This document shows positions 1 through 57,979 of a DNA stretch of 57,979 nt, piece after piece. The translations under genes and the position numbers were made by a program. How positions within the stretch are numbered: the stretch's first letter is position 1; every line of letters starts with the position of its first letter. The stretch is from assembly GCA_905478555.1 (NCBI GenBank), contig CAJQIZ010000028.1:1-57979 (forward strand). Direction: 5' to 3'. Source of the stretch: an uncultured Flavobacteriales bacterium (GTDB lineage Bacteria; Bacteroidota; Bacteroidia; Flavobacteriales; BACL11). Under the pieces are notes generated by a model that saw only the letters and a program-made list of their open reading frames with translations, did no database searches and had not been told where the DNA came from.

Positions 1-176
1 TTAATATCAAGTATACTAGCTTTTGTGATATTAATCTTTTGGTGTTTTAAGATATCTTTAGAGAGGTTATTTGTTGTTCTTACAATTATATGTACAGAAT
101 GTCCTAATTCTAATAATTGCTTTACTAAGTTTCGTCCCGTCTTACCTGATGCACCAACTACTAATATTTTTTTCAT
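1..176 (-). CDS. NAD(P)-binding Rossmann protein, N-terminal part
   Basis: This is the first ~58 codons of a minus-strand gene that runs off the left edge. The start (MKKILVVGASG) is followed by a glycine-rich nucleotide-binding loop, GASGKTG, a helix (RNLVKQLLELGH) and a second strand ending in HIIVR. That is the opening of an atypical short-chain dehydrogenase/NmrA-type NAD(P)-binding fold. The arginine after the second strand would suit NADPH, but this is inference. The substrate cannot be judged from the fragment. The reading frame is open to the window edge and the next gene upstream (htrA) is on the same strand, separated by a terminator. Confidence 0.75.
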   Translation of the reverse strand, partial: MKKILVVGASGKTGRNLVKQLLELGHSVHIIVRTTNNLSKDILKHQKINITKASILDI

Positions 177-220
177 TCTGATTAATTATCTTAATTTTAA
201 AATAGTTGGCAATTATACAA

Positions 221-244
221 AAACCCACTCATTTGAGTGGGTTT
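221..244 (-). terminator. Intrinsic terminator after htrA
   Basis: A perfect 10-bp inverted repeat (arms AAACCCACTC and GAGTGGGTTT, 4-base loop) lies 40 bases after the htrA stop. On the minus strand it is followed by a T run. The arms are identical to those of the terminator behind tRNA-Val at 1447-1470, and the flanking bases are shared too, so the two are copies of one element. Confidence 0.85.
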
Positions 245-278
245 CTTTTTGGTGGACCTTTCGGTCCTAATTTCGAAC
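221..278 (-). repeat. tRNA-3'-end-like plus terminator repeat element
   Basis: Read on the minus strand, the htrA stop is followed by GTTCGAA, a hairpin GGACC-GAAA-GGTCC with a GNRA tetraloop, the bases ACCA, AAAAGA, and the terminator hairpin. GTTCGA resembles a tRNA T-loop and the ACCA a tRNA end. From CCACCAAAAAGAAACCCACTC onward the sequence equals the end of tRNA-Val and its terminator. Degenerate copies of the same order lie at 40824-40866 and 41163-41213 on the plus strand. No complete tRNA can be folded here: the distance from T-loop to CCA is about five bases too long. Origin as a duplicated tRNA end is an inference. Confidence 0.6.
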
Positions 279-283
279 TTTTT

Positions 284-1375
284 TTAAGCTTTTAATGAGA
301 GAGTGACTGTCTTAATTTGTTCTTCTCTTTGAATAGTGCAATTGATCTCATCACCTGGATTAAATTGAATAATTAATTCATGTAATTCGCTAGTTGAGTT
401 AATCTTAATACCATTTATTTCTAATATTACATCTAGATCCTTGATGCCTGCAAGCTCTGCTGCACTATTCTCTAATACTTTTGAGATTAGTACTCCTTTA
501 AGCCCGTTTAGTTTTAACTCTTTTTGCACTTGCGTATTTATGTCAGTAATATGAATTCCAATATATGCTCTACGCACTTCTCCGTATATTTTTAAATCAT
601 TTATAATCTTTTCTGCCATATTTGAAGGAATAGCAAAACCATAACCACTAAATGATCCTGTTTTAGATTGTATAGCTGTATTTATTCCAATTAAATTACC
701 ATTGGTATTGACAAGTGCGCCTCCAGAGTTTCCAGAATTAATTGCTGCATCTGTTTGAATAAATGATTCAATCCCTCCATCATTAAGGATATTAATCTTC
801 CTAGACTTTGCACTAATGATTCCGGCAGTTACAGTAGAATTAAGATTATATGGATTTCCAACTGCCAATACCCATTCCCCAACTCTTAGACTATTTGAGT
901 TGTCAAATTTCAAAAAAGGAAGTTTATTTTCATCAATTTTGAGTAGCGCTAAATCACTATTAGAGTCTTCTCCTAAGATTTTGGCACTATATGTCCTTTT
1001 ATCATTTAAGACTACTTCTATCTCTTCAGCATTATTAATAACATGTTTATTAGTAATAATATATCCATCTTCTGAGATAATAACACCTGAACCACTTGCA
1101 ATATTCTCTTTTGGTTGGTTGAAAAATCTTTTTCCATAGTAGGGGTCATAGTAGCCATATATTTCATTACTAATATATTTAGATTTTATATGAACCACTG
1201 CTTGGATAGCATGTTCTGAAGCTTTTATAAAGTTCGGCCTATTATTTTCTTCTACTTTGTAATTTTTGTTGTCATTAAAATCAGATGCAAAGGATTTTTT
1301 TGACAATATGTCTTGTAGGTAGAATGATAGACATACACCTAATAAAACGTATAATAAGATTTTATATTTTTTCAT
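284..1375 (-). CDS. HtrA/DegP-type serine protease with one PDZ domain
   Basis: A 363-residue periplasmic protease/chaperone that degrades misfolded envelope proteins. The N-terminus has a hydrophobic segment (about residues 5-20) that acts as signal peptide or anchor. The trypsin-like domain spans about 55-250 with a complete triad: His111 (NKHVINN), Asp141 (SNSDLALLKI) and Ser217 in GNSGG. A single PDZ domain fills about 260-363 (GVLISKVLENSAAELAGI). With one PDZ rather than two it resembles DegS or one-PDZ HtrA more than E. coli DegP. It is monocistronic, bounded by its own terminator and by tRNA-Val upstream. No clear TAnnTTTG box was seen before the start. Confidence 0.92.
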   Translation of the reverse strand: MKKYKILLYVLLGVCLSFYLQDILSKKSFASDFNDNKNYKVEENNRPNFIKASEHAIQAVVHIKSKYISNEIYGYYDPYYGKRFFNQPKENIASGSGVIISEDGYIITNKHVINNAEEIEVVLNDKRTYSAKILGEDSNSDLALLKIDENKLPFLKFDNSNSLRVGEWVLAVGNPYNLNSTVTAGIISAKSRKINILNDGGIESFIQTDAAINSGNSGGALVNTNGNLIGINTAIQSKTGSFSGYGFAIPSNMAEKIINDLKIYGEVRRAYIGIHITDINTQVQKELKLNGLKGVLISKVLENSAAELAGIKDLDVILEINGIKINSTSELHELIIQFNPGDEINCTIQREEQIKTVTLSLKA

Positions 1376-1446
1376 TTTTTTTTAGTTGATTTAGATATAT
1401 TATCATAACTAAATTATATAAGAATTATTATGTAAATATAAAAGAA

Positions 1447-1470
1447 AAACCCACTCGTTTGAGTGGGTTT
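1447..1470 (-). terminator. Intrinsic terminator of tRNA-Val
   Basis: A 10-bp perfect stem (AAACCCACTC / GAGTGGGTTT, loop AAAC on the minus strand) begins six bases after the encoded CCA of tRNA-Val and is followed by T residues. It is the same hairpin as at 221-244 apart from one loop base. Confidence 0.85.
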
Positions 1471-1475
1471 CTTTT

Positions 1476-1553
1476 TGGTGGGCAATGAGGGACTCGAACC
1501 CCCGACTTCCTCCTTGTAAGGGAGGCACTCTGAACCAACTGAGTTAATCGCCC
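1476..1553 (-). tRNA. tRNA-Val (anticodon TAC), CCA encoded
   Basis: A full cloverleaf can be drawn on the minus strand. The acceptor is GGGCGAT/ATTGCCC with one G-T pair, the D-stem ACTC/GAGT, the anticodon stem CCTCC/GGAGG with loop CTTACAA (anticodon TAC, reading GTA and other Val codons), and the T-arm GGGGG/CCCTC with loop TTCGAGT. The discriminator is A and CCA is encoded in the DNA. It stands alone between folC and htrA, with a terminator directly behind it. Confidence 0.95.
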
Positions 1554-1611
1554 GTTTGATGATGCAAATATAATTTAATTTGTTATACACGAAAGCTTTT
1601 AAAAAGAAATT

Positions 1612-2823
1612 TTAAATTATTTCTGCTACTACAAATGTGCTTCCTCCAATATAGATGCAGTCGTTTATTTTTGCATTCTTTTTTGCCTGATTATATGCGT
1701 CTGAAACACTAGTGTATACCTCTCCAAAAAGTTTATTTTTTTCTGATAATTTTCTAAGTTCATTCTTATCTAAAGCTCTTGGTATTTCCGCTTGGCAGAA
1801 ATAGTATTTTGCTGATTTTGGTAGTAAAGATAATATCTTCTCTATACTTTTATCGTTAACGGTACCTAAAACAAAATGCAGTTCATTATAGTCGATAGTA
1901 TTTAATTGTTTTACAATTTCTTTTATTCCATCTTCATTATGAGCAGTATCACAAATTGTAAGAGGAGATTCGTTGAGAATCTGCCACCTTCCAAATAAAG
2001 AGGTATTTTCTGTAACATTTAATAACCCTTCTCTAATATCCTTTTTTTTTATTTTAAAACCTTTTTTTTGCAATTCATTTAAGCTGAAAACAGCAGTCCG
2101 TTTATTCTCATTCTGATAATTTCCTTTTAAGTCCGTATGGTAAGATGATTCTCCTTCACAGAAATAAATTTCTGAATTATGTTCTCTTGCTTTATTTATA
2201 AAAATAGTTCTGCATTCTTTCTGATTTCTTCCAATTATAATTGGAGTTTCCTGTTTTATAATACCAGCTTTTTCTTTTGCGATTTCCTCTATTGTATTGC
2301 CTAAAAGTGTAGTGTGGTCTATCCCAATATTTGTAATAACAGAAACTAGTGGTTGAATGATGTTGGTGCTATCTAATCTACCTCCTAACCCGCATTCAAT
2401 TATAGCTATGTCTACCTTTTCTTCCGAAAAATGATGAAAAGCCATTGCTACGGTCATTTCAAAAAAAGACATATCTATTTCCTCAAATGTAGTTTTATAT
2501 TTTTCTATAAAATCAACAACCGTTTTTTTGGAAATTATTTTTTTGTTAATCCTTATTCTCTCTCTAAAATCTTTTAGATGAGGAGAAGTATATAATCCTA
2601 CTTTGTATCCTGACTCTTGCAAAACAGAGTTTATCATATGCGAAGTAGATCCTTTTCCATTTGTTCCCGCAATGTGTACTGATTTAAAATTTAAATGAGG
2701 ATTTCCTAATATTGCGGAAGCTTCTACAATGTTTCCAATATCTGATTTGTAGGCAGACACACCAGTTCTCTGGTAAATAGGGAGTCTTTGAAACAAGTAC
2801 TCAATTGTTTCAGAGTAATTCAT
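1612..2823 (-). CDS. folC: Bifunctional folylpolyglutamate/dihydrofolate synthase
   Basis: This 403-residue ATP-dependent ligase adds glutamate to dihydropteroate and/or folates in the cytoplasm. The Mur-ligase-type P-loop GTNGKGS is at residues 53-59. It is followed by the family segment GLYTSPHLKDFRERI, and by IIECGLGGRLDSTN and ITNIGIDHTTLLGNT, all characteristic of FolC. The C-terminal Mur-ligase domain has CDTAHNEDGI. Length is normal. The start overlaps the stop of the upstream tonB-like gene by one base (TAATG). It is therefore the last gene of an exbB-exbD-tonB-folC unit, a gene order common in Flavobacteriia. Confidence 0.93.
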   Translation of the reverse strand: MNYSETIEYLFQRLPIYQRTGVSAYKSDIGNIVEASAILGNPHLNFKSVHIAGTNGKGSTSHMINSVLQESGYKVGLYTSPHLKDFRERIRINKKIISKKTVVDFIEKYKTTFEEIDMSFFEMTVAMAFHHFSEEKVDIAIIECGLGGRLDSTNIIQPLVSVITNIGIDHTTLLGNTIEEIAKEKAGIIKQETPIIIGRNQKECRTIFINKAREHNSEIYFCEGESSYHTDLKGNYQNENKRTAVFSLNELQKKGFKIKKKDIREGLLNVTENTSLFGRWQILNESPLTICDTAHNEDGIKEIVKQLNTIDYNELHFVLGTVNDKSIEKILSLLPKSAKYYFCQAEIPRALDKNELRKLSEKNKLFGEVYTSVSDAYNQAKKNAKINDCIYIGGSTFVVAEII

Positions 2824-3596
2824 TAATGAGAGAAATTTATTTTAAGTTTTGTGACTTTATCTGATTTATCAGGACCTGTTTCAGGTCCATATTTTAAATC
2901 TCTTTTTATTGATTTATACAGATTTTCTTTTTTAGTTTTCTCAATATATCCAAGAGTTGTTTCAAAACTACTATCATCTATATCAATAATTTTTCCTTCT
3001 GAATTTACAATTACATCTATAGTAACATAACCCTCTCCCATTTCTAATGGGTGATCAAAATCTTTTGGTTTTGATCTAGAATTTCCAATTTCTGAAAGTC
3101 CATTTCCAAAACCTATTCCATCAGAATTTGGATCTCCATCAATTTCTCCCATATTTCCTTCTCCGTTTGTATTTCCATCATTGCCGTCATTTCCTTCATT
3201 CTTATTAGGATTAAAGATGGCTTTTTTATTGATTTTTTTTACTTTCTCTTTTGTTACCTCTACTTCCTCTTTGTTTTCTGAAAGTAATTCAGATTTCTTT
3301 TTATCTTCTTTTTTCTTAGTTTCAATAGTCTCAACTGTTTCCTGAGTTGTTATGTCTTCTGTAGCAGGTTTGTTCACAGAAGTGGGTTCATTTATAATTT
3401 CTTCTATTTCTTCTGTAGATGTTTCTACATTCCCTTTTCCTAAATCTGTTGTTCCAAAATTGATGTTCATGCCTTTTTCTGGAGGTGCTGGAATAGTGTA
3501 AGAAAGTCCTGTAAAAAGAAAAAGAATAATTAAAAGAGTATGAAATAGGAGTGTACCTATCCAAGCTTTACTTTTATTTTTCTTAGAGGAGTTCAT
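2823..3596 (-). CDS. TonB-like energy transducer
   Basis: A 257-residue inner-membrane-anchored protein. It has a short basic N-terminus, one membrane segment (about residues 12-32), a long charged Glu/Lys/Thr-rich spacer (about 50-130), a Gly/Asn/Asp-rich stretch (about 130-165), and a compact C-terminal domain (about 183-257, with GYVTIDVIVNSEGKI) like that of TonB/TolA-type transducers. It would pass proton-motive force from ExbBD to outer-membrane receptors. The spacer has few prolines, unlike classical TonB, and the C-terminal domain lacks the usual YP motif, so the subfamily is uncertain. It sits two bases behind exbD and overlaps folC. Confidence 0.75.
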   Translation of the reverse strand: MNSSKKNKSKAWIGTLLFHTLLIILFLFTGLSYTIPAPPEKGMNINFGTTDLGKGNVETSTEEIEEIINEPTSVNKPATEDITTQETVETIETKKKEDKKKSELLSENKEEVEVTKEKVKKINKKAIFNPNKNEGNDGNDGNTNGEGNMGEIDGDPNSDGIGFGNGLSEIGNSRSKPKDFDHPLEMGEGYVTIDVIVNSEGKIIDIDDSSFETTLGYIEKTKKENLYKSIKRDLKYGPETGPDKSDKVTKLKINFSH

Positions 3597-3598
3597 TA

Positions 3599-4012
3599 TT
3601 ATGGTTTTGTCGCCAAAACAATTTTGTATTTATTTCTGTATGCAATATCCATTATCTTTACTACATATTCAATATGTACCGTCTTACTTGCATGTAAAAT
3701 AATTCCTGGTTCGTTAGTTCCTTTTAATTCCTTCACTATTTTATTTTCAAGGTCATTAATATCAATTATATTTCCATTTACATAGAATTTAAAATCTTCC
3801 TCCTTACCAGTGTCTTTGATATCTTCTATTGAAATAGACATTGTCTGTTTCTCAACTGTTTTTGATGTACTGTTTGGTAATAATAAATTTAATGCATTTG
3901 GACTTACTAGACTAGAAGTGAGCATGAAAAATATCAATAGAAGAAACACAATATCCGTCATAGACGACATATTAAAATTAGGATTGACTTTATTTCTTCC
4001 TCTTAAATTCAT
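3599..4012 (-). CDS. exbD: ExbD/TolR-type biopolymer transport protein
   Basis: A 137-residue protein with a short cytoplasmic N-terminus, one membrane helix (about 17-37, starting MTDIVFLLLIFFML) and a periplasmic domain. The Asp in the helix (TDIVFLLLIFF) is the conserved proton-path residue of ExbD/TolR. It works with ExbB (next gene upstream) as the ion-driven motor for the TonB-like protein encoded downstream. The exbB stop and exbD start share one base, which suggests translational coupling. Confidence 0.88.
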   Translation of the reverse strand: MNLRGRNKVNPNFNMSSMTDIVFLLLIFFMLTSSLVSPNALNLLLPNSTSKTVEKQTMSISIEDIKDTGKEEDFKFYVNGNIIDINDLENKIVKELKGTNEPGIILHASKTVHIEYVVKIMDIAYRNKYKIVLATKP

Positions 4013-4689
4013 TAGTGTAAGCTATCTAAAAATTCAGAAGCAGAGTCCTCCATATTAAAAACGATTTTATCGACTTTGGCCAATAAAAAATTATAAGAGA
4101 TATAAGCGATAATTCCTACTACTAAACCAGCAGCTGTAGTAATCATTGCAGTATAAATACCTTTAGACAACATTTCTATATCTCCTGGGTTATCTGCCAT
4201 ATTCTGGAATGCTAAAATCATACCAATAACAGTTCCTAAAAATCCAATCATTGGTGCTGCTCCTGATATAGTAGCTAAATTAGTTAAATTACTTTCTAAT
4301 TTATTTACTTCTAATTTTGCCTGGTTTTCCATAGCAGAATGAATTTCTGTTAATGGTTCATCAATTCTTTTTAATCCTTTCTCCATCATTCTCGAGACAA
4401 TTGTATTTTCTTTTTTACAGACATCAATTGCATCTTTTCCTCTATTTTCGGAAACTAAATTAGCAATTTTAGAAACAAAATTGGGAGTTTCTTTTTTTGC
4501 TTTATTTAAAGTACTTAGCCTTTCTAATAATATATAGATTGCAAAAATAGAGAGCACTCCTAATACGCTCATAATTATATTTCCTCCTATTCCTCCTGAG
4601 GTTATTAATTCCATTATTGATAATGTCTTTTCTTGAATTATCTCTGTTGAATCTGAAACTAATGTGTTTTGTAATAAAGTGTCTATCAT
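4012..4689 (-). CDS. exbB: ExbB/TolQ/MotA-type proton channel
   Basis: A 225-residue inner-membrane protein with three hydrophobic segments (about 35-57, 140-165 and 180-205). The segment with APMIGFLGTVIGMILAFQNM and the later TTAAGLVVGIIAYISYNF are diagnostic for the MotA/TolQ/ExbB proton-channel family. It forms the stator-like complex with ExbD. It is the first gene of the exbB-exbD-tonB-folC run and lies 26 bases behind nhaD on the same strand, so the antiporter gene may be co-transcribed. Confidence 0.88.
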   Translation of the reverse strand: MIDTLLQNTLVSDSTEIIQEKTLSIMELITSGGIGGNIIMSVLGVLSIFAIYILLERLSTLNKAKKETPNFVSKIANLVSENRGKDAIDVCKKENTIVSRMMEKGLKRIDEPLTEIHSAMENQAKLEVNKLESNLTNLATISGAAPMIGFLGTVIGMILAFQNMADNPGDIEMLSKGIYTAMITTAAGLVVGIIAYISYNFLLAKVDKIVFNMEDSASEFLDSLH

Positions 4690-4715
4690 GTTTAGTTAAA
4701 CGATAAATTAATAAT

Positions 4716-6023
4716 TTATTGCATTAAAATGTAAGTAGCAGCTCCTGCTAAATATCCCATTAGTGCAAGTAAAGAAATATTTTTAATATACCAAATAAAA
4801 TCAATTTTTAAAATCCCCATAACAGCAACACCTGCAGCAGACCCAATAATTAACACAGAACCTCCTGTACCAGCACAGTATGCTAAAAACTTCCAGAAAG
4901 TATGATTTTGAGGGAACGCTAACTCTCCTTGAATATTGCTAATTGGTCCAATATCATACATTCCCATTGCTCCAGCAACTAGAGGAACGTTATCGACAAT
5001 TGATGAGAGTAAGCCAATAATAATATTAATTATATATATATCTCCCTTAAAAGTTTCTTGCAGAAAATTTGCAACTATATCTAATTGTCCTGCAGACTGT
5101 AATGCCGCTACGGCCAATAAAATTCCTAAAAAGAAAAAAATGGTAGCTGTGTCTATTTTTTTCAATACACCAATAACCGAAAGTTGAGATTTTTTTTCAT
5201 GATTTTTACTTCTATGAATTATTTCAGTAACTAACCAAAGGACACCTAAAGAAATCAACATTCCTAAATAAGGAGGTAGATGAGTGACTGTTTTGAAGAT
5301 TGGGACAAAAAGTAATCCGACAACTCCCAAATAGAAAACTAGATTTCTTTCAAAAGTTGTTGTTGGGTCTATAGAATGTTCTTTAAAATCTATTTCTTCT
5401 GGTCTTGTAACACTTCCTTTTAATCTGAATGAAAGATAAACGAGTGGCACTAAAGCACAAACCAATGAAGGAATAAAAAGAGATGTAATAATATTTGATG
5501 CTGTTACTTGATCTCCAACCCAAAGCATAATAGTTGTAATATCTCCAATTGGAGACCATGCACCACCGGCATTTGCACTTATAATCACCATGCCAGCAAA
5601 CATCCAAAGCTCTTCTTTGTCTTTTATTAGTTTTGTAAGTAAGGCAGACATTACAATAGCAGTTGTCAAATTATCCAAAACTGCTGAGAAAAAGAAAGTA
5701 ATTGTACACAAAATCCACATTAAAGCAACTTTCTTATTAGTCGTTATTTTGTCTGTAATAATTGAAAATCCTTCATGGGCGTCTATCAATTCAACAATAG
5801 TCATTGCACCTAAAAGGAAGAATAAAATTTCAGCAATATCAACAAGATGATGAGAAAGATACTCATTCATATGAAGTTGATCAACTCCAGAGAACGCATA
5901 AAGAGCCCAAGTAATTCCTCCAATTAAAAGTGCGGAAGCTGCTTTGTCAACTTTTATAGTGTGTTCTAAAGCAATTGAGATGTATCCTAAAACGAATACG
6001 GTTATCATAATTGTAATAATCAT
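4716..6023 (-). CDS. nhaD: NhaD-type Na+/H+ antiporter
   Basis: A 435-residue polytopic membrane protein of the ion-transporter superfamily. It carries the NhaD-typical SAVLDNLTTAIVMSALL segment, ANAGGAWSPIGDITTIMLW, and SSIVDNVPLVAGAMGMY near the C-terminus, two inverted-repeat re-entrant regions with conserved Asp residues. It exports sodium in exchange for protons, consistent with a marine lifestyle. It sits 17 bases after mscS and before exbB. A good promoter match lies inside the end of mscS (6050-6078). Confidence 0.92.
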   Translation of the reverse strand: MIITIMITVFVLGYISIALEHTIKVDKAASALLIGGITWALYAFSGVDQLHMNEYLSHHLVDIAEILFFLLGAMTIVELIDAHEGFSIITDKITTNKKVALMWILCTITFFFSAVLDNLTTAIVMSALLTKLIKDKEELWMFAGMVIISANAGGAWSPIGDITTIMLWVGDQVTASNIITSLFIPSLVCALVPLVYLSFRLKGSVTRPEEIDFKEHSIDPTTTFERNLVFYLGVVGLLFVPIFKTVTHLPPYLGMLISLGVLWLVTEIIHRSKNHEKKSQLSVIGVLKKIDTATIFFFLGILLAVAALQSAGQLDIVANFLQETFKGDIYIINIIIGLLSSIVDNVPLVAGAMGMYDIGPISNIQGELAFPQNHTFWKFLAYCAGTGGSVLIIGSAAGVAVMGILKIDFIWYIKNISLLALMGYLAGAATYILMQ

Positions 6024-6040
6024 AAAATGTAAGTATTTTT

Positions 6041-7141
6041 TTATTTTTGCAAATATACTGTTGTAGATGGGAAGGCAAAGTCAGATTTATGTTTTTTAAC
6101 TATCTCCATAATCTTGTAATTTATGTCTTCTTTTACATCTATTAAATCTCCCCATTTTTGGCTATCTACAAAATACATAACAAGTATATCTAAGGAGCTA
6201 GAACCGAACTCTTGAAATCGAATTCTCCCATCCTGATTTGTTTTTGGGTGATCATCTACCATTATTTGTAAGTCAGAAACTATCTCTTTCATTTGTGCTG
6301 CAGTAGTTTCGTAAGTTAAACCAATATTAAATTTCACTCTTCTTACAGGCCTCATTCCTAAATTGTCTAATTCGGCGTCAATCATTTTCTTATTTGGTAG
6401 AGTAACTAAACTTTTGTCAAATGTTCTGATTCTAGTACTTCTGAATCCTACCTTTTCCACTGTCCCACTAACTGTTCCGACAGTAACAGTGTCTCCAACT
6501 GTAAATGGTTTATCTAAGAATATGGTAAAAGAACCTAGAAGGTTTTCTAAACTTTCTTTGGATGCCATTGCAAAAGCTATACCTCCAATTCCTAAACCAG
6601 TAATTAGTCCAGTAGCATTTACTCCAAAAACTTCTCCCAGAATTATCCCTCCAACAAATATATACGATATAAACTTAATTATTTCAATTGTAAAAGGGAC
6701 TAATTGGTCGTCCATTTTATTTTCAGTCTCTTCAGCTCTTTTCTGAAGCATTATTCCGAAAAAATTAATTAGTCGTAAAACAATTATAAATATGGAATAA
6801 ATATAAATCAAGGAGAATCCTTTAGAAAGTATCATTCTAACACCTAGATCTTCTATTGGAGCAATCTTCCAGTGTATAGGAAATGTAAGTTGGTTTACTC
6901 CAAAATATATAAGTGACAACATGAAAAAGAAAGCAATTGGTTTAGTAAGTAATTCATCAAATTTATCTACCCCTACTCTTTTTTCAGATTTTCCAATAAC
7001 TTTATAAAGTGAATGACTTAAATATCTTGAGATAAGTCCTTTAAAAAGTAATCCTAAGATTATTGCTGATACAAAAATTATATAATTTATTCCTAAATTT
7101 CCTAAGTATTCAGTTTGTAAAAATAATTTAACTTTATCCAT
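6041..7141 (-). CDS. MscS-type mechanosensitive ion channel
   Basis: A 366-residue protein with four or five membrane segments in the first ~190 residues. The MscS pore and beta domain follow: GLGIGGIAFAMASKE (pore-lining Gly/Ala helix), KPFTVGDTVTVGTVSGTVEKVGFRSTRI (residues ~215-245) and LVTLPNKKM. It relieves turgor on hypo-osmotic shock. It is larger than E. coli MscS (286 residues) because of extra N-terminal helices. It starts three bases behind the dehydrogenase gene on the same strand and is followed by nhaD, giving a small osmotic/ion cluster. Confidence 0.9.
   Translation of the reverse strand: MDKVKLFLQTEYLGNLGINYIIFVSAIILGLLFKGLISRYLSHSLYKVIGKSEKRVGVDKFDELLTKPIAFFFMLSLIYFGVNQLTFPIHWKIAPIEDLGVRMILSKGFSLIYIYSIFIIVLRLINFFGIMLQKRAEETENKMDDQLVPFTIEIIKFISYIFVGGIILGEVFGVNATGLITGLGIGGIAFAMASKESLENLLGSFTIFLDKPFTVGDTVTVGTVSGTVEKVGFRSTRIRTFDKSLVTLPNKKMIDAELDNLGMRPVRRVKFNIGLTYETTAAQMKEIVSDLQIMVDDHPKTNQDGRIRFQEFGSSSLDILVMYFVDSQKWGDLIDVKEDINYKIMEIVKKHKSDFAFPSTTVYLQK
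6050..6078 (-). promoter_or_regulatory. Candidate nhaD promoter inside mscS
   Basis: On the minus strand TTG (6078-6076) and TATATTTG (6057-6050) are separated by 18 bases. This matches the Bacteroidota primary-sigma pattern TTG...TAnnTTTG. The whole element is inside the last 13 codons of mscS, and transcription would begin about 20 bases before the nhaD start. Confidence 0.55.
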
Positions 7142-7143
7142 AA

Positions 7144-8370
7144 TTATACTAGTTGTTTAAGTGCGATTTCAAATGCTGTTTTCGATATATTTTGTTTGCT
7201 ACTGTTGATGTTATAAGAATCTTGAAGTGCTTTACCTATTCTATCTGAAGTATCTTTAAAAATTGCAATATCTGTCATTTCAATATTATCTTCCATTAAG
7301 TAAGCAAATACTCTTGCCATACCGCAATTTGCAATAAAGTCAGGCAATACACTTACTCTTTCGTCTGCACTTTTAGATATAGGACCAAAGAAAATCTCTT
7401 TATCTGCAAACGGCACATTTGCTCCTGAGGAAATAACTTCTAATCCACCATCTATCATTTGGTCTAGTTGAGATTGAGAAAGTAATCTGGAAGCTGCTGC
7501 TGGAACAAAAATTTCCGCACCAACAGACCATATTTTCTTATTTACTTCTTCAAAACTTATCATGTTTTCTGTTTCTAAAAAGTTAGAGGTTCTGTAAGTT
7601 AATAAATCTTTTATTTCTGAAAAAGAATACCCTTCTGTATTAATTACTCCTCCAACTATATCTATAATACCTACAATAACTGCTCCGGCTTGAGCTAGGT
7701 AATATGCTGCTGCTCCCGCTACATTTCCCCATCCTTGTATAATTACTCTTTTCCCATTTACTTCTCCTCCGTAAATATTGTAAAAATGTAATATTGCTTC
7801 TGAAACACCATATCCTGTAATTAAATCTCCAACAGAATAATCTTTACTTGGATCAGGTGTTAAGTTAGGTTCTTTTACAATTAAAGGAACTCCAGCTTTT
7901 AGTTGGTTAATGATTTTCATTTTTTCTTTCTCATCTTTCCTGTGATGACCATTAACTATTCCTTCAAGTGGAAAAAGAATACCTTGTTCTTCACACATTG
8001 GTATTACTTCATGAACTTCATCTACATTCATATCTCCACCGGTTCCATAATATGTTTTAAGTAATGGTTTTGCTGCTGCATACCATCTTTGTAGTACCTC
8101 CTTTTTTCTTGGATCTCTAGGGTCGAAATTTATTCCTGACTTCCCACCTCCGATTGGAGGTCCAGCAACTGTAAATTTCACTTCCATTGTTTTTGCAAGA
8201 GCTAAAACCTCATCTCTTGTTACTCCAATTCTCATTCTCGTTCCCCCAGCAGCGGCTCCTCCTCTTAATGAGTTGATTACAATCCAACCTTCCGCATTTG
8301 TATGTTCATCTTTCCATTCAAAAACCACTTCTGGTTTTTTGTCTTCAAATTTCTTTAATAATTCTAGCAT
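7144..8370 (-). CDS. Glu/Leu/Phe/Val dehydrogenase
   Basis: A 408-residue NAD(P)-dependent oxidative deaminase of the amino-acid dehydrogenase family. The substrate domain has SLRGGAAAGGTRM and the catalytic-lysine motif GGGKSGINFDPRDP (Lys77), followed by GTGGDMNVDE. The Rossmann domain (about residues 200-330) begins GKRVIIQGWGNVAGAAAYYL. The sequence is closer in style to the Bacteroidota leucine/glutamate dehydrogenase group than to hexameric GdhA. Which amino acid it uses cannot be told. A TAnnTTTG box (TACATTTG, 8400-8393) precedes the start by 22 bases. mscS follows three bases after the stop. Confidence 0.9.
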   Translation of the reverse strand: MLELLKKFEDKKPEVVFEWKDEHTNAEGWIVINSLRGGAAAGGTRMRIGVTRDEVLALAKTMEVKFTVAGPPIGGGKSGINFDPRDPRKKEVLQRWYAAAKPLLKTYYGTGGDMNVDEVHEVIPMCEEQGILFPLEGIVNGHHRKDEKEKMKIINQLKAGVPLIVKEPNLTPDPSKDYSVGDLITGYGVSEAILHFYNIYGGEVNGKRVIIQGWGNVAGAAAYYLAQAGAVIVGIIDIVGGVINTEGYSFSEIKDLLTYRTSNFLETENMISFEEVNKKIWSVGAEIFVPAAASRLLSQSQLDQMIDGGLEVISSGANVPFADKEIFFGPISKSADERVSVLPDFIANCGMARVFAYLMEDNIEMTDIAIFKDTSDRIGKALQDSYNINSSKQNISKTAFEIALKQLV

Positions 8371-8392
8371 TTTGTATTGTTATAATTTATTG

Positions 8393-8400
8393 CAAATGTA
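8393..8400 (-). promoter_or_regulatory. -7 box before the Glu/Leu dehydrogenase gene
   Basis: TACATTTG on the minus strand matches TAnnTTTG, 22 bases before the start codon. No TTG was found at the usual distance upstream. Confidence 0.4.
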
Positions 8401-8427
8401 CTAAATCTAAGGCTAAATACTAGTTAC

Positions 8428-9480
8428 TTATTTCTTAAAAATTTCTCCTCCACTACAGTCTCTTATTGCGGAGGTTACACTACTTAAACAATTGTTTTCA
8501 TTTCGTAATTTTAATACTCCTAAAAAGGCGAAAATAATTGCTTCTTTAAAGTCAATTGTTTCTGTTTTTGGAATGATTATTTCTGAATTTGAGTAATATT
8601 TTATTCTTTCTATTAAGAAATCATTATACACCCCTCCTCCTGTTACTAAAACAGATTTATTTCTTAGGTACTTCCCAATCTGTATCGCTATATGTTCTGT
8701 GAAAGTCCTCATTTTATCTTGAATAGAGATAGTTGTTTTTTCTAAAATAGGCAAGATGTCAGTTTCTACCCATTCTCTTCCTAATGATTTTGCTGCTTTT
8801 TTTTTAAAGAAATCTAAGTTGTTTAGTTGATCTAATAATAATTCATTGATCCCTCCACCTTTAGATATTTTACCCTTGTTGTCATATTTGTGTCCTAACT
8901 TATTGCTTAATATATTCAGAACAAAGTTTACGGAGCAAATATCGAATGCAATAATGTTATTCTCTGCTTTCTTTTCTGAAATATTTGCGAATCCACCTAA
9001 ATTTAAACAGTATTTATATTTAGTAAAAAGATGTAAGTCACCTATCGGTACCAACGGAGCTCCTTCTCCGAATAGGGAAATGTCTAATTTTCTAAAATTA
9101 TTTATTGTAGTAATATTTGTGGTGTTTAAAATATTTGCCCCATCTCCAATTTGTAAAGTGTATTGATTTTCTGGATCGTGAAAAATAGTATGACCATGAG
9201 AGGATATGTAATCAGTTTTAAGATTATTTTTCATTAAAAACTCATTAACTTTAACTCCTAAATATTTTCCGTATTCAATGTCACATTTAGTAATCTCTTT
9301 TTTATCTTTTTTATGTAGGTTTTTCAGTTTTTCTTCCCAAAATACTGAATATTCAATTGTTTCAGATTTCTCTACAATGTAACTCCATTTCTTTTCTTTT
9401 TTAAAGATGCATTTTACTATGTCTAGACCATCTAAAGATGTTCCAGACATAAGACCTATTATGTGGTATTCAGTATTCAT
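8428..9480 (-). CDS. anmK: Anhydro-N-acetylmuramic acid kinase
   Basis: A 350-residue cytoplasmic kinase of murein recycling. It hydrolyses and phosphorylates 1,6-anhydro-MurNAc to MurNAc-6-phosphate. The N-terminal phosphate loop MSGTSLDGLD is at residues 11-20, with SSHGHTIFHDP and LQIGDGANI in the middle and VTGGGVYNDFLIERI in the ATP-binding second half. This order is diagnostic for AnmK. Length is slightly short of the usual ~370. It is monocistronic, divergent from the acyl-CoA dehydrogenase gene. Confidence 0.9.
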   Translation of the reverse strand: MNTEYHIIGLMSGTSLDGLDIVKCIFKKEKKWSYIVEKSETIEYSVFWEEKLKNLHKKDKKEITKCDIEYGKYLGVKVNEFLMKNNLKTDYISSHGHTIFHDPENQYTLQIGDGANILNTTNITTINNFRKLDISLFGEGAPLVPIGDLHLFTKYKYCLNLGGFANISEKKAENNIIAFDICSVNFVLNILSNKLGHKYDNKGKISKGGGINELLLDQLNNLDFFKKKAAKSLGREWVETDILPILEKTTISIQDKMRTFTEHIAIQIGKYLRNKSVLVTGGGVYNDFLIERIKYYSNSEIIIPKTETIDFKEAIIFAFLGVLKLRNENNCLSSVTSAIRDCSGGEIFKK

Positions 9481-9493
9481 TTGTAATATTTTC

Positions 9494-9501
9494 CAAAAAT
9501 A
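9494..9501 (-). promoter_or_regulatory. -7 box of anmK
   Basis: TATTTTTG on the minus strand matches TAnnTTTG, 13 bases before the anmK start. It is almost back-to-back with the plus-strand box at 9515-9522. Confidence 0.4.
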
Positions 9502-9514
9502 ACTTAAAAATCAG

Positions 9515-9522
9515 TATTTTTG
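9515..9522 (+). promoter_or_regulatory. -7 box of the acyl-CoA dehydrogenase gene
   Basis: TATTTTTG matches TAnnTTTG, 30 bases before the start codon at 9553. No convincing TTG element at -33 was seen. Confidence 0.4.
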
Positions 9523-9552
9523 TGCTCTTAATTTAAAAATATATACTAGAAG

Positions 9553-10695
9553 ATGGATTTTACACTTACGGAAGAACATAAAATGATTAGAGATGCAGCA
9601 AGAGATTTTGCACAAACAGAACTTTTGCCAGCAGTAATTGAAAGAGATGAGACTCAAACTTTTCCATCAGAACAAATTAAAAAATTAGGAGAACTTGGTT
9701 TCTTAGGAATGATGGTGGATCCTAAATATGGAGGAGCGGGTATGGATACTATTTCTTATGTTTTAGCTATGGAAGAGATTTCAAAGGTAGATGCTTCTAC
9801 TTCTGTTATAATGTCAGTAAATAACTCTTTAGTTTGTTGGGGAATAGAAACTTTTGGTACAGAAGAACAAAAACAAAAATACTTAGTTCCATTAGCAAAA
9901 GGTGATATTATAGGTGCTTTTTGTCTTTCAGAACCAGAAGCGGGAAGTGATGCTACTTCTCAGAGTACAACAGCTATTGATAAAGGAGATCATTATTTGT
10001 TAAATGGAACTAAAAACTGGATTACTAATGGTAGTACTGCTTCAGTCTATCTGGTAATTGCACAAACAGATGTAGAAAAGGGACATAAAGGAATTAATGC
10101 TTTTATTGTTGAAAAAGGGGTAGATGGTTTTGTTGTTGGTCCAAAAGAAAATAAATTAGGAATTAGAGGTTCAGATACTCATTCGTTAATGTTTACAGAT
10201 GTAAAAGTTCCGAAAGAAAATAGAATTGGAGAAGATGGTTTTGGTTTTACATTTGCTATGAAAACACTTTCTGGTGGAAGAATAGGTATTGCCTCTCAAG
10301 CATTAGGTATCGCTTCTGGAGCGTATGAGTTAGCTCTCAAATATTCGAAAGAGAGAAAAGCTTTCGGCAAAGAAATTAATCAACATCAAATAATTGCTTT
10401 TAAACTTGCAGATATGGCAACTGAAATTGAAGCTGCTAGATTGTTATGTTTAAAATCAGCTTGGTTAAAAGATAATGGAAAGAATTATGATACACTTGGA
10501 GCAATGGCAAAAGTATTCTCTTCAGAAACAGCAATGAAAACTACAGTGGAAGCAGTTCAAATTCATGGTGGTTATGGTTTTGTAAAAGAATTTCATGTTG
10601 AAAGATTAATGAGAGATGCGAAAATCACTCAAATATATGAAGGAACTTCTGAAATACAGAGAATTGTAATTTCTCGTTCTGTATTAAGAGATTAA
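9553..10695 (+). CDS. Acyl-CoA dehydrogenase (short/branched-chain type)
   Basis: A 380-residue flavoprotein that oxidises acyl-CoA to enoyl-CoA in fatty-acid or branched-chain amino-acid breakdown. The N-terminal helical domain starts MDFTLTEEHKMIRDAARDFA. The middle has the FAD-binding CLSEPEAGSDATSQST and WITNGS. The C-terminal catalytic glutamate (about Glu363) is in IYEGTSEIQRI, the position used by short- and medium-chain enzymes. Length and motifs match butyryl-CoA dehydrogenase-like enzymes. Chain-length preference is not readable. The SLBB export gene follows nine bases later. Confidence 0.92.
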   Translation: MDFTLTEEHKMIRDAARDFAQTELLPAVIERDETQTFPSEQIKKLGELGFLGMMVDPKYGGAGMDTISYVLAMEEISKVDASTSVIMSVNNSLVCWGIETFGTEEQKQKYLVPLAKGDIIGAFCLSEPEAGSDATSQSTTAIDKGDHYLLNGTKNWITNGSTASVYLVIAQTDVEKGHKGINAFIVEKGVDGFVVGPKENKLGIRGSDTHSLMFTDVKVPKENRIGEDGFGFTFAMKTLSGGRIGIASQALGIASGAYELALKYSKERKAFGKEINQHQIIAFKLADMATEIEAARLLCLKSAWLKDNGKNYDTLGAMAKVFSSETAMKTTVEAVQIHGGYGFVKEFHVERLMRDAKITQIYEGTSEIQRIVISRSVLRD

Positions 10696-10704
10696 AAATA
10701 AACT

Positions 10705-13089
10705 ATGAAAAATAAAATATTACTGATACTAATTGCAGTCTGTAGTTTGTCTGCTTTTTCACAAATTATAGACCCTACTTATTTAAAGTTTTTACCATCT
10801 AATGCTAATCCTGCAGATTTGAAGGCTTCTGATATACCTTCTGAACAGGTGATGATTCAGATGGGATTAACAAATGATGAAATTCAGCAAGCGTTAAATT
10901 TTAAAAATAGTAATGGAGAGTATTCTGAAAATGATACTACTTCAACTTCAGCTGATAAAGTAAATTTATTTTATCAGAATATGGGTGATGTAGTTTCTGA
11001 TGATTCTTTAACTTATCCTAAAGCAAAAATTTATGGTCAGGATATTTTCCGAAAAAATGAAATCAATTTCTTTCAAAATTCTACTAATACTGCTGCACCT
11101 TCTAATTATGAGATAGGAGTTGGAGATGAACTAAGTATAACTGTATGGGGTAACTCTGATTATTCTGATGTCGTAACAGTAGATGATAAGGGATATATTA
11201 GTCCCTCAGGATTTGGTCGTATTTATGTCAAAGGTCTTTCTTTAGAGAATACAAAATCATTAATCCGTAAAAAACTAGGTATGAATAGTTCAGAAATGGA
11301 TGTTAATTTAATCTATTCTAGAGTAATAATAGTTAATATTGTTGGAGAGGTGTATAACCCGGGTTCGTATGCGATACCTGCTATTAATACTGCTTTTAAC
11401 GCTTTAATGATAGCAAAGGGCCCTACTCAAATTGGTTCCGTTAGAAATATTTATATAAAAAGAGATGGAAAGGTAGTAGATTCTTTAGATGTATATCAGT
11501 TTTTATTTCATCCTCAAAATACTAATGACATTTATTTGCAAGATGGAGATTATATAGTTGTTTCTCCTGCGTCAAATTTAGTGGAGGTGAGTGGAGAGGT
11601 AAACAGACCTTATACTTATGAAGTTAAATCGACTGATAATATGGAAGATTTAATTAAATATGCGGGTGGATATACTTCTGATGCTTCTAAAAATATTATT
11701 ACACTTAAAAGATTTGAAAATGAATCTTTACTAATTCATGATGTTCATAATAGTGATTTGAATACTACTTATTTAGAATCTGCAGATGAACTAATTGTAA
11801 ATAAATTACAAAGGAAAACCTCTAATTTTATAAGTTTAAAAGGTTCCGTTGGTGTAGAAGGGAATTACGAATTTATTAAAGGTGAAACTCTTTTTGAACT
11901 ATTAAAAAGAGCAAACTGTATTAATCAGCATCTATACACAACTTATTCTTATGTTTTAAGATTAGAAGAGGATAGAACTAGAAAAAACATCCGTATCGAT
12001 CTCAGTAGTGTGTTAGAAGATTCAACAAGTGATGATAACATTACTCTACAAGAGTTTGACATTATTACCGTTATGTCTAAAGAAGATTTTGATGATAGTT
12101 TTTCAGTTGAAGTTTTTGGTTCGGTGAGGAATGCTGGTACATTTACTTATGGTAAAGGTTTAAGTTTGTTAGATGCGATTTATCTTTCTGGTGGTATAAA
12201 ACAAGAAGCAAGCGGGAGTAGAATTGAAATTTCTCGTGTATTAGAAATAAATAACTCTAAAATTTCTACAACAAGAAGTGTGGTGTTAGTAGCAGAAATA
12301 AATGATGATTTATCTTTAAACTCTGAATTTAATAATTTTAAACTTCATGCAAATGATCAGGTTTTTATTAGAAAAAATCCAGACTATAAAGATCCAGTAA
12401 ATATTACAATAAGTGGAGAAGTGACATTCCCAGGCAATTACGCTTTACTTTCTGAAGGAGATAGAGTTTCAGATTTAATAATAAGGTGCGGAGGTTTAAC
12501 TTCTAACGCTTTTCTAGAAGGAGTGAAACTGTATAGAAGAGTGAAGATTATAGCAGAAAGTAAGAATAATATTAATACTGTATATCCTGTTCCACAACAG
12601 ATGGGAGGATTTGAATATAACATTGTTTCTTTTAATTTAGAAAAGGCATTAAATGTTAATTCAAAACATAATATTGTATTGTTAGAGGGGGATAGTTTAT
12701 TTGTTCCTCCATCTGTTGATTTAATTTGTATAACAGGTGATTTGTTTAATTTTGAAGGTAGTGGGATAAATGTTCCTTTTGTTGAGATGAAAAGAGCAAA
12801 CTACTATGTTAATAATTTTGCTGGAGGATATTCTAAAGAGAACAATAAAAATAGAACAGTAGTTATTTCCCCAAATGGCTCAGTCAAAAGGTCTGTAAAT
12901 TATGGGTTGTTTTCACTTTCACCTAAAGTAAAGAAAGGGTCTACTATTAAGTTAATGTCAAAAGAAGAAATTCAGAATATATCATCCGTTCCATTAGATT
13001 GGAATGTAACTATTGAAAAGACTCTAATTAAAATCACGGGAGTGATGTCATTATACCTTCTTATAAACAGAATTCAAGGTTCATATTAA
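10705..13089 (+). CDS. SLBB-domain polysaccharide export protein (Wza-like)
   Basis: A 794-residue secreted protein with a signal peptide (MKNKILLILIAVCSLSAFSQ). A polysaccharide-export domain occupies about 130-215 (YEIGVGDELSITVWGNSDY). Several SLBB/soluble-ligand domains follow, beginning IVGEVYNPGSYAI, VSGEVNRPYTYEV, VFGSVRNAGTFTYG and ISGEVTFPGNYALL. A hydrophobic segment near the C-terminus (about 770-788) could cross the outer membrane. It is about twice the length of E. coli Wza, as in many Bacteroidota homologues. It would form the outer-membrane exit channel for an exopolysaccharide. The Wzz-like partner follows nine bases later; no glycosyltransferase genes are in the window. Confidence 0.85.
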   Translation: MKNKILLILIAVCSLSAFSQIIDPTYLKFLPSNANPADLKASDIPSEQVMIQMGLTNDEIQQALNFKNSNGEYSENDTTSTSADKVNLFYQNMGDVVSDDSLTYPKAKIYGQDIFRKNEINFFQNSTNTAAPSNYEIGVGDELSITVWGNSDYSDVVTVDDKGYISPSGFGRIYVKGLSLENTKSLIRKKLGMNSSEMDVNLIYSRVIIVNIVGEVYNPGSYAIPAINTAFNALMIAKGPTQIGSVRNIYIKRDGKVVDSLDVYQFLFHPQNTNDIYLQDGDYIVVSPASNLVEVSGEVNRPYTYEVKSTDNMEDLIKYAGGYTSDASKNIITLKRFENESLLIHDVHNSDLNTTYLESADELIVNKLQRKTSNFISLKGSVGVEGNYEFIKGETLFELLKRANCINQHLYTTYSYVLRLEEDRTRKNIRIDLSSVLEDSTSDDNITLQEFDIITVMSKEDFDDSFSVEVFGSVRNAGTFTYGKGLSLLDAIYLSGGIKQEASGSRIEISRVLEINNSKISTTRSVVLVAEINDDLSLNSEFNNFKLHANDQVFIRKNPDYKDPVNITISGEVTFPGNYALLSEGDRVSDLIIRCGGLTSNAFLEGVKLYRRVKIIAESKNNINTVYPVPQQMGGFEYNIVSFNLEKALNVNSKHNIVLLEGDSLFVPPSVDLICITGDLFNFEGSGINVPFVEMKRANYYVNNFAGGYSKENNKNRTVVISPNGSVKRSVNYGLFSLSPKVKKGSTIKLMSKEEIQNISSVPLDWNVTIEKTLIKITGVMSLYLLINRIQGSY

Positions 13090-13098
13090 TTTTATATT

Positions 13099-14121
13099 AT
13101 GAGTAATACAGAAGAATCAACGCTAAAAGATGTAATTATATCAATTAGAGATTATACAAGCGAGCTAAAAAAGAAATTTATTTTAATTTCTTCCGTACTA
13201 ATTGTTTCTTTTATTTCAGGACTAGTATATTCTTCTATTCAGAAAGATAAATTTGAAGCAGTACTTTCTTTTATTGTAGAAGGTCAGTCTGAAGGTCCTA
13301 ATTTATCTTCTATCTCTGGAATGGCTTCTCAATTCGGATTAGATTTGGGTGGTAGTTCCTCTTCCTCTTTTAGTCAACAAAATGTTATAGAATTATTAAA
13401 GTCCAGAAAAATTATAGAATCTACCTTAAGTAAGAGTTGTATAGTTAATAATGAAGAAGATATTTTACTAAATCATTATATTTCTATTAATAATATGATT
13501 GAAGATGGTGAGAATATTTCCTTTTTTTCTAGTTCAAAAGATAGTATTATAAATATTATTTGGAAAGAAATTATTGAATTTAAGATAGATCTAAGTTTCC
13601 AAAATGATGAGGCAAATATTTTAAATTTAACTTACACTTCCATAAACAGTGAGTTTGCAAAGAATTTCACAGAATTATTAGTAGAAGAGATATCTCAAAT
13701 GTATTCTCACTATCAAACTGAAAAAACTAGGAAGTCATTGAAAAATTTAGAATTGAGATCAGATTCCATTTTTAGAGAGCTGAAAAAATCAGAAAGAAAT
13801 TTTGCTAGAGTTAAAGATAGAAATTTACGAGTAATAAACGCTTCTGGTAGATTAGATGAAATTCAATATATGAGAGAGGTTCAGGTGTTGAATGCTATTT
13901 ATTTAGAGTTGATTAAAAATACAGAGTTAGTGAAAATGAATTTACTTAATGAGACTCCAATTATTCAGCTTATTGATGTTCCTGTTTTACCTTTAGAATA
14001 TTCAAATAGGTCTTCAAAATTATTTTGGGTATTTTCTTTTCCTTTTTTATCACTGTTTTTAGTTTCGTTTCTAATTATTTTGAGAAAATTAGTAAGAGAT
14101 ACTTTAGAACAGGATAATTAA
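13099..14121 (+). CDS. Wzz-type chain-length determinant / polysaccharide co-polymerase
   Basis: A 340-residue inner-membrane protein with a membrane segment near the N-terminus (about 28-48), a large periplasmic region rich in coiled-coil-forming residues (about 205-270), and a second membrane segment near the C-terminus (about 305-328). This two-helix layout is that of Wzz/KpsE-like co-polymerases, which set polysaccharide chain length and contact the export channel encoded just upstream. No tyrosine-kinase domain is fused. Its last four bases overlap the stop of murF on the opposite strand. Confidence 0.8.
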   Translation: MSNTEESTLKDVIISIRDYTSELKKKFILISSVLIVSFISGLVYSSIQKDKFEAVLSFIVEGQSEGPNLSSISGMASQFGLDLGGSSSSSFSQQNVIELLKSRKIIESTLSKSCIVNNEEDILLNHYISINNMIEDGENISFFSSSKDSIINIIWKEIIEFKIDLSFQNDEANILNLTYTSINSEFAKNFTELLVEEISQMYSHYQTEKTRKSLKNLELRSDSIFRELKKSERNFARVKDRNLRVINASGRLDEIQYMREVQVLNAIYLELIKNTELVKMNLLNETPIIQLIDVPVLPLEYSNRSSKLFWVFSFPFLSLFLVSFLIILRKLVRDTLEQDN

Positions 14122-15380
14122 AGGTATTTAATTATATCTTCTAATTTTATTCCTCTAGATCCCTTTATAAGAAATGTTTTATTTTTCAGATTGTATTTTT
14201 CTCTGTTTTCAATAAAATCAACTGTATTTTTAAAACTATTCAGATGTGTTATCTTGCAGAATTCTTCTCCAATAAAAACAGTTTCTATCTTGAGTTCTAA
14301 CATCTTGTCAATTAAATACTGATGTTCTTCTTTAGAGTACTCTCCAAGTTCTCTCATCTCTCCTAAAATACAAAATTTATTTTCTTTCTTTAACTCACTA
14401 AATGCGGATATCATAGATTCCATACTAGATGGGTTTGCGTTATAAGCATCTAGTATTATGTAATTATTTGCAGTGGTTACTATTTCAGTTCTGTTATTTT
14501 TTGGAGTATAGTTTTCAATTGCTTTTTTTATATTTTCTGGTGAGATATTATAATAATCTCCTATTACAGAAGCTGCTAAAATATTTTCAAACTGGAAATC
14601 TCCTATCAGATTAGAGTTTATAGTTGTATTGTTTTTCATTATGGAAACATAGGGAAATCTACTTGACAATTTCGCTTTATAATCTGATTTTTTATTTGAT
14701 CCAAAACTAATTTGTTTTATGTTTTCACTTTCTTTTAAAAGTAATTTATCCCCCGAATTTACAAATAGAAGTCCTTTTGATTTTTTTATAAAAGTGTAAA
14801 GTTCCGTTTTTGCTTTTATTACTCCATCCAAACTTCCAAAACCTTCAAGGTGAGCTTTTCCAATATTTGTAATGATTGCTGTATTTGGTTTTGCTATTTC
14901 ACTTAGATTTTTAATTTCTCCAATTTCACTTGCTCCCATTTCAATTACGGCTATTTCATGTTTCTTGCTAATAGATAAAATACTTAGAGGTAGTCCGATT
15001 TGATTGTTAAGATTTCCTTTGGTACAGAAACATCTATATTGTGTAGAAAGTACTGTGTTTATTAGTTCTTTAGTGGTTGTCTTTCCGTTTGTTCCAGTAA
15101 TACCTATAATAGGTATGTTTAGTTGTTCTCTGTGTATTTTAGCTAGTTCTTGTAAAGTTGATTTTACATCATCAACAAGTATACAGTTTTTACTTTCGTA
15201 TTCCTTCTCATCAATAATAGAATATTTACACCCCCCTTGTATTGCTTTTTCAGCAAATTTATTTCCGTTAAATTTATCCCCTTTTAAAGCAAAAAATAAA
15301 CTATTATTAAGTAAATTCCTGCTATCAGTACATATAGTAGGGTAGTTCTTAAATATATTATATAATTCTATTATGCTCAT
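14118..15380 (-). CDS. murF: UDP-MurNAc-tripeptide--D-Ala-D-Ala ligase
   Basis: A 420-residue cytoplasmic ligase that adds D-Ala-D-Ala in the last soluble step of peptidoglycan precursor synthesis. The ATP loop GITGTNGKTTTKE covers about residues 93-105. Family segments include GNLNNQIGLPLSIL, AVIEMGASEIGEI and IITNIGKAHLEGFG, and ILDAYNANPSSM in the C-terminal domain. It follows gldJ on the same strand, as in Flavobacterium, but with a strong hairpin between them. Confidence 0.92.
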   Translation of the reverse strand: MSIIELYNIFKNYPTICTDSRNLLNNSLFFALKGDKFNGNKFAEKAIQGGCKYSIIDEKEYESKNCILVDDVKSTLQELAKIHREQLNIPIIGITGTNGKTTTKELINTVLSTQYRCFCTKGNLNNQIGLPLSILSISKKHEIAVIEMGASEIGEIKNLSEIAKPNTAIITNIGKAHLEGFGSLDGVIKAKTELYTFIKKSKGLLFVNSGDKLLLKESENIKQISFGSNKKSDYKAKLSSRFPYVSIMKNNTTINSNLIGDFQFENILAASVIGDYYNISPENIKKAIENYTPKNNRTEIVTTANNYIILDAYNANPSSMESMISAFSELKKENKFCILGEMRELGEYSKEEHQYLIDKMLELKIETVFIGEEFCKITHLNSFKNTVDFIENREKYNLKNKTFLIKGSRGIKLEDIIKYL

Positions 15381-15389
15381 ACTGTAAAA

Positions 15390-15417
15390 AATAAAACCCC
15401 AATTAAGGGGTTTTATT
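15390..15417 (-). terminator. Terminator between gldJ and murF
   Basis: An 11-bp perfect inverted repeat (arms AATAAAACCCC and GGGGTTTTATT, 6-base loop) lies 21 bases after the gldJ stop and 10 bases before the murF start. Being flanked by A and T runs it could act in both directions. It should separate gldJ transcription from murF. Confidence 0.75.
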
Positions 15418-15437
15418 TAAGATTGATTTTAGTGTAG

Positions 15438-17105
15438 TTATTGTTTTGCTTTGCTATAATCTACTTCTATTCTTTGATTTTGTTTTAATTCTGATTTAGA
15501 AGGTCCTACTCTGTCCATTGCACATCTAAATCCAATACAATCTGTTGATTGAGATTGATCTAAGAATCTTCTAGTTCCTGGGTTTAACCAGTAAGCTCTG
15601 TCTTTCCAAGACCCTCCTTTGTATACTCTTGTTCTATCAGATATTAATGTTGTATTTCCATAGTCATACATTTCATTTGAATTGGAAGCAAATGAGCTGT
15701 CTTTATATTTAGAAGTGTTGTTGTTAATTTTATCAATTTTAATATTTTCTGTATCCTGTGAAGATTTTTCAGTTTTATTATCATTCCATTTAGTGTCCAT
15801 TTGAGATTCAATATCTCCATCTAAGAAGTTAACATTATTCGCTTTCTTATAGTTTCTTCTATATATATTATCAGAAGATTTAACTAAAGTATCTTTAATG
15901 TGACCCTGTTCATCAATGATGTATGGGTTTTCACCTGGCCCAGCGTCTTGATTTATTTGAGGGGTTTTATATACATTACCTCTATATGGTCTGTGGTCAG
16001 AAGTAGTAGTTTGTTCTGTTATTGGTCTGTAGACATCAGCTACCCATTCAGAAACATTTCCTGCCATGTTAAATAATCCATAGTCATTTGGCCAGTAAGA
16101 TCTAACAGGAGCTGTAATATCAGCATCATCATTTAAACTTCCAGCTACTCCCATATTATCTCCTCTACCTCTTTTGAAGTTTGCCATTATTTGTCCTTGA
16201 TTTTTCTTTGTGTCATTTCTTAATCCAGAACCGTTCCATGGGTATATTTTTCTATTATCATGATTTTCTCCAATATTATTTCCTATATACCCTAGGGCAG
16301 CATGTTCCCATTCTGCTTCAGTAGGTAATCTGTAGTTAGGAAGTAGCAGTCCATCTTCCATATTTGTATATCTACCTTCATCATCTGATTTTAATGCTGT
16401 TATGTTTCTGATTCTATCTTTTTGTTTCTCAGTAACAAAGTTTGCTAAATAATCTTCAGAACCATGAAGATATCCGTCTGTAGTAAAAGCTACCTCTACA
16501 CCTTCTCTATCTGGGTGGGTTACTTCCATTAATAGTCCAGCATTTATTAATATTCTTTCGTTTACTCTATCTGTTCTCCAAATACAGTAATCATTTGCTT
16601 GTTCCCAACTTACTCCAACTACAGGGTACTCTCTGTAAGCAGGATGTCTTAGGTAGTTATTTAGAAACATTTCATTTTCCCCCAATTTATCTCTCCATAC
16701 TAATGAGTCGGGCAAGGCTTTTGTGTAAATTTCTGGTCTTGCTGTTCCTGTAAAGAAGGGACTGTTTTCGTTTACATAGTGTCTCTTAATCCAGTGTAAG
16801 TATTCTACATAGTCCATGTTTCTTACTTCAGTTTCGTCAATATAAAAAGAAGAAATTGTAACAGTTTTTGATATGTTATTCCAATCATACATTACATCTT
16901 CTTCTACTCTACCCATAGTTAATCTACCACCTTCTACAAACATAAGTCCAGGGCCTGGTATTTGTTCTGCTTTGTCCATCTTTTCAAATCCACCTTGTTT
17001 TCTATTGTTGTAATCCCATCCAGTAGATGTAGATTGTTCTCTAGAACAAGATGCCAATATGAAGATACTTAAGATTGCTAAAAATGCTGTGTGTTTATTT
17101 GTCAT
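15438..17105 (-). CDS. gldJ: Gliding motility/T9SS lipoprotein GldJ
   Basis: A 555-residue outer-membrane lipoprotein of the formylglycine-generating-enzyme (SUMF1) fold, needed for gliding and T9SS stability. I place the start at 17105, where MTNKHTAFLAILSIFILASC gives a lipoprotein signal with lipobox ILASC; an in-frame ATG 14 codons upstream would overlap porP and spoil the signal. The fold shows in GPGLMFVEGGRLTMGRVEED, SFYIDETEVRN, YRLPTEAEWEHAALG, GNVSEWVADVY and the C-terminal GGSWKDRAYWLNPGTRRF...GFRCAMD. The position next to murF and porU matches gldJ rather than gldK. A low-complexity Asn/Asp/Ser-rich insert precedes the final segment. Confidence 0.88.
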   Translation of the reverse strand: MTNKHTAFLAILSIFILASCSREQSTSTGWDYNNRKQGGFEKMDKAEQIPGPGLMFVEGGRLTMGRVEEDVMYDWNNISKTVTISSFYIDETEVRNMDYVEYLHWIKRHYVNENSPFFTGTARPEIYTKALPDSLVWRDKLGENEMFLNNYLRHPAYREYPVVGVSWEQANDYCIWRTDRVNERILINAGLLMEVTHPDREGVEVAFTTDGYLHGSEDYLANFVTEKQKDRIRNITALKSDDEGRYTNMEDGLLLPNYRLPTEAEWEHAALGYIGNNIGENHDNRKIYPWNGSGLRNDTKKNQGQIMANFKRGRGDNMGVAGSLNDDADITAPVRSYWPNDYGLFNMAGNVSEWVADVYRPITEQTTTSDHRPYRGNVYKTPQINQDAGPGENPYIIDEQGHIKDTLVKSSDNIYRRNYKKANNVNFLDGDIESQMDTKWNDNKTEKSSQDTENIKIDKINNNTSKYKDSSFASNSNEMYDYGNTTLISDRTRVYKGGSWKDRAYWLNPGTRRFLDQSQSTDCIGFRCAMDRVGPSKSELKQNQRIEVDYSKAKQ

Positions 17106-17131
17106 TGTTTTATTTTTTCTGATATTAATAA

Positions 17132-18121
17132 CTAAAATTGAGGACAACTTATTGTGTTGAATGATTTACTTCTGTTTTTACAAGGCATAAATAAAGTAAA
17201 TGATAATTCGTGAGCTCCTAATGTGTTGCTGTTTCGTAAGTTACTTACTGTAATGTCGTAACTGTATCCGAATTTAAATGCGTCCTGTACTAATCCAAAC
17301 ATTAAAATGAAAGAGTCAAAATTCTTTACACTGTTTCTTGTCCATAAACCTCCAACAATAGGACCTCTATTTATATAAACTCCATAGTTGAACTGTTGAA
17401 ATTCTTGTTGTTTTTGATATAAGAAGTTAGGAGAAATTGTAGTTATATTATTTCTATATCTACTAATTGGAAAATTACCCCCAATGTGAGCCGTATACTT
17501 TCTCGGTAAATTACTTACACTAATAAATCCTTGGTCTGGTTGTGTTAGGTGATGTGCAGAAAAACCAAAAAACATATTTTCAGTATAACCTAAAAGTCCA
17601 GCAGAAAAGTCAGGGAAACTAACATTACTAGCGTTATTTACAATATCCTCATCTGTTGTGTAAATAAATCCATAAGTTGGATCAATCATGTCTCCAAAAG
17701 TAAGATTATTCCAGTCTAGGTTAAGAGTTCTGTATGATGCTTCAAAACCAGCTTTTAATGTAAATTCTCTATTTACTTCAAGTAAATAAGAGTAAAGTAA
17801 AGAAGCGTGTAAAGTATTTAAATTTCCAGATCCACTTTTGTCTTGTGCTACTATAATTCCTAATCCTCCTCCTAATGCGTCAACATGTTGGTCGTAAGAA
17901 GCGGAATAAGTTACATAAGTTCTCCCAATCCCAGGCCACTGATCTCTATAGTTTAGTGTTGCGGTAGGGCATCCGTTATTATTAGCTCCTGCAAAAGCAG
18001 GATTTAAGTATAGAGGATTAGAGTAAAACTGACTAAAAGCAGGGTCTTGTGCGTTAGATGTTTTACCTAGTAAAACGAGAGAGAACGCTAGTAGTATAGT
18101 CTTGAGTAAATTATTCTTCAT
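17132..18121 (-). CDS. PorP/SprF-family outer-membrane protein
   Basis: A 329-residue beta-barrel protein with a signal peptide (cleavage after SNAQ) and the family hallmark DPAFSQFYSNPLYLNPAFAGA directly behind it. C-terminal strands end in GAHELSFTLF. PorP/SprF proteins anchor or help export type B/gliding-domain cargo at the T9SS. The gene starts an operon with gldJ, 26 bases downstream. A promoter with both -33 and -7 elements precedes it. It could serve the 1730-residue adhesin encoded at 50.8 kb, but that pairing is inference: the gene sits with the machinery, not beside an adhesin. Confidence 0.9.
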   Translation of the reverse strand: MKNNLLKTILLAFSLVLLGKTSNAQDPAFSQFYSNPLYLNPAFAGANNNGCPTATLNYRDQWPGIGRTYVTYSASYDQHVDALGGGLGIIVAQDKSGSGNLNTLHASLLYSYLLEVNREFTLKAGFEASYRTLNLDWNNLTFGDMIDPTYGFIYTTDEDIVNNASNVSFPDFSAGLLGYTENMFFGFSAHHLTQPDQGFISVSNLPRKYTAHIGGNFPISRYRNNITTISPNFLYQKQQEFQQFNYGVYINRGPIVGGLWTRNSVKNFDSFILMFGLVQDAFKFGYSYDITVSNLRNSNTLGAHELSFTLFMPCKNRSKSFNTISCPQF

Positions 18122-18150
18122 ATTATATCTTCTTCATTAATTCAATTTTA

Positions 18151-18183
18151 CAAAGATAGGAAATTTATTTATTTCAGAAGCAA
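18151..18183 (-). promoter_or_regulatory. Promoter of porP/sprF-gldJ
   Basis: On the minus strand TTG (18183-18181), a 22-base spacer, and TATCTTTG (18158-18151) fit the Bacteroidota promoter pattern. The start codon is 30 bases downstream. Confidence 0.55.
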
Positions 18184-18240
18184 GTAGATATAATTTTTCT
18201 ATTTAATGTTCGTTATCTTATTTTAAAACTAATAAATACT

Positions 18241-18248
18241 TACTTTTG
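18241..18248 (+). promoter_or_regulatory. -7 box immediately before porU
   Basis: TACTTTTG matches TAnnTTTG and ends only four bases before the porU ATG. If used, the mRNA would be leaderless or nearly so. No -33 TTG was seen. Confidence 0.4.
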
Positions 18249-18252
18249 TCTT

Positions 18253-21200
18253 ATGATTTTTAAGAATTTTCTTGTAGTTATTTTTACTCTTTCCCTTTCT
18301 TTTTCATTACTTTCTCAAAATCAGATTGAGTTAGAGTGGAATAATGTGAAATATAATGGAGTAGAAGTAATTTCTTTCGATAAATCCGTTTATTTAAATC
18401 AGTATAACGGTCTTCCTTCTTTTCAGAAGAATACTCAGATTTTTGAAGAGTTTTATTATGATATTAATATCGTAAATATTACATATATTCCTGTAACAGA
18501 ATCTGAAAAACTAAAACTTAATCAAATAAAAGTTCCGAAACAAATTTCTTATTCTTCAGAATTGTTAAAATCATCTGATAATTATTTTAATAGGATATTA
18601 ATTTTCCCTTATATTAAAAACGGAAACGAATATCAGAAAATACAAACATTTACTATAGAAGAAACTTCTGAAAAAACAATTAAAAAATCAAGAAAAAAAT
18701 CTGAAAAAATAAATTCTGTTTTACAAAATGGTAATTGGTATAAGATTTCTGTGTCTCAAGATGCTGTTTATAAACTAACTTTATCTGATCTACAGTCTTT
18801 GGGCATAAATACAAGTAGTTTAAGTATACGTTCTATTCGTTTGTATGGTAATGGTGGGGGAATGTTGCCAAGATTAAACTCTGAATACAGAGATGAAGAC
18901 TTACAAGAAAATGCAATTGAGATAATTGATAATAACAATAATGGAATTTTTGAAGATGGTGATTTAATATTGTTTTACGGCAAGAGTGTAAGTCAATGGA
19001 CCCCATATAATAATTTTATTGGGAAATTTAATCATCATAAGCATTTGTATGATGATTTTAATTACTATTTTATTACTATAAATAGTTCCGGTAATCCTAA
19101 GAGGATTAAAAATTATGTGAGTAGTTTGAAAAATGTGGAACAAAAATCCTTTGATGTGTTTAATGATCTTCAGTATCACGAATTAGATTTAATTAATTTC
19201 ATTCAATCTGGTGAACAGTGGTATGGAGAAGAGTTTGATGCAGAGCTAACACAATCTTTTAATTTTAATGTTCCAAATATTAATGGAAATACAGCAGTAT
19301 ATGTTAAGTCAAATGTTGTGGCTCGAGCTTCTTCTACTCCAAGTTTCTCATATAGTAGAAATGGAAATCAATTTATGAATGTTAGTTTAGGTACTGTTTC
19401 TTATGGTTATGCAGACGATTTTGCTACTGTTGCTTCAGTGGAAGGTCAGACTTATCCTTCCCAAGATAATTTTGATATTGATATAACCTTTAATAGAAAT
19501 TCTTCTAGTTACAAAGGATGGTTAAATTCATTGGAGTTATGTGCTTTTCGTAAATTAAAGTTTGATGGAGGTCAAATGAATTTCAGAAAAACAATTGGTG
19601 ATGGGACAGATATAGAATGTTACGGAATAATAGAAAATGCAACAATTAATAATAGGGTGTGGAATGTGACAAATTCCATAGATGTTAGAATACATCAATT
19701 ACAAGATTACGACACTGTTTCGGTAGGTTTTAATTATGACCACTTTGCTGGTGGTTCCGATGAAAAATTTGTAGTGTTTGATGGTGAAGATTACAAAATT
19801 CCGAATTTGATAGGTTCTGTTTATAATCAAGATTTACATGGAGAAACAGATTTTGAGATGTTAATTGTTTGTCATCCTGATTTCACATCTGCTGCTCAGA
19901 AGTTATCTGATTTTCATTTTAATAAAGATGGTAGTAAATGTAAAATTGTAACTCCACAAGAAGTTTTTAACGAGTTTTCTTCAGGGAAGCAAGATATTAG
20001 TTCTATCAGAGATTATTGTAAATATCTGTATGACTTGCCAAATACTACTTTTAAATATTTGCTAATTATAGGAGATGCTTCTTACGATCCTAAAGATAGA
20101 ATATCTAATAATACTAATTTTGTTATTACTTATCAATCTAATAACTCTTATAGTCCGTTAAACACTTTTTCTACAGATGATTATTTTGGGTATTTGGATG
20201 AGAATGAAGGTTTGTTACTGAATGATTTAGTAGATATTGGAATTGGTCGTTTGCCTTCAAAAACTTTAGAAGAAGCAAATGTAATGGTAGATAAAATAAT
20301 CCATTATCATGATCTATCTTCAAGAGGGAGTTGGAGGAATGTATCTAGTTTTATTGCAGATGATGGTGATGATTCTGATGGTAATATACACATGCAACAG
20401 GCAGATAATTTATGTAATATTATAGATGATAATTATAATATTTACAATTTTGAAAAATTATATTTAGATATATATAATCAGATTTCAACTCCAGTAGGAC
20501 CTAGAAGTCCGGATTGTAGAGATGCGATAACTAGAAGAGTAGATAAGGGTGCTTTGTTAGTTAATTATACGGGGCATGGTGGAGAATTAGGACTTACTAA
20601 GGAAAGGATAATTGAAGTAGACCAGATTCTGGAATGGGATAATTATGATCATCTTCCATTGTTCGTTACCGCCACATGTGAGTTTGGTAGGTTTGATAAT
20701 CCTGAACTTACTTCTGGAGGAGAACATATAATATTAAATCCGAAAGGAGGTGGAGTAGCACTTTTAACTACAACAAGATATGTTTATTCTCATTTAAATT
20801 ATAGTTTAAATACCCATTTTATAAATTCTCTTTTTGAAAAGGTGGATGGGAAATATCCTACTTTAGGAGATGTATTTTTGAACACTAAGGCGTTGAGTGG
20901 TACTTCTATAAATAGTAATAAATTCACTCTTTTAGGAGATCCTATGATGTGTTTGGCTTATCCTACTTATGGAGTAAAAACTACTCTTTCTCCTGATACT
21001 ATTTCTGCTTTAGGTAAAGTAACTTTTAATGGGGAAATAATTAATTCAGATTCGGTAATATTAAATAGTTTTAATGGAGAAATAGGTGTTATTGTTTTTG
21101 ATAAAGAATTAATATCTAAAACGCAAGGTCAACAATCTTCTACTCCTATGTCGTATAGAGATCAAACTAATATAATCTATAAGGGAACTTCTTCTGTTGA

Positions 21201-22026
21201 AAATGGAGAGTTTTCTTTTTCCTTTATTGTTCCCAAGGATATAGACTATAATCTGGATAATGGAAGAATCTCGTATTATGCAATCGAGGAAACAGAAAAT
21301 TTGGATGCAAGCGGTTGGTTTGAAGATTTTATTGTAGGAGGGGTGTCCTCTGATATAGTTGCAGATGATTTGGGGCCTACTATTCAGTTGTATATGAATG
21401 ATAAACAATTTGTTTCTGGAGGACTAACAAATTCTACTCCAGTATTTTTGGCTTTTGTTCAGGATTCTTCAGGTGTAAATACGGTTGGAAATGGAATAGG
21501 ACACGATATTACTATTACTTTAGATAATGAAAGTTCTAAAAAAATTATTCTGAATGATTATTATGAATCTGAAAAAGATAGTTATCAGAAAGGTAAGGTA
21601 GAATATGCTCTTAATGAATTAGAGTCAGGGGTACATACTATTGATTTTAAAATATGGGATGTTTTTAATAATTCTTCTGAAGAAACTATTGAATTTTTTG
21701 TTTCTGAAACGGAAGATTTTGTTATTCAACATTTATTAAATTACCCTAATCCTTTTACTACTAATACTTCATTTTATTTTGAACATAATAGGTCAAATCA
21801 GAATCTTGAAATTCAAATTCAGGTTTTTACTGTTTCTGGTAAATTAGTAAAAACGATTCATTCGCTTGAGGTGAATACAGGATTTAGAGTTGGGCCTATT
21901 TCTTGGAATGGAAAAGATGATTTTCAGGATAAAATAGGTAGGGGTACATACATTTATAAGCTTAGTGTAAAAGATGAAAATGGTGATTTTGTACAAAAAC
22001 TAGAGAAATTAGTAATATTGAATTAA
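18253..22026 (+). CDS. porU: T9SS C-terminal signal peptidase PorU
   Basis: A 1257-residue secreted cysteine protease (gingipain family, C25) that removes the C-terminal signal of T9SS cargo and transfers it to the surface anchor. It has a signal peptide (MIFKNFLVVIFTLSLSFSLLSQ), an N-terminal beta-rich region, and the gingipain domain (about 535-910). The expected catalytic pair is present: His775 in NYTGHGGELG and Cys809 in FVTATCEFGRFD. The C-terminus (about 1155-1257) is a sorting-like domain with LNYPNPFTTNTSFYFEH, VFTVSGKLVKTI and GRGTYIYKLSV. The length is usual for PorU. porV follows 58 bases later, so the peptidase and its partner are adjacent. Confidence 0.93.
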   Translation: MIFKNFLVVIFTLSLSFSLLSQNQIELEWNNVKYNGVEVISFDKSVYLNQYNGLPSFQKNTQIFEEFYYDINIVNITYIPVTESEKLKLNQIKVPKQISYSSELLKSSDNYFNRILIFPYIKNGNEYQKIQTFTIEETSEKTIKKSRKKSEKINSVLQNGNWYKISVSQDAVYKLTLSDLQSLGINTSSLSIRSIRLYGNGGGMLPRLNSEYRDEDLQENAIEIIDNNNNGIFEDGDLILFYGKSVSQWTPYNNFIGKFNHHKHLYDDFNYYFITINSSGNPKRIKNYVSSLKNVEQKSFDVFNDLQYHELDLINFIQSGEQWYGEEFDAELTQSFNFNVPNINGNTAVYVKSNVVARASSTPSFSYSRNGNQFMNVSLGTVSYGYADDFATVASVEGQTYPSQDNFDIDITFNRNSSSYKGWLNSLELCAFRKLKFDGGQMNFRKTIGDGTDIECYGIIENATINNRVWNVTNSIDVRIHQLQDYDTVSVGFNYDHFAGGSDEKFVVFDGEDYKIPNLIGSVYNQDLHGETDFEMLIVCHPDFTSAAQKLSDFHFNKDGSKCKIVTPQEVFNEFSSGKQDISSIRDYCKYLYDLPNTTFKYLLIIGDASYDPKDRISNNTNFVITYQSNNSYSPLNTFSTDDYFGYLDENEGLLLNDLVDIGIGRLPSKTLEEANVMVDKIIHYHDLSSRGSWRNVSSFIADDGDDSDGNIHMQQADNLCNIIDDNYNIYNFEKLYLDIYNQISTPVGPRSPDCRDAITRRVDKGALLVNYTGHGGELGLTKERIIEVDQILEWDNYDHLPLFVTATCEFGRFDNPELTSGGEHIILNPKGGGVALLTTTRYVYSHLNYSLNTHFINSLFEKVDGKYPTLGDVFLNTKALSGTSINSNKFTLLGDPMMCLAYPTYGVKTTLSPDTISALGKVTFNGEIINSDSVILNSFNGEIGVIVFDKELISKTQGQQSSTPMSYRDQTNIIYKGTSSVENGEFSFSFIVPKDIDYNLDNGRISYYAIEETENLDASGWFEDFIVGGVSSDIVADDLGPTIQLYMNDKQFVSGGLTNSTPVFLAFVQDSSGVNTVGNGIGHDITITLDNESSKKIILNDYYESEKDSYQKGKVEYALNELESGVHTIDFKIWDVFNNSSEETIEFFVSETEDFVIQHLLNYPNPFTTNTSFYFEHNRSNQNLEIQIQVFTVSGKLVKTIHSLEVNTGFRVGPISWNGKDDFQDKIGRGTYIYKLSVKDENGDFVQKLEKLVILN

Positions 22027-22056
22027 TTCTTTCGTTTTCTATCTGTCAGAAAAAAG

Positions 22057-22064
22057 TATATTTG
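22057..22064 (+). promoter_or_regulatory. -7 box before porV
   Basis: TATATTTG, a full match to TAnnTTTG, lies 20 bases before porV in the short porU-porV gap. It could give porV-ispF a promoter of its own. Confidence 0.4.
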
Positions 22065-22084
22065 CCAAAATTTAAATTATAATA

Positions 22085-23290
22085 ATGAAGAAGATTTTAA
22101 TATTGTCTCTATCTGTTACATTAGGTTTCAACTCTTTCTCTCAGGATGTTGACTATGATGATATTTTAGGAGGAAATTTAAATACAATAACAACAGCTGT
22201 TCCGTTTTTATTAATTTCACCTGATTCAAAATCAGGTGCAATGGGGGATGTTGGAGTTGCAACTACACCAGATGCATCTTCTATGCATTGGAATCCTGCA
22301 AAACTAGCATTTACAAAAGATGATATTGGTATTTCGGTATCTATTGTACCTTGGTTAAGAGAGTTGGTTCCGGATATTAACTTACAGTATATTGGTGGGT
22401 ATTATAAATTAAACGATAATGAAGCAATAGGATACGAATTAAGGTATTTCTCTTTAGGGGACATTACTTTTACAGATGGTTCAGGACAAGTTATTGGTCA
22501 GTATAAACCAAATGAAATGGCTTTCGGTACGGCTTATTCTCGTAAGTTATCCAGAGATTTTTCAATTGCAATTTCTGCAAGGTATATATATTCTAATCTG
22601 ACTGGTGGTCAAACTGCTGGAGGTACAGAAACTATTGCAGGTCAGTCCATAGCTGCAGATGTTTCTACTTACTATACTAAACCGATTACTATAGCAGATA
22701 AAAAATCGGATATTTCATTTGGTATGAATATTTCTAATATAGGGAATAAAATTTCATATACAGAAACTATTACTAGAGATTTTATTCCTATTAATTTAAG
22801 ATTAGGTACAGATGTTACCACGGAAATTGATGATTACAATAAAATGTCTTTCGCTATTGACTTTAATAAATTATTAGTTCCTTCTCCGCCTATATATGAT
22901 GCAGATGGAAATCTAATTGCTGGTAAAGACCCTGAAGTTTCAGTTGTTTCTGGTATGTTTCAATCTTTTGGAGATGCTCCTGGTGAGATAGACGAAACTG
23001 GAAATCCAGTTCCTGGCAGTATATTTAAGGAAGAGATGAGAGAAATTAATATTTCTGCAGGTTTCGAATATTGGTATGCTAACCAGTTTGCACTTAGGGC
23101 GGGTTATTTTCACGAACACGATACTAAAGGAGGTAGAAAATACCTTACTTTTGGTTCTGGTGTAAAATATAATGTTTTTGCTTTAGATTTTTCTTACCTA
23201 ATAAGTACTTCTAATATTGGAGGTACTAATCCACTAGCAAATACTATGAGATTCACCTTAGTGTTTGACTTAGGAGCAATGGGGAGCTAA
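22085..23290 (+). CDS. porV: T9SS outer-membrane protein PorV
   Basis: A 401-residue FadL-like beta-barrel that shuttles T9SS cargo from the translocon to the PorU sortase complex. After the signal peptide (ending SFSQ) comes the PorV-typical segment AVPFLLISPDSKSGAMGDVG, then VATTPDASSMHWNPAKLAF. The C-terminus (NPLANTMRFTLVFDLG) ends as an outer-membrane strand. Adjacent to porU, as in Flavobacterium. The stop overlaps the start of ispF by one base. Confidence 0.93.
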   Translation: MKKILILSLSVTLGFNSFSQDVDYDDILGGNLNTITTAVPFLLISPDSKSGAMGDVGVATTPDASSMHWNPAKLAFTKDDIGISVSIVPWLRELVPDINLQYIGGYYKLNDNEAIGYELRYFSLGDITFTDGSGQVIGQYKPNEMAFGTAYSRKLSRDFSIAISARYIYSNLTGGQTAGGTETIAGQSIAADVSTYYTKPITIADKKSDISFGMNISNIGNKISYTETITRDFIPINLRLGTDVTTEIDDYNKMSFAIDFNKLLVPSPPIYDADGNLIAGKDPEVSVVSGMFQSFGDAPGEIDETGNPVPGSIFKEEMREINISAGFEYWYANQFALRAGYFHEHDTKGGRKYLTFGSGVKYNVFALDFSYLISTSNIGGTNPLANTMRFTLVFDLGAMGS

Positions 23291-23769
23291 TGAAAATTAA
23301 AGTAGGTTTTGGTTTTGATGTACATCAATTACAGAAAGGATTAGACTTTTGGCTAGGAGGAATTATTGTGCCTCATACTAAAGGGGGTTTAGGTCATTCG
23401 GATGCAGATGTACTTATACATACTATTTGTGATGCACTTTTGGGAGCTGCAAATATGGGTGATATAGGAAAACACTTTCCAGATACTTCAGCAGAGTATA
23501 AAGGGATTGATAGTAAAATACTTTTAAAAGAAGTAGTCAGATTACTTTCTGAGAAGGGCTTTTCTATCGGTAACATTGACTCTACTATTTGTTTACAGAC
23601 ACCCAAAATAGGAAAGTATATCCCAGAAATGCAAAGAGTACTTGCTTCTTGTATGGATATTGATATAGAGGATGTTTCTATAAAAGCTACTACTACCGAG
23701 AAATTAAGTTTTGTTGGTAGGGAAGAAGGAGTTTCTGCTTATTCTACAGTTTTAATTCAGAAGAATTAA
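23290..23769 (+). CDS. ispF: 2-C-methyl-D-erythritol 2,4-cyclodiphosphate synthase
   Basis: A 159-residue enzyme of the non-mevalonate isoprenoid pathway. It cyclises CDP-methylerythritol 2-phosphate with release of CMP. The zinc-binding GFGFDVHQL is at residues 6-14. LGHSDADVLIHTICDALLGAANMGDIGKHFPD holds the third metal ligand and the substrate loop. KATTTEKLSFVGREEGVSAYS completes the family signature. The length is typical. The start codon overlaps the porV stop (TAATG), an unusual coupling of secretion and isoprenoid genes. The last four bases overlap the convergent gene downstream. Confidence 0.95.
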   Translation: MKIKVGFGFDVHQLQKGLDFWLGGIIVPHTKGGLGHSDADVLIHTICDALLGAANMGDIGKHFPDTSAEYKGIDSKILLKEVVRLLSEKGFSIGNIDSTICLQTPKIGKYIPEMQRVLASCMDIDIEDVSIKATTTEKLSFVGREEGVSAYSTVLIQKN

Positions 23770-24242
23770 AAACCAATTTTAGTCTCTACTTTATTATCTC
23801 TTAAGTAAACTAGCATTTCTGCTTCTGCACAAACTATTCCTTTTTTGTTGATGGCTTTTACTGTATGCCATTTTTCAAATTTACCTTTCTCATTTAATTC
23901 TCTTTCTGCTAGTTGAATATCTTCTTCAGTAATCTTAAACTCTAAATATAGATGTGTAGTGGCAGGTCGTTTGTATTTTATATTAGCACTTTTCATCCAG
24001 ATTTCTAGTTTCCGGTTTTTTTGTGCAAAAATATTATAATACATGGTAGGGAAATAGGGGTCGAATGCAGAGAAAATTGTTCCACCAAATATACTTCTAT
24101 GGAAATTCATATTCAGAAAAGATCTTCTGATTTTCACCTTCATAAAAGTATAATTTTCTGACACTTCTTTTAATATAATTCTATTAAAAAAAAGAGGTGG
24201 AAAAATATTCATTACAAATTGAAAGGTTTTTCTTCTTAACAT
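23766..24242 (-). CDS. DUF4442-like hotdog-fold protein
   Basis: A 158-residue protein without signal peptide. The segments NMNFHRSIFGGTIFSAFDPYFPTMYY and WMKSANIKYKRPATTHLYLEF resemble DUF4442, a hotdog-fold family related to acyl-CoA thioesterases. No confident substrate can be named. It overlaps ispF tail to tail by four bases and is preceded by the peroxiredoxin terminator, so it is probably transcribed alone. Confidence 0.65.
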   Translation of the reverse strand: MLRRKTFQFVMNIFPPLFFNRIILKEVSENYTFMKVKIRRSFLNMNFHRSIFGGTIFSAFDPYFPTMYYNIFAQKNRKLEIWMKSANIKYKRPATTHLYLEFKITEEDIQLAERELNEKGKFEKWHTVKAINKKGIVCAEAEMLVYLRDNKVETKIGF

Positions 24243-24257
24243 AATTCAAAGGTAATA

Positions 24258-24288
24258 AAAAACCCCATTCAAAATGAATGAGGTTTTA
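24258..24288 (-). terminator. Terminator of the peroxiredoxin gene
   Basis: An 11-bp stem (24261-24271 with 24274-24284, allowing one G-T pair) with flanking A and T runs lies about 25 bases after the peroxiredoxin stop on the minus strand. Confidence 0.75.
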
Positions 24289-24309
24289 ATATATATCTAG
24301 TAGAATATA

Positions 24310-24942
24310 TTAGTTATTCGATAAGTATTCAGCAACACTTTCGTGTGTTCCTTTCATAGCATCATCTCCTTTACTCCAGTTTGCAGGACAAACTTCACCG
24401 TTTTCTTCAAAGTGTTGTAATGCATCTACCATTCTTAATGCTTCATCTACATTTCTTCCTAATGGAAAGTTATTTACAATTTGATGTTGTACTACACCAT
24501 TTTTGTCAATTAAGAAAAGTCCTCTGAATGCAATCATTGGTCCGTCAGCATACATGTTATCTTCTTCATCAATTTCGTAATCTCCAGCTAGTACACCAAA
24601 GTTAGCAGAAATAGTTTTACTAGTATCTGCAACTAAAGGATAAGTAATACCTTTAATTCCACCTTCATTTTTATCCATTTGTAACCATCCCCAATGAGAT
24701 TGTTCTGTATCAGTTGAACAAGCTACAACTTCTACTCCTCTAGCTTCAAATTCAGCTAATTTATTTTGGAATGCAAATAATTCTGTTGGACAAACAAAAG
24801 TAAAATCCATTGGGTAGAAAAAGAATAATACTGGATTTTTTCCTGCAAATTGGTCTAAAGAATAATCTGAAACGATTTGACTACCATTTACCACTGCTGC
24901 AGCTTTAAATGATGGAGCTTTTTTACCTACTAATACTGACAT
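24310..24942 (-). CDS. Typical 2-Cys peroxiredoxin (AhpC/Prx1 type)
   Basis: A 210-residue thiol peroxidase that reduces hydrogen peroxide and organic peroxides. The peroxidatic cysteine is Cys51 in DFTFVCPTEL and the resolving cysteine is Cys185 in GEVCPANW, so it works as a homodimer with a C-terminal resolving Cys. It also has the RGLFLIDKNG strand. No AhpF-like reductase is nearby. It is flanked by its own terminator and a 37-base gap to the ATPase gene upstream. A near-match -7 box (TAATATTG) is present before the start. Confidence 0.94.
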   Translation of the reverse strand: MSVLVGKKAPSFKAAAVVNGSQIVSDYSLDQFAGKNPVLFFFYPMDFTFVCPTELFAFQNKLAEFEARGVEVVACSTDTEQSHWGWLQMDKNEGGIKGITYPLVADTSKTISANFGVLAGDYEIDEEDNMYADGPMIAFRGLFLIDKNGVVQHQIVNNFPLGRNVDEALRMVDALQHFEENGEVCPANWSKGDDAMKGTHESVAEYLSNN

Positions 24943-24979
24943 ATTTTTATTTTTTTAATTTGACTGCAATATTACAGCT

Positions 24980-25504
24980 TTATTTTATGTGAGATAATAT
25001 AAAATTAACTCTTTCTTCTACACTGTTTTTTGGTATTTTAATAAGTTGGTATTTAAAGAAACTGTAACTAGAAAGAAGTGATTTTTCAATCTCTTTTGCT
25101 TGGGATAAGGTTTCTTTCCTTTCTGCATCATTTACATAAATATCTTCCCAAATAGGGGTGTAAAATACCTTGGTATTATATCTGTTTTCTTCTAATGAAC
25201 TACTAAATAAGTCGGGAATTTGCATTTGATCTGAATTCATGTAAGCATGCACATCTACAGTTCCTCTATCAAAAAAAATAAGATTATCATCAGAGTTTAA
25301 AAGTTGTGATTCTCTTAATGTAAATACTCTTTCAGAAAATGCAAGCAAATCTTTCCATGGCAATGCATTTCCTCCGTTAGCTATTTCATTGCTTATTATT
25401 TCTCGAGATATTTCGTCAATGCAGTTATATCCTCTTGCTTTTAGTGCGTTTATAATAGTGGTTTTTCCGGTTCCTGGAGCACCAGTAATTACAAATTTTT
25501 TCAT
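24980..25504 (-). CDS. Small P-loop ATPase/kinase (AAA_28-like)
   Basis: A 174-residue soluble protein starting MKKFVITGAPGTGKTTIINAL, a Walker A loop at residues 8-15. A DEISREII motif follows and LIFFDRGTVD is a likely Walker B/DRG segment. This resembles the AAA_28 group of small NTPases, some of which act as nucleoside or thiamine kinases; the substrate is unknown. Its start overlaps the stop of the ZIP transporter gene by one base, which makes it the last gene in a four-gene overlapping chain. Confidence 0.75.
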   Translation of the reverse strand: MKKFVITGAPGTGKTTIINALKARGYNCIDEISREIISNEIANGGNALPWKDLLAFSERVFTLRESQLLNSDDNLIFFDRGTVDVHAYMNSDQMQIPDLFSSSLEENRYNTKVFYTPIWEDIYVNDAERKETLSQAKEIEKSLLSSYSFFKYQLIKIPKNSVEERVNFILSHIK

Positions 25505-26226
25505 TACAGACTTAATATTACTAATAGTGTACCTGTTACGATAGCAAAAATATTAGTAATGCTAAAATTATGTCCATCTGTGCTTTCAAAAAGAATTGTA
25601 GTAGATATATGTAGAAAAATACCAACTACAATTGCCATTATTTCGTTTGCATAATTAGATAGTTCGGTAAATAAATGACCAGTATAAATTCCAAGTGGAG
25701 CCATTAATGCAAATAGTAGGAGTAAAAAATAAGCTTTTAATTTATTCATTCCACTTTGCAAAAAGAATGAGAATAACACAATAGCAACAGGAGCTTTATG
25801 TAGTAGAATTCCTGTTAGTAATGCGTTGTGTGCTGAATGATTATGTTCTAGTCCTCCCCCTAAAGGAATTCCCTCTAATAAGGCATGAAAACACAAACTA
25901 ATTAATACAGTTATAGGAATAACCTTTTGTTTGTGAAAATGACCATGCTCTATTCCTTTACTAAAATATTCTAGTAATATCTGAATTAAGAATCCTCCTA
26001 AAATAAAAATACCAATATTTTTTGATAGATCATTGTCTAGATTTACTGATGAATGATTACCGAATAGTTCGGGGATAAGATGAAGTAAACTAACCGCTAA
26101 TAGATAGGCCCCACTAAAGGTTAAAAGTAATTGTATGTTCCTGCTTTTTTTAGGTTTAAAAATTTCCACAATAACAGCACCAATTGCTACTGATAAGATA
26201 AGGTATAAGATTTCTTTTATTTCCAT
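25504..26226 (-). CDS. ZIP-family divalent metal transporter
   Basis: A 240-residue inner-membrane protein with about eight hydrophobic segments. The paired metal-binding helices are visible as CFHALLEGIPLGGG and ILLHKAPVAIVLFSFFL, with His-rich loops between them (GIEHGHFHKQ, EHNHSAHN). It would import zinc or another divalent metal. The start overlaps the 3' end of the methyltransferase gene by ten bases, and the stop overlaps the ATPase gene by one. Confidence 0.87.
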   Translation of the reverse strand: MEIKEILYLILSVAIGAVIVEIFKPKKSRNIQLLLTFSGAYLLAVSLLHLIPELFGNHSSVNLDNDLSKNIGIFILGGFLIQILLEYFSKGIEHGHFHKQKVIPITVLISLCFHALLEGIPLGGGLEHNHSAHNALLTGILLHKAPVAIVLFSFFLQSGMNKLKAYFLLLLFALMAPLGIYTGHLFTELSNYANEIMAIVVGIFLHISTTILFESTDGHNFSITNIFAIVTGTLLVILSL

Positions 26227-26945
26227 TTTTTTGCTATTATTATTAGTCTATCTGACTTTTGAGCATTATAAAGGTCCAAATTGTAATTTCCGAATTGATT
26301 TATAACTCTCATTCCTGCAAAGTTAAGAAGTTTTGTAAAATCAGCTAATGTAATTGCTTTCACTTTTTCATTAAAATTATAATCTTTGTCTTTATCTGAA
26401 AAATTTATATTTTTGCAGATAAATCCATTTTCTACTTTCCTCCTGATGTAAAATCGAATACCATTTAATACTTTTGTTTCTTTTTGCACTAAATTAGGTA
26501 TTACCTTATCAGAATTTAAGAAATCAATTATTAAAACCCCTTCTTCTTTCAGGTTTTCCGACATTGCTTTTATGGCTGCAATATCATCTTCTTCTTTCTC
26601 AAAATAACCGAACGAAGTAAACAGGTTTAAAGCAACATTAAAAGTGTTTTTTTGGTAGCATTCTCTCATATCTGCTACATCAAATTGCAAGTTTTCTGTT
26701 TCGAATTGTTGGGCGTGTTTTATACTGTTTTCAGATAAATCTACTCCTGTAACATTAAATCCTAACTTAGAAAGAAACAAGGAATGCCTTCCTTTACCAC
26801 AAGCAATATCTATTATTTTAAAATTCTTTTTAAAAAACTCTAATTTACTTAGTACCGATAAAAAATTATCGGCTTCTTTTTCATCTCTGTTTTGGTACAG
26901 AATATGATAATATTTACTATCAAACCAATCTTTAAACCAATCCAT
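26217..26945 (-). CDS. Class I SAM-dependent methyltransferase
   Basis: A 242-residue soluble protein. Motif I is IIDIACGKGRHSLFLSKLG (about residues 43-61), followed by VTGVDLSENSIKHA and QFDVADMRE, a standard SAM-binding Rossmann fold. The later LFTSFGYFEKEEDDI and ILIDFLN segments match a common methyltransferase subgroup with unknown acceptor. Its start shares one base with the stop of the large secreted protein upstream. Confidence 0.85.
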   Translation of the reverse strand: MDWFKDWFDSKYYHILYQNRDEKEADNFLSVLSKLEFFKKNFKIIDIACGKGRHSLFLSKLGFNVTGVDLSENSIKHAQQFETENLQFDVADMRECYQKNTFNVALNLFTSFGYFEKEEDDIAAIKAMSENLKEEGVLIIDFLNSDKVIPNLVQKETKVLNGIRFYIRRKVENGFICKNINFSDKDKDYNFNEKVKAITLADFTKLLNFAGMRVINQFGNYNLDLYNAQKSDRLIIIAKKWK

Positions 26946-29900
26946 TATTCAATAAATATTTTTTCTTCTACACTACCATCATCGTATATATAGAACAATA
27001 AATTGTTCTTACTTTTTTCTACCTCCCTTCCTAATACATCTACAATTCGTATTAGTTTTTTATTTTCTGAATTTACAGAAGGAACAGATGTTATATTACT
27101 TCCGTTTATTTTCACATTATCCATAAAAAATCGGTTTCCATAATCATTTATTGCGGCAAAACGAATCATAATGATTTCTCCATTTAATCCGAAATTAGTT
27201 AAATTTAAAGTGTCTTTTTTCCAACTTCCACAAGTTGGATACCAAGGACTACCCACATAAGATGTAGTTTGTAAGCTTGATCCTGCCGCTCCGTATAACG
27301 AATCCCATGTTGCACCACAGTCCGTAGAAACATCTATTCTAAATCCGTCCTCATATCCTGCGGCATATCCTGAGTAAGCGTAGTCGTAAGTTAGCAGGTT
27401 TTCTGCAGGAGATGATCCAGATCCTAATCTAATTTTATTAGTAATAAGGTAGGCTTCATCTCCTTTTTGATTGATCCAATAATGGTTTACATAACTTACC
27501 GTATTAGGCAAACAATTTATCCCAGTATCTACTATAATAGATTGCCAACCAAAAGTAGAAGGAGGAGTCTGCCAAGAAGTAGGAGGGAAAACAGCTGTTT
27601 CAAATCCTTCCGAATAATTTTGAGTATTTGTAATGATAGAAACAGTGTCTGTGTATTTAATTAAATTGGGTATGTTTTGTATGCTTCCTCCATATGCATC
27701 CTGAATTTTCAGAGTTACATCATAGCTTCCTGGAGTTGAATAAACTACCACAGGATTTTCTAATGTAGAGGTAGAAGGGGTTCCTCCCGGGAAAAACCAT
27801 TCCCAACTTGCAGAACTTAACCTAATTGACGAGTGGTCTACAAAGTGTACTGTATCGTTCATGCAATTTATTTCTAACCTATTTGCCGCTATTTGTGCAG
27901 AGGGTTTTGTATTCTCATAAAGATCAACTTTATAAGCGGATCTATTGGTTCCGTTAAATAATTTTCCTTCTCTGTAGTACGGAATTAGTTGAGTAGAAAA
28001 AGTTCTTTTAGGTAAGTTATTGTCATAAATTTCCCAATCAGACATGTTGTTATTTCTATAATACACATTGCTTCTTGTTCCTAAATAAACCCCTCCATTA
28101 CTTCCTCTTTGGTGTTCAATGTTAGTAGCGTTTATATTGTCCAAAGTAGGAGTGCTCCAATTTATCCAGTTTTGCCCACCATCTACAGATTTAAATACTT
28201 CATACCCTTGTGCGTCTTGCACTCCACCGTACATCGATGTTCTGGCAATCCACAGAGTGTTTTCATCATTACTGCTAATTGTTATGTCATAAGGAATCCA
28301 AGCTTGCCCATTTATATTTGTTGGAGTTATTTCCGTCCAATTGAGTCCTGCGTTGTCTGTTTTCCAAATCTTTTTCGCTCCCCACCAACTTTCCCATGTA
28401 GCTACATAAATTACATCCGGATTGCTCCACGATACTTCTACAGAAGTGACTTTGTCATCAAAATGATGAATGAATTCAAAGCTACTTCCATTATTTTTAG
28501 AAAGCCAAAGAGTAGAATCGTTACCAATATAATACCAATTAAAACATCTAGGGTCAAATTCCATTTGTGAGGATTCTCCAATAATATAACTTGCATTTGG
28601 CTTTTTGTTTACAGAGAATGTAGCAATTGGAATAGTTCTATCTCCTGAAAGTAACTTTCCTCCATAATCAGAATAAGCCATTCTAGGATTCCCAAAATTA
28701 ACAAATCCTCTAATTCCATCTCCACCATCTGTGCAAAGCCAATTATTTATATAAGTACTTCCGTCTTTTAGTAATGTTCCATTATGATAAGTTCCTCCCA
28801 ACATAACATTTCCGTCTTTAAACCCTGATCCAAATCCCCAAAAATCTGCTCCTGCAATTCCGAACATTCGTTTTGTAATACTATCTGCTGCATTGTCAGA
28901 ATAGAAAACACCACCATCACAAGCAAACCAAAGGTCGTTTCCAAAATAATTAATATCGTGTATATCGGCATGTACATATTCCTTTTTATGAGGATGACTC
29001 CATTTTGCAGGACAAGTAAATGTTACTCCATTATCTGTGGAAATCCAATGTTGTACTCCTCCTACATGAATAATATTGGCATTGTTTGGGTTTACTGCAA
29101 GTCCCAAATCGTAATAATATTGTCCTCCATCATCCGTCCCATCATCTGCCCATCCCATCATATTTATATTAGTGGTGGAGGCAGGTCCTCCTTCTTGAGG
29201 TCCGCAACACTGAAAAGTCCAATTTTCTCCTTTGTCCATACTAATATAAATTCCATATAAGCCGCTTCCTCCATTTGCATTTCCCGTAGCTAAAGCAACA
29301 ATTTTATTTGGGTCTGCAGGACTTACCGCTATTTCTGTTCTTTTTTGCTCGTCTCCACCTACTGGATTTGGCCATCCATTTGTGTATTGTATTAAAGTAA
29401 ATCCTCCATCATCTGAACGGTAAAATTCAGTTTTATCTCCTGACTGACTTATAAAATACATAGTGTCTACCGAGTTGGGATGAAATTCAATTTCCAAAAA
29501 ATTACCACTCATTATTGTTGTAAAAGTATTCCCTCCATCTACTGATCTGAAAAGACCTTCGTCTGAAGCTGCAAATAAAAGCTGATTGTTTGTTGGTTGT
29601 AGTTTTATGTCTCTTATAGAATGAGATAAGTTAGTGAAAGTAACATCTCCAATTATATTCCAATTATTACCACCATCTACCGATTTGTAAATCCCTCCAT
29701 TCCCACTAATGTAAATTGTGTTAAAATCTATAAAGTCAATTTCAATTGCATACACTCCATTTAATTCTAAATTTTTAGTAATTAAACTCCAATTCATTCC
29801 CTTATCAGTTGTTTTCCAAGCTCCTGCAGTTGCGGTTCCCGCATATAATACATTACTGTTACTTACAGATTGCTCCACAGTATAAACATGAGCTGCTCCT

Positions 29901-30244
29901 GGGGCATAACTTCTACTTTCTGCATGTTGGTCAAAATCCCAAGGACCAATACATTCCCATTGGTTACTACTTTTAGAAATAGACGTTGATGTTACAGAGT
30001 TGGTGTGTCTACTAATGTTTCTTACCCATCTTTTGTAATATTGAGTATGATTGTTTTTCACTAGCTTATTAGTTTTATAATAGGCCCTGTACAATTTTAT
30101 TACTTCTCCTTCATCCGGATTTTCAGAGTACATCAGTTTTGCCCAATTTGGTATATTTTCATTTTCAGAGTTGTATTTCATTTCCGATTGAGAAAATACT
30201 ATTGTGGAGAAAGAGACTAGAATAAATGTAAAAATATGTTTCAT
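26945..30244 (-). CDS. Large secreted beta-propeller (BNR/VPS10-like) and PKD protein
   Basis: A 1099-residue protein exported by a signal peptide (ending VFSQ). Residues ~120-760 contain many repeats of the type GIYKSVDGGNNWNIIG and ENTLWIARTS, the Asp-box/BNR blades of sortilin- or sialidase-like propellers. A PKD domain follows (about 810-880, WEWFFPGGTPSTSTLENPV), then a jelly-roll-like region. The last ~40 residues (IRIVDVLGREVEKS, LLFYIYDDGSVEEKIFIE) match a short Bacteroidota variant of the T9SS C-terminal sorting signal. No glycosidase catalytic site is recognised. It is the first gene of the chain with the methyltransferase, ZIP and ATPase genes. Confidence 0.8.
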   Translation of the reverse strand: MKHIFTFILVSFSTIVFSQSEMKYNSENENIPNWAKLMYSENPDEGEVIKLYRAYYKTNKLVKNNHTQYYKRWVRNISRHTNSVTSTSISKSSNQWECIGPWDFDQHAESRSYAPGAAHVYTVEQSVSNSNVLYAGTATAGAWKTTDKGMNWSLITKNLELNGVYAIEIDFIDFNTIYISGNGGIYKSVDGGNNWNIIGDVTFTNLSHSIRDIKLQPTNNQLLFAASDEGLFRSVDGGNTFTTIMSGNFLEIEFHPNSVDTMYFISQSGDKTEFYRSDDGGFTLIQYTNGWPNPVGGDEQKRTEIAVSPADPNKIVALATGNANGGSGLYGIYISMDKGENWTFQCCGPQEGGPASTTNINMMGWADDGTDDGGQYYYDLGLAVNPNNANIIHVGGVQHWISTDNGVTFTCPAKWSHPHKKEYVHADIHDINYFGNDLWFACDGGVFYSDNAADSITKRMFGIAGADFWGFGSGFKDGNVMLGGTYHNGTLLKDGSTYINNWLCTDGGDGIRGFVNFGNPRMAYSDYGGKLLSGDRTIPIATFSVNKKPNASYIIGESSQMEFDPRCFNWYYIGNDSTLWLSKNNGSSFEFIHHFDDKVTSVEVSWSNPDVIYVATWESWWGAKKIWKTDNAGLNWTEITPTNINGQAWIPYDITISSNDENTLWIARTSMYGGVQDAQGYEVFKSVDGGQNWINWSTPTLDNINATNIEHQRGSNGGVYLGTRSNVYYRNNNMSDWEIYDNNLPKRTFSTQLIPYYREGKLFNGTNRSAYKVDLYENTKPSAQIAANRLEINCMNDTVHFVDHSSIRLSSASWEWFFPGGTPSTSTLENPVVVYSTPGSYDVTLKIQDAYGGSIQNIPNLIKYTDTVSIITNTQNYSEGFETAVFPPTSWQTPPSTFGWQSIIVDTGINCLPNTVSYVNHYWINQKGDEAYLITNKIRLGSGSSPAENLLTYDYAYSGYAAGYEDGFRIDVSTDCGATWDSLYGAAGSSLQTTSYVGSPWYPTCGSWKKDTLNLTNFGLNGEIIMIRFAAINDYGNRFFMDNVKINGSNITSVPSVNSENKKLIRIVDVLGREVEKSKNNLLFYIYDDGSVEEKIFIE

Positions 30245-30280
30245 AGATATATTTAGCGAAATTAATGTTTTAATAATAAA

Positions 30281-30304
30281 AAAAGGCCGCTTTCGCGACC
30301 TTTT
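30281..30304 (-). terminator. Terminator of metK
   Basis: A 6-bp GC-rich stem (GGTCGC/GCGGCC on the minus strand, one T-G pair) is closed by a GAAA tetraloop and followed by seven T. It lies 27 bases after the metK stop. Confidence 0.85.
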
Positions 30305-30327
30305 CCTAAATAATATAAATTAAGAAA

Positions 30328-31587
30328 TTATAAACTGAAAGCAGCTTTTGTCTCTTCTAAGCAATCTAATTTTTCCCAAGTAAAAGTTTCTACTTCAAAT
30401 TCTTTTTCCGTCCCTCCAATATTGAATCTTACTTTTTTTATTTCTGATTTTCTTCCCATATGTCCGTATGCAGCAGTTTCTGAATAGATAGGGTTTTTTA
30501 GTTTCAACCTACTAATAATAGAAGCAGGTTTTAAATTGAAACAAGGCATTTTTTTTACTGTTTCAGCAATTTCACCATCTGTAATGTTTACTTTTGATGT
30601 TCCGTAAGTATTTACAAAAATACCCATTGGCTCTGCTACTCCTATTGCATAACTTACTTGTACTAAAATTCTGTCTGCTACTGCAGCTGCTACTAAGTTT
30701 TTAGCTATGTGTCTTGTAGCATATGCTGCAGATCTATCTACTTTACTTGGATCTTTTCCTGAAAAAGCTCCACCACCATGGGCTCCTTTTCCTCCGTAAG
30801 TATCTACAATAATTTTTCTACCAGTAAGTCCAGTGTCTCCATGTGGTCCTCCAATTTCAAATTTTCCTGTCGGATTTACATGGTATTTTTCTCCACCAAA
30901 TAAAGCTGAGTTTTCTGCAGAAAGTTGTTCTTTAATTCTTGGTATTAAAATACTTCTTACATCTTTCTCAATTTGAGCTTGCATAGGCTTTTCATCTGCA
31001 AAATCATCATGCTGAGTAGAAACTACAATATCTGTAATTCTTTTTGGTGTATGATCGTCATTATACTCTAAAGTAACTTGAGATTTTGAATCCGGTCGTA
31101 AGTAAGTCATTTCTACTCCTTTCTTCCTGATATCGGCAAGTTCAATAAGTATTTTATGAGAGATGTCTAAAGCCAATGGCATTAGGTTTTCCGTTTCATT
31201 TGTAGCATAACCGAACATCATTCCTTGGTCTCCTGCTCCTTGCTCTTGATGTAATCCCTCTCCTTCCACAACTCCTTGTCGGATGTCTGCAGATTGTTCG
31301 TGTATTGCAGAAATAACTCCACAACTATCTGCATCAAATTGGTATTCCGATTTTGTATATCCAATTTTTCGGATTACTTCTCTTGCTACTTTTTGCACAT
31401 CAATATATCCTTCTGTTTTCACCTCTCCGCTAAGGACTGTAAGCCCTGTAGTTACTAGGGTTTCGCAGGCTACTTTCGAGTTGGGGTCTTGTGCTAAGAA
31501 GTTATCTAATAGTGCATCAGAAATCTGATCTGCTACTTTGTCTGGATGTCCTTCCGAAACTGATTCGGATGTAAAATAATATGACAT
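30328..31587 (-). CDS. metK: S-adenosylmethionine synthetase
   Basis: A 419-residue cytoplasmic enzyme that makes SAM from methionine and ATP. Diagnostic segments are [15 protein letters not shown] near the N-terminus (catalytic His and metal site), [12 protein letters not shown] (substrate loop) and [20 protein letters not shown] (P-loop-like). The length is typical for Bacteroidota. It faces away from metH-metF across a 353-base gap with a SAM-II-type aptamer in its own leader, and ends in a strong terminator, so it is monocistronic. Confidence 0.97.
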
Positions 31588-31619
31588 TTCTTAAATAATT
31601 TTAAGTTAATAATTAATAT

Positions 31620-31720
31620 AAAAAAGGTGTCGGACTTGGCTGAAGTGTTATAACTAAAAGTGAATTCGCTATTTTAGCATTTTTTTTAGTGGTTGCAATA
31701 GGCCAAATCCTTCCACTTTT
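31620..31720 (-). promoter_or_regulatory. Candidate SAM-II expression platform (aptamer/anti-aptamer pairing)
   Basis: GGATTTGGC inside the aptamer (31710-31702) is complementary over nine bases, with one T-G pair, to GCCAAGTCC downstream (31640-31632). Outside this the 5' arm AAAAGTG can pair with CACC followed by TTTTTT (31628-31620), interrupted by a small internal loop and a bulged C. The alternative helix uses the P1 5' strand, so it excludes the aptamer, and it ends in six U. A separate CACTTTT at 31662-31656 is also complementary to the same AAAAGTG. Confidence 0.45.
31668..31717 (-). promoter_or_regulatory. SAM-II riboswitch aptamer in the metK leader
   Basis: Minus-strand order: P1 5' arm AGTGG, loop with GATTTG, then CCTATTGCAA, P1 3' arm CCACT, an A-rich linker and GCTAAAA followed by TAG. 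This is the conserved layout of the SAM-II (SAM-alpha) H-type pseudoknot; CTA after the first loop can pair with the final TAG. The metK -7 box lies just upstream, so the aptamer is almost at the 5' end of the transcript. SAM-II usually controls methionine-synthesis genes; use on metK is less familiar. Confidence 0.82.
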
Positions 31721-31726
31721 GGACTA

Positions 31727-31734
31727 CAAATATA
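31727..31734 (-). promoter_or_regulatory. -7 box of metK
   Basis: TATATTTG on the minus strand is a full TAnnTTTG match. It places transcription start a few bases before the SAM-II aptamer. No TTG was found at the usual distance. Confidence 0.5.
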
Positions 31735-31790
31735 AAATAAAAAAATAAATATGTTAGGTTTTTAACTTTTTTTGTTATTTATTTGTATCG

Positions 31791-31887
31791 ACTTATCAAG
31801 AAAGACGGAGGGACGGGCCCTATGATGTCTTGGCAACCCTGAAAATGCATGGTGCCAAATCCCACTCCAATATGGAGACAGATGAAG
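31791..31887 (+). promoter_or_regulatory. SAM-I (S-box) riboswitch in the metH leader
   Basis: The S-box core is clear: CTTATCAAGAAAG, GGAGGGACGGGCCC, TATGATGTCTTGGCAACC, GGTGCCAAATCCC, a variable P4 stem (ACTCCAATATGGAG) and the closing AGATGAAG. It lies 53 bases before metH and would lower metH-metF expression when SAM is abundant. I see no strong hairpin plus U run after it, so control may be at translation. Confidence 0.93.
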
Positions 31888-31940
31888 AAATCAATACCTA
31901 TTTTCTGAAATCTTTTTTGTGAAGTCTTGAAATTTAATGA

Positions 31941-34900
31941 ATGAACAAGACAATAAAAGAAATATTAAAAGAAAGAATTCTAATTCTTGATGGCGCTATG
32001 GGTACCATGATTCAAAGGTATAAACTAGAAGAAAAAGATTTTAAAGGAACTCAATTTATAAATTCTGAAAATGATTTAAAGGGAAATAATGATTTACTTT
32101 CTATCACTAGGCCAGATATTATTAAGGCAATTCATGCAGAATATTTTACTGCTGGTGCCGATATTATAGAAACCAATACTTTTAGTGGTACAACGATAGC
32201 ACAAGCAGATTATAAATTAGAATCTGCTGTTTACGATATTAATTTTCAATCTGCAAAAATTGCAAAGGAAGTTGCTGTTGAGTTTTCTACTCCTGAAAAA
32301 CCAAGATTTGTTGCAGGTGCTATTGGTCCAACAAACAGAACGGCTTCTATTTCTCCTAAAGTAGAAAACCCTGCTTTCAGACACATTACATTCGATCAGT
32401 TAAAAGTGGCTTATACCGAACAAGTAACCGCATTAATTGATGGAGGAGTAGATTTGCTTTTAGTAGAAACAGTATTTGATACCTTAAATTGTAAGGCAGC
32501 ACTTTTTGCTATTATGGATGTGTTTGAAACTAAAAACATTGAGTTACCAATAATGGTATCGGGTACTATTACAGATGAAAGTGGTAGAACTCTTTCTGGA
32601 CAAACGGCAGAAGCGTTTTTAAATTCTGTTTCTCATATCCCTCTTTTAAGTATTGGTTTTAATTGTGCTTTAGGAACTACAGCTATGCGTCCTTATATAA
32701 AGGAACTTGCGGATAAATCTGATTTCTTTGTAAGTGCGTATCCTAATGCAGGACTCCCAAATGAGATGGGAGAATATGAAGAAACGGCCCAATTAATGGG
32801 AGAACAGTTAGAAGATTTTATGAGTTCGGGACTGGTGAATATTGTAGGTGGTTGTTGTGGAACTACTCCAGAGCATATTGCAGAGTTTGCTAAAATTGCT
32901 ACTAAATGTAGTCCCAGAATAGTCCCTACATTTAAAAAGGAAATGAAACTCTCTGGATTAGAATCAGTAACTATTATTCCAGAAAGTAATTTTGTAAATA
33001 TTGGGGAACGAACCAATGTAATGGGTTCTATAAAATTTAGAAGATTAATTAAAGAAGATGATTTTGAACAAGCACTTTCAGTTGCACTTCAGCAAGTGGA
33101 AAGCGGAGCTCAAGTTATAGATATCAACATGGATGATGGATTGATTGAAGGAGTAGAAACTATGGTTCATTTCCTGAATTTAATTGCTTCTGATCCAGAC
33201 ATTTCTCGTGTTCCAATTATGATTGATTCCTCAAAATGGGAAATAATTGAAGAAGGTTTAAAGTGTTTGCAAGGTAAAGGAATAGTGAACTCTATCTCTT
33301 TAAAAGAAGGAGAGGAGGTATTTATATCTCATGCGAAAACAATTTTAAAATATGGAGCTGCAGTAGTAGTTATGGCTTTTGATAAAAAAGGGCAAGCAGT
33401 AGATTATGAAGATAAAATAAGAATTTGCGAAAGAGCCTACCATATTTTGGTAGATAAAGTTGGTTTCCCTGCTGAAGATATTATTTTCGATCCGAACATA
33501 TTAACGGTAGCGACAGGAATTGAAGAACATAATAACTATGCTGTTGATTTTTTAATGGCTACTAAATGGATAAAAGAAAACCTGCCATTTGCAAAAGTAA
33601 GTGGAGGAGTGAGTAATGTTTCTTTTTCATTTAGAGGAAATAATGTAGTGAGAGAGGCCATGCATTCTTCTTTCCTTTATCATGCTATCCAAAATGGAAT
33701 GGACATGGGAATTGTTAATGCGGGTATGATTGAAGTTTATTCTAATATTCCGAAAGATTTACTTACTGCTGTAGAAGATGTTCTGTTAAATAAAGATAAT
33801 GGAGCTACCGAAAGATTAGTGGATATTGCAGAAATATATAAAGGTGGAGGAAAGTTAAGAGTGGAAAATTTGGATTGGAGAAATCAGTCGGTAGAAAAGA
33901 GATTGGCACATTCACTTGTAAAAGGAATTGTAACTTTTATAGATGAAGATACAGAGGAAGCAAGATTAAAAGCAGTGAAGCCGTTAGATGTAATCGAAGG
34001 GCCATTGATGGTTGGAATGAATATTGTTGGAGATCTTTTTGGAAGTGGAAAAATGTTTTTGCCACAAGTAGTGAAATCAGCAAGGGTAATGAAGAAATCG
34101 GTTGCTCTTCTTACTCCTTATATTGAAGATGAGAAAACAGAAAGATCTCATTCCGGAATAATATTAATGGCAACGGTAAAAGGAGATGTACATGATATTG
34201 GTAAGAATATAGTGGGGGTAGTTCTATCTTGTAATAATTACGAAATTATCGATTTGGGCGTAATGGTTTCTTCTGAAAAAATATTAGAAGCGGCTAAAAA
34301 ACATAAGGTTGATATTATTGGATTGAGTGGGTTAATTACCCCATCATTAGATGAGATGATAGATGTAGCGGAAGAAATGCAGCGACAAGATTTTAATATT
34401 CCACTAATTATTGGAGGAGCTACTACATCAAAAGTTCATACTGCCGTAAAATTGATAGATAAATATACTAATAATGCTATTATTCATGTGTTAGATGCTT
34501 CTAAATCGGTAAGTACATGCAGTAAATTATTAGGTTCTGATTCTGAGAATTTTAAATCTGAAATGAAAGAAAAGTATACTGAGATTAAAGAACATTATTT
34601 AAATAGAAGAAGTCAGAAACAGTACCTCTCATTAGAAAACTCAAGGAAAAATTATTTTGAATACAATTGGGAAGACTATACACCATCTGAACCTAATAAT
34701 TTAGGAGTAAATAGATTTGAAAACATAAATATTGAAGATGTAATTCCGTATATAGATTGGACTCCTTTCTTTATTTCATGGGAGATGAAAGGGAAATTCC
34801 CTGCTATTCTGTCGAATGAAAAGTATGGAGAAGAAGCAACAAGTTTGCACAATGATGCTATAGAGATGTTACAAAAAATTGTTTCAGAAAAATGGTTGAC

Positions 34901-35561
34901 TTTAAAATCGGTTGTGGGAGTTTGGGAAGCCAAACAAGATGGAGATGATGTTGTTCTTTCTAAGAATGGAATTAAATTAGAAACTTTTCACTTCCTCCGT
35001 CAGCAATCTAAAAAGACAAAAAATAACTTATGTTTGTCAGATTATATTTCTCCTATAAAGGATTATATGGGAGCATTTGTTTGCACTGCAGGACTTGATA
35101 TCGAAAATCAATTATCTGTTTTCGAAAAGGATTTGGACGACTATAATAATATTCTACTAAAATCTTTAGCCGACAGATTGGCAGAAGCACTTACAGAATA
35201 CATGCACGAAAAAGTAAGAAAAGAAATTTGGGGATATTCGTCATCAGAAAACTATAGAAATGATGAATTGATAAAAGAAGAATACAATGGAATTCGTCCT
35301 GCTCCTGGATATACCGCTTGTCCGGATCATACTGAAAAGTTAAAGATTTTTAAACTCTTAAATGCAGAAGAAATAGGAGTAAGTTTAACTGAAAGTATGG
35401 CAATGTATCCTAATGCAACTGTAAGTGGTTATTATTTTTCTCATCCAAATTCAAAATATTTTAGTGTAGGGAAAATTCAGGACGACCAAATTTTAGATTA
35501 TTCAAAACGAAAAAATAAAAGTACTAAAGAAATAGAAAAATGGCTACGGTCAAATATTTAA
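31941..35561 (+). CDS. metH: Cobalamin-dependent methionine synthase
   Basis: A 1206-residue, full four-module enzyme that methylates homocysteine with methyltetrahydrofolate via B12. The homocysteine domain (about 1-330) has zinc ligands Cys242 (GFNCALG) and Cys305/Cys306 ([11 protein letters not shown]). The pterin domain (about 345-620) has [12 protein letters not shown]. The B12 domain (about 640-880) has GDVHDIGKN with the cobalt-ligating His751. The C-terminal activation domain (about 890-1206) has [12 protein letters not shown]. It starts 53 bases after the SAM-I aptamer, with metF four bases downstream, and needs cobalamin although no cobalamin genes are in the window. Confidence 0.96.
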
Positions 35562-35565
35562 AAAC

Positions 35566-36519
35566 ATGAAAGTAACTCAACATATAAAAAACGCAAGAAA
35601 AACTCTCTTTTCCTTTGAGATTTTACCTCCTTTAAAAGGAACAAGTATTCAATCTATTTACAATTCTTTAGATCCATTAATGGAGTTCAATCCCCCTTTT
35701 ATTGATGTGACTTATCATAGAGAGGAACATGTATATAAGAAACGAAAAGATGGTTTGTTAGAGAGAAGGTCGGTGAGGAAAAGGCCAGGGACAGTTGGTA
35801 TTTGTGCTGCTATTATGAATAAATATCAGGTGGATACGGTACCTCATATTATCTGTGGTGGTTTTAATAAAGAAGAAACAGAAAACGCTCTTATCGATTT
35901 GGATTTTTTGGGAATAGATAATGTTTTGGTTTTGAGAGGAGATCCTATAAAATCGGAAACTTATTTTACTGCTGAAAAAGGAGGACATAAGTATGCCTCA
36001 GAATTATTAGGGCAAGTAAATGAGATGAATAACGGGATTTATTTAGATGAAGAATTGAAAAATTCTGCTCCTACAGATTTTTGTATCGGAGTAGCGGGAT
36101 ATCCTGAAAAGCACTTTGAAGCGGCTAATATGCGTTCGGATATTCATTTCCTAAAAAAGAAGGTAGAAGCAGGTGCAGACTATATAGTAACTCAGATGTT
36201 TTTTGATAATCAGAAATATTTTGATTTTGTAAAATTGTGTAGAGAACATGATATTAATATTCCTATTATTCCGGGATTAAAACCTATTTCTACACATAAG
36301 CAACTTACTTTATTACCACACAGATTTAATTTAAACATTCCAAATAATTTGGTAGATGAGGTGTTGAAGTGTAAGGATAATGATTCTGTAAGGCAAGTTG
36401 GGGTAGAGTGGGCCACACAACAAACTAAAGAGTTAATTGAATTTGGAGCTCCTTGTGTGCATTTCTATACAATGGGAAAATCAGATAATGTTCAGGAAAT
36501 TGTAGGAAGTTTTGTTTAA
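35566..36519 (+). CDS. metF: 5,10-methylenetetrahydrofolate reductase
   Basis: A 317-residue FAD enzyme that makes the methyltetrahydrofolate used by MetH. It has the N-terminal FSFEILPPLKG strand, FIDVTYHREEH, a catalytic-region VLRGDP, and the TQMFFDNQKYFDFV segment of MetF. It lies four bases after metH in the same SAM-I-controlled transcript. The 3' end overlaps the stop of the gldA-like gene on the other strand by four bases, with no terminator between. Confidence 0.94.
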   Translation: MKVTQHIKNARKTLFSFEILPPLKGTSIQSIYNSLDPLMEFNPPFIDVTYHREEHVYKKRKDGLLERRSVRKRPGTVGICAAIMNKYQVDTVPHIICGGFNKEETENALIDLDFLGIDNVLVLRGDPIKSETYFTAEKGGHKYASELLGQVNEMNNGIYLDEELKNSAPTDFCIGVAGYPEKHFEAANMRSDIHFLKKKVEAGADYIVTQMFFDNQKYFDFVKLCREHDINIPIIPGLKPISTHKQLTLLPHRFNLNIPNNLVDEVLKCKDNDSVRQVGVEWATQQTKELIEFGAPCVHFYTMGKSDNVQEIVGSFV

Positions 36520-37217
36520 CAGCAAAGGGATTGAAAATGACTTTCAATATCTAGTTTTTCTTTTTTATATTCTGAAATTAACTTATCAGAAACAATTTCG
36601 CCTTTGTTAATTATTACAACTCTATTACATATTTTTTCTACTTCTTGAAGGATATGAGTAGAGAGTAAAACAGTTTTATCTTTTCCAACTTCCTTTATTA
36701 ATTTCCTCACTTCTTCCAACTGGTTTGGATCTAGTCCTGTAGTAGGTTCATCTAAAATAAGTACTTCCGGATTGTGAAGTAAAGCAGCTACAAGTCCAAC
36801 TCTTTGTTGGTATCCTTTACTTAATTCTCCTATGGTTTTGTGTTGTTCGCTTTGTAATCCTACTTTTTGTATCATTTGTTCTATTCTCTGTTTTTTATCT
36901 TCTATTTTATAGATAGAAGCAACAAAATTCAGGTATTCTTTTATGTACATTTCCTTGTATAGAGGATTGTTTTCTGGGAGATAACCAATTCTTTTTTTAG
37001 ACTCATTTTCTAGCTCTGCAGTATTGAATTTGCAAACCTTTACAGTTCCACTATCTTGAGAAATATAGGAACTTATAATTTTCATTAATGTAGATTTTCC
37101 CGCTCCATTTGGGCCTAAAAAACCGACAATTTCTCCTTTTTCTATTTCTAAGGAAACATCAGAAAGTGCTATTTGATTTCCGTAAGATTTATTTATGTTT
37201 TGTATAAAGATGGACAT
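36516..37217 (-). CDS. GldA-like ABC transporter ATPase
   Basis: A 233-residue ATP-binding subunit. The Walker A loop GPNGAGKST is at residues 35-43. IGYLPENNPLY, the signature LSKGYQQRVGL and Walker B VLILDEPTTGLDP match GldA of gliding bacteria very closely. GldA proteins usually run to about 300 residues; this one stops right after the ATPase core and lacks the C-terminal extension. The GldF/GldG membrane partners are not in the window. It follows the SIMPL gene by two bases. An unrelated ABC exporter of the same class is possible. Confidence 0.78.
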   Translation of the reverse strand: MSIFIQNINKSYGNQIALSDVSLEIEKGEIVGFLGPNGAGKSTLMKIISSYISQDSGTVKVCKFNTAELENESKKRIGYLPENNPLYKEMYIKEYLNFVASIYKIEDKKQRIEQMIQKVGLQSEQHKTIGELSKGYQQRVGLVAALLHNPEVLILDEPTTGLDPNQLEEVRKLIKEVGKDKTVLLSTHILQEVEKICNRVVIINKGEIVSDKLISEYKKEKLDIESHFQSLCC

Positions 37218-37219
37218 AA

Positions 37220-37990
37220 TTAGTTTATCGCGTATCTTTGTTTTACATTTACAAATGCAGTTTTGTATTTGTTTTTAGTGTTAAGTGTTCCACCCCAAGA
37301 AAAACTATCTTCAGAGTTTTTTCCTAAAATTTGAAATACTCCAATAGATGTTTCTAATAAATCTCCTAAAAACCCTCCTCCACCTTTTACTGCCGTTTCT
37401 GCTCTTAATAAACCATCTTTTGCAGCCGCTTCAATCATTTCAATTTTAAGATCTCCTAAATGGGAGTAATAATAATCTGGGGCAAAGGAATTAATGTTTA
37501 TTTCTTGTTCAATTAAATCAGTTACTTCATTAGCAACTCCTTCTAACAAGTTTACATTTGTTGATGATACTCCTAAATATTGAGTTAGGGAGTATCCGTT
37601 AAATATCTTTTCACTATCTACTTTATCTCCATCATTATTATATCTGCTTTTGTAATAGTATTCTTTATTAATATCAATAGATTTAAATGTAATTTCATCT
37701 TCTTTTACTCCTTTAGATATAAGATATGCTTTGATAGTTTTTTTATCATTTTTTATCTGTGCGTAAGCTGTTTTTAAATTCATATCTTTTTTTGAAAATG
37801 AAGCAGACCATACAATTAGGTCAGAAGTAAACTCCATAGAGGAAGAACCTGTTACAGAAATATCATCTTTTACTTTTTTTCCTTTGTAAAAATAAGGAAG
37901 TCCATTTGCTAGTATTCCAAGTGTTGAATAGATAAAGACAGATAGAACAATAGATAGTCCTATTACTTTATAAGATGTTAATTTTTTCAT
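37220..37990 (-). CDS. SIMPL-domain (DUF541) membrane-anchored protein
   Basis: A 256-residue protein with an N-terminal membrane segment (about 9-30) and an extracytoplasmic SIMPL domain. Family features are VTGSSSMEFTSDLIVWSASF, a TAYAQIKNDKKTIKAYLISKGVKEDEI helix, and AAAKDGLLRAETAV. Its role is unknown; relatives have been linked to stress or envelope functions. It is transcribed with the gldA-like ATPase. A TAnnTTTG box (TATTTTTG, 38021-38014) lies before the start. Confidence 0.8.
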   Translation of the reverse strand: MKKLTSYKVIGLSIVLSVFIYSTLGILANGLPYFYKGKKVKDDISVTGSSSMEFTSDLIVWSASFSKKDMNLKTAYAQIKNDKKTIKAYLISKGVKEDEITFKSIDINKEYYYKSRYNNDGDKVDSEKIFNGYSLTQYLGVSSTNVNLLEGVANEVTDLIEQEININSFAPDYYYSHLGDLKIEMIEAAAKDGLLRAETAVKGGGGFLGDLLETSIGVFQILGKNSEDSFSWGGTLNTKNKYKTAFVNVKQRYAIN

Positions 37991-38138
37991 TGAAAAATAT
38001 TTTTTAATAAAACCAAAAATACAATTAATTATTTTGTTTTTATAGTTGTAACAAAATTATTAAAGAATAAATAAAAGTATTGATTAAGTAATCTCTATGC
38101 ATATTTTCTTATTTTCGCATAATTATAAATTAGATGAA

Positions 38139-38489
38139 ATGAAAAAAATACAATTATTCTTAATACTAACCTTTACAGTTTTATCTATTAGTTTATGTGC
38201 TCAAAAAGTAAAATATCAAAAAACTAATTTTCTAGTTTCTGGAAATTGCGAAATGTGTAAAACTAAAATTGATTCTGCAGCAAAATCAGTAGAAGGTGTA
38301 AAAAATTCAAGTTGGAATGTGGTAAATAGGAAGATGAAAGTTAAGTTTAATCCTGAAATAACTAGTATAGATCAGATACAAAAAGCTATAGCTACAATAG
38401 GTTACGACACTGAAAAATTTAGAGCAGATGATGAGGTTTATGATAAACTACATTATTGTTGCAAATACCAACGAGAAGAAAAAAAATAA
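38139..38489 (+). CDS. Secreted heavy-metal-associated (HMA) domain protein
   Basis: A 116-residue exported protein. I use the start at 38139, which gives a clean signal peptide (MKKIQLFLILTFTVLSISLCAQ); an in-frame ATG 14 codons upstream does not. The HMA fold has the metal-binding GNCEMCKTKID (Cys37, Cys40), VNRKMKVKFNPEI and IQKAIATIGYDTEKF. A second thiol site is present near the C-terminus: HYCCKY, Cys107/Cys108. It probably binds copper(I) or a similar soft metal in the periplasm. It is the first gene of a tight three-gene cluster with a thioredoxin and an outer-membrane protein. Confidence 0.85.
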   Translation: MKKIQLFLILTFTVLSISLCAQKVKYQKTNFLVSGNCEMCKTKIDSAAKSVEGVKNSSWNVVNRKMKVKFNPEITSIDQIQKAIATIGYDTEKFRADDEVYDKLHYCCKYQREEKK

Positions 38490-38496
38490 AAAAAAC

Positions 38497-39276
38497 ATGA
38501 AAAAATATATTTTTAAAAGCTTACTATTAATGTTTGTAACAAACATTTCATTTGCTCAAACTACTGCTTCCGATTTTACTACTGATGATTGTGATGGAGT
38601 TTCTCACAATTTATTTGATGAATTGAATGATGGTAATGTAATAGTTATTTCTTGGGTAATGCCATGTGGTCCTTGTGCTACTCATTCGTTACCAGCGTAT
38701 TCTGCAGTGCAATCTTTTTCGGGCTCTCATCCTGGCAAAGTTCACTTTTACCTTGCGGATGATTTTGCTAATACTAGCTGTGCTGATTTAACTAGTTGGG
38801 GAAATAGTAATAGTATGCCTTTAAGTACTACATTCTCTTCTTCAGATGTAAATATGGGAGGCTATGGAACTCCAGGAATGCCCAAGGTTGTAGTTCTAGG
38901 AGGTTCTAATCATCAAATTTATCTTAATGAAAATAGTAATAAGATAAACTTTTCGGCTGTGCAAATTGCAATTGATAGTGCTCTAAATAATTTTGTTGCT
39001 TCAACTAATGAGTTACAGTCCGCTTTTCAATTAAATCTGTTTCCTAATCCAACACAAGAAAAGTTAACAGTAAATTATCATTTAAACTCAAATGAGAACG
39101 TTACATTTGATATTATTGATTTATTAGGGAAGAAGGTGAAAAGTATTAGTATTTCTAATTCTGTTGGTGTAAATACAATAGATATTGATGTTAGTGATCT
39201 TCTTTCTGCAAATTATGTTTTAAAACTTCATACTTCAGAAAGAACAGAAATTTTGAAATTCACGATTAGTAAGTAA
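38497..39276 (+). CDS. Secreted thioredoxin-fold protein with T9SS sorting domain
   Basis: A 259-residue protein starting at the signal peptide MKKYIFKSLLLMFVTNISFAQ (start chosen at 38497; an in-frame ATG 23 codons upstream overlaps the HMA gene). The thioredoxin-like domain has a CGPC site (Cys57, Cys60, VMPCGPCATHS) and a cis-Pro candidate at GTPGMPKVV. The C-terminal ~80 residues are a type A T9SS sorting domain (LFPNPTQEKLTVNY, IIDLLGKKVKS, ANYVLKLHT). It should therefore be exported to the cell surface or medium. It starts eight bases after the HMA gene. Confidence 0.87.
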   Translation: MKKYIFKSLLLMFVTNISFAQTTASDFTTDDCDGVSHNLFDELNDGNVIVISWVMPCGPCATHSLPAYSAVQSFSGSHPGKVHFYLADDFANTSCADLTSWGNSNSMPLSTTFSSSDVNMGGYGTPGMPKVVVLGGSNHQIYLNENSNKINFSAVQIAIDSALNNFVASTNELQSAFQLNLFPNPTQEKLTVNYHLNSNENVTFDIIDLLGKKVKSISISNSVGVNTIDIDVSDLLSANYVLKLHTSERTEILKFTISK

Positions 39277-39283
39277 TCATAAT

Positions 39284-40276
39284 ATGCGTATTTTATTTGT
39301 TGTATTTTTTAGTTCTCTCTCTTATTTTATATATGCGCAAGGCTGTTGCTCAGGTGGAGCAGGTAGTCCCATTGCCGGCTGTGCAGCTACTGGTGTTTTG
39401 CAGGAAAATCAAATGGAGATTTCTGTAAATTTTCAATCTAACCAATCCAATACATTTTATTCTGAGAGTAATATTACAGATCCACTTTTTAATAATCTTA
39501 CAAATGATTATTTATTTTTCAGATCAGATTATGGAATAAGTAAGAAACTTACATTATCCTTAGCTACAGGCTATTATTTAAATAAATCGTTAATTGAAAC
39601 TGATAATTCAGACACTATTTCTTCTAAAGGATTAGGAGATTTAATTATTTTCCCAAGATATAGTGTTTATAATAAAATTTCTAATTTTAAGAGAACTGAA
39701 ATAGCTTTAGGTTTAGGTCTGAAAATGCCTTTAGGAACACATAAGGATTCTACATTAGTATATTCTGATGAATGGATAGGAGATATTTATTCTTTAAATC
39801 CTCCAACAGTTCAAACTACAAATGGTTCTAATGATTTTATGTTTTATTCTTTCTTTTTTCAGGAATATCAGAAAAGAAAATTAAGATTATTTATGACTAC
39901 TTTGTATGTTGATAAAGGGTTTAACTCTTTGGGAATTAAGTATGGGGATTATGCGAGTTTAGGATTGTTTGCTTCTAAAACAATTTTAAGGAACTGGGGT
40001 TTAACCACACAGATAAAATTAGAGAGAGTAGGCAGGATACAGTCTGCTAAAAATGTTGATTTAATAGTTTACAATATAGACCCTAATTCAACCGGAAGTA
40101 AGAAAGTATTTTTCACTCCGCAATTAAGTTATTCTCAAAATGGTATAACTGTTTTTGCAACATCTGAAATTCCATTATATCAATATTTAAATGGCACACA
40201 AGTTGGTTCTCAAAATCAGTTTACTGTTGGTATGAATTATCGGTTTCTAATTAAGAAAAATAAAATTATTCAATAA
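39284..40276 (+). CDS. Cysteine-rich outer-membrane beta-barrel protein
   Basis: A 330-residue protein with a signal peptide (ending YAQ) directly followed by GCCSGGAGSPIAGCAATG, a Cys/Gly-rich N-terminal segment (Cys21, Cys22, Cys33) kept in related Bacteroidota proteins. The remainder alternates in beta-strand style with many aromatic ends (FTVGMNYRFLIKKNK), consistent with an outer-membrane barrel of the transporter-like type. The function is unknown. It lies eight bases after the T9SS thioredoxin, and the exposed Cys pair suggests a role in metal or thiol handling with the two genes before it. Confidence 0.7.
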   Translation: MRILFVVFFSSLSYFIYAQGCCSGGAGSPIAGCAATGVLQENQMEISVNFQSNQSNTFYSESNITDPLFNNLTNDYLFFRSDYGISKKLTLSLATGYYLNKSLIETDNSDTISSKGLGDLIIFPRYSVYNKISNFKRTEIALGLGLKMPLGTHKDSTLVYSDEWIGDIYSLNPPTVQTTNGSNDFMFYSFFFQEYQKRKLRLFMTTLYVDKGFNSLGIKYGDYASLGLFASKTILRNWGLTTQIKLERVGRIQSAKNVDLIVYNIDPNSTGSKKVFFTPQLSYSQNGITVFATSEIPLYQYLNGTQVGSQNQFTVGMNYRFLIKKNKIIQ

Positions 40277-40289
40277 TTCTTCCAACTAA

Positions 40290-40724
40290 CTAAAAACATG
40301 GATTATAACTGTAACTATTGGAGTTGTGATCAATTGTAAAGTTAAATTTTCTCGAATCTTTTCCTCTTGTGTACTCCACATAATCCCAATTTCCAGAATG
40401 AGTTAACCTGTATTCTCCATTCACTTTCTCTTGATACATTTCGTTATAATATTTTACTAATACTGGATAAGGACCACCTGGATTTTCATTTTCTACTCTT
40501 ATAAAAATCAAATCCATAGAAGAATTCATTCCTTTATATTTTACATTTAACGCTCTTCCTTTATTATTAAAACCTATCGATAAGTTTAAGCTAGATCCAT
40601 TATCTTCATTATAACATATGTAATAGCTTACAGTATCAGAAGAATCAACTGTTGTTACTTGTGCCTGCGTATGTATTCCAAAAGTAACTAATACTGCTAT
40701 CAGAATTTTTTTCATCTTATTCAT
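40290..40724 (-). CDS. Small secreted protein of unknown function
   Basis: A 144-residue protein with a signal peptide (MKKILIAVLVTFGIHTQAQ; that Met is three codons in, at 40715, and may be the true start). The mature part has two cysteines and many Tyr/Asn residues (DTVSYYICYNEDN, YNEMYQEKVNGEYRLT). I do not recognise the family. A full -7 box (TAAATTTG, 40736-40729) lies five bases before the annotated start, which favours the internal start or a leaderless message. It is convergent with the cysteine-rich barrel gene. Confidence 0.65.
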   Translation of the reverse strand: MNKMKKILIAVLVTFGIHTQAQVTTVDSSDTVSYYICYNEDNGSSLNLSIGFNNKGRALNVKYKGMNSSMDLIFIRVENENPGGPYPVLVKYYNEMYQEKVNGEYRLTHSGNWDYVEYTRGKDSRKFNFTIDHNSNSYSYNPCF

Positions 40725-40823
40725 AAGGCAAATTTACATAAAATTTACGGAAAATATAAAGAGATAAAGGAAGTGGTATAAAGATTACAACCTTAGACTA
40801 AATATTTTCTGAAAAATAGGAAA

Positions 40824-40866
40824 TAAGAACCGTAAGGTCCACCCAAAATCAACTCACTCATTTGAG
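40824..40866 (+). repeat. Degenerate copy of the tRNA-3'-end/terminator repeat
   Basis: GAACCGTAAGGTCCACCC, AAAATCAACTCACTC and TTTGAG follow the order of the element at 221-278 (GGACCGAAAGGTCCACCA, AAAAGAAACCCACTC, GAGTGGG), but the terminator stem has decayed to about four pairs. It lies upstream of the 81-residue gene and in the same orientation as the copy at 41163. Confidence 0.5.
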
Positions 40867-40892
40867 GAAATAGAAAATAACAACTATCTTTG
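40862..40892 (+). promoter_or_regulatory. Promoter of the 81-residue membrane protein gene
   Basis: TTG (40862-40864), a 20-base spacer and TATCTTTG (40885-40892) match TTG...TAnnTTTG. The -33 element lies in the end of the decayed repeat copy. Confidence 0.55.
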
Positions 40893-40912
40893 TAAAAATA
40901 AATAGAAAATAA

Positions 40913-41158
40913 ATGATTAAAAAATATTTAGGAATAGTTGGATTTCTTCTTGCATTTGCTGGAATAACCACCTCAGCTTTATACAAGTTTTATGGAATAG
41001 ACACAGAACCTCTTTTAGAAATTTCATTCTTTGTATGGATAACCACATTGACAATTAGTGGTGAGATAAATAAGGAAAATCCTAAAAAGTGGTGGATATA
41101 TACAGTCTCAATTTTATCACTTATGGTAATTTGTGTTCTGCTATTTGTTAATTTTTAA
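40913..41158 (+). CDS. Small membrane protein of unknown function
   Basis: An 81-residue protein with three hydrophobic stretches (about 5-24, 33-50 and 62-80), of which at least the first and last should be membrane helices. A short charged loop, EINKENPKKWW, lies between the second and third. No family is recognised. It has a good promoter, and its stop is followed directly by a decayed copy of the htrA-type repeat. It is bracketed by two direct copies of that element. Confidence 0.6.
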   Translation: MIKKYLGIVGFLLAFAGITTSALYKFYGIDTEPLLEISFFVWITTLTISGEINKENPKKWWIYTVSILSLMVICVLLFVNF

Positions 41159-41359
41159 TTTAAAAAAGTTCGAACTTAGGATCGTAAAGCAAAAAATAAA
41201 CCCAATCTTTTTGAAACATCCTAATACATCTACATATTTTGTAAAAGGTGCAAGGGCTGGGTCATTAGTGTTTGGGTTGGGATTAATAGTAAAACAAACT
41301 GTGTTTTGTGCAATTCCTAAAATTGGAAATACAAATAAAAGCGAGAGTAGTTTTTTCAT
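41141..41359 (-). pseudogene. Truncated exported protein remnant
   Basis: The reading frame begins with a clean signal peptide (MKKLLSLLFVFPILGIAQ) and ~30 mature residues (NTVCFTINPNPNTNDPALAPF, TKYVDVLGCF) that look like the start of a conserved flavobacterial secreted protein. It then runs into unrelated residues (KKIGFIFCFTILSSNFF) encoded antisense to the decayed repeat at 41163-41213. A -7 box (TATATTTG, 41389-41382) remains. I read it as a gene whose 3' part was lost, with the repeat at the break. It could still be translated as a 72-residue peptide. Confidence 0.6.
41163..41213 (+). repeat. Degenerate copy of the tRNA-3'-end/terminator repeat
   Basis: AAAAAAGTTCGAACTTAGGA, TCGTAAAG, CAAAAAATAAACCCAATC and TTTTTG align in order with AAAAAAGTTCGAAATTAGGA, CCGAAAGG, CCAAAAAGAAACCCACTC and GTTTTTG of the element behind htrA. 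The 3' arm of the terminator hairpin is missing. Like the htrA copy it begins directly after a stop codon. Confidence 0.55.
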
Positions 41360-41404
41360 AATTAATAGTTTTTCTAATTGTCAAATATAAGAAAAATCTA
41401 ATTG

Positions 41405-41412
41405 TATATTTG
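41405..41412 (+). promoter_or_regulatory. -7 box immediately before rsgA
   Basis: TATATTTG is a full match and ends five bases before the rsgA ATG. A TTG at 41378-41380 is 24 bases upstream, a long spacer. It is divergent from an equal box (41389-41382) for the truncated gene. Confidence 0.45.
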
Positions 41413-41417
41413 CTGAA

Positions 41418-42344
41418 ATGAATGGAGTAGTAATAAAATCGACCGGAAGTTGGTATTTAGTAAAATCAGAAGGTGATGATTTGCTAGAATGCAGATTGAA
41501 AGGAAAGTTCCGAATAAAAGGAATTAAAAGTACTAATCCTATAGTGGTTGGAGATAAAGTGAAAGTAGAAAAATCGGATGATTCTTTTATGATTGTAAAA
41601 TTATATGACAGAAAAAACTCCATAGTTCGTAAGTCGGTGAACCTGTCCAAACAAACACATATTATTGCTTCTAATATAGACCAAGCAATCTTAATGGCTA
41701 CTTTAATAAACCCTATTACCACTACCACTTTTATAGATAGATTTTTAGTTTCTGCAAATGCCTTTGGAGTAGATGTAATTTTACTTTTTAATAAAACAGA
41801 TTTGTATAATAAACAAGAAATAGAATTGCAAGATGAACTTATTTCTGTGTATGAAAACATAGGATATAAATGTATTTCTGTATCTACAATTAAAGATGAT
41901 TTGGAGGGGGTAAAATCTTTAATGAAAGGAAAAATAAATCTTATTTCAGGTCATTCGGGAGTAGGGAAATCTACTTTGATAAATAAGTTGCAGCCCGATT
42001 TGAATATTAATACCAAAGAGATTTCTAACAGTTATAATCAAGGGCAACATACCACAACTTTTTCTGAGCTTCACGAGCTAGATTTTGGTGCTTCTATTAT
42101 TGATACTCCTGGAATTAGGGGGTTCGGTTTAGTGGAGATTGAAAAAAAAGAAATCGGAAATTATTTTCCGGAATTTTTCAAGTTGAAGAGAGAATGTAAA
42201 TTTCATAATTGTATTCATCTGAACGAACCAAATTGTGGAGTAAAAGAAGCTGTAATAAAAGATGAAATAGCAGAAAGCAGATATTTTAGCTATTTAGGAA
42301 TGTTGGAGGAAGAAGAGGAGAATTATAGAACAAATGGATATTAG
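41418..42344 (+). CDS. rsgA: Ribosome small-subunit-dependent GTPase A
   Basis: A 308-residue circularly permuted GTPase that helps mature the 30S subunit. An OB-fold N-terminus is followed by G4 (LLFNKTDLYN), then G1 (GHSGVGKSTLIN) and G3 (IIDTPGIRGFG). The permuted order is diagnostic. The C-terminal zinc motif is present: CKFHNCIHLNEPNCGV (Cys, Cys/His and Cys ligands). The dtd gene starts at the next base after its stop. Confidence 0.95.
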   Translation: MNGVVIKSTGSWYLVKSEGDDLLECRLKGKFRIKGIKSTNPIVVGDKVKVEKSDDSFMIVKLYDRKNSIVRKSVNLSKQTHIIASNIDQAILMATLINPITTTTFIDRFLVSANAFGVDVILLFNKTDLYNKQEIELQDELISVYENIGYKCISVSTIKDDLEGVKSLMKGKINLISGHSGVGKSTLINKLQPDLNINTKEISNSYNQGQHTTTFSELHELDFGASIIDTPGIRGFGLVEIEKKEIGNYFPEFFKLKRECKFHNCIHLNEPNCGVKEAVIKDEIAESRYFSYLGMLEEEEENYRTNGY

Positions 42345-42797
42345 ATGAGAGTAGTTATCCAAAGAGTAAGCAAATCTGCTGTTGTTATTGATGATGCAAA
42401 AGTTGCGTCTATAAATGAAGGATTATTGATACTTTTAGGAATTGAAATGGGAGATACAAAAGACGATGCTGTTTGGCTTGCAAACAAGATTTCTAAACTC
42501 CGAATATTTTCAGATGAAGAAGGGATAATGAATAAATCTATTTTAGAAGTTAATGCTGAGGTAATTGTAGTGAGTCAGTTTACCTTACATGCTAAAACTA
42601 AAAAAGGAAATAGACCTTCTTATATAAAAGCGGCTATGTCAGAACAAGCAATTCCCTTATACGAGCAATTTAAAAAGGACTTATCTCTATCCATTGGGAA
42701 TGAAGTTCAATCAGGTAAATTTGGTGCAAATATGCAAGTGAGTCTTATTAATGATGGACCGGTTACCATATTAATTGATACAAAAAATAAGGAATAA
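42345..42797 (+). CDS. dtd: D-aminoacyl-tRNA deacylase
   Basis: A 150-residue enzyme that removes D-amino acids and glycine mischarged onto tRNA. It has the start MRVVIQRVSKSAVVID, the catalytic SQFTLHAKTKKGNRPSY motif, and the NDGPVTILID motif near the C-terminus. Length and motifs are exactly those of the family. It is immediately adjacent to rsgA (TAG then ATG), so the two are one operon. Confidence 0.95.
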   Translation: MRVVIQRVSKSAVVIDDAKVASINEGLLILLGIEMGDTKDDAVWLANKISKLRIFSDEEGIMNKSILEVNAEVIVVSQFTLHAKTKKGNRPSYIKAAMSEQAIPLYEQFKKDLSLSIGNEVQSGKFGANMQVSLINDGPVTILIDTKNKE

Positions 42798-42825
42798 AAA
42801 TAAGGTTTTAATTCTATCCTTAAAA

Positions 42826-44736
42826 TTATAAATTAATCTTAAGTCCAACTCTGTACCATCTTCCAATTTGAGGTACCATTCCATAATCAACATATTTTGT
42901 ATTTAATAAGTTATTTATTTCTAGATATAATATGTTTGATCTGAGTATTTGATAAGATGCTCTTGAAGAAATTAACCAAATTGGATTATATGTGAACTCT
43001 TCTTCAAACTGATTTTTATATGTTCCTGCCCTTTCTTGATAAGATGATCTCCAATTAATTCTAAATTTTTCTCCAATAAACTGTCTAGCAGTTAATGAGA
43101 AATTCCTTTTTAAGTGATCAATAGTATATTTTGATTGGAAACTTTCAGTATTTGCGTCAATTTCATTTTTAGAATAATTTATTCCAATTACTGAAATAGG
43201 TAAATTAGTATTTAATAATTTATTAATATCTATTTTTGAACTAAATTCATAACCGCTTACATTTAAAGTTTTGATATTTGCTGTTCTCCAAATACTATCT
43301 CCTTCAGTAATTACCCAATCAATCATATCTTCACCTTTTCTATTATAAAAAGTAAGTGTTGTTTTATGGATTTTATTATTCCAATTAACACCTAATTCCT
43401 TATTTGTCGAATGTTCTGCAACTAAATATTCATTTCCTTGATTTATTGGATCTGTATAATAAAGTTCAGTATAGTTTGGAGCTCTCATTGATTTGTTATT
43501 AGAAGCGAAAATCTTTATGCCATCTGTTATTTTATAAGACAAATCAATTCCTGGGAAAAAATCATTTCCATATCTAGAATCAATGTTCATCATAATACCA
43601 GTAGAAATAGATAAATTAGAAAAAATCATGTTTTTTTCTGTAAATATATTAGTTGTTGTTCTAGATTCTCCTTTAGTGTAAGAGTTTAAACTGTCTATTT
43701 CTATAGGACTATCCAAATCATTTCCTAATCTGTTACTTATAATATTATCTGTTCTTATTTCCATTCCAATGACATTTGTACCTGTTTTTGTTTTTTGTAT
43801 TATATTAAAATCTATTCCGAATACATTTGTTTTATGGAAATTATGATACCATTCAGGATTCTCCCTAAACAATATAAATTCATCATTATGTTTTCTCCAA
43901 TATAATTTATTTTCTATACTTATATCTCCTTCTGTTTTGATTTGTAAAGAAGAAAATGTAGTTTTTGTTTTTTCGAATTGATTAGGATATTTATCTGTAT
44001 AAAAACTAAATGCTCCAAATTCTTTATCAGTATATCCAACATTAAATAAAGTGTTAATTCCGTTATTAGCTGTACTCGTTTGATAGTAGAAATTATTAAT
44101 TTTATAATCCATATTTAATGAATCTGGTATAGTGTCATGTAAATTAAACCCATCACTTACCTTATTATTTATTGAGATATTATGATTAGTATTTTTTATT
44201 TTCAAATTATAATTAAATTCTGTATTTATATATCCATTTTCCCCAGTACTTATATTAATAGATTTTCCTCCTTCTTTTTTAGTAATAACATTTATTACTC
44301 CTGTATAGGCGTAGTTTCCAAAAATTCTACTTGCTCCTCCTGTCATAATTTCAATTCTTTCAACTTGCTCTAAACTAAGTGGTAAATCCATAGTATGATG
44401 TCCAGTTTGTGGATCATTCAATTTAACTCCGTTTAACATTACTAATACTTGTTCGAATGTACCACCTCTTATACTGATATCTGTTTGCACTCCCTGTCCG
44501 CATCTTTGTCTCATATCTATATTTATTGCGTATTCTAATAAATCTTCAATTGTCTGAACAGGAGCGTTTTCAATTTCTTCTAAAGAGATAATGTGTACAT
44601 TTGTTATATTTTCTTTTGAGGAGGCTCTGTTAGAAGATACTATTACTTCATTAATATCTATACTAATTGATTCTTGTGCAATTAAAAAATTGGTTGAGAG
44701 TGCAATTGCAACAAGTGTTTTTACTAATTTTTTCAT
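42826..44736 (-). CDS. TonB-dependent outer-membrane receptor
   Basis: A 636-residue receptor with a signal peptide (ending LIAQ), a TonB-box-like region (ISIDINEVIVSSNR), a plug domain (about 45-150, with VQTIEDLLEYAI, DISIRGGTFEQVLVMLNGVKLNDPQTG) and a 22-strand-type barrel ending in YRVGLKINL. The plug and short barrel resemble BtuB-like vitamin or siderophore receptors, but no ligand can be named. No cobalamin riboswitch was seen in the 140-base AT-rich leader. There is no SusD partner. Its energy supply would be ExbBD-TonB. Confidence 0.87.
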   Translation of the reverse strand: MKKLVKTLVAIALSTNFLIAQESISIDINEVIVSSNRASSKENITNVHIISLEEIENAPVQTIEDLLEYAINIDMRQRCGQGVQTDISIRGGTFEQVLVMLNGVKLNDPQTGHHTMDLPLSLEQVERIEIMTGGASRIFGNYAYTGVINVITKKEGGKSINISTGENGYINTEFNYNLKIKNTNHNISINNKVSDGFNLHDTIPDSLNMDYKINNFYYQTSTANNGINTLFNVGYTDKEFGAFSFYTDKYPNQFEKTKTTFSSLQIKTEGDISIENKLYWRKHNDEFILFRENPEWYHNFHKTNVFGIDFNIIQKTKTGTNVIGMEIRTDNIISNRLGNDLDSPIEIDSLNSYTKGESRTTTNIFTEKNMIFSNLSISTGIMMNIDSRYGNDFFPGIDLSYKITDGIKIFASNNKSMRAPNYTELYYTDPINQGNEYLVAEHSTNKELGVNWNNKIHKTTLTFYNRKGEDMIDWVITEGDSIWRTANIKTLNVSGYEFSSKIDINKLLNTNLPISVIGINYSKNEIDANTESFQSKYTIDHLKRNFSLTARQFIGEKFRINWRSSYQERAGTYKNQFEEEFTYNPIWLISSRASYQILRSNILYLEINNLLNTKYVDYGMVPQIGRWYRVGLKINL

Positions 44737-44876
44737 TTTTTTTATTAGTATTTATGAAGAATTATTTTGTTTATCTTTCTTAAAATATATTGTTCTCTCT
44801 TTTGTACTAAAGGAAATATTTCATTTTAAAAAAGAAAAAATATATAACTATTTTTAATTGTTCTATACACATCTAT

Positions 44877-45518
44877 TTAATTATTCATTCCATCAGGAAT
44901 TCCGTAAATATGTACTATTTCTATTTTGTTTGAAAGTGACATGAATCCTGGATTGATTCCCTTTTCTCCTTCAGGTATTTTAGTGTTTAATTCAGAGTAA
45001 TATTCTTTCCAAATTTGAATTGTGTCCAGTGTTTTTGGATTTAGAAATGTCATAGTATTTAATTGAAAAATAGAATCAGAAATAAAAGCTTCATAAATTA
45101 ATTCAGAACAATAATACTTTTTGTTGTCTATTAAGAAAACATCATCATATTCTTCATTTAGTTGTGCTTTTGCATATTTTATTGCCTTCGGAATAGCATA
45201 ATTAAATTTTTCATTCAATCTACCAACTATTACTTTTGGGTTTTTGTTTTTATCTGAAGATCGATTCAAAAAATCATCTAGATTAGTTAAGATTACTTTT
45301 GGAGGTATTGCTTCCAATACTTTAAGTATATCATTTTCAAGAACGATAAGCCCTATATGAGAAAAATTAGATCCATGATATCCAGGAGTAACCAATTCTA
45401 TTGCATCACAAATTGGAGAGGAATCCAAGTCTTGAAATAATAAATCTCCTTCTTGTAATTTAAAATTATTTGTACAGGAAAAGAAAAAAACAGAAAGTAT
45501 AAATATATATTTTTTCAT
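44877..45518 (-). CDS. YiiX-like permuted papain-fold lipoprotein
   Basis: A 213-residue lipoprotein (lipobox FFSC, Cys15). The rest resembles the YiiX/YebB group of permuted NlpC/P60 cysteine hydrolases: LQEGDLLFQDL, SHIGLIVLEN with the candidate catalytic His, and KKYYCSELIYEAF with the candidate Cys. Such enzymes act on peptide or acyl amide bonds; the substrate is unknown. It follows atpC on the same strand but is separated by a hairpin, so it is likely expressed at a lower level or separately. Confidence 0.8.
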   Translation of the reverse strand: MKKYIFILSVFFFSCTNNFKLQEGDLLFQDLDSSPICDAIELVTPGYHGSNFSHIGLIVLENDILKVLEAIPPKVILTNLDDFLNRSSDKNKNPKVIVGRLNEKFNYAIPKAIKYAKAQLNEEYDDVFLIDNKKYYCSELIYEAFISDSIFQLNTMTFLNPKTLDTIQIWKEYYSELNTKIPEGEKGINPGFMSLSNKIEIVHIYGIPDGMNN

Positions 45519-45530
45519 TTTTAAACATAA

Positions 45531-45554
45531 AAAGAGAAAAAAGAAGTTCTCTTT
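45531..45554 (-). terminator. Terminator of atpD-atpC
   Basis: An 8-bp perfect stem (AAAGAGAA/TTCTCTTT, 8-base loop) followed by T residues on the minus strand lies 21 bases after the atpC stop. The low GC content of the stem makes it weak. Confidence 0.5.
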
Positions 45555-45575
45555 AAAGATCTATTTTAGATTTCA

Positions 45576-45812
45576 TTAATCTGCTAGAACAATGATTTTA
45601 TTTTTTTGCATTTCAATAACTCCACTGTTAATATCGAAATTAATATTTTCGTTATTACTGTCTACTACTTCAATGGTTCCTTTAACTAATGTAGATATGA
45701 TAGGAGCATGATTATTTAATACTCCAAATGATCCATCTGCTCCAGGGAATTTTACAGAATTAACCTCTCCTTGAAATAGTTTACTTTCTGGTGTTATTAT
45801 TTCTAAAATCAT
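45576..45812 (-). CDS. atpC: ATP synthase F1 epsilon subunit, N-terminal domain only
   Basis: A 78-residue protein that corresponds to the beta-sandwich domain of epsilon: MILEIITPESKLFQGEVNSV, FPGADGSFGVLNNHAPI and GVIEMQKNKIIVLAD. The C-terminal helical hairpin found in E. coli epsilon (~139 residues) is absent, which is usual in Bacteroidota. It follows atpD by six bases. Without the hairpin the subunit cannot act as the extended ATPase brake known from E. coli (inference). Confidence 0.93.
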   Translation of the reverse strand: MILEIITPESKLFQGEVNSVKFPGADGSFGVLNNHAPIISTLVKGTIEVVDSNNENINFDINSGVIEMQKNKIIVLAD

Positions 45813-45818
45813 AATTTG

Positions 45819-47345
<1,527 letters not shown>

Positions 47346-47372
47346 TTAAAAATAAGTCTTAAATTTCGGCTG

Positions 47373-47380
47373 CAAATTTA
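47373..47380 (-). promoter_or_regulatory. -7 box of atpD-atpC
   Basis: TAAATTTG on the minus strand is a full TAnnTTTG match 45 bases before atpD. No -33 TTG was found. Confidence 0.45.
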
Positions 47381-47473
47381 CTATTTTTTATTTGTTTTGT
47401 AATGTAAAGTTTGTAAATAAATTAATGTTTAATTTTGAACAGTTTCTTAACAATTTAAAATAGATTACCATTT

Positions 47474-48400
47474 GTGAAAATTTATAATTCGTTAGAGGAG
47501 TTTTTCCCTGATTTTAAGGTAGTACTTACTTTGGGTACTTTTGATGGTGTACATATTGGTCATCAGTCAGTAATTAAAAAATTAAACAAAGATGCACAGA
47601 AAATAGGCGGAGAAAGCGTTCTTTTAACCTTTTACCCTCATCCAAGGCATGTTCTCTTTCCAGAAGACCAGAAATTGAAATTGCTTACAACAATTCAAGA
47701 AAGATCAGAAATTTTAACGAAATATGGTTTACAACATTTAATTGTATTGCCCTTTACTCCTGAGTTTTCTAGAATGGACCCCGTTCATTTTGTAAGAGAT
47801 ATATTGGTTAATAAATTGAAAATAACAAAACTAGTAATAGGTTTCGACCATCATTTTGGAAGGAATAGAGAGGGGGATTTTAATCTACTTAACAATCTTT
47901 CAACTTTGTATAAATATGAAATAGAAAAGATTAATCCTCAAACTTTTCAAGATGTCTCAGTAAGTTCTACTAAAGTAAGAAAGTTAATTATTGAAGATGA
48001 GTTAGAAAAAGCGACTAAGTATTTGGGTCACTATTTTTGTTTATCAGGCTTGGTAGTGATAGGCAGAGGTAGGGGGAAGGATTTAGGTTTTCCTACAGCA
48101 AATATTCATATTGTAAATAAATGGAAGTTAATACCTAATGATGGGGTTTATGCTGTAAAGTTAGAATATAATAAGGAAGAGTTTATTGGAATGATGAATA
48201 TAGGTTTTAATAAAACCTTTAACGCTACTCAGAGAACTTTAGAGGTTCATATCCTTAATTTTGATAAAAACATATATGGTGAAGAAATAAAAGTATCATT
48301 TATTAAAAAAATAAGAGAAGTAAAAAAGTTTGCAAACTTAGGGAAACTAAAGAGTACCTTAAAGATAGATGAAAATAAAGTAAGAAATTTATTGAAATAA
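47474..48400 (+). CDS. ribF: Bifunctional riboflavin kinase / FAD synthetase
   Basis: A 308-residue enzyme that makes FMN and FAD. The N-terminal nucleotidyltransferase domain has LGTFDGVHIGHQSV, FYPHPRHVLF and VIGFDHHFGRNREGD; the C-terminal flavokinase domain has GRGRGKDLGFPTANI and GMMNIGFNKTF. The start is GTG at 47474: the encoded (M)KIYNSLEEF matches the usual RibF beginning, and no ATG is available nearby in frame. It is monocistronic and divergent from atpD. Confidence 0.93.
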   Translation: MKIYNSLEEFFPDFKVVLTLGTFDGVHIGHQSVIKKLNKDAQKIGGESVLLTFYPHPRHVLFPEDQKLKLLTTIQERSEILTKYGLQHLIVLPFTPEFSRMDPVHFVRDILVNKLKITKLVIGFDHHFGRNREGDFNLLNNLSTLYKYEIEKINPQTFQDVSVSSTKVRKLIIEDELEKATKYLGHYFCLSGLVVIGRGRGKDLGFPTANIHIVNKWKLIPNDGVYAVKLEYNKEEFIGMMNIGFNKTFNATQRTLEVHILNFDKNIYGEEIKVSFIKKIREVKKFANLGKLKSTLKIDENKVRNLLK

Positions 48401-48487
48401 AAAAGGTTGTTGGACCTTAGACCATCAATCCTTAAAAAACCTCACATAACACTTGGATTTTAGAAAATATTTTCCAAAAGATACGTT

Positions 48488-50746
48488 TTATTTTAATATC
48501 TCCAATCGAGCGAACTTGAGAAGTAGTTGTTTTTGACCTATTCCGTTAAAAAATACGGTTGCTTTTTTATTTACTCCATCTCCAGTAATATTTAAGATTC
48601 TTCCGGTTCCAAATTTCTCATGCTTTACTATTTGCCCACTTTTTAATTTACTTAAATCACTTTTATTTATAGGGATAGTATTGTTTGATTTTGTTTTTTT
48701 GAATCCTTTCTGAGGGTAGTTATTAAATGTTTTCTGTTTTGTTTTTGCAAATATTTTAGTAGGAAACCTTTCTTCTGTTTGTGTCTTTGTAAAATTCTTT
48801 TTGCTTACGTATTTTTGGTCTAGCTCTTCCAAGAATCTACTTGCGTCTGAATCAATATACTGCCCCCATTTAAATCGGATATTTGCATAAGATAAAAACA
48901 ATCTTTTTTCCGCTCTTGTTATTGCTACATAAAACAATCTTCTTTCTTCTTCTAAATCAGATTGGCTGTTTCCGCTCATTTGAGAGGGGAATAAACCTTC
49001 TTCCATTCCTACAACAAAAACATAAGGGAACTCTAATCCTTTTGATGCGTGAATAGTCATTAGAGTTACTTTATTGAAGTCCTCTTCTTTTTCATTATCA
49101 TTATCGGTTAATAAGGATACATCTTTCATAAACTCTGATAGAATAGGAGACTCTTCTCCGTTATAGTTTTCTGTAAAATCTTTTATTCCGTTTAATAGTT
49201 CTTGTATATTGTCAAACCTACTTACTCCTTCAGGTGTTTTATCTGAAACAAATAATGTGTATAGTCCTGATGATTTTGTTATTTGTTCTACTAAATAATA
49301 AGCGTCTTTTTTCTGACTTTCTGATTCGAAACTTTTGATTAGAGTAACGTATTCTGATAGTTTTATTTTGGTTCCGTTATTTACTTTTATATTGTATTTT
49401 TCAATTTCAGAAATCACTTCCCAAATAGTGATGTTGTTGTCGTTTGCGGCAGATATTAGTTTTTGTAAACTAGTTGATCCTATTCCTCTAGCAGGATAAT
49501 TAATAGTTCTTTTTAAAGCTTCTTCATCTTTAGGGTTTATAGCCATTCTGCAGTAGGAGAGGAGGTCTTTTATTTCTTTCCTCTGGTAAAAAGATATCCC
49601 CCCGTATATTTTATAAGGAACCCCCATTTTTCTTAGTGCTTCTTCTAAAGCTCTTGATTGAGCATTAGTTCTGTAAAGTATTGCGAAATTATTGTAATTT
49701 TCTTCTTCTAATAATCCGTTAATTGTATTGGCTACTAATCTTCCTTCATCATTATCCGTAGCGGATTGACAAATAATAATGTCCTCTCCTTTTTTATTCT
49801 CTGTCCAAACATTCTTCTCTATTTGCTTTTCATTATGTTTAATGAGAGAGTTTGCTGTGTCTACAATATTCTGAGTAGATCTATAGTTTTGTTCTAGTTT
49901 ATAGAGTTGGTAGTCTGGGTAGTCAATTTTAAAATTTAATATGTTTTTGATGTTTGCTCCTCTAAATGCGTAAATAGATTGCGCATCATCTCCTACCACA
50001 CAGATATTTTCATTTAGTGCAGCTAATTTTTTTATTATTAAATATTGAATATGATTGGTGTCTTGGTATTCGTCCACCAAAATATATTTAAATATATTTT
50101 GGTATTTGTACATTACATCTGGGAAATCTTCTAAAATTTTATAAGTATTTAGTAGTAAGTCATCAAAGTCCATAGCTCCAGATTTAAAACACCTTTGAAC
50201 ATATTGTTGGTAAACTCTTCCAAATTCTGTTCGTTGTGCTTTTGTGTCTGTTTGCAATAATTCAGGATGGTTGTTGTAGCCTTCTGGAGTGATGAAATTA
50301 TTCTTTAATGAGGAAATTCTGTTTTGTACAGTCCCTACTTTGTATATATCTTTATCTAAATTTAAGTCTTTAATAATAGATCGAACTAAACTTTTAGAGT
50401 CTGCTGTGTCATAAATTGTAAAATTTTGAGGAAAATGAATTTTATCTGCTTCTGCTCTTAAGATTCTTGAAAAAACGGAATGAAATGTTCCCATCCATAA
50501 GTTTTTTGACTGATATCCTCTTGCAATTTTATCTATCCTTCCTCTCATTACCTTAGAAGCTTTGTTTGTAAATGTAAGAGCTAAGATGTTAAATGGTTTT
50601 ACTCCATTCTTTAAAAGATGCGCTATTTTGTATGTTAAAACTCTAGTTTTTCCTGATCCTGCTCCAGCAATTACCATACTAGCTCCATCAATCTGTACAA
50701 CAGCTTTTCTTTGATTGGTATTTAGTTCTTGTAAATAGTTCTCCAT
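48488..50746 (-). CDS. UvrD/PcrA-type superfamily 1 DNA helicase
   Basis: A 752-residue 3'-5' DNA helicase for repair and replication-conflict clearance. Motifs in order: GAGSGKTRVL (I), TFTNKASKVMRGRI (Ia), LVDEYQDTNHIQY (II), VVGDDAQSIYAFRGA (III), LEQNYRSTQNI (IV), TIHASKGLEFPYVFVVG (V) and FYVAITRAEKRLFLSYA (VI). The C-terminal ~55 residues form a Tudor-like domain (GQIVKHEKFGTGRILNI), typical of PcrA, which binds RNA polymerase. A -7 box (TAAATTTG, 50774-50767) lies before the start. The gene is convergent with ribF. Confidence 0.94.
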   Translation of the reverse strand: MENYLQELNTNQRKAVVQIDGASMVIAGAGSGKTRVLTYKIAHLLKNGVKPFNILALTFTNKASKVMRGRIDKIARGYQSKNLWMGTFHSVFSRILRAEADKIHFPQNFTIYDTADSKSLVRSIIKDLNLDKDIYKVGTVQNRISSLKNNFITPEGYNNHPELLQTDTKAQRTEFGRVYQQYVQRCFKSGAMDFDDLLLNTYKILEDFPDVMYKYQNIFKYILVDEYQDTNHIQYLIIKKLAALNENICVVGDDAQSIYAFRGANIKNILNFKIDYPDYQLYKLEQNYRSTQNIVDTANSLIKHNEKQIEKNVWTENKKGEDIIICQSATDNDEGRLVANTINGLLEEENYNNFAILYRTNAQSRALEEALRKMGVPYKIYGGISFYQRKEIKDLLSYCRMAINPKDEEALKRTINYPARGIGSTSLQKLISAANDNNITIWEVISEIEKYNIKVNNGTKIKLSEYVTLIKSFESESQKKDAYYLVEQITKSSGLYTLFVSDKTPEGVSRFDNIQELLNGIKDFTENYNGEESPILSEFMKDVSLLTDNDNEKEEDFNKVTLMTIHASKGLEFPYVFVVGMEEGLFPSQMSGNSQSDLEEERRLFYVAITRAEKRLFLSYANIRFKWGQYIDSDASRFLEELDQKYVSKKNFTKTQTEERFPTKIFAKTKQKTFNNYPQKGFKKTKSNNTIPINKSDLSKLKSGQIVKHEKFGTGRILNITGDGVNKKATVFFNGIGQKQLLLKFARLEILK

Positions 50747-50766
50747 TATTTGTTTTTAAAGAGTTT

Positions 50767-50774
50767 CAAATTTA
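50767..50774 (-). promoter_or_regulatory. -7 box of the helicase gene
   Basis: TAAATTTG on the minus strand matches TAnnTTTG and lies 20 bases before the start codon. The nearest TTG is too close (11 bases). Confidence 0.35.
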
Positions 50775-50817
50775 GTGAATAATGACAAAATATACTCTAA
50801 TTATTGCAAAGTTTTTG

Positions 50818-50825
50818 TATTTTTG
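50818..50825 (+). promoter_or_regulatory. -7 box of the SprB-repeat adhesin gene
   Basis: TATTTTTG matches TAnnTTTG, 21 bases before the adhesin start. No -33 element at normal distance was seen. Confidence 0.4.
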
Positions 50826-50846
50826 TAAATTCATGAAATCAGATAG

Positions 50847-53800
50847 ATGAGAGAGAATATTTGTGTAAATGTTAATAAATTATTTAAGAGTTGTTTAAGA
50901 TTCTTGTCAATTTTATTGTTGATGATTGGTAGTTTTACTAATTCATATTCTTCATTACTTATAATGAATGACTCTTGTAGTTTAGTCCTTGTTTCTATTA
51001 GTCCTGTAGTTTGTTTTGGGGATGCTAATGGAGAGATTACAGTGGAGGTAGATAGTGGAGGTGGTATGTATCATTTTTATTTAGAGGTGTACAATTCTTC
51101 CTTTCCGTTAAATGGAGGTTGGCAATCTGTAAGTCAGGTTCCTGCTCCTGGTCAGTATACTTCTGTTACTACTGTTCCTTTTACAAATTTACCATCCAAT
51201 ACTTTTAGAGTGATTTTAGAGGATACTTCTAATCAATGTTTTGATACTCTAGGTTTTCCTGTATTAAATATCAATGTTTCTGAGCCTTCCGAGATAATAA
51301 TTATAGAAAATTCAATAAATGCAACTAACATAACTACATTTGATGGATCTGCTTCTGTTTCTGTTAGTGGAGGAGTTTCTCCTTATATGTGTAGCTGGTC
51401 TGGGCCGAATAGTTTTGTGTCTTCTGCTTTCTCTATAACAAATCTTCAATCTGGTATTTACTATTATTATATTACTGATGATTCTGGTTGTCTCATTACG
51501 GATTCTATAGAGGTGTTTGCTCTACAGTCTTGTAGTTATGGAGGGTATACTTCTGTTCCTCCTATTTGTTTTGGTGATGGAAACGGACAAATACTAATTA
51601 ATTCTGTTTATGGTACTCCACAATTCACATATCAGTTAGAAGTGTGGAATACCGTTTTAATGAACTGGAATTTGGTGAATACAATAGTGGTGGCAGACAC
51701 ATTTTATACTTTTACAAATTTATTTGATGCTACTTATCAATATACTATTTCTGATAATTCTGGATGTGTTATTACTTCTCCTCAAATAAATGTGCAAGAC
51801 CCTACTCAAATTGCATCAAACAATACAGTTGTTTACGCTACTTCACCTACAAATTGTAATGGTGAAATTGTTTCTACTATAAATGGTGGAGTTGCTCCAA
51901 TTACTCATTATTGGTCGGGTCCAAACGGATATACTTCTAATTCTTCTTTATTAACGAACTTATGTATTGGCACTTATTGTGATAGTGTGGTAGATGCAAA
52001 TGGTTGTAATGTCGTTCTGTGTGATGTGGTAAGTTTTGATTCATCTTGTAGTCCAGAATTAGTAATATCAAATGTATTTTGTAATGAAGACAGTAGTGGA
52101 TTTGCAGTCGTTACAAAAACTAATAATAATTATCCTTTATTTACATGGACTAATATTTTAGGGGATACCATTAGTATGGACACCTTTGCTTTAGGTCTTC
52201 CTGTGGGTGATTATACTTTTAATGCTCTTAATTTAGGAGTACCTAACGCCTGTCCGGATACAAGTATTTCCTTTTCTATTCTTACTCCTATTGTATCTGT
52301 TTTAAGTTTAAATGGAGATACTATTTGTACTGGTGATTCTTCTTCTTTTATCATTGAAACTATCAATACAGATAGTAATTTTATTTATCAAATTCTAATT
52401 GGTTCAGATGTGTTCTCTCAAAATGATACTTCAGGTTTTTATACTTCAGGGAATTATAATTATGTAGTAGAAGTGGATACAGGAAGTGGGTTTGTCTCTT
52501 GCTTTTCTCAAGATATAGAAATTATAAATAATGATTTTTCCTTGGATTCTATTTTTGTTGTAAATGAAGTTTGCGCTACTTCTTTAGGGTCTATTGAGGT
52601 ATTTGCTTCATCTAATTTTAATCCCTTATTATTTGCTTTAGATTCTGTTTTTCAGAATCCAAGTTTATTTATTAACTTAACTAATAACTATTACCATATT
52701 TCTGTTTCGGATGATTTGGGATGTTTGTATGTTCAAGATTCTATTTATTTAGGTTTAGATAGTAGAATTGATTTAGAAGTAGATTCTGCTTTAGAAACTT
52801 GTAGGTTGGAAGATGGTTGGATTTCAGTTATTGTTCAGGATGCTTATGGATCAGTTCAGTATTCAGTTGATAGTGGACTTACTTTTTCCTCCTCTATATT
52901 TTCTGATACTATTCTAATTGATTCCTTAGTAAAAGGGAATTATTATTTAATAGTAAGAGATGATAGTTTGTGTTATTACGATTATGGAAATATTTATATA
53001 GGAAAAACACCTAGGCCAAAAATAGATTCTCTAGTTCTGAAAAATGAAAGTTGTTGTGGTTGGGATGGTGAGATTACGGTATTTTCAACCCCTCAAAATT
53101 CTATTTATCAAAATTCATTAGATACTTTTAATTCGGTTCAATTCAGTAATCATTTTGATTCTTTAATGAGAGGAGATTATTTAATTTATATAAAAGATAC
53201 TAACGAATGTGTGGACAGTATTGAAATTGTTTTAGAGGCGGATTCTACTCCGAATATTAATTTTACAGTTGGTAAAACAGATGTAGTTTGTAATGGAGAT
53301 TCTAATGGTACATTTAAGGTGTATTATCCAGATGTTTGTTACTCTTACGAATTGTATAGATATACTTTCTTTCTTCCTACTCAAATTGTAGGTTCAGGAG
53401 ATTATTTTAATGAGTTAATTTCTGGTTTTTATGGAGTAATAGCTACTTCAAATTCAGGAACATGTATTGATTCCTCTTCAGTAAGATTTATTGACGAACC
53501 TTCTCCTGTTACTTTTGATAATCCGATAATAACAGATGTTAGATGTCTAAATAATGATTCCTGTACTGGAGAAGTACTTCTTCCTAATTTTCCAAACGGT
53601 GGTATATCTCCTTATTATTACTATATAAAAGACATCACTAATAATATACCTTTAGGTGTTATTTCTACTTCAGATACTTTTACTTCTTTATGTAATGCGG
53701 AATATGAAATTCAAGTAGTAGATGGGAATGCTTGTGTCGTTTACGATACCTTTGTTATTGCAGACTCTTCTCTTTATATTGATTCTTTTTATGTTGAAAA

Positions 53801-56039
53801 TGTAGGATGCTTTAATGGAGAGGATGGAGTGGTTGAGGTTTTTGCTCATGGAGGGTTAGGAGATTATAATTATGTGTGGTCTAATTCAGATTCAATTAAT
53901 ATAACAGATAGCCTTTCTAGTGATAAATATTATATTTCTATTACAGATTCTGTTGGATGTTTGGTTTATGATAGTGTTTTTGTTTCTCAATCAGATACTC
54001 TTCAATTTGATTTTATTGGAAAGAAATCAGAAACCTGTATGGGAGTAAGTTATGATGGAGAAATTTATTTAGAGATTTCTGGAGGTACTCCACCTTATAA
54101 TTTTATCTGGACTTCTTTTAGTGGTTTTTCTGGGAATTCAGGATATGGTTTCGGAGATACTATTTTCAGTTTAACTTACGACACTATAAATGTAGATATT
54201 ACAGATGCAAATTATTGTAATGCTGCTCCGGTTTGGGTTACGCAATCTGTTACCATTGTAGATGCGTTAAATGCGTATAACCCTCTTTCATTCGATACTA
54301 TTTTATTTTCTACTTCACCTGTTTGTTATTCTGCTCATACTGCATTTATTAATATAGATTTAAACGGTGGAGATGGTCCTATACAATATTCAATTGACAG
54401 TATGATTACATGGTCTTCATTAGATAGTTTTTCAAATTTAAATGCAACAGATTATAATATATATGTAAAGGATGTTTATGGTTGCTTAGATAGTGCTGTA
54501 GTTACTATATTAGAATATGATGAAATGGTAATAAATTATGATTCTATAAAAAATATTAGTTGTTTTCAGGGGAATGATGGAGCTATTTCTATTTCTGTTG
54601 ATGGAGGAATGAAACCCTATTCTTATTTGTGGTTACCAACTTTAGATACCACAGATTTAATTGTAAATCTTTTTGCTGTTCCTCATGTAATTATGGTGGT
54701 AGATTCTGTTTCTTGTACACAGATAGATACTATTGATTTGTATGAAATTACTTCTCCTATACAGACAGAATCTTCAATAGTAAGTAAAGTAAGTTGTTTT
54801 CAGGGAAGTAATGGGCAGTTAACTACACAAACTTTTGGAGGAATGCCTTCGTATAATTATATATGGACAGATATTAATTCAGATACTGTTTCTACATCTG
54901 TAATTGCTTCAGATTTAATTGCTGGCACTTACTTTCTTTTTGTTTCGGATAGTTTTAATTGTGGACCTGCGACCGATACGATTATTTTAACCCAATATCC
55001 GGAAATAGAAATAGATGTAATTAATATTGTAGACAATATTTGTTTTGGAGATAGATTAGGAGAATTTACTTTTTTTATTAGTGGTGGTAATCCAAATTAT
55101 ACGATAAATATATCAGATGAAAATAATAATATAACTTCAACGCTTTCTACTTCCATTTTTAATCTTCTCTCTTCCTTATATACTGTTTGGGTGGAAGATG
55201 ATAACTCCTGTATTTCAGATACTTTATTTGGTGTGAAGTTAGCAGAGCCAGGAAGAATTCAAATTCTTAATAATATTACTAATTTAAGTTGTTATCAGTA
55301 TCAAGATGGTTGGATGAATATTGAGTTGTTAAGTGGGATTCCTCCATATATCTATGTTATTAATTTTGAGAATAATGTGATCCTTCAAAATCAGATAAAT
55401 CAGTTGTCTGATTTTAATGTACTGAATTTAGATGTTGGTGAGTACCTTGTTGAGGTTTCTGATTTTAATGGATGTTTTGTTGATTCTGTTTTTGTTGTTT
55501 CCCAACCTGATCAGATAATGGCAGATTTCACTACAGTTTCTGATTTTGGTAGAGAATCTTTTATGTTTGAAGCTCAAAACACATCTATGGGTGGTGACTT
55601 ATATTATTGGGATTTTGATAATGATTCTAATAAAATTTCCACTTATTTACAAGAAATAAAAACAACTTTTCTTAACCAAGGAGAGTATAATGTAATGATG
55701 GTGGCTCATGATACTTTGTTAGGCCATCAATGTAATGATACTGTTTTCAGAAAAATTGATGTAGAAGGATATGATGTTTTTAATGTATTTACTCCGAATA
55801 ATGATGGTGTAAATGACTTATTTCTTTTTGATGAATGGATGATAAATGGTATTTATGTAGAAATCTATACTCGTTGGGGAGAGAAGATTTTTCATTGGAA
55901 TGATATAAATATTGGGTGGGACGGTAGGGGATATAATGGTAGAGACATGGAAGAAGGAGTGTATTTTTATAGAATGGAAGCTACTGGTATAGATGGTGCT
56001 CATTTTGAGGAAAATGGAAGTGTTACTTTAATGAGGTAA
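50847..56039 (+). CDS. Giant SprB-repeat cell-surface adhesin
   Basis: A 1730-residue secreted protein. After a signal segment (about 15-40) it has at least nine SprB-like repeats, each opening with a Cys/Gly/Asp motif and an SGG..PY.Y.W body: for example VCFGDANGEI (~54), ICFGDGNGQI (~241), VCNGDSNGTF (~813), GCFNGEDGVV (~986), SCFQGNDGAI (~1237), SCFQGSNGQL (~1315) and SCYQYQDGWM (~1480). A PKD-like domain covers ~1570-1640. The gliding-motility C-terminal domain (type B T9SS signal) covers ~1643-1730, with VFTPNNDGVNDLF, IYTRWGEKIFHW and GVYFYRMEA. SprB-family proteins are moved over the cell surface in gliding. It is smaller than SprB of Flavobacterium johnsoniae (~6500 residues). Confidence 0.88.
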   Translation: MRENICVNVNKLFKSCLRFLSILLLMIGSFTNSYSSLLIMNDSCSLVLVSISPVVCFGDANGEITVEVDSGGGMYHFYLEVYNSSFPLNGGWQSVSQVPAPGQYTSVTTVPFTNLPSNTFRVILEDTSNQCFDTLGFPVLNINVSEPSEIIIIENSINATNITTFDGSASVSVSGGVSPYMCSWSGPNSFVSSAFSITNLQSGIYYYYITDDSGCLITDSIEVFALQSCSYGGYTSVPPICFGDGNGQILINSVYGTPQFTYQLEVWNTVLMNWNLVNTIVVADTFYTFTNLFDATYQYTISDNSGCVITSPQINVQDPTQIASNNTVVYATSPTNCNGEIVSTINGGVAPITHYWSGPNGYTSNSSLLTNLCIGTYCDSVVDANGCNVVLCDVVSFDSSCSPELVISNVFCNEDSSGFAVVTKTNNNYPLFTWTNILGDTISMDTFALGLPVGDYTFNALNLGVPNACPDTSISFSILTPIVSVLSLNGDTICTGDSSSFIIETINTDSNFIYQILIGSDVFSQNDTSGFYTSGNYNYVVEVDTGSGFVSCFSQDIEIINNDFSLDSIFVVNEVCATSLGSIEVFASSNFNPLLFALDSVFQNPSLFINLTNNYYHISVSDDLGCLYVQDSIYLGLDSRIDLEVDSALETCRLEDGWISVIVQDAYGSVQYSVDSGLTFSSSIFSDTILIDSLVKGNYYLIVRDDSLCYYDYGNIYIGKTPRPKIDSLVLKNESCCGWDGEITVFSTPQNSIYQNSLDTFNSVQFSNHFDSLMRGDYLIYIKDTNECVDSIEIVLEADSTPNINFTVGKTDVVCNGDSNGTFKVYYPDVCYSYELYRYTFFLPTQIVGSGDYFNELISGFYGVIATSNSGTCIDSSSVRFIDEPSPVTFDNPIITDVRCLNNDSCTGEVLLPNFPNGGISPYYYYIKDITNNIPLGVISTSDTFTSLCNAEYEIQVVDGNACVVYDTFVIADSSLYIDSFYVENVGCFNGEDGVVEVFAHGGLGDYNYVWSNSDSINITDSLSSDKYYISITDSVGCLVYDSVFVSQSDTLQFDFIGKKSETCMGVSYDGEIYLEISGGTPPYNFIWTSFSGFSGNSGYGFGDTIFSLTYDTINVDITDANYCNAAPVWVTQSVTIVDALNAYNPLSFDTILFSTSPVCYSAHTAFINIDLNGGDGPIQYSIDSMITWSSLDSFSNLNATDYNIYVKDVYGCLDSAVVTILEYDEMVINYDSIKNISCFQGNDGAISISVDGGMKPYSYLWLPTLDTTDLIVNLFAVPHVIMVVDSVSCTQIDTIDLYEITSPIQTESSIVSKVSCFQGSNGQLTTQTFGGMPSYNYIWTDINSDTVSTSVIASDLIAGTYFLFVSDSFNCGPATDTIILTQYPEIEIDVINIVDNICFGDRLGEFTFFISGGNPNYTINISDENNNITSTLSTSIFNLLSSLYTVWVEDDNSCISDTLFGVKLAEPGRIQILNNITNLSCYQYQDGWMNIELLSGIPPYIYVINFENNVILQNQINQLSDFNVLNLDVGEYLVEVSDFNGCFVDSVFVVSQPDQIMADFTTVSDFGRESFMFEAQNTSMGGDLYYWDFDNDSNKISTYLQEIKTTFLNQGEYNVMMVAHDTLLGHQCNDTVFRKIDVEGYDVFNVFTPNNDGVNDLFLFDEWMINGIYVEIYTRWGEKIFHWNDINIGWDGRGYNGRDMEEGVYFYRMEATGIDGAHFEENGSVTLMR

Positions 56040-56093
56040 TTGTACAGATAAGATTATTGCAAACAATATATATATATAGATGTAAATATTTTG

Positions 56094-56101
56094 TAAATTT
56101 G
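56094..56101 (+). promoter_or_regulatory. -7 box before the small secreted protein gene
   Basis: TAAATTTG matches TAnnTTTG, 14 bases before the start at 56116. A short TA-dinucleotide run (56068-56077) lies upstream. Confidence 0.35.
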
Positions 56102-56115
56102 TAAAAAATTAAATT

Positions 56116-56514
56116 ATGAAAAAAGTACTGATTTTAATATTAACTATTTTTAGCTTTAACTCTTTTTCTCAGTCAGAAAAATGGGAAAATTTAATGGAAA
56201 TTGAGGGGGTGAAAATAGATAAAACTATTATTGAATGTGGTGTAAATGAGTTGATTACCTTTAGGTTTACCAACTTAAATAATTACAATGTGAGTGTTAT
56301 GTTTTATGAGGAAGTCTGGGTAGATGGACAGTGTAAACAAGATGGGTTTTCAGAGGAAAATTATAGGGAATTGTCGCTAAAATCAAATGAAATTATTAGT
56401 GGTTCTTGTTCTTTTGCAGATAGTTTTTATATAGGTAATAAGATTAAAAGAGGTAATAAAACTATGGTTTTAACCCATTTTGATTTAAAAAATATTTCAG
56501 TAATAATAAAATAA
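56116..56514 (+). CDS. Small secreted protein of unknown function
   Basis: A 132-residue protein with a signal peptide (MKKVLILILTIFSFNSFSQ) and a mature part with three cysteines (IIECGVNEL, DGQCKQDG, SGSCSFAD) and beta-strand-like alternation. I do not recognise a family. It lies between two large SprB-type genes on the same strand, four bases before the next one, so co-expression with the downstream protein is likely. Confidence 0.65.
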   Translation: MKKVLILILTIFSFNSFSQSEKWENLMEIEGVKIDKTIIECGVNELITFRFTNLNNYNVSVMFYEEVWVDGQCKQDGFSEENYRELSLKSNEIISGSCSFADSFYIGNKIKRGNKTMVLTHFDLKNISVIIK

Positions 56515-56518
56515 TAAT

Positions 56519-57979
56519 ATGAATAAATTATACTCTTTTTTAGTAGCGGTATTGATTAGTGGAACTATTTCTGCTCAGTGTACAGTAACTGCTCTTTCAT
56601 ATATTTGGCCAGATACATCAAACATTAATTCTTGTTTTCAATTAGGAGATACGTTAGTGATTGATGCAACTAATAGTGTTGTTGCTACTCAGTTAGATAA
56701 TGATTTTGAATTAGGAACTTTTGGTAACGGTTGGCAAACAGGTCTTTCAGCAAATGTTATTATTAATGACCCTACTCATTGCGCATGGCCCCCACCTGCA
56801 AATCCAACTCCTAATTTAGCTTATGTTTGGATGGGTAATGCTGCAGCTCATCCAAGAAATTTAACATCAGTTGATTTTGATTTATCTCAATGTTTCAATT
56901 TAGAATTTGACATGAAATATGCTACTCAATCTCAGGCTGGTCCTTGTGAGGGTCCAGATTTATATTGTGAAGGGGTTAGGATACAATATTCTACAGATGC
57001 GGGTGTTACATGGTTTAATTGGGATGGAACACAGGAACAATCTTGGTCTCCTACTGGAAGTGGTTTGCCAGATGCATTAACCGGAAACTGTGCTACACAT
57101 CCTGTATATGCGTATAATAGCACTGGTTATTGGGATCCCGACACTAATAATGTTGGAGGGTCTGCAGCAAGTCCATATGTAAATTGGTTTCATGTAAATG
57201 CAGCCTTACCTTTGGCAGCACAAACTACTTCAACTAGAATTAGATGGATTCAACTTTCATCTTCATCCAACGCATTTGATCATTGGGGATTAGATAATGT
57301 AAAAATTGGTTGTCAGGCGTTTGCTCCAGGCACTTTTTCTTGGTATGGAGGAGCTGCAGTTGATACAATCCTTCCAAACCTTCCTCAAGGAGGTTTACAT
57401 TTACTTACACCAACTATATTAGGGAATTATACATGGGTAGTAGAATATATTGACAGTAGTGTTATGAATACTCAGGGAGTTAACCAACCATCTATCTGTT
57501 ATGATACTGTTCATTTTATTGGAATGTCTAATTTTGATTATAATGTTAATAATGTTAGTTGTTATGGTGATTCTAATGGAATTATTAATGTTGATCAATT
57601 AGATAATTCTTCTACTATATATAGTTTTTCTATAAATGGTATTTTAAATACAAATCCTCAACCTTATGATACTGTTTTTACAAATTTAGGACCTGGTACA
57701 TACGGAATTTCTATTTCTGATAATGGAAATTGTGAGATTGTGGACTCTATTGTAATTAATGCTCCTAATTTTCCTTTGCAATTATCTTCTGCTTCTGATT
57801 CCTTGTATTTATGTTATGGAGACAGTTCCGGTTCTGCTTATGCGGTTACTACTGGAGGTACTCCTTTTTATAGTTACGAGTGGTTTGATGGTAGTTATAC
57901 TCCTATTGGTTTAGGAGATAGTATTAGTGGTTTGTTAGGTGGTAGTTATTTTGTTAAGGTTACAGATGCTAATGGTTGT
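56519..57979 (+). CDS. Large secreted SprB-repeat protein, N-terminal part
   Basis: The frame is open from the ATG at 56519 to the window edge (487 codons). A signal peptide (MNKLYSFLVAVLISGTISAQ) is followed by a beta-jelly-roll-like region (about 60-275, with DNDFELGTFGNGWQTG, FDMKYATQSQAG, WFHVNAALPLAAQ, DHWGLDNVKIG) resembling Reelin-type modules in secreted proteins. SprB-like repeats begin at about 345 (VSCYGDSNGIINV) and 435 (LCYGDSSGSAYAVTTGGTPFYSYEW). It probably continues as a second giant adhesin with a C-terminal sorting domain outside the window. Confidence 0.8.
   Translation, partial: MNKLYSFLVAVLISGTISAQCTVTALSYIWPDTSNINSCFQLGDTLVIDATNSVVATQLDNDFELGTFGNGWQTGLSANVIINDPTHCAWPPPANPTPNLAYVWMGNAAAHPRNLTSVDFDLSQCFNLEFDMKYATQSQAGPCEGPDLYCEGVRIQYSTDAGVTWFNWDGTQEQSWSPTGSGLPDALTGNCATHPVYAYNSTGYWDPDTNNVGGSAASPYVNWFHVNAALPLAAQTTSTRIRWIQLSSSSNAFDHWGLDNVKIGCQAFAPGTFSWYGGAAVDTILPNLPQGGLHLLTPTILGNYTWVVEYIDSSVMNTQGVNQPSICYDTVHFIGMSNFDYNVNNVSCYGDSNGIINVDQLDNSSTIYSFSINGILNTNPQPYDTVFTNLGPGTYGISISDNGNCEIVDSIVINAPNFPLQLSSASDSLYLCYGDSSGSAYAVTTGGTPFYSYEWFDGSYTPIGLGDSISGLLGGSYFVKVTDANGC

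What the first reader, a model, noticed from the sequence alone, without database searches (positions are those of the whole stretch)
31588..31940. Two different SAM riboswitch classes back to back between metK and metH
One 353-base gap holds a SAM-II-type pseudoknot on the metK strand and a textbook SAM-I/S-box on the metH-metF strand. The core signatures of both are readable directly. The two classes have unrelated folds and different kinetics, so the synthesis of SAM and the synthesis of its precursor would be read by two sensors of the same ligand from one regulatory region. SAM-II is known mainly from Alphaproteobacteria and some Bacteroidota, usually on methionine-synthesis genes. Pairing with SAM-I in a divergent arrangement looks unusual to me, but I could not search for it.
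Basis: partly seen in the sequence, partly recalled or inferred. Interest (0 to 1): 0.78.

Follow-up and report, generated by a model that had tools for sequence, protein, structure and literature searches.

The report
Back-to-back SAM-II and SAM-I riboswitches
In a family of uncultured Flavobacteriales, two unrelated RNA sensors for the same molecule (S-adenosylmethionine) sit back to back, one controlling the gene that makes it and the other the genes that make its precursor; each probably switches its own gene off by a similar RNA trick, and each can be lost without the other.

Summary
The 353-bp metK-metH gap holds a SAM-II aptamer (RF01726, 62.2 bits, minus strand) and a SAM-I aptamer (RF00162, 73.3 bits, plus strand), both over Rfam cut-offs; they are the only copies in the genome. 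The pair is inherited: in this uncultured Flavobacteriales family, all 25 sampled genomes with both classes have them divergent, 64-121 bp apart. The gap fits two back-to-back TAnnTTTG-type promoters with start sites at the aptamers' first bases. New here: each leader carries, upstream of its start codon, an element complementary to its own aptamer's core (GCCAARTC against GAUUUGGC for metK; UCUUUUUUGnnAAGUC against GACUUAUCAAGAAAGA for metH), significant in 32/34 and 25/25 leaders. The likely mechanism is SAM-repressed translation by masking the start region, shown only in silico, better for metH than metK. Where metH-metF was deleted, SAM-I decays but SAM-II stays; four other genomes lack SAM-II but keep SAM-I. 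No description of this divergent pair was found. New variant of known kinds.

The parts
31664..31722 (-). SAM-II aptamer (long-loop form) in the metK leader; P1 = 31713-31717 with 31688-31692, pseudoknot CTA 31699-31701 with TAG 31669-31671
   Evidence: RF01726 62.2 bits vs cut-off 44; P1 covariation; coordinates checked
31702..31710 (-). B: conserved aptamer core GGATTTGGC, the target of the anti-aptamer
   Evidence: nearly invariant in alignment A2
31632..31640 (-). B': anti-aptamer element GCCAAGTCC, complementary to B over 9 bp (one G-U)
   Evidence: duplex p=0.010 in the window, p<0.05 in 32/34 family leaders; 94.1% of cells paired in 32 sequences, slid controls for the whole structure 26-41%; only such pair within 200 nt in the genome
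31620..31631 (-). C: GACACCTTTTTT, can pair with the metK start region 31583-31595
   Evidence: weak: p=0.071 in the window, p<0.05 in 22% of relatives
31583..31595 (-). metK translation start region TTTAAGAA-ATG-TC
   Evidence: start codon 31585-31587
31727..31734 (-). TATATTTG, match to the Bacteroidota -7 box TAnnTTTG; predicted start of transcription 31722
   Evidence: TAnnTTTG lies upstream of SAM-II P1 in 65 of 73 leaders, 3.5 expected; consensus from PMC9723704
31778..31785 (+). TTTATTTG, near match to the -7 box; predicted start of transcription 31790
   Evidence: a TTTG sits 6-8 nt before CTTATC in nearly all relatives; the relaxed box occurs in 24/25, 8 expected
31790..31888 (+). SAM-I (S-box) aptamer in the metH-metF leader
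   Evidence: RF00162 73.3 bits vs cut-off 44.4
31790..31805 (+). D: 5' strand of the SAM-I aptamer GACTTATCAAGAAAGA, target of its anti-aptamer
31911..31926 (+). D': anti-aptamer element TCTTTTTTGTGAAGTC, 14 bp with D
   Evidence: p=0.004 in the window, p<0.05 in 25/25 leaders; 85.0% of cells paired, slid controls 40-59%
31924..31951 (+). start-masking hairpin: GTCTTG 31924-31929 (overlaps D') with CAAGAC 31946-31951 in metH codons 2-4, enclosing the ATG at 31941
   Evidence: folding with the aptamer's P1 held closed: start region 0.68 unpaired without P1, 0.44 with it, p=0.02; local fold p=0.09
30328..31587 (-). metK, S-adenosylmethionine synthetase
   Evidence: PF02773, PF00438, PF02772
31941..35561 (+). 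metH, B12-dependent methionine synthase
   Evidence: PF02965, PF02574, PF00809, PF02310
35566..36519 (+). metF, methylenetetrahydrofolate reductase, 4 nt after metH, presumably one operon
   Evidence: PF02219

Best explanation
Two genuine, independently working SAM riboswitches stand in one divergent gene pair. SAM-II controls metK (makes SAM) and SAM-I controls metH-metF (makes methionine). Both are most likely OFF switches acting on translation start in a phylum without Shine-Dalgarno sequences. Without SAM, a conserved element upstream of the start codon (B' in metK, D' in metH) pairs with the core of its own aptamer and dismantles it. With SAM, the aptamer holds its fold, the element is freed, and it or its neighbour folds back onto the start-codon region and lowers initiation. 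Shown: both aptamers (by model score), their conservation and divergent arrangement, both anti-aptamer elements and their complementarity, and independent loss. Inferred: SAM binding, the OFF direction, action on translation rather than transcription, and start-site masking (supported in silico for metH, weakly for metK). The two share no device; the close spacing fits the room needed by two back-to-back promoters.
For: Rfam matches well over cut-offs; one copy of each class in the genome. Family conservation: 25/25 genomes with both have the divergent pair, 64-121 bp apart; 26 divergent hits in a scan of 84,980 species genomes, all uncultured Flavobacteriales or Cryomorphaceae. SAM-II P1 covariation. 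metK anti-aptamer: window p=0.010, 32/34 leaders p<0.05, 94.1% paired, unique in the genome. metH anti-aptamer: window p=0.004, 25/25, 85.0% paired with two-sided changes at its end pairs. Both leaders fold better than shuffles (z -2.28 and -2.35) and their minimum-energy folds contain B:B' and D:D'. Start accessibility falls from 0.68 to 0.44 for metH when P1 is held closed (p=0.02). No intrinsic terminator found. Each switch is lost without the other. Bacteroidetes initiation lacks SD and is tuned by structure around the start codon (PMC6847099).
Against: metK start accessibility hardly changes (0.45 to 0.41, p=0.11 in the window, which timed out before the last sequences), and the C element is only marginal. 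In the crude energy model the metK anti-aptamer state is about 17 kcal/mol better than P1 alone (pseudoknot, triplex and SAM are not modelled), so that switch would have to be kinetic. Aptamer cores hardly vary within the family, so covariation in B:B' and D:D' is limited, and the column-shuffle control for D:D' is not exceeded. Relatedness makes the family counts non-independent. No binding or expression data.
Confidence: 0.7

Rival explanations
1. The pair is one composite regulatory device: the two sensors are kept side by side because they act together on a shared promoter region.
For: Spacing 64-76 bp in nearly all family members; two promoter boxes share one short stretch.
Against: SAM-I decays where metH-metF is deleted (G022, G042, G026) while SAM-II and its anti-aptamer stay intact. 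SAM-II is not found at metK in G009, G013, G024, G031 with SAM-I kept. In other families the two classes sit on the same pathway functions at distant loci.
Confidence: 0.07
2. Both riboswitches act by transcription (intrinsic or Rho-dependent termination), not translation.
For: SAM-II elsewhere mostly precedes terminators (PMC2258182; PMC9481103). U-runs occur in both leaders (31620-31625 on minus, 31913-31918 on plus).
Against: No terminator-like hairpin found. In metH the U-run is part of the conserved anti-aptamer helix. The metK U-run is absent in most relatives.
Confidence: 0.25
3. One or both aptamers are ON switches, or decayed relics without function.
For: No experiment exists; the third pseudoknot pair of SAM-II is lost in many relatives.
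Against: Scores well over cut-off and the invariant core bases are kept; they are conserved while true relics in relatives visibly decay; the metH start region becomes less accessible in the bound fold.
Confidence: 0.08

Closest known systems
SAM-II riboswitch, long-loop form (RF01726; Weinberg 2010, PMC2864571)
   Same: Full-length match over cut-off, P1 and pseudoknot, upstream of a SAM-pathway gene, recorded from Bacteroidetes and marine samples
   Different: A conserved anti-aptamer GCCAARTC downstream, which I did not find described; no terminator found
SAM-I / S-box riboswitch (RF00162)
   Same: Full-length match over cut-off, upstream of methionine synthesis genes
   Different: Anti-aptamer pairs with the 5' strand of the aptamer (P1 and beyond) just before a start codon in an SD-less phylum, instead of the classical terminator/antiterminator (own knowledge of the B. 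subtilis S box)
Tandem SAM-II/SAM-V and SAM-II/SAM-I-IV riboswitches (PMC9481103)
   Same: Two SAM riboswitches of different class at one locus
   Different: Those lie in one transcript and control one gene; here they are on opposite strands and control different genes
Barrick and Breaker 2007 survey (PMC2258182)
   Same: Found both classes within Bacteroidetes
   Different: [quoted passage not shown] here 52 of 54 sampled same-order genomes with SAM-II carry both

Membership tests
SAM-II riboswitch | Covariance-model match over the curated score (RF01726) | tested here: met
   62.2 vs 44 bits, positions 1-60 of 60
SAM-II riboswitch | Match to the alphaproteobacterial model RF00521 | tested here: not met
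   14.6 vs 36 bits; a model of a different subgroup, so not decisive for the class
SAM-II riboswitch | P1 stem supported by covariation | tested here: met
   U-A 46, A-U 17 of 64 at the middle pair; 98.8% paired
SAM-II riboswitch | Loop-tail pseudoknot (P2) | tested here: inconclusive
   CTA/TAG pairs in the window; across families two-sided changes at all three pairs but only 69.8% of cells paired in one register; third pair broken in most of this family
SAM-II riboswitch | Selective binding of SAM over SAH | not testable with these tools
   needs in-line probing
SAM-I (S-box) riboswitch | Covariance-model match over the curated score (RF00162) | tested here: met
   73.3 vs 44.4 bits, positions 1-108 of 108
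SAM-I (S-box) riboswitch | Upstream of methionine/SAM genes in relatives | tested here: met
   metH in this family; sequences that read as metX and metB-like proteins in others (read by eye, no family scan)
SAM-I (S-box) riboswitch | Binds SAM | not testable with these tools
   needs a binding assay
Tandem / bi-mechanism riboswitch | Both aptamers in one transcript, controlling one gene | tested here: not met
   opposite strands, separate predicted promoters, different genes

The most novel reading that the evidence does not exclude
Two unrelated SAM aptamer classes have converged, in a phylum without Shine-Dalgarno sites, on the same kind of expression platform: a conserved anti-aptamer element upstream of the start codon that either dismantles the aptamer or frees a start-codon mask. 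This may be a general way for riboswitches to control translation in Bacteroidota.
Probability: 0.45. Interest if true: 0.65.

Novelty: new variant of a known kind. Interest (0 to 1): 0.5.

Why it matters
[quoted passage not shown] this locus shows them not only in one genome but 67 bp apart, with a stable division of labour (SAM-II on SAM synthesis, SAM-I on methionine synthesis) across an order. The two anti-aptamer elements make an open question testable: how riboswitches control translation in bacteria that do not use Shine-Dalgarno sequences. The deletion scars in relatives are natural experiments suggesting that each switch follows its own gene.

Tried and rejected
RF00521 as the model for the metK side: below threshold. 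Intrinsic terminators: none found. An A:A' pairing (GCTAAA with a downstream TTTAGC) looked convincing by eye but was not significant in most leaders (median p 0.17 in the family), so it is not claimed. Start-codon masking on the metK side by element C: marginal. Pseudoknot counting in one alignment register fails because the family is shifted by one base. A composite two-sensor device: rejected on independent loss. Paper searches for a divergent SAM-I/SAM-II pair found none; the library is open-access only, so this is not proof of absence.

Full report
What is there. The gap between metK and metH (31588-31940) was read and scanned against all of Rfam. Two riboswitch aptamers pass their curated thresholds, SAM-II (RF01726) at 31664-31722 on the metK strand and SAM-I (RF00162) at 31790-31888 on the metH strand. 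With a permissive threshold nothing else credible appears, and the alphaproteobacterial SAM-II model RF00521 scores 14.6 bits against a cut-off of 36. Pfam confirms metK, metH and metF. The genome, a 1.79-Mb assembly in 44 contigs, has exactly one copy of each class.

How common it is. In 100 relatives, SAM-II was found in 69 and SAM-I in 55 genomes. Combining the listed places, in the window's own family 25 genomes carry both, and in all 25 they are divergent with 64-121 bp between the aptamers; in other families 23 genomes carry both and 5 have them divergent within 400 bp. In 392 genomes drawn from the phylum, SAM-II is in 69 and SAM-I in 312; 52 of the 54 same-order genomes with SAM-II also have SAM-I. 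An exact-pattern scan for the divergent arrangement over 84,980 species genomes gave 26 stretches, all labelled uncultured Flavobacteriales or Cryomorphaceae. SAM-II precedes metK in every leader where a start could be placed. SAM-I precedes metH in this family and, read by eye, metX or metB-like genes in others. So SAM-II on SAM synthesis and SAM-I on methionine synthesis is the usual division, and adjacency arises where metK and metH are divergent neighbours.

Promoters. The flavobacterial -7 box TAnnTTTG (PMC9723704) lies upstream of SAM-II in 65 of 73 leaders, against 3.5 expected, at 9-13 nt in all 34 family members. In the window it is TATATTTG at 31734-31727, which puts the start at 31722, the first base of the Rfam match. 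On the other strand TTTATTTG at 31778-31785 puts the start at 31790, the first base of the SAM-I match. Both starts are predictions. With -33 boxes about 33 bp upstream of each start, the two promoters would meet in the middle of the 67 bp, which would explain the conserved spacing (inference).

Aptamer support. Across 64 SAM-II sequences from many families, the middle P1 pair is U-A in 46 and A-U in 17, 98.8% of P1 cells are paired, and the whole structure exceeds all 500 column shuffles on cells paired and covariation score. The pseudoknot is less clean because the present family uses a register shifted by one base, and its third pair is often lost.

A new element in the metK leader. Between the aptamer and the metK start, the alignment of 32 family members is diverged except for one segment, GCCAARTC, which is the complement of the aptamer core GAUUUGGC. 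Duplex energies beat shuffled leaders at p<0.05 in 32 of 34, p=0.010 in the window. As a helix 94.1% of cells are paired, while structures slid by 1-3 columns give 26-41%; four sequences carry a two-sided change (A-U to G-C) and several a G-U. It occurs once in the genome within 200 nt. In other families the match is patchy but sometimes moves with the aptamer, for example L115 GGATTTGA with TCAAATCC and L020 CTGATTGC with GCAATCAG.

The same in the metH leader. UCUUUUUUGUGAAGUC at 31911-31926 pairs with the 5' strand of the SAM-I aptamer, GACUUAUCAAGAAAGA, over 14 bp. All 25 leaders show such a pairing at p<0.05, median p 0.003, window p 0.004, always a short way upstream of the start codon. 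The helix is 85.0% paired against 40-59% for slid versions; end pairs change on both sides (G-C to A-U in three, A-U to G-C in one), but the column shuffle is not exceeded because the aptamer strand is almost invariant.

What the elements do. For metH, closing P1 in the folding model releases D', whose 3' end (GUCUUG) pairs with CAAGAC in codons 2-4 and encloses the start codon; mean unpaired probability of the start region falls from 0.68 to 0.44, more than in shuffles (p=0.02), and 48% of the 25 leaders reach p<0.05. For metK the fall is small (0.45 to 0.41, p=0.11, which timed out near its end), and the complement to the start region is marginal. No terminator is predicted. Since translation in Bacteroidetes lacks Shine-Dalgarno sequences and is tuned by structure around the start (PMC6847099), start-region masking is the likeliest output, better supported for metH than metK. 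In the energy model the metH states lie within 1 kcal/mol, which a ligand could tip; the metK anti-aptamer state is far more stable than P1 alone, so metK would need a kinetic decision before B' is transcribed. Pseudoknots and ligand are not modelled, so these are pointers only.

Together or independent. In G045, G051, G007, G021 and others the metH-metF cassette is absent next to metK, and an ABC-ATPase gene like the one that in the window follows metF (36516-37217) lies directly upstream of the intact SAM-II-metK unit. In G022 a truncated SAM-I is fused to the 3' end of metF; in G042 SAM-I has decayed to 36.6 bits next to a metF remnant with a stop; in G026 it is no longer detected, next to a metH remnant. 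In all three the metK anti-aptamer stays intact at p=0.005. Conversely G009, G013, G024 and G031 have metK about 100-120 bp from an intact SAM-I with no SAM-II detected. The two switches therefore follow their own genes. These are draft assemblies, so single deletion joints could be artefacts, but point decay at invariant SAM-I bases is not what misassembly gives.

Compared with what is known. Both aptamers are members of known classes. Barrick and Breaker (PMC2258182) found no species with both. The tandem review (PMC9481103) lists SAM-II with SAM-V and a few SAM-II with SAM-I/IV in one transcript, not divergent pairs. No paper found here describes this pair or the two anti-aptamer elements; the library is open-access only. 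I rate it a new variant of known kinds: ordinary aptamers in an undescribed family-wide arrangement, with a shared expression-platform design that deserves an experiment.

Noticed in passing
L064 (G022), L071 (G042), L080 (G026): Deletion scars of the metH-metF cassette: truncated or decayed SAM-I joined to a metF 3' end or a metH fragment, next to an intact SAM-II-metK leader.
   Followed up: partly
window 31790-37217: The [SAM-I-metH-metF] block lies between metK and an ABC-ATPase gene and is missing as a unit from this place in several relatives, where such a gene abuts the metK leader; a B12-dependent step may be lost repeatedly (whether metH lies elsewhere in those genomes was not checked, but SAM-I was not found).
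   Followed up: partly
L150-L153 (G009, G024, G013, G031): metK leaders without a detected SAM-II, with SAM-I intact about 100-120 bp away; what controls metK there is unknown.
   Followed up: partly
L020, L084, L115, L117, L118: Other families seem to carry anti-aptamer segments, some aimed at a different part of the SAM-II core (CUGAUUGC instead of GAUUUGGC).
   Followed up: partly
L069 and L070 (G005): The same metK-metH gap occurs on two contigs of one assembly: strain variants or a duplication.
   Followed up: no
window 26945-30244: Large open frame (1099 aa) next to metK on the minus strand, with an apparent signal sequence and repeats; looks like a secreted protein; not examined.
   Followed up: no
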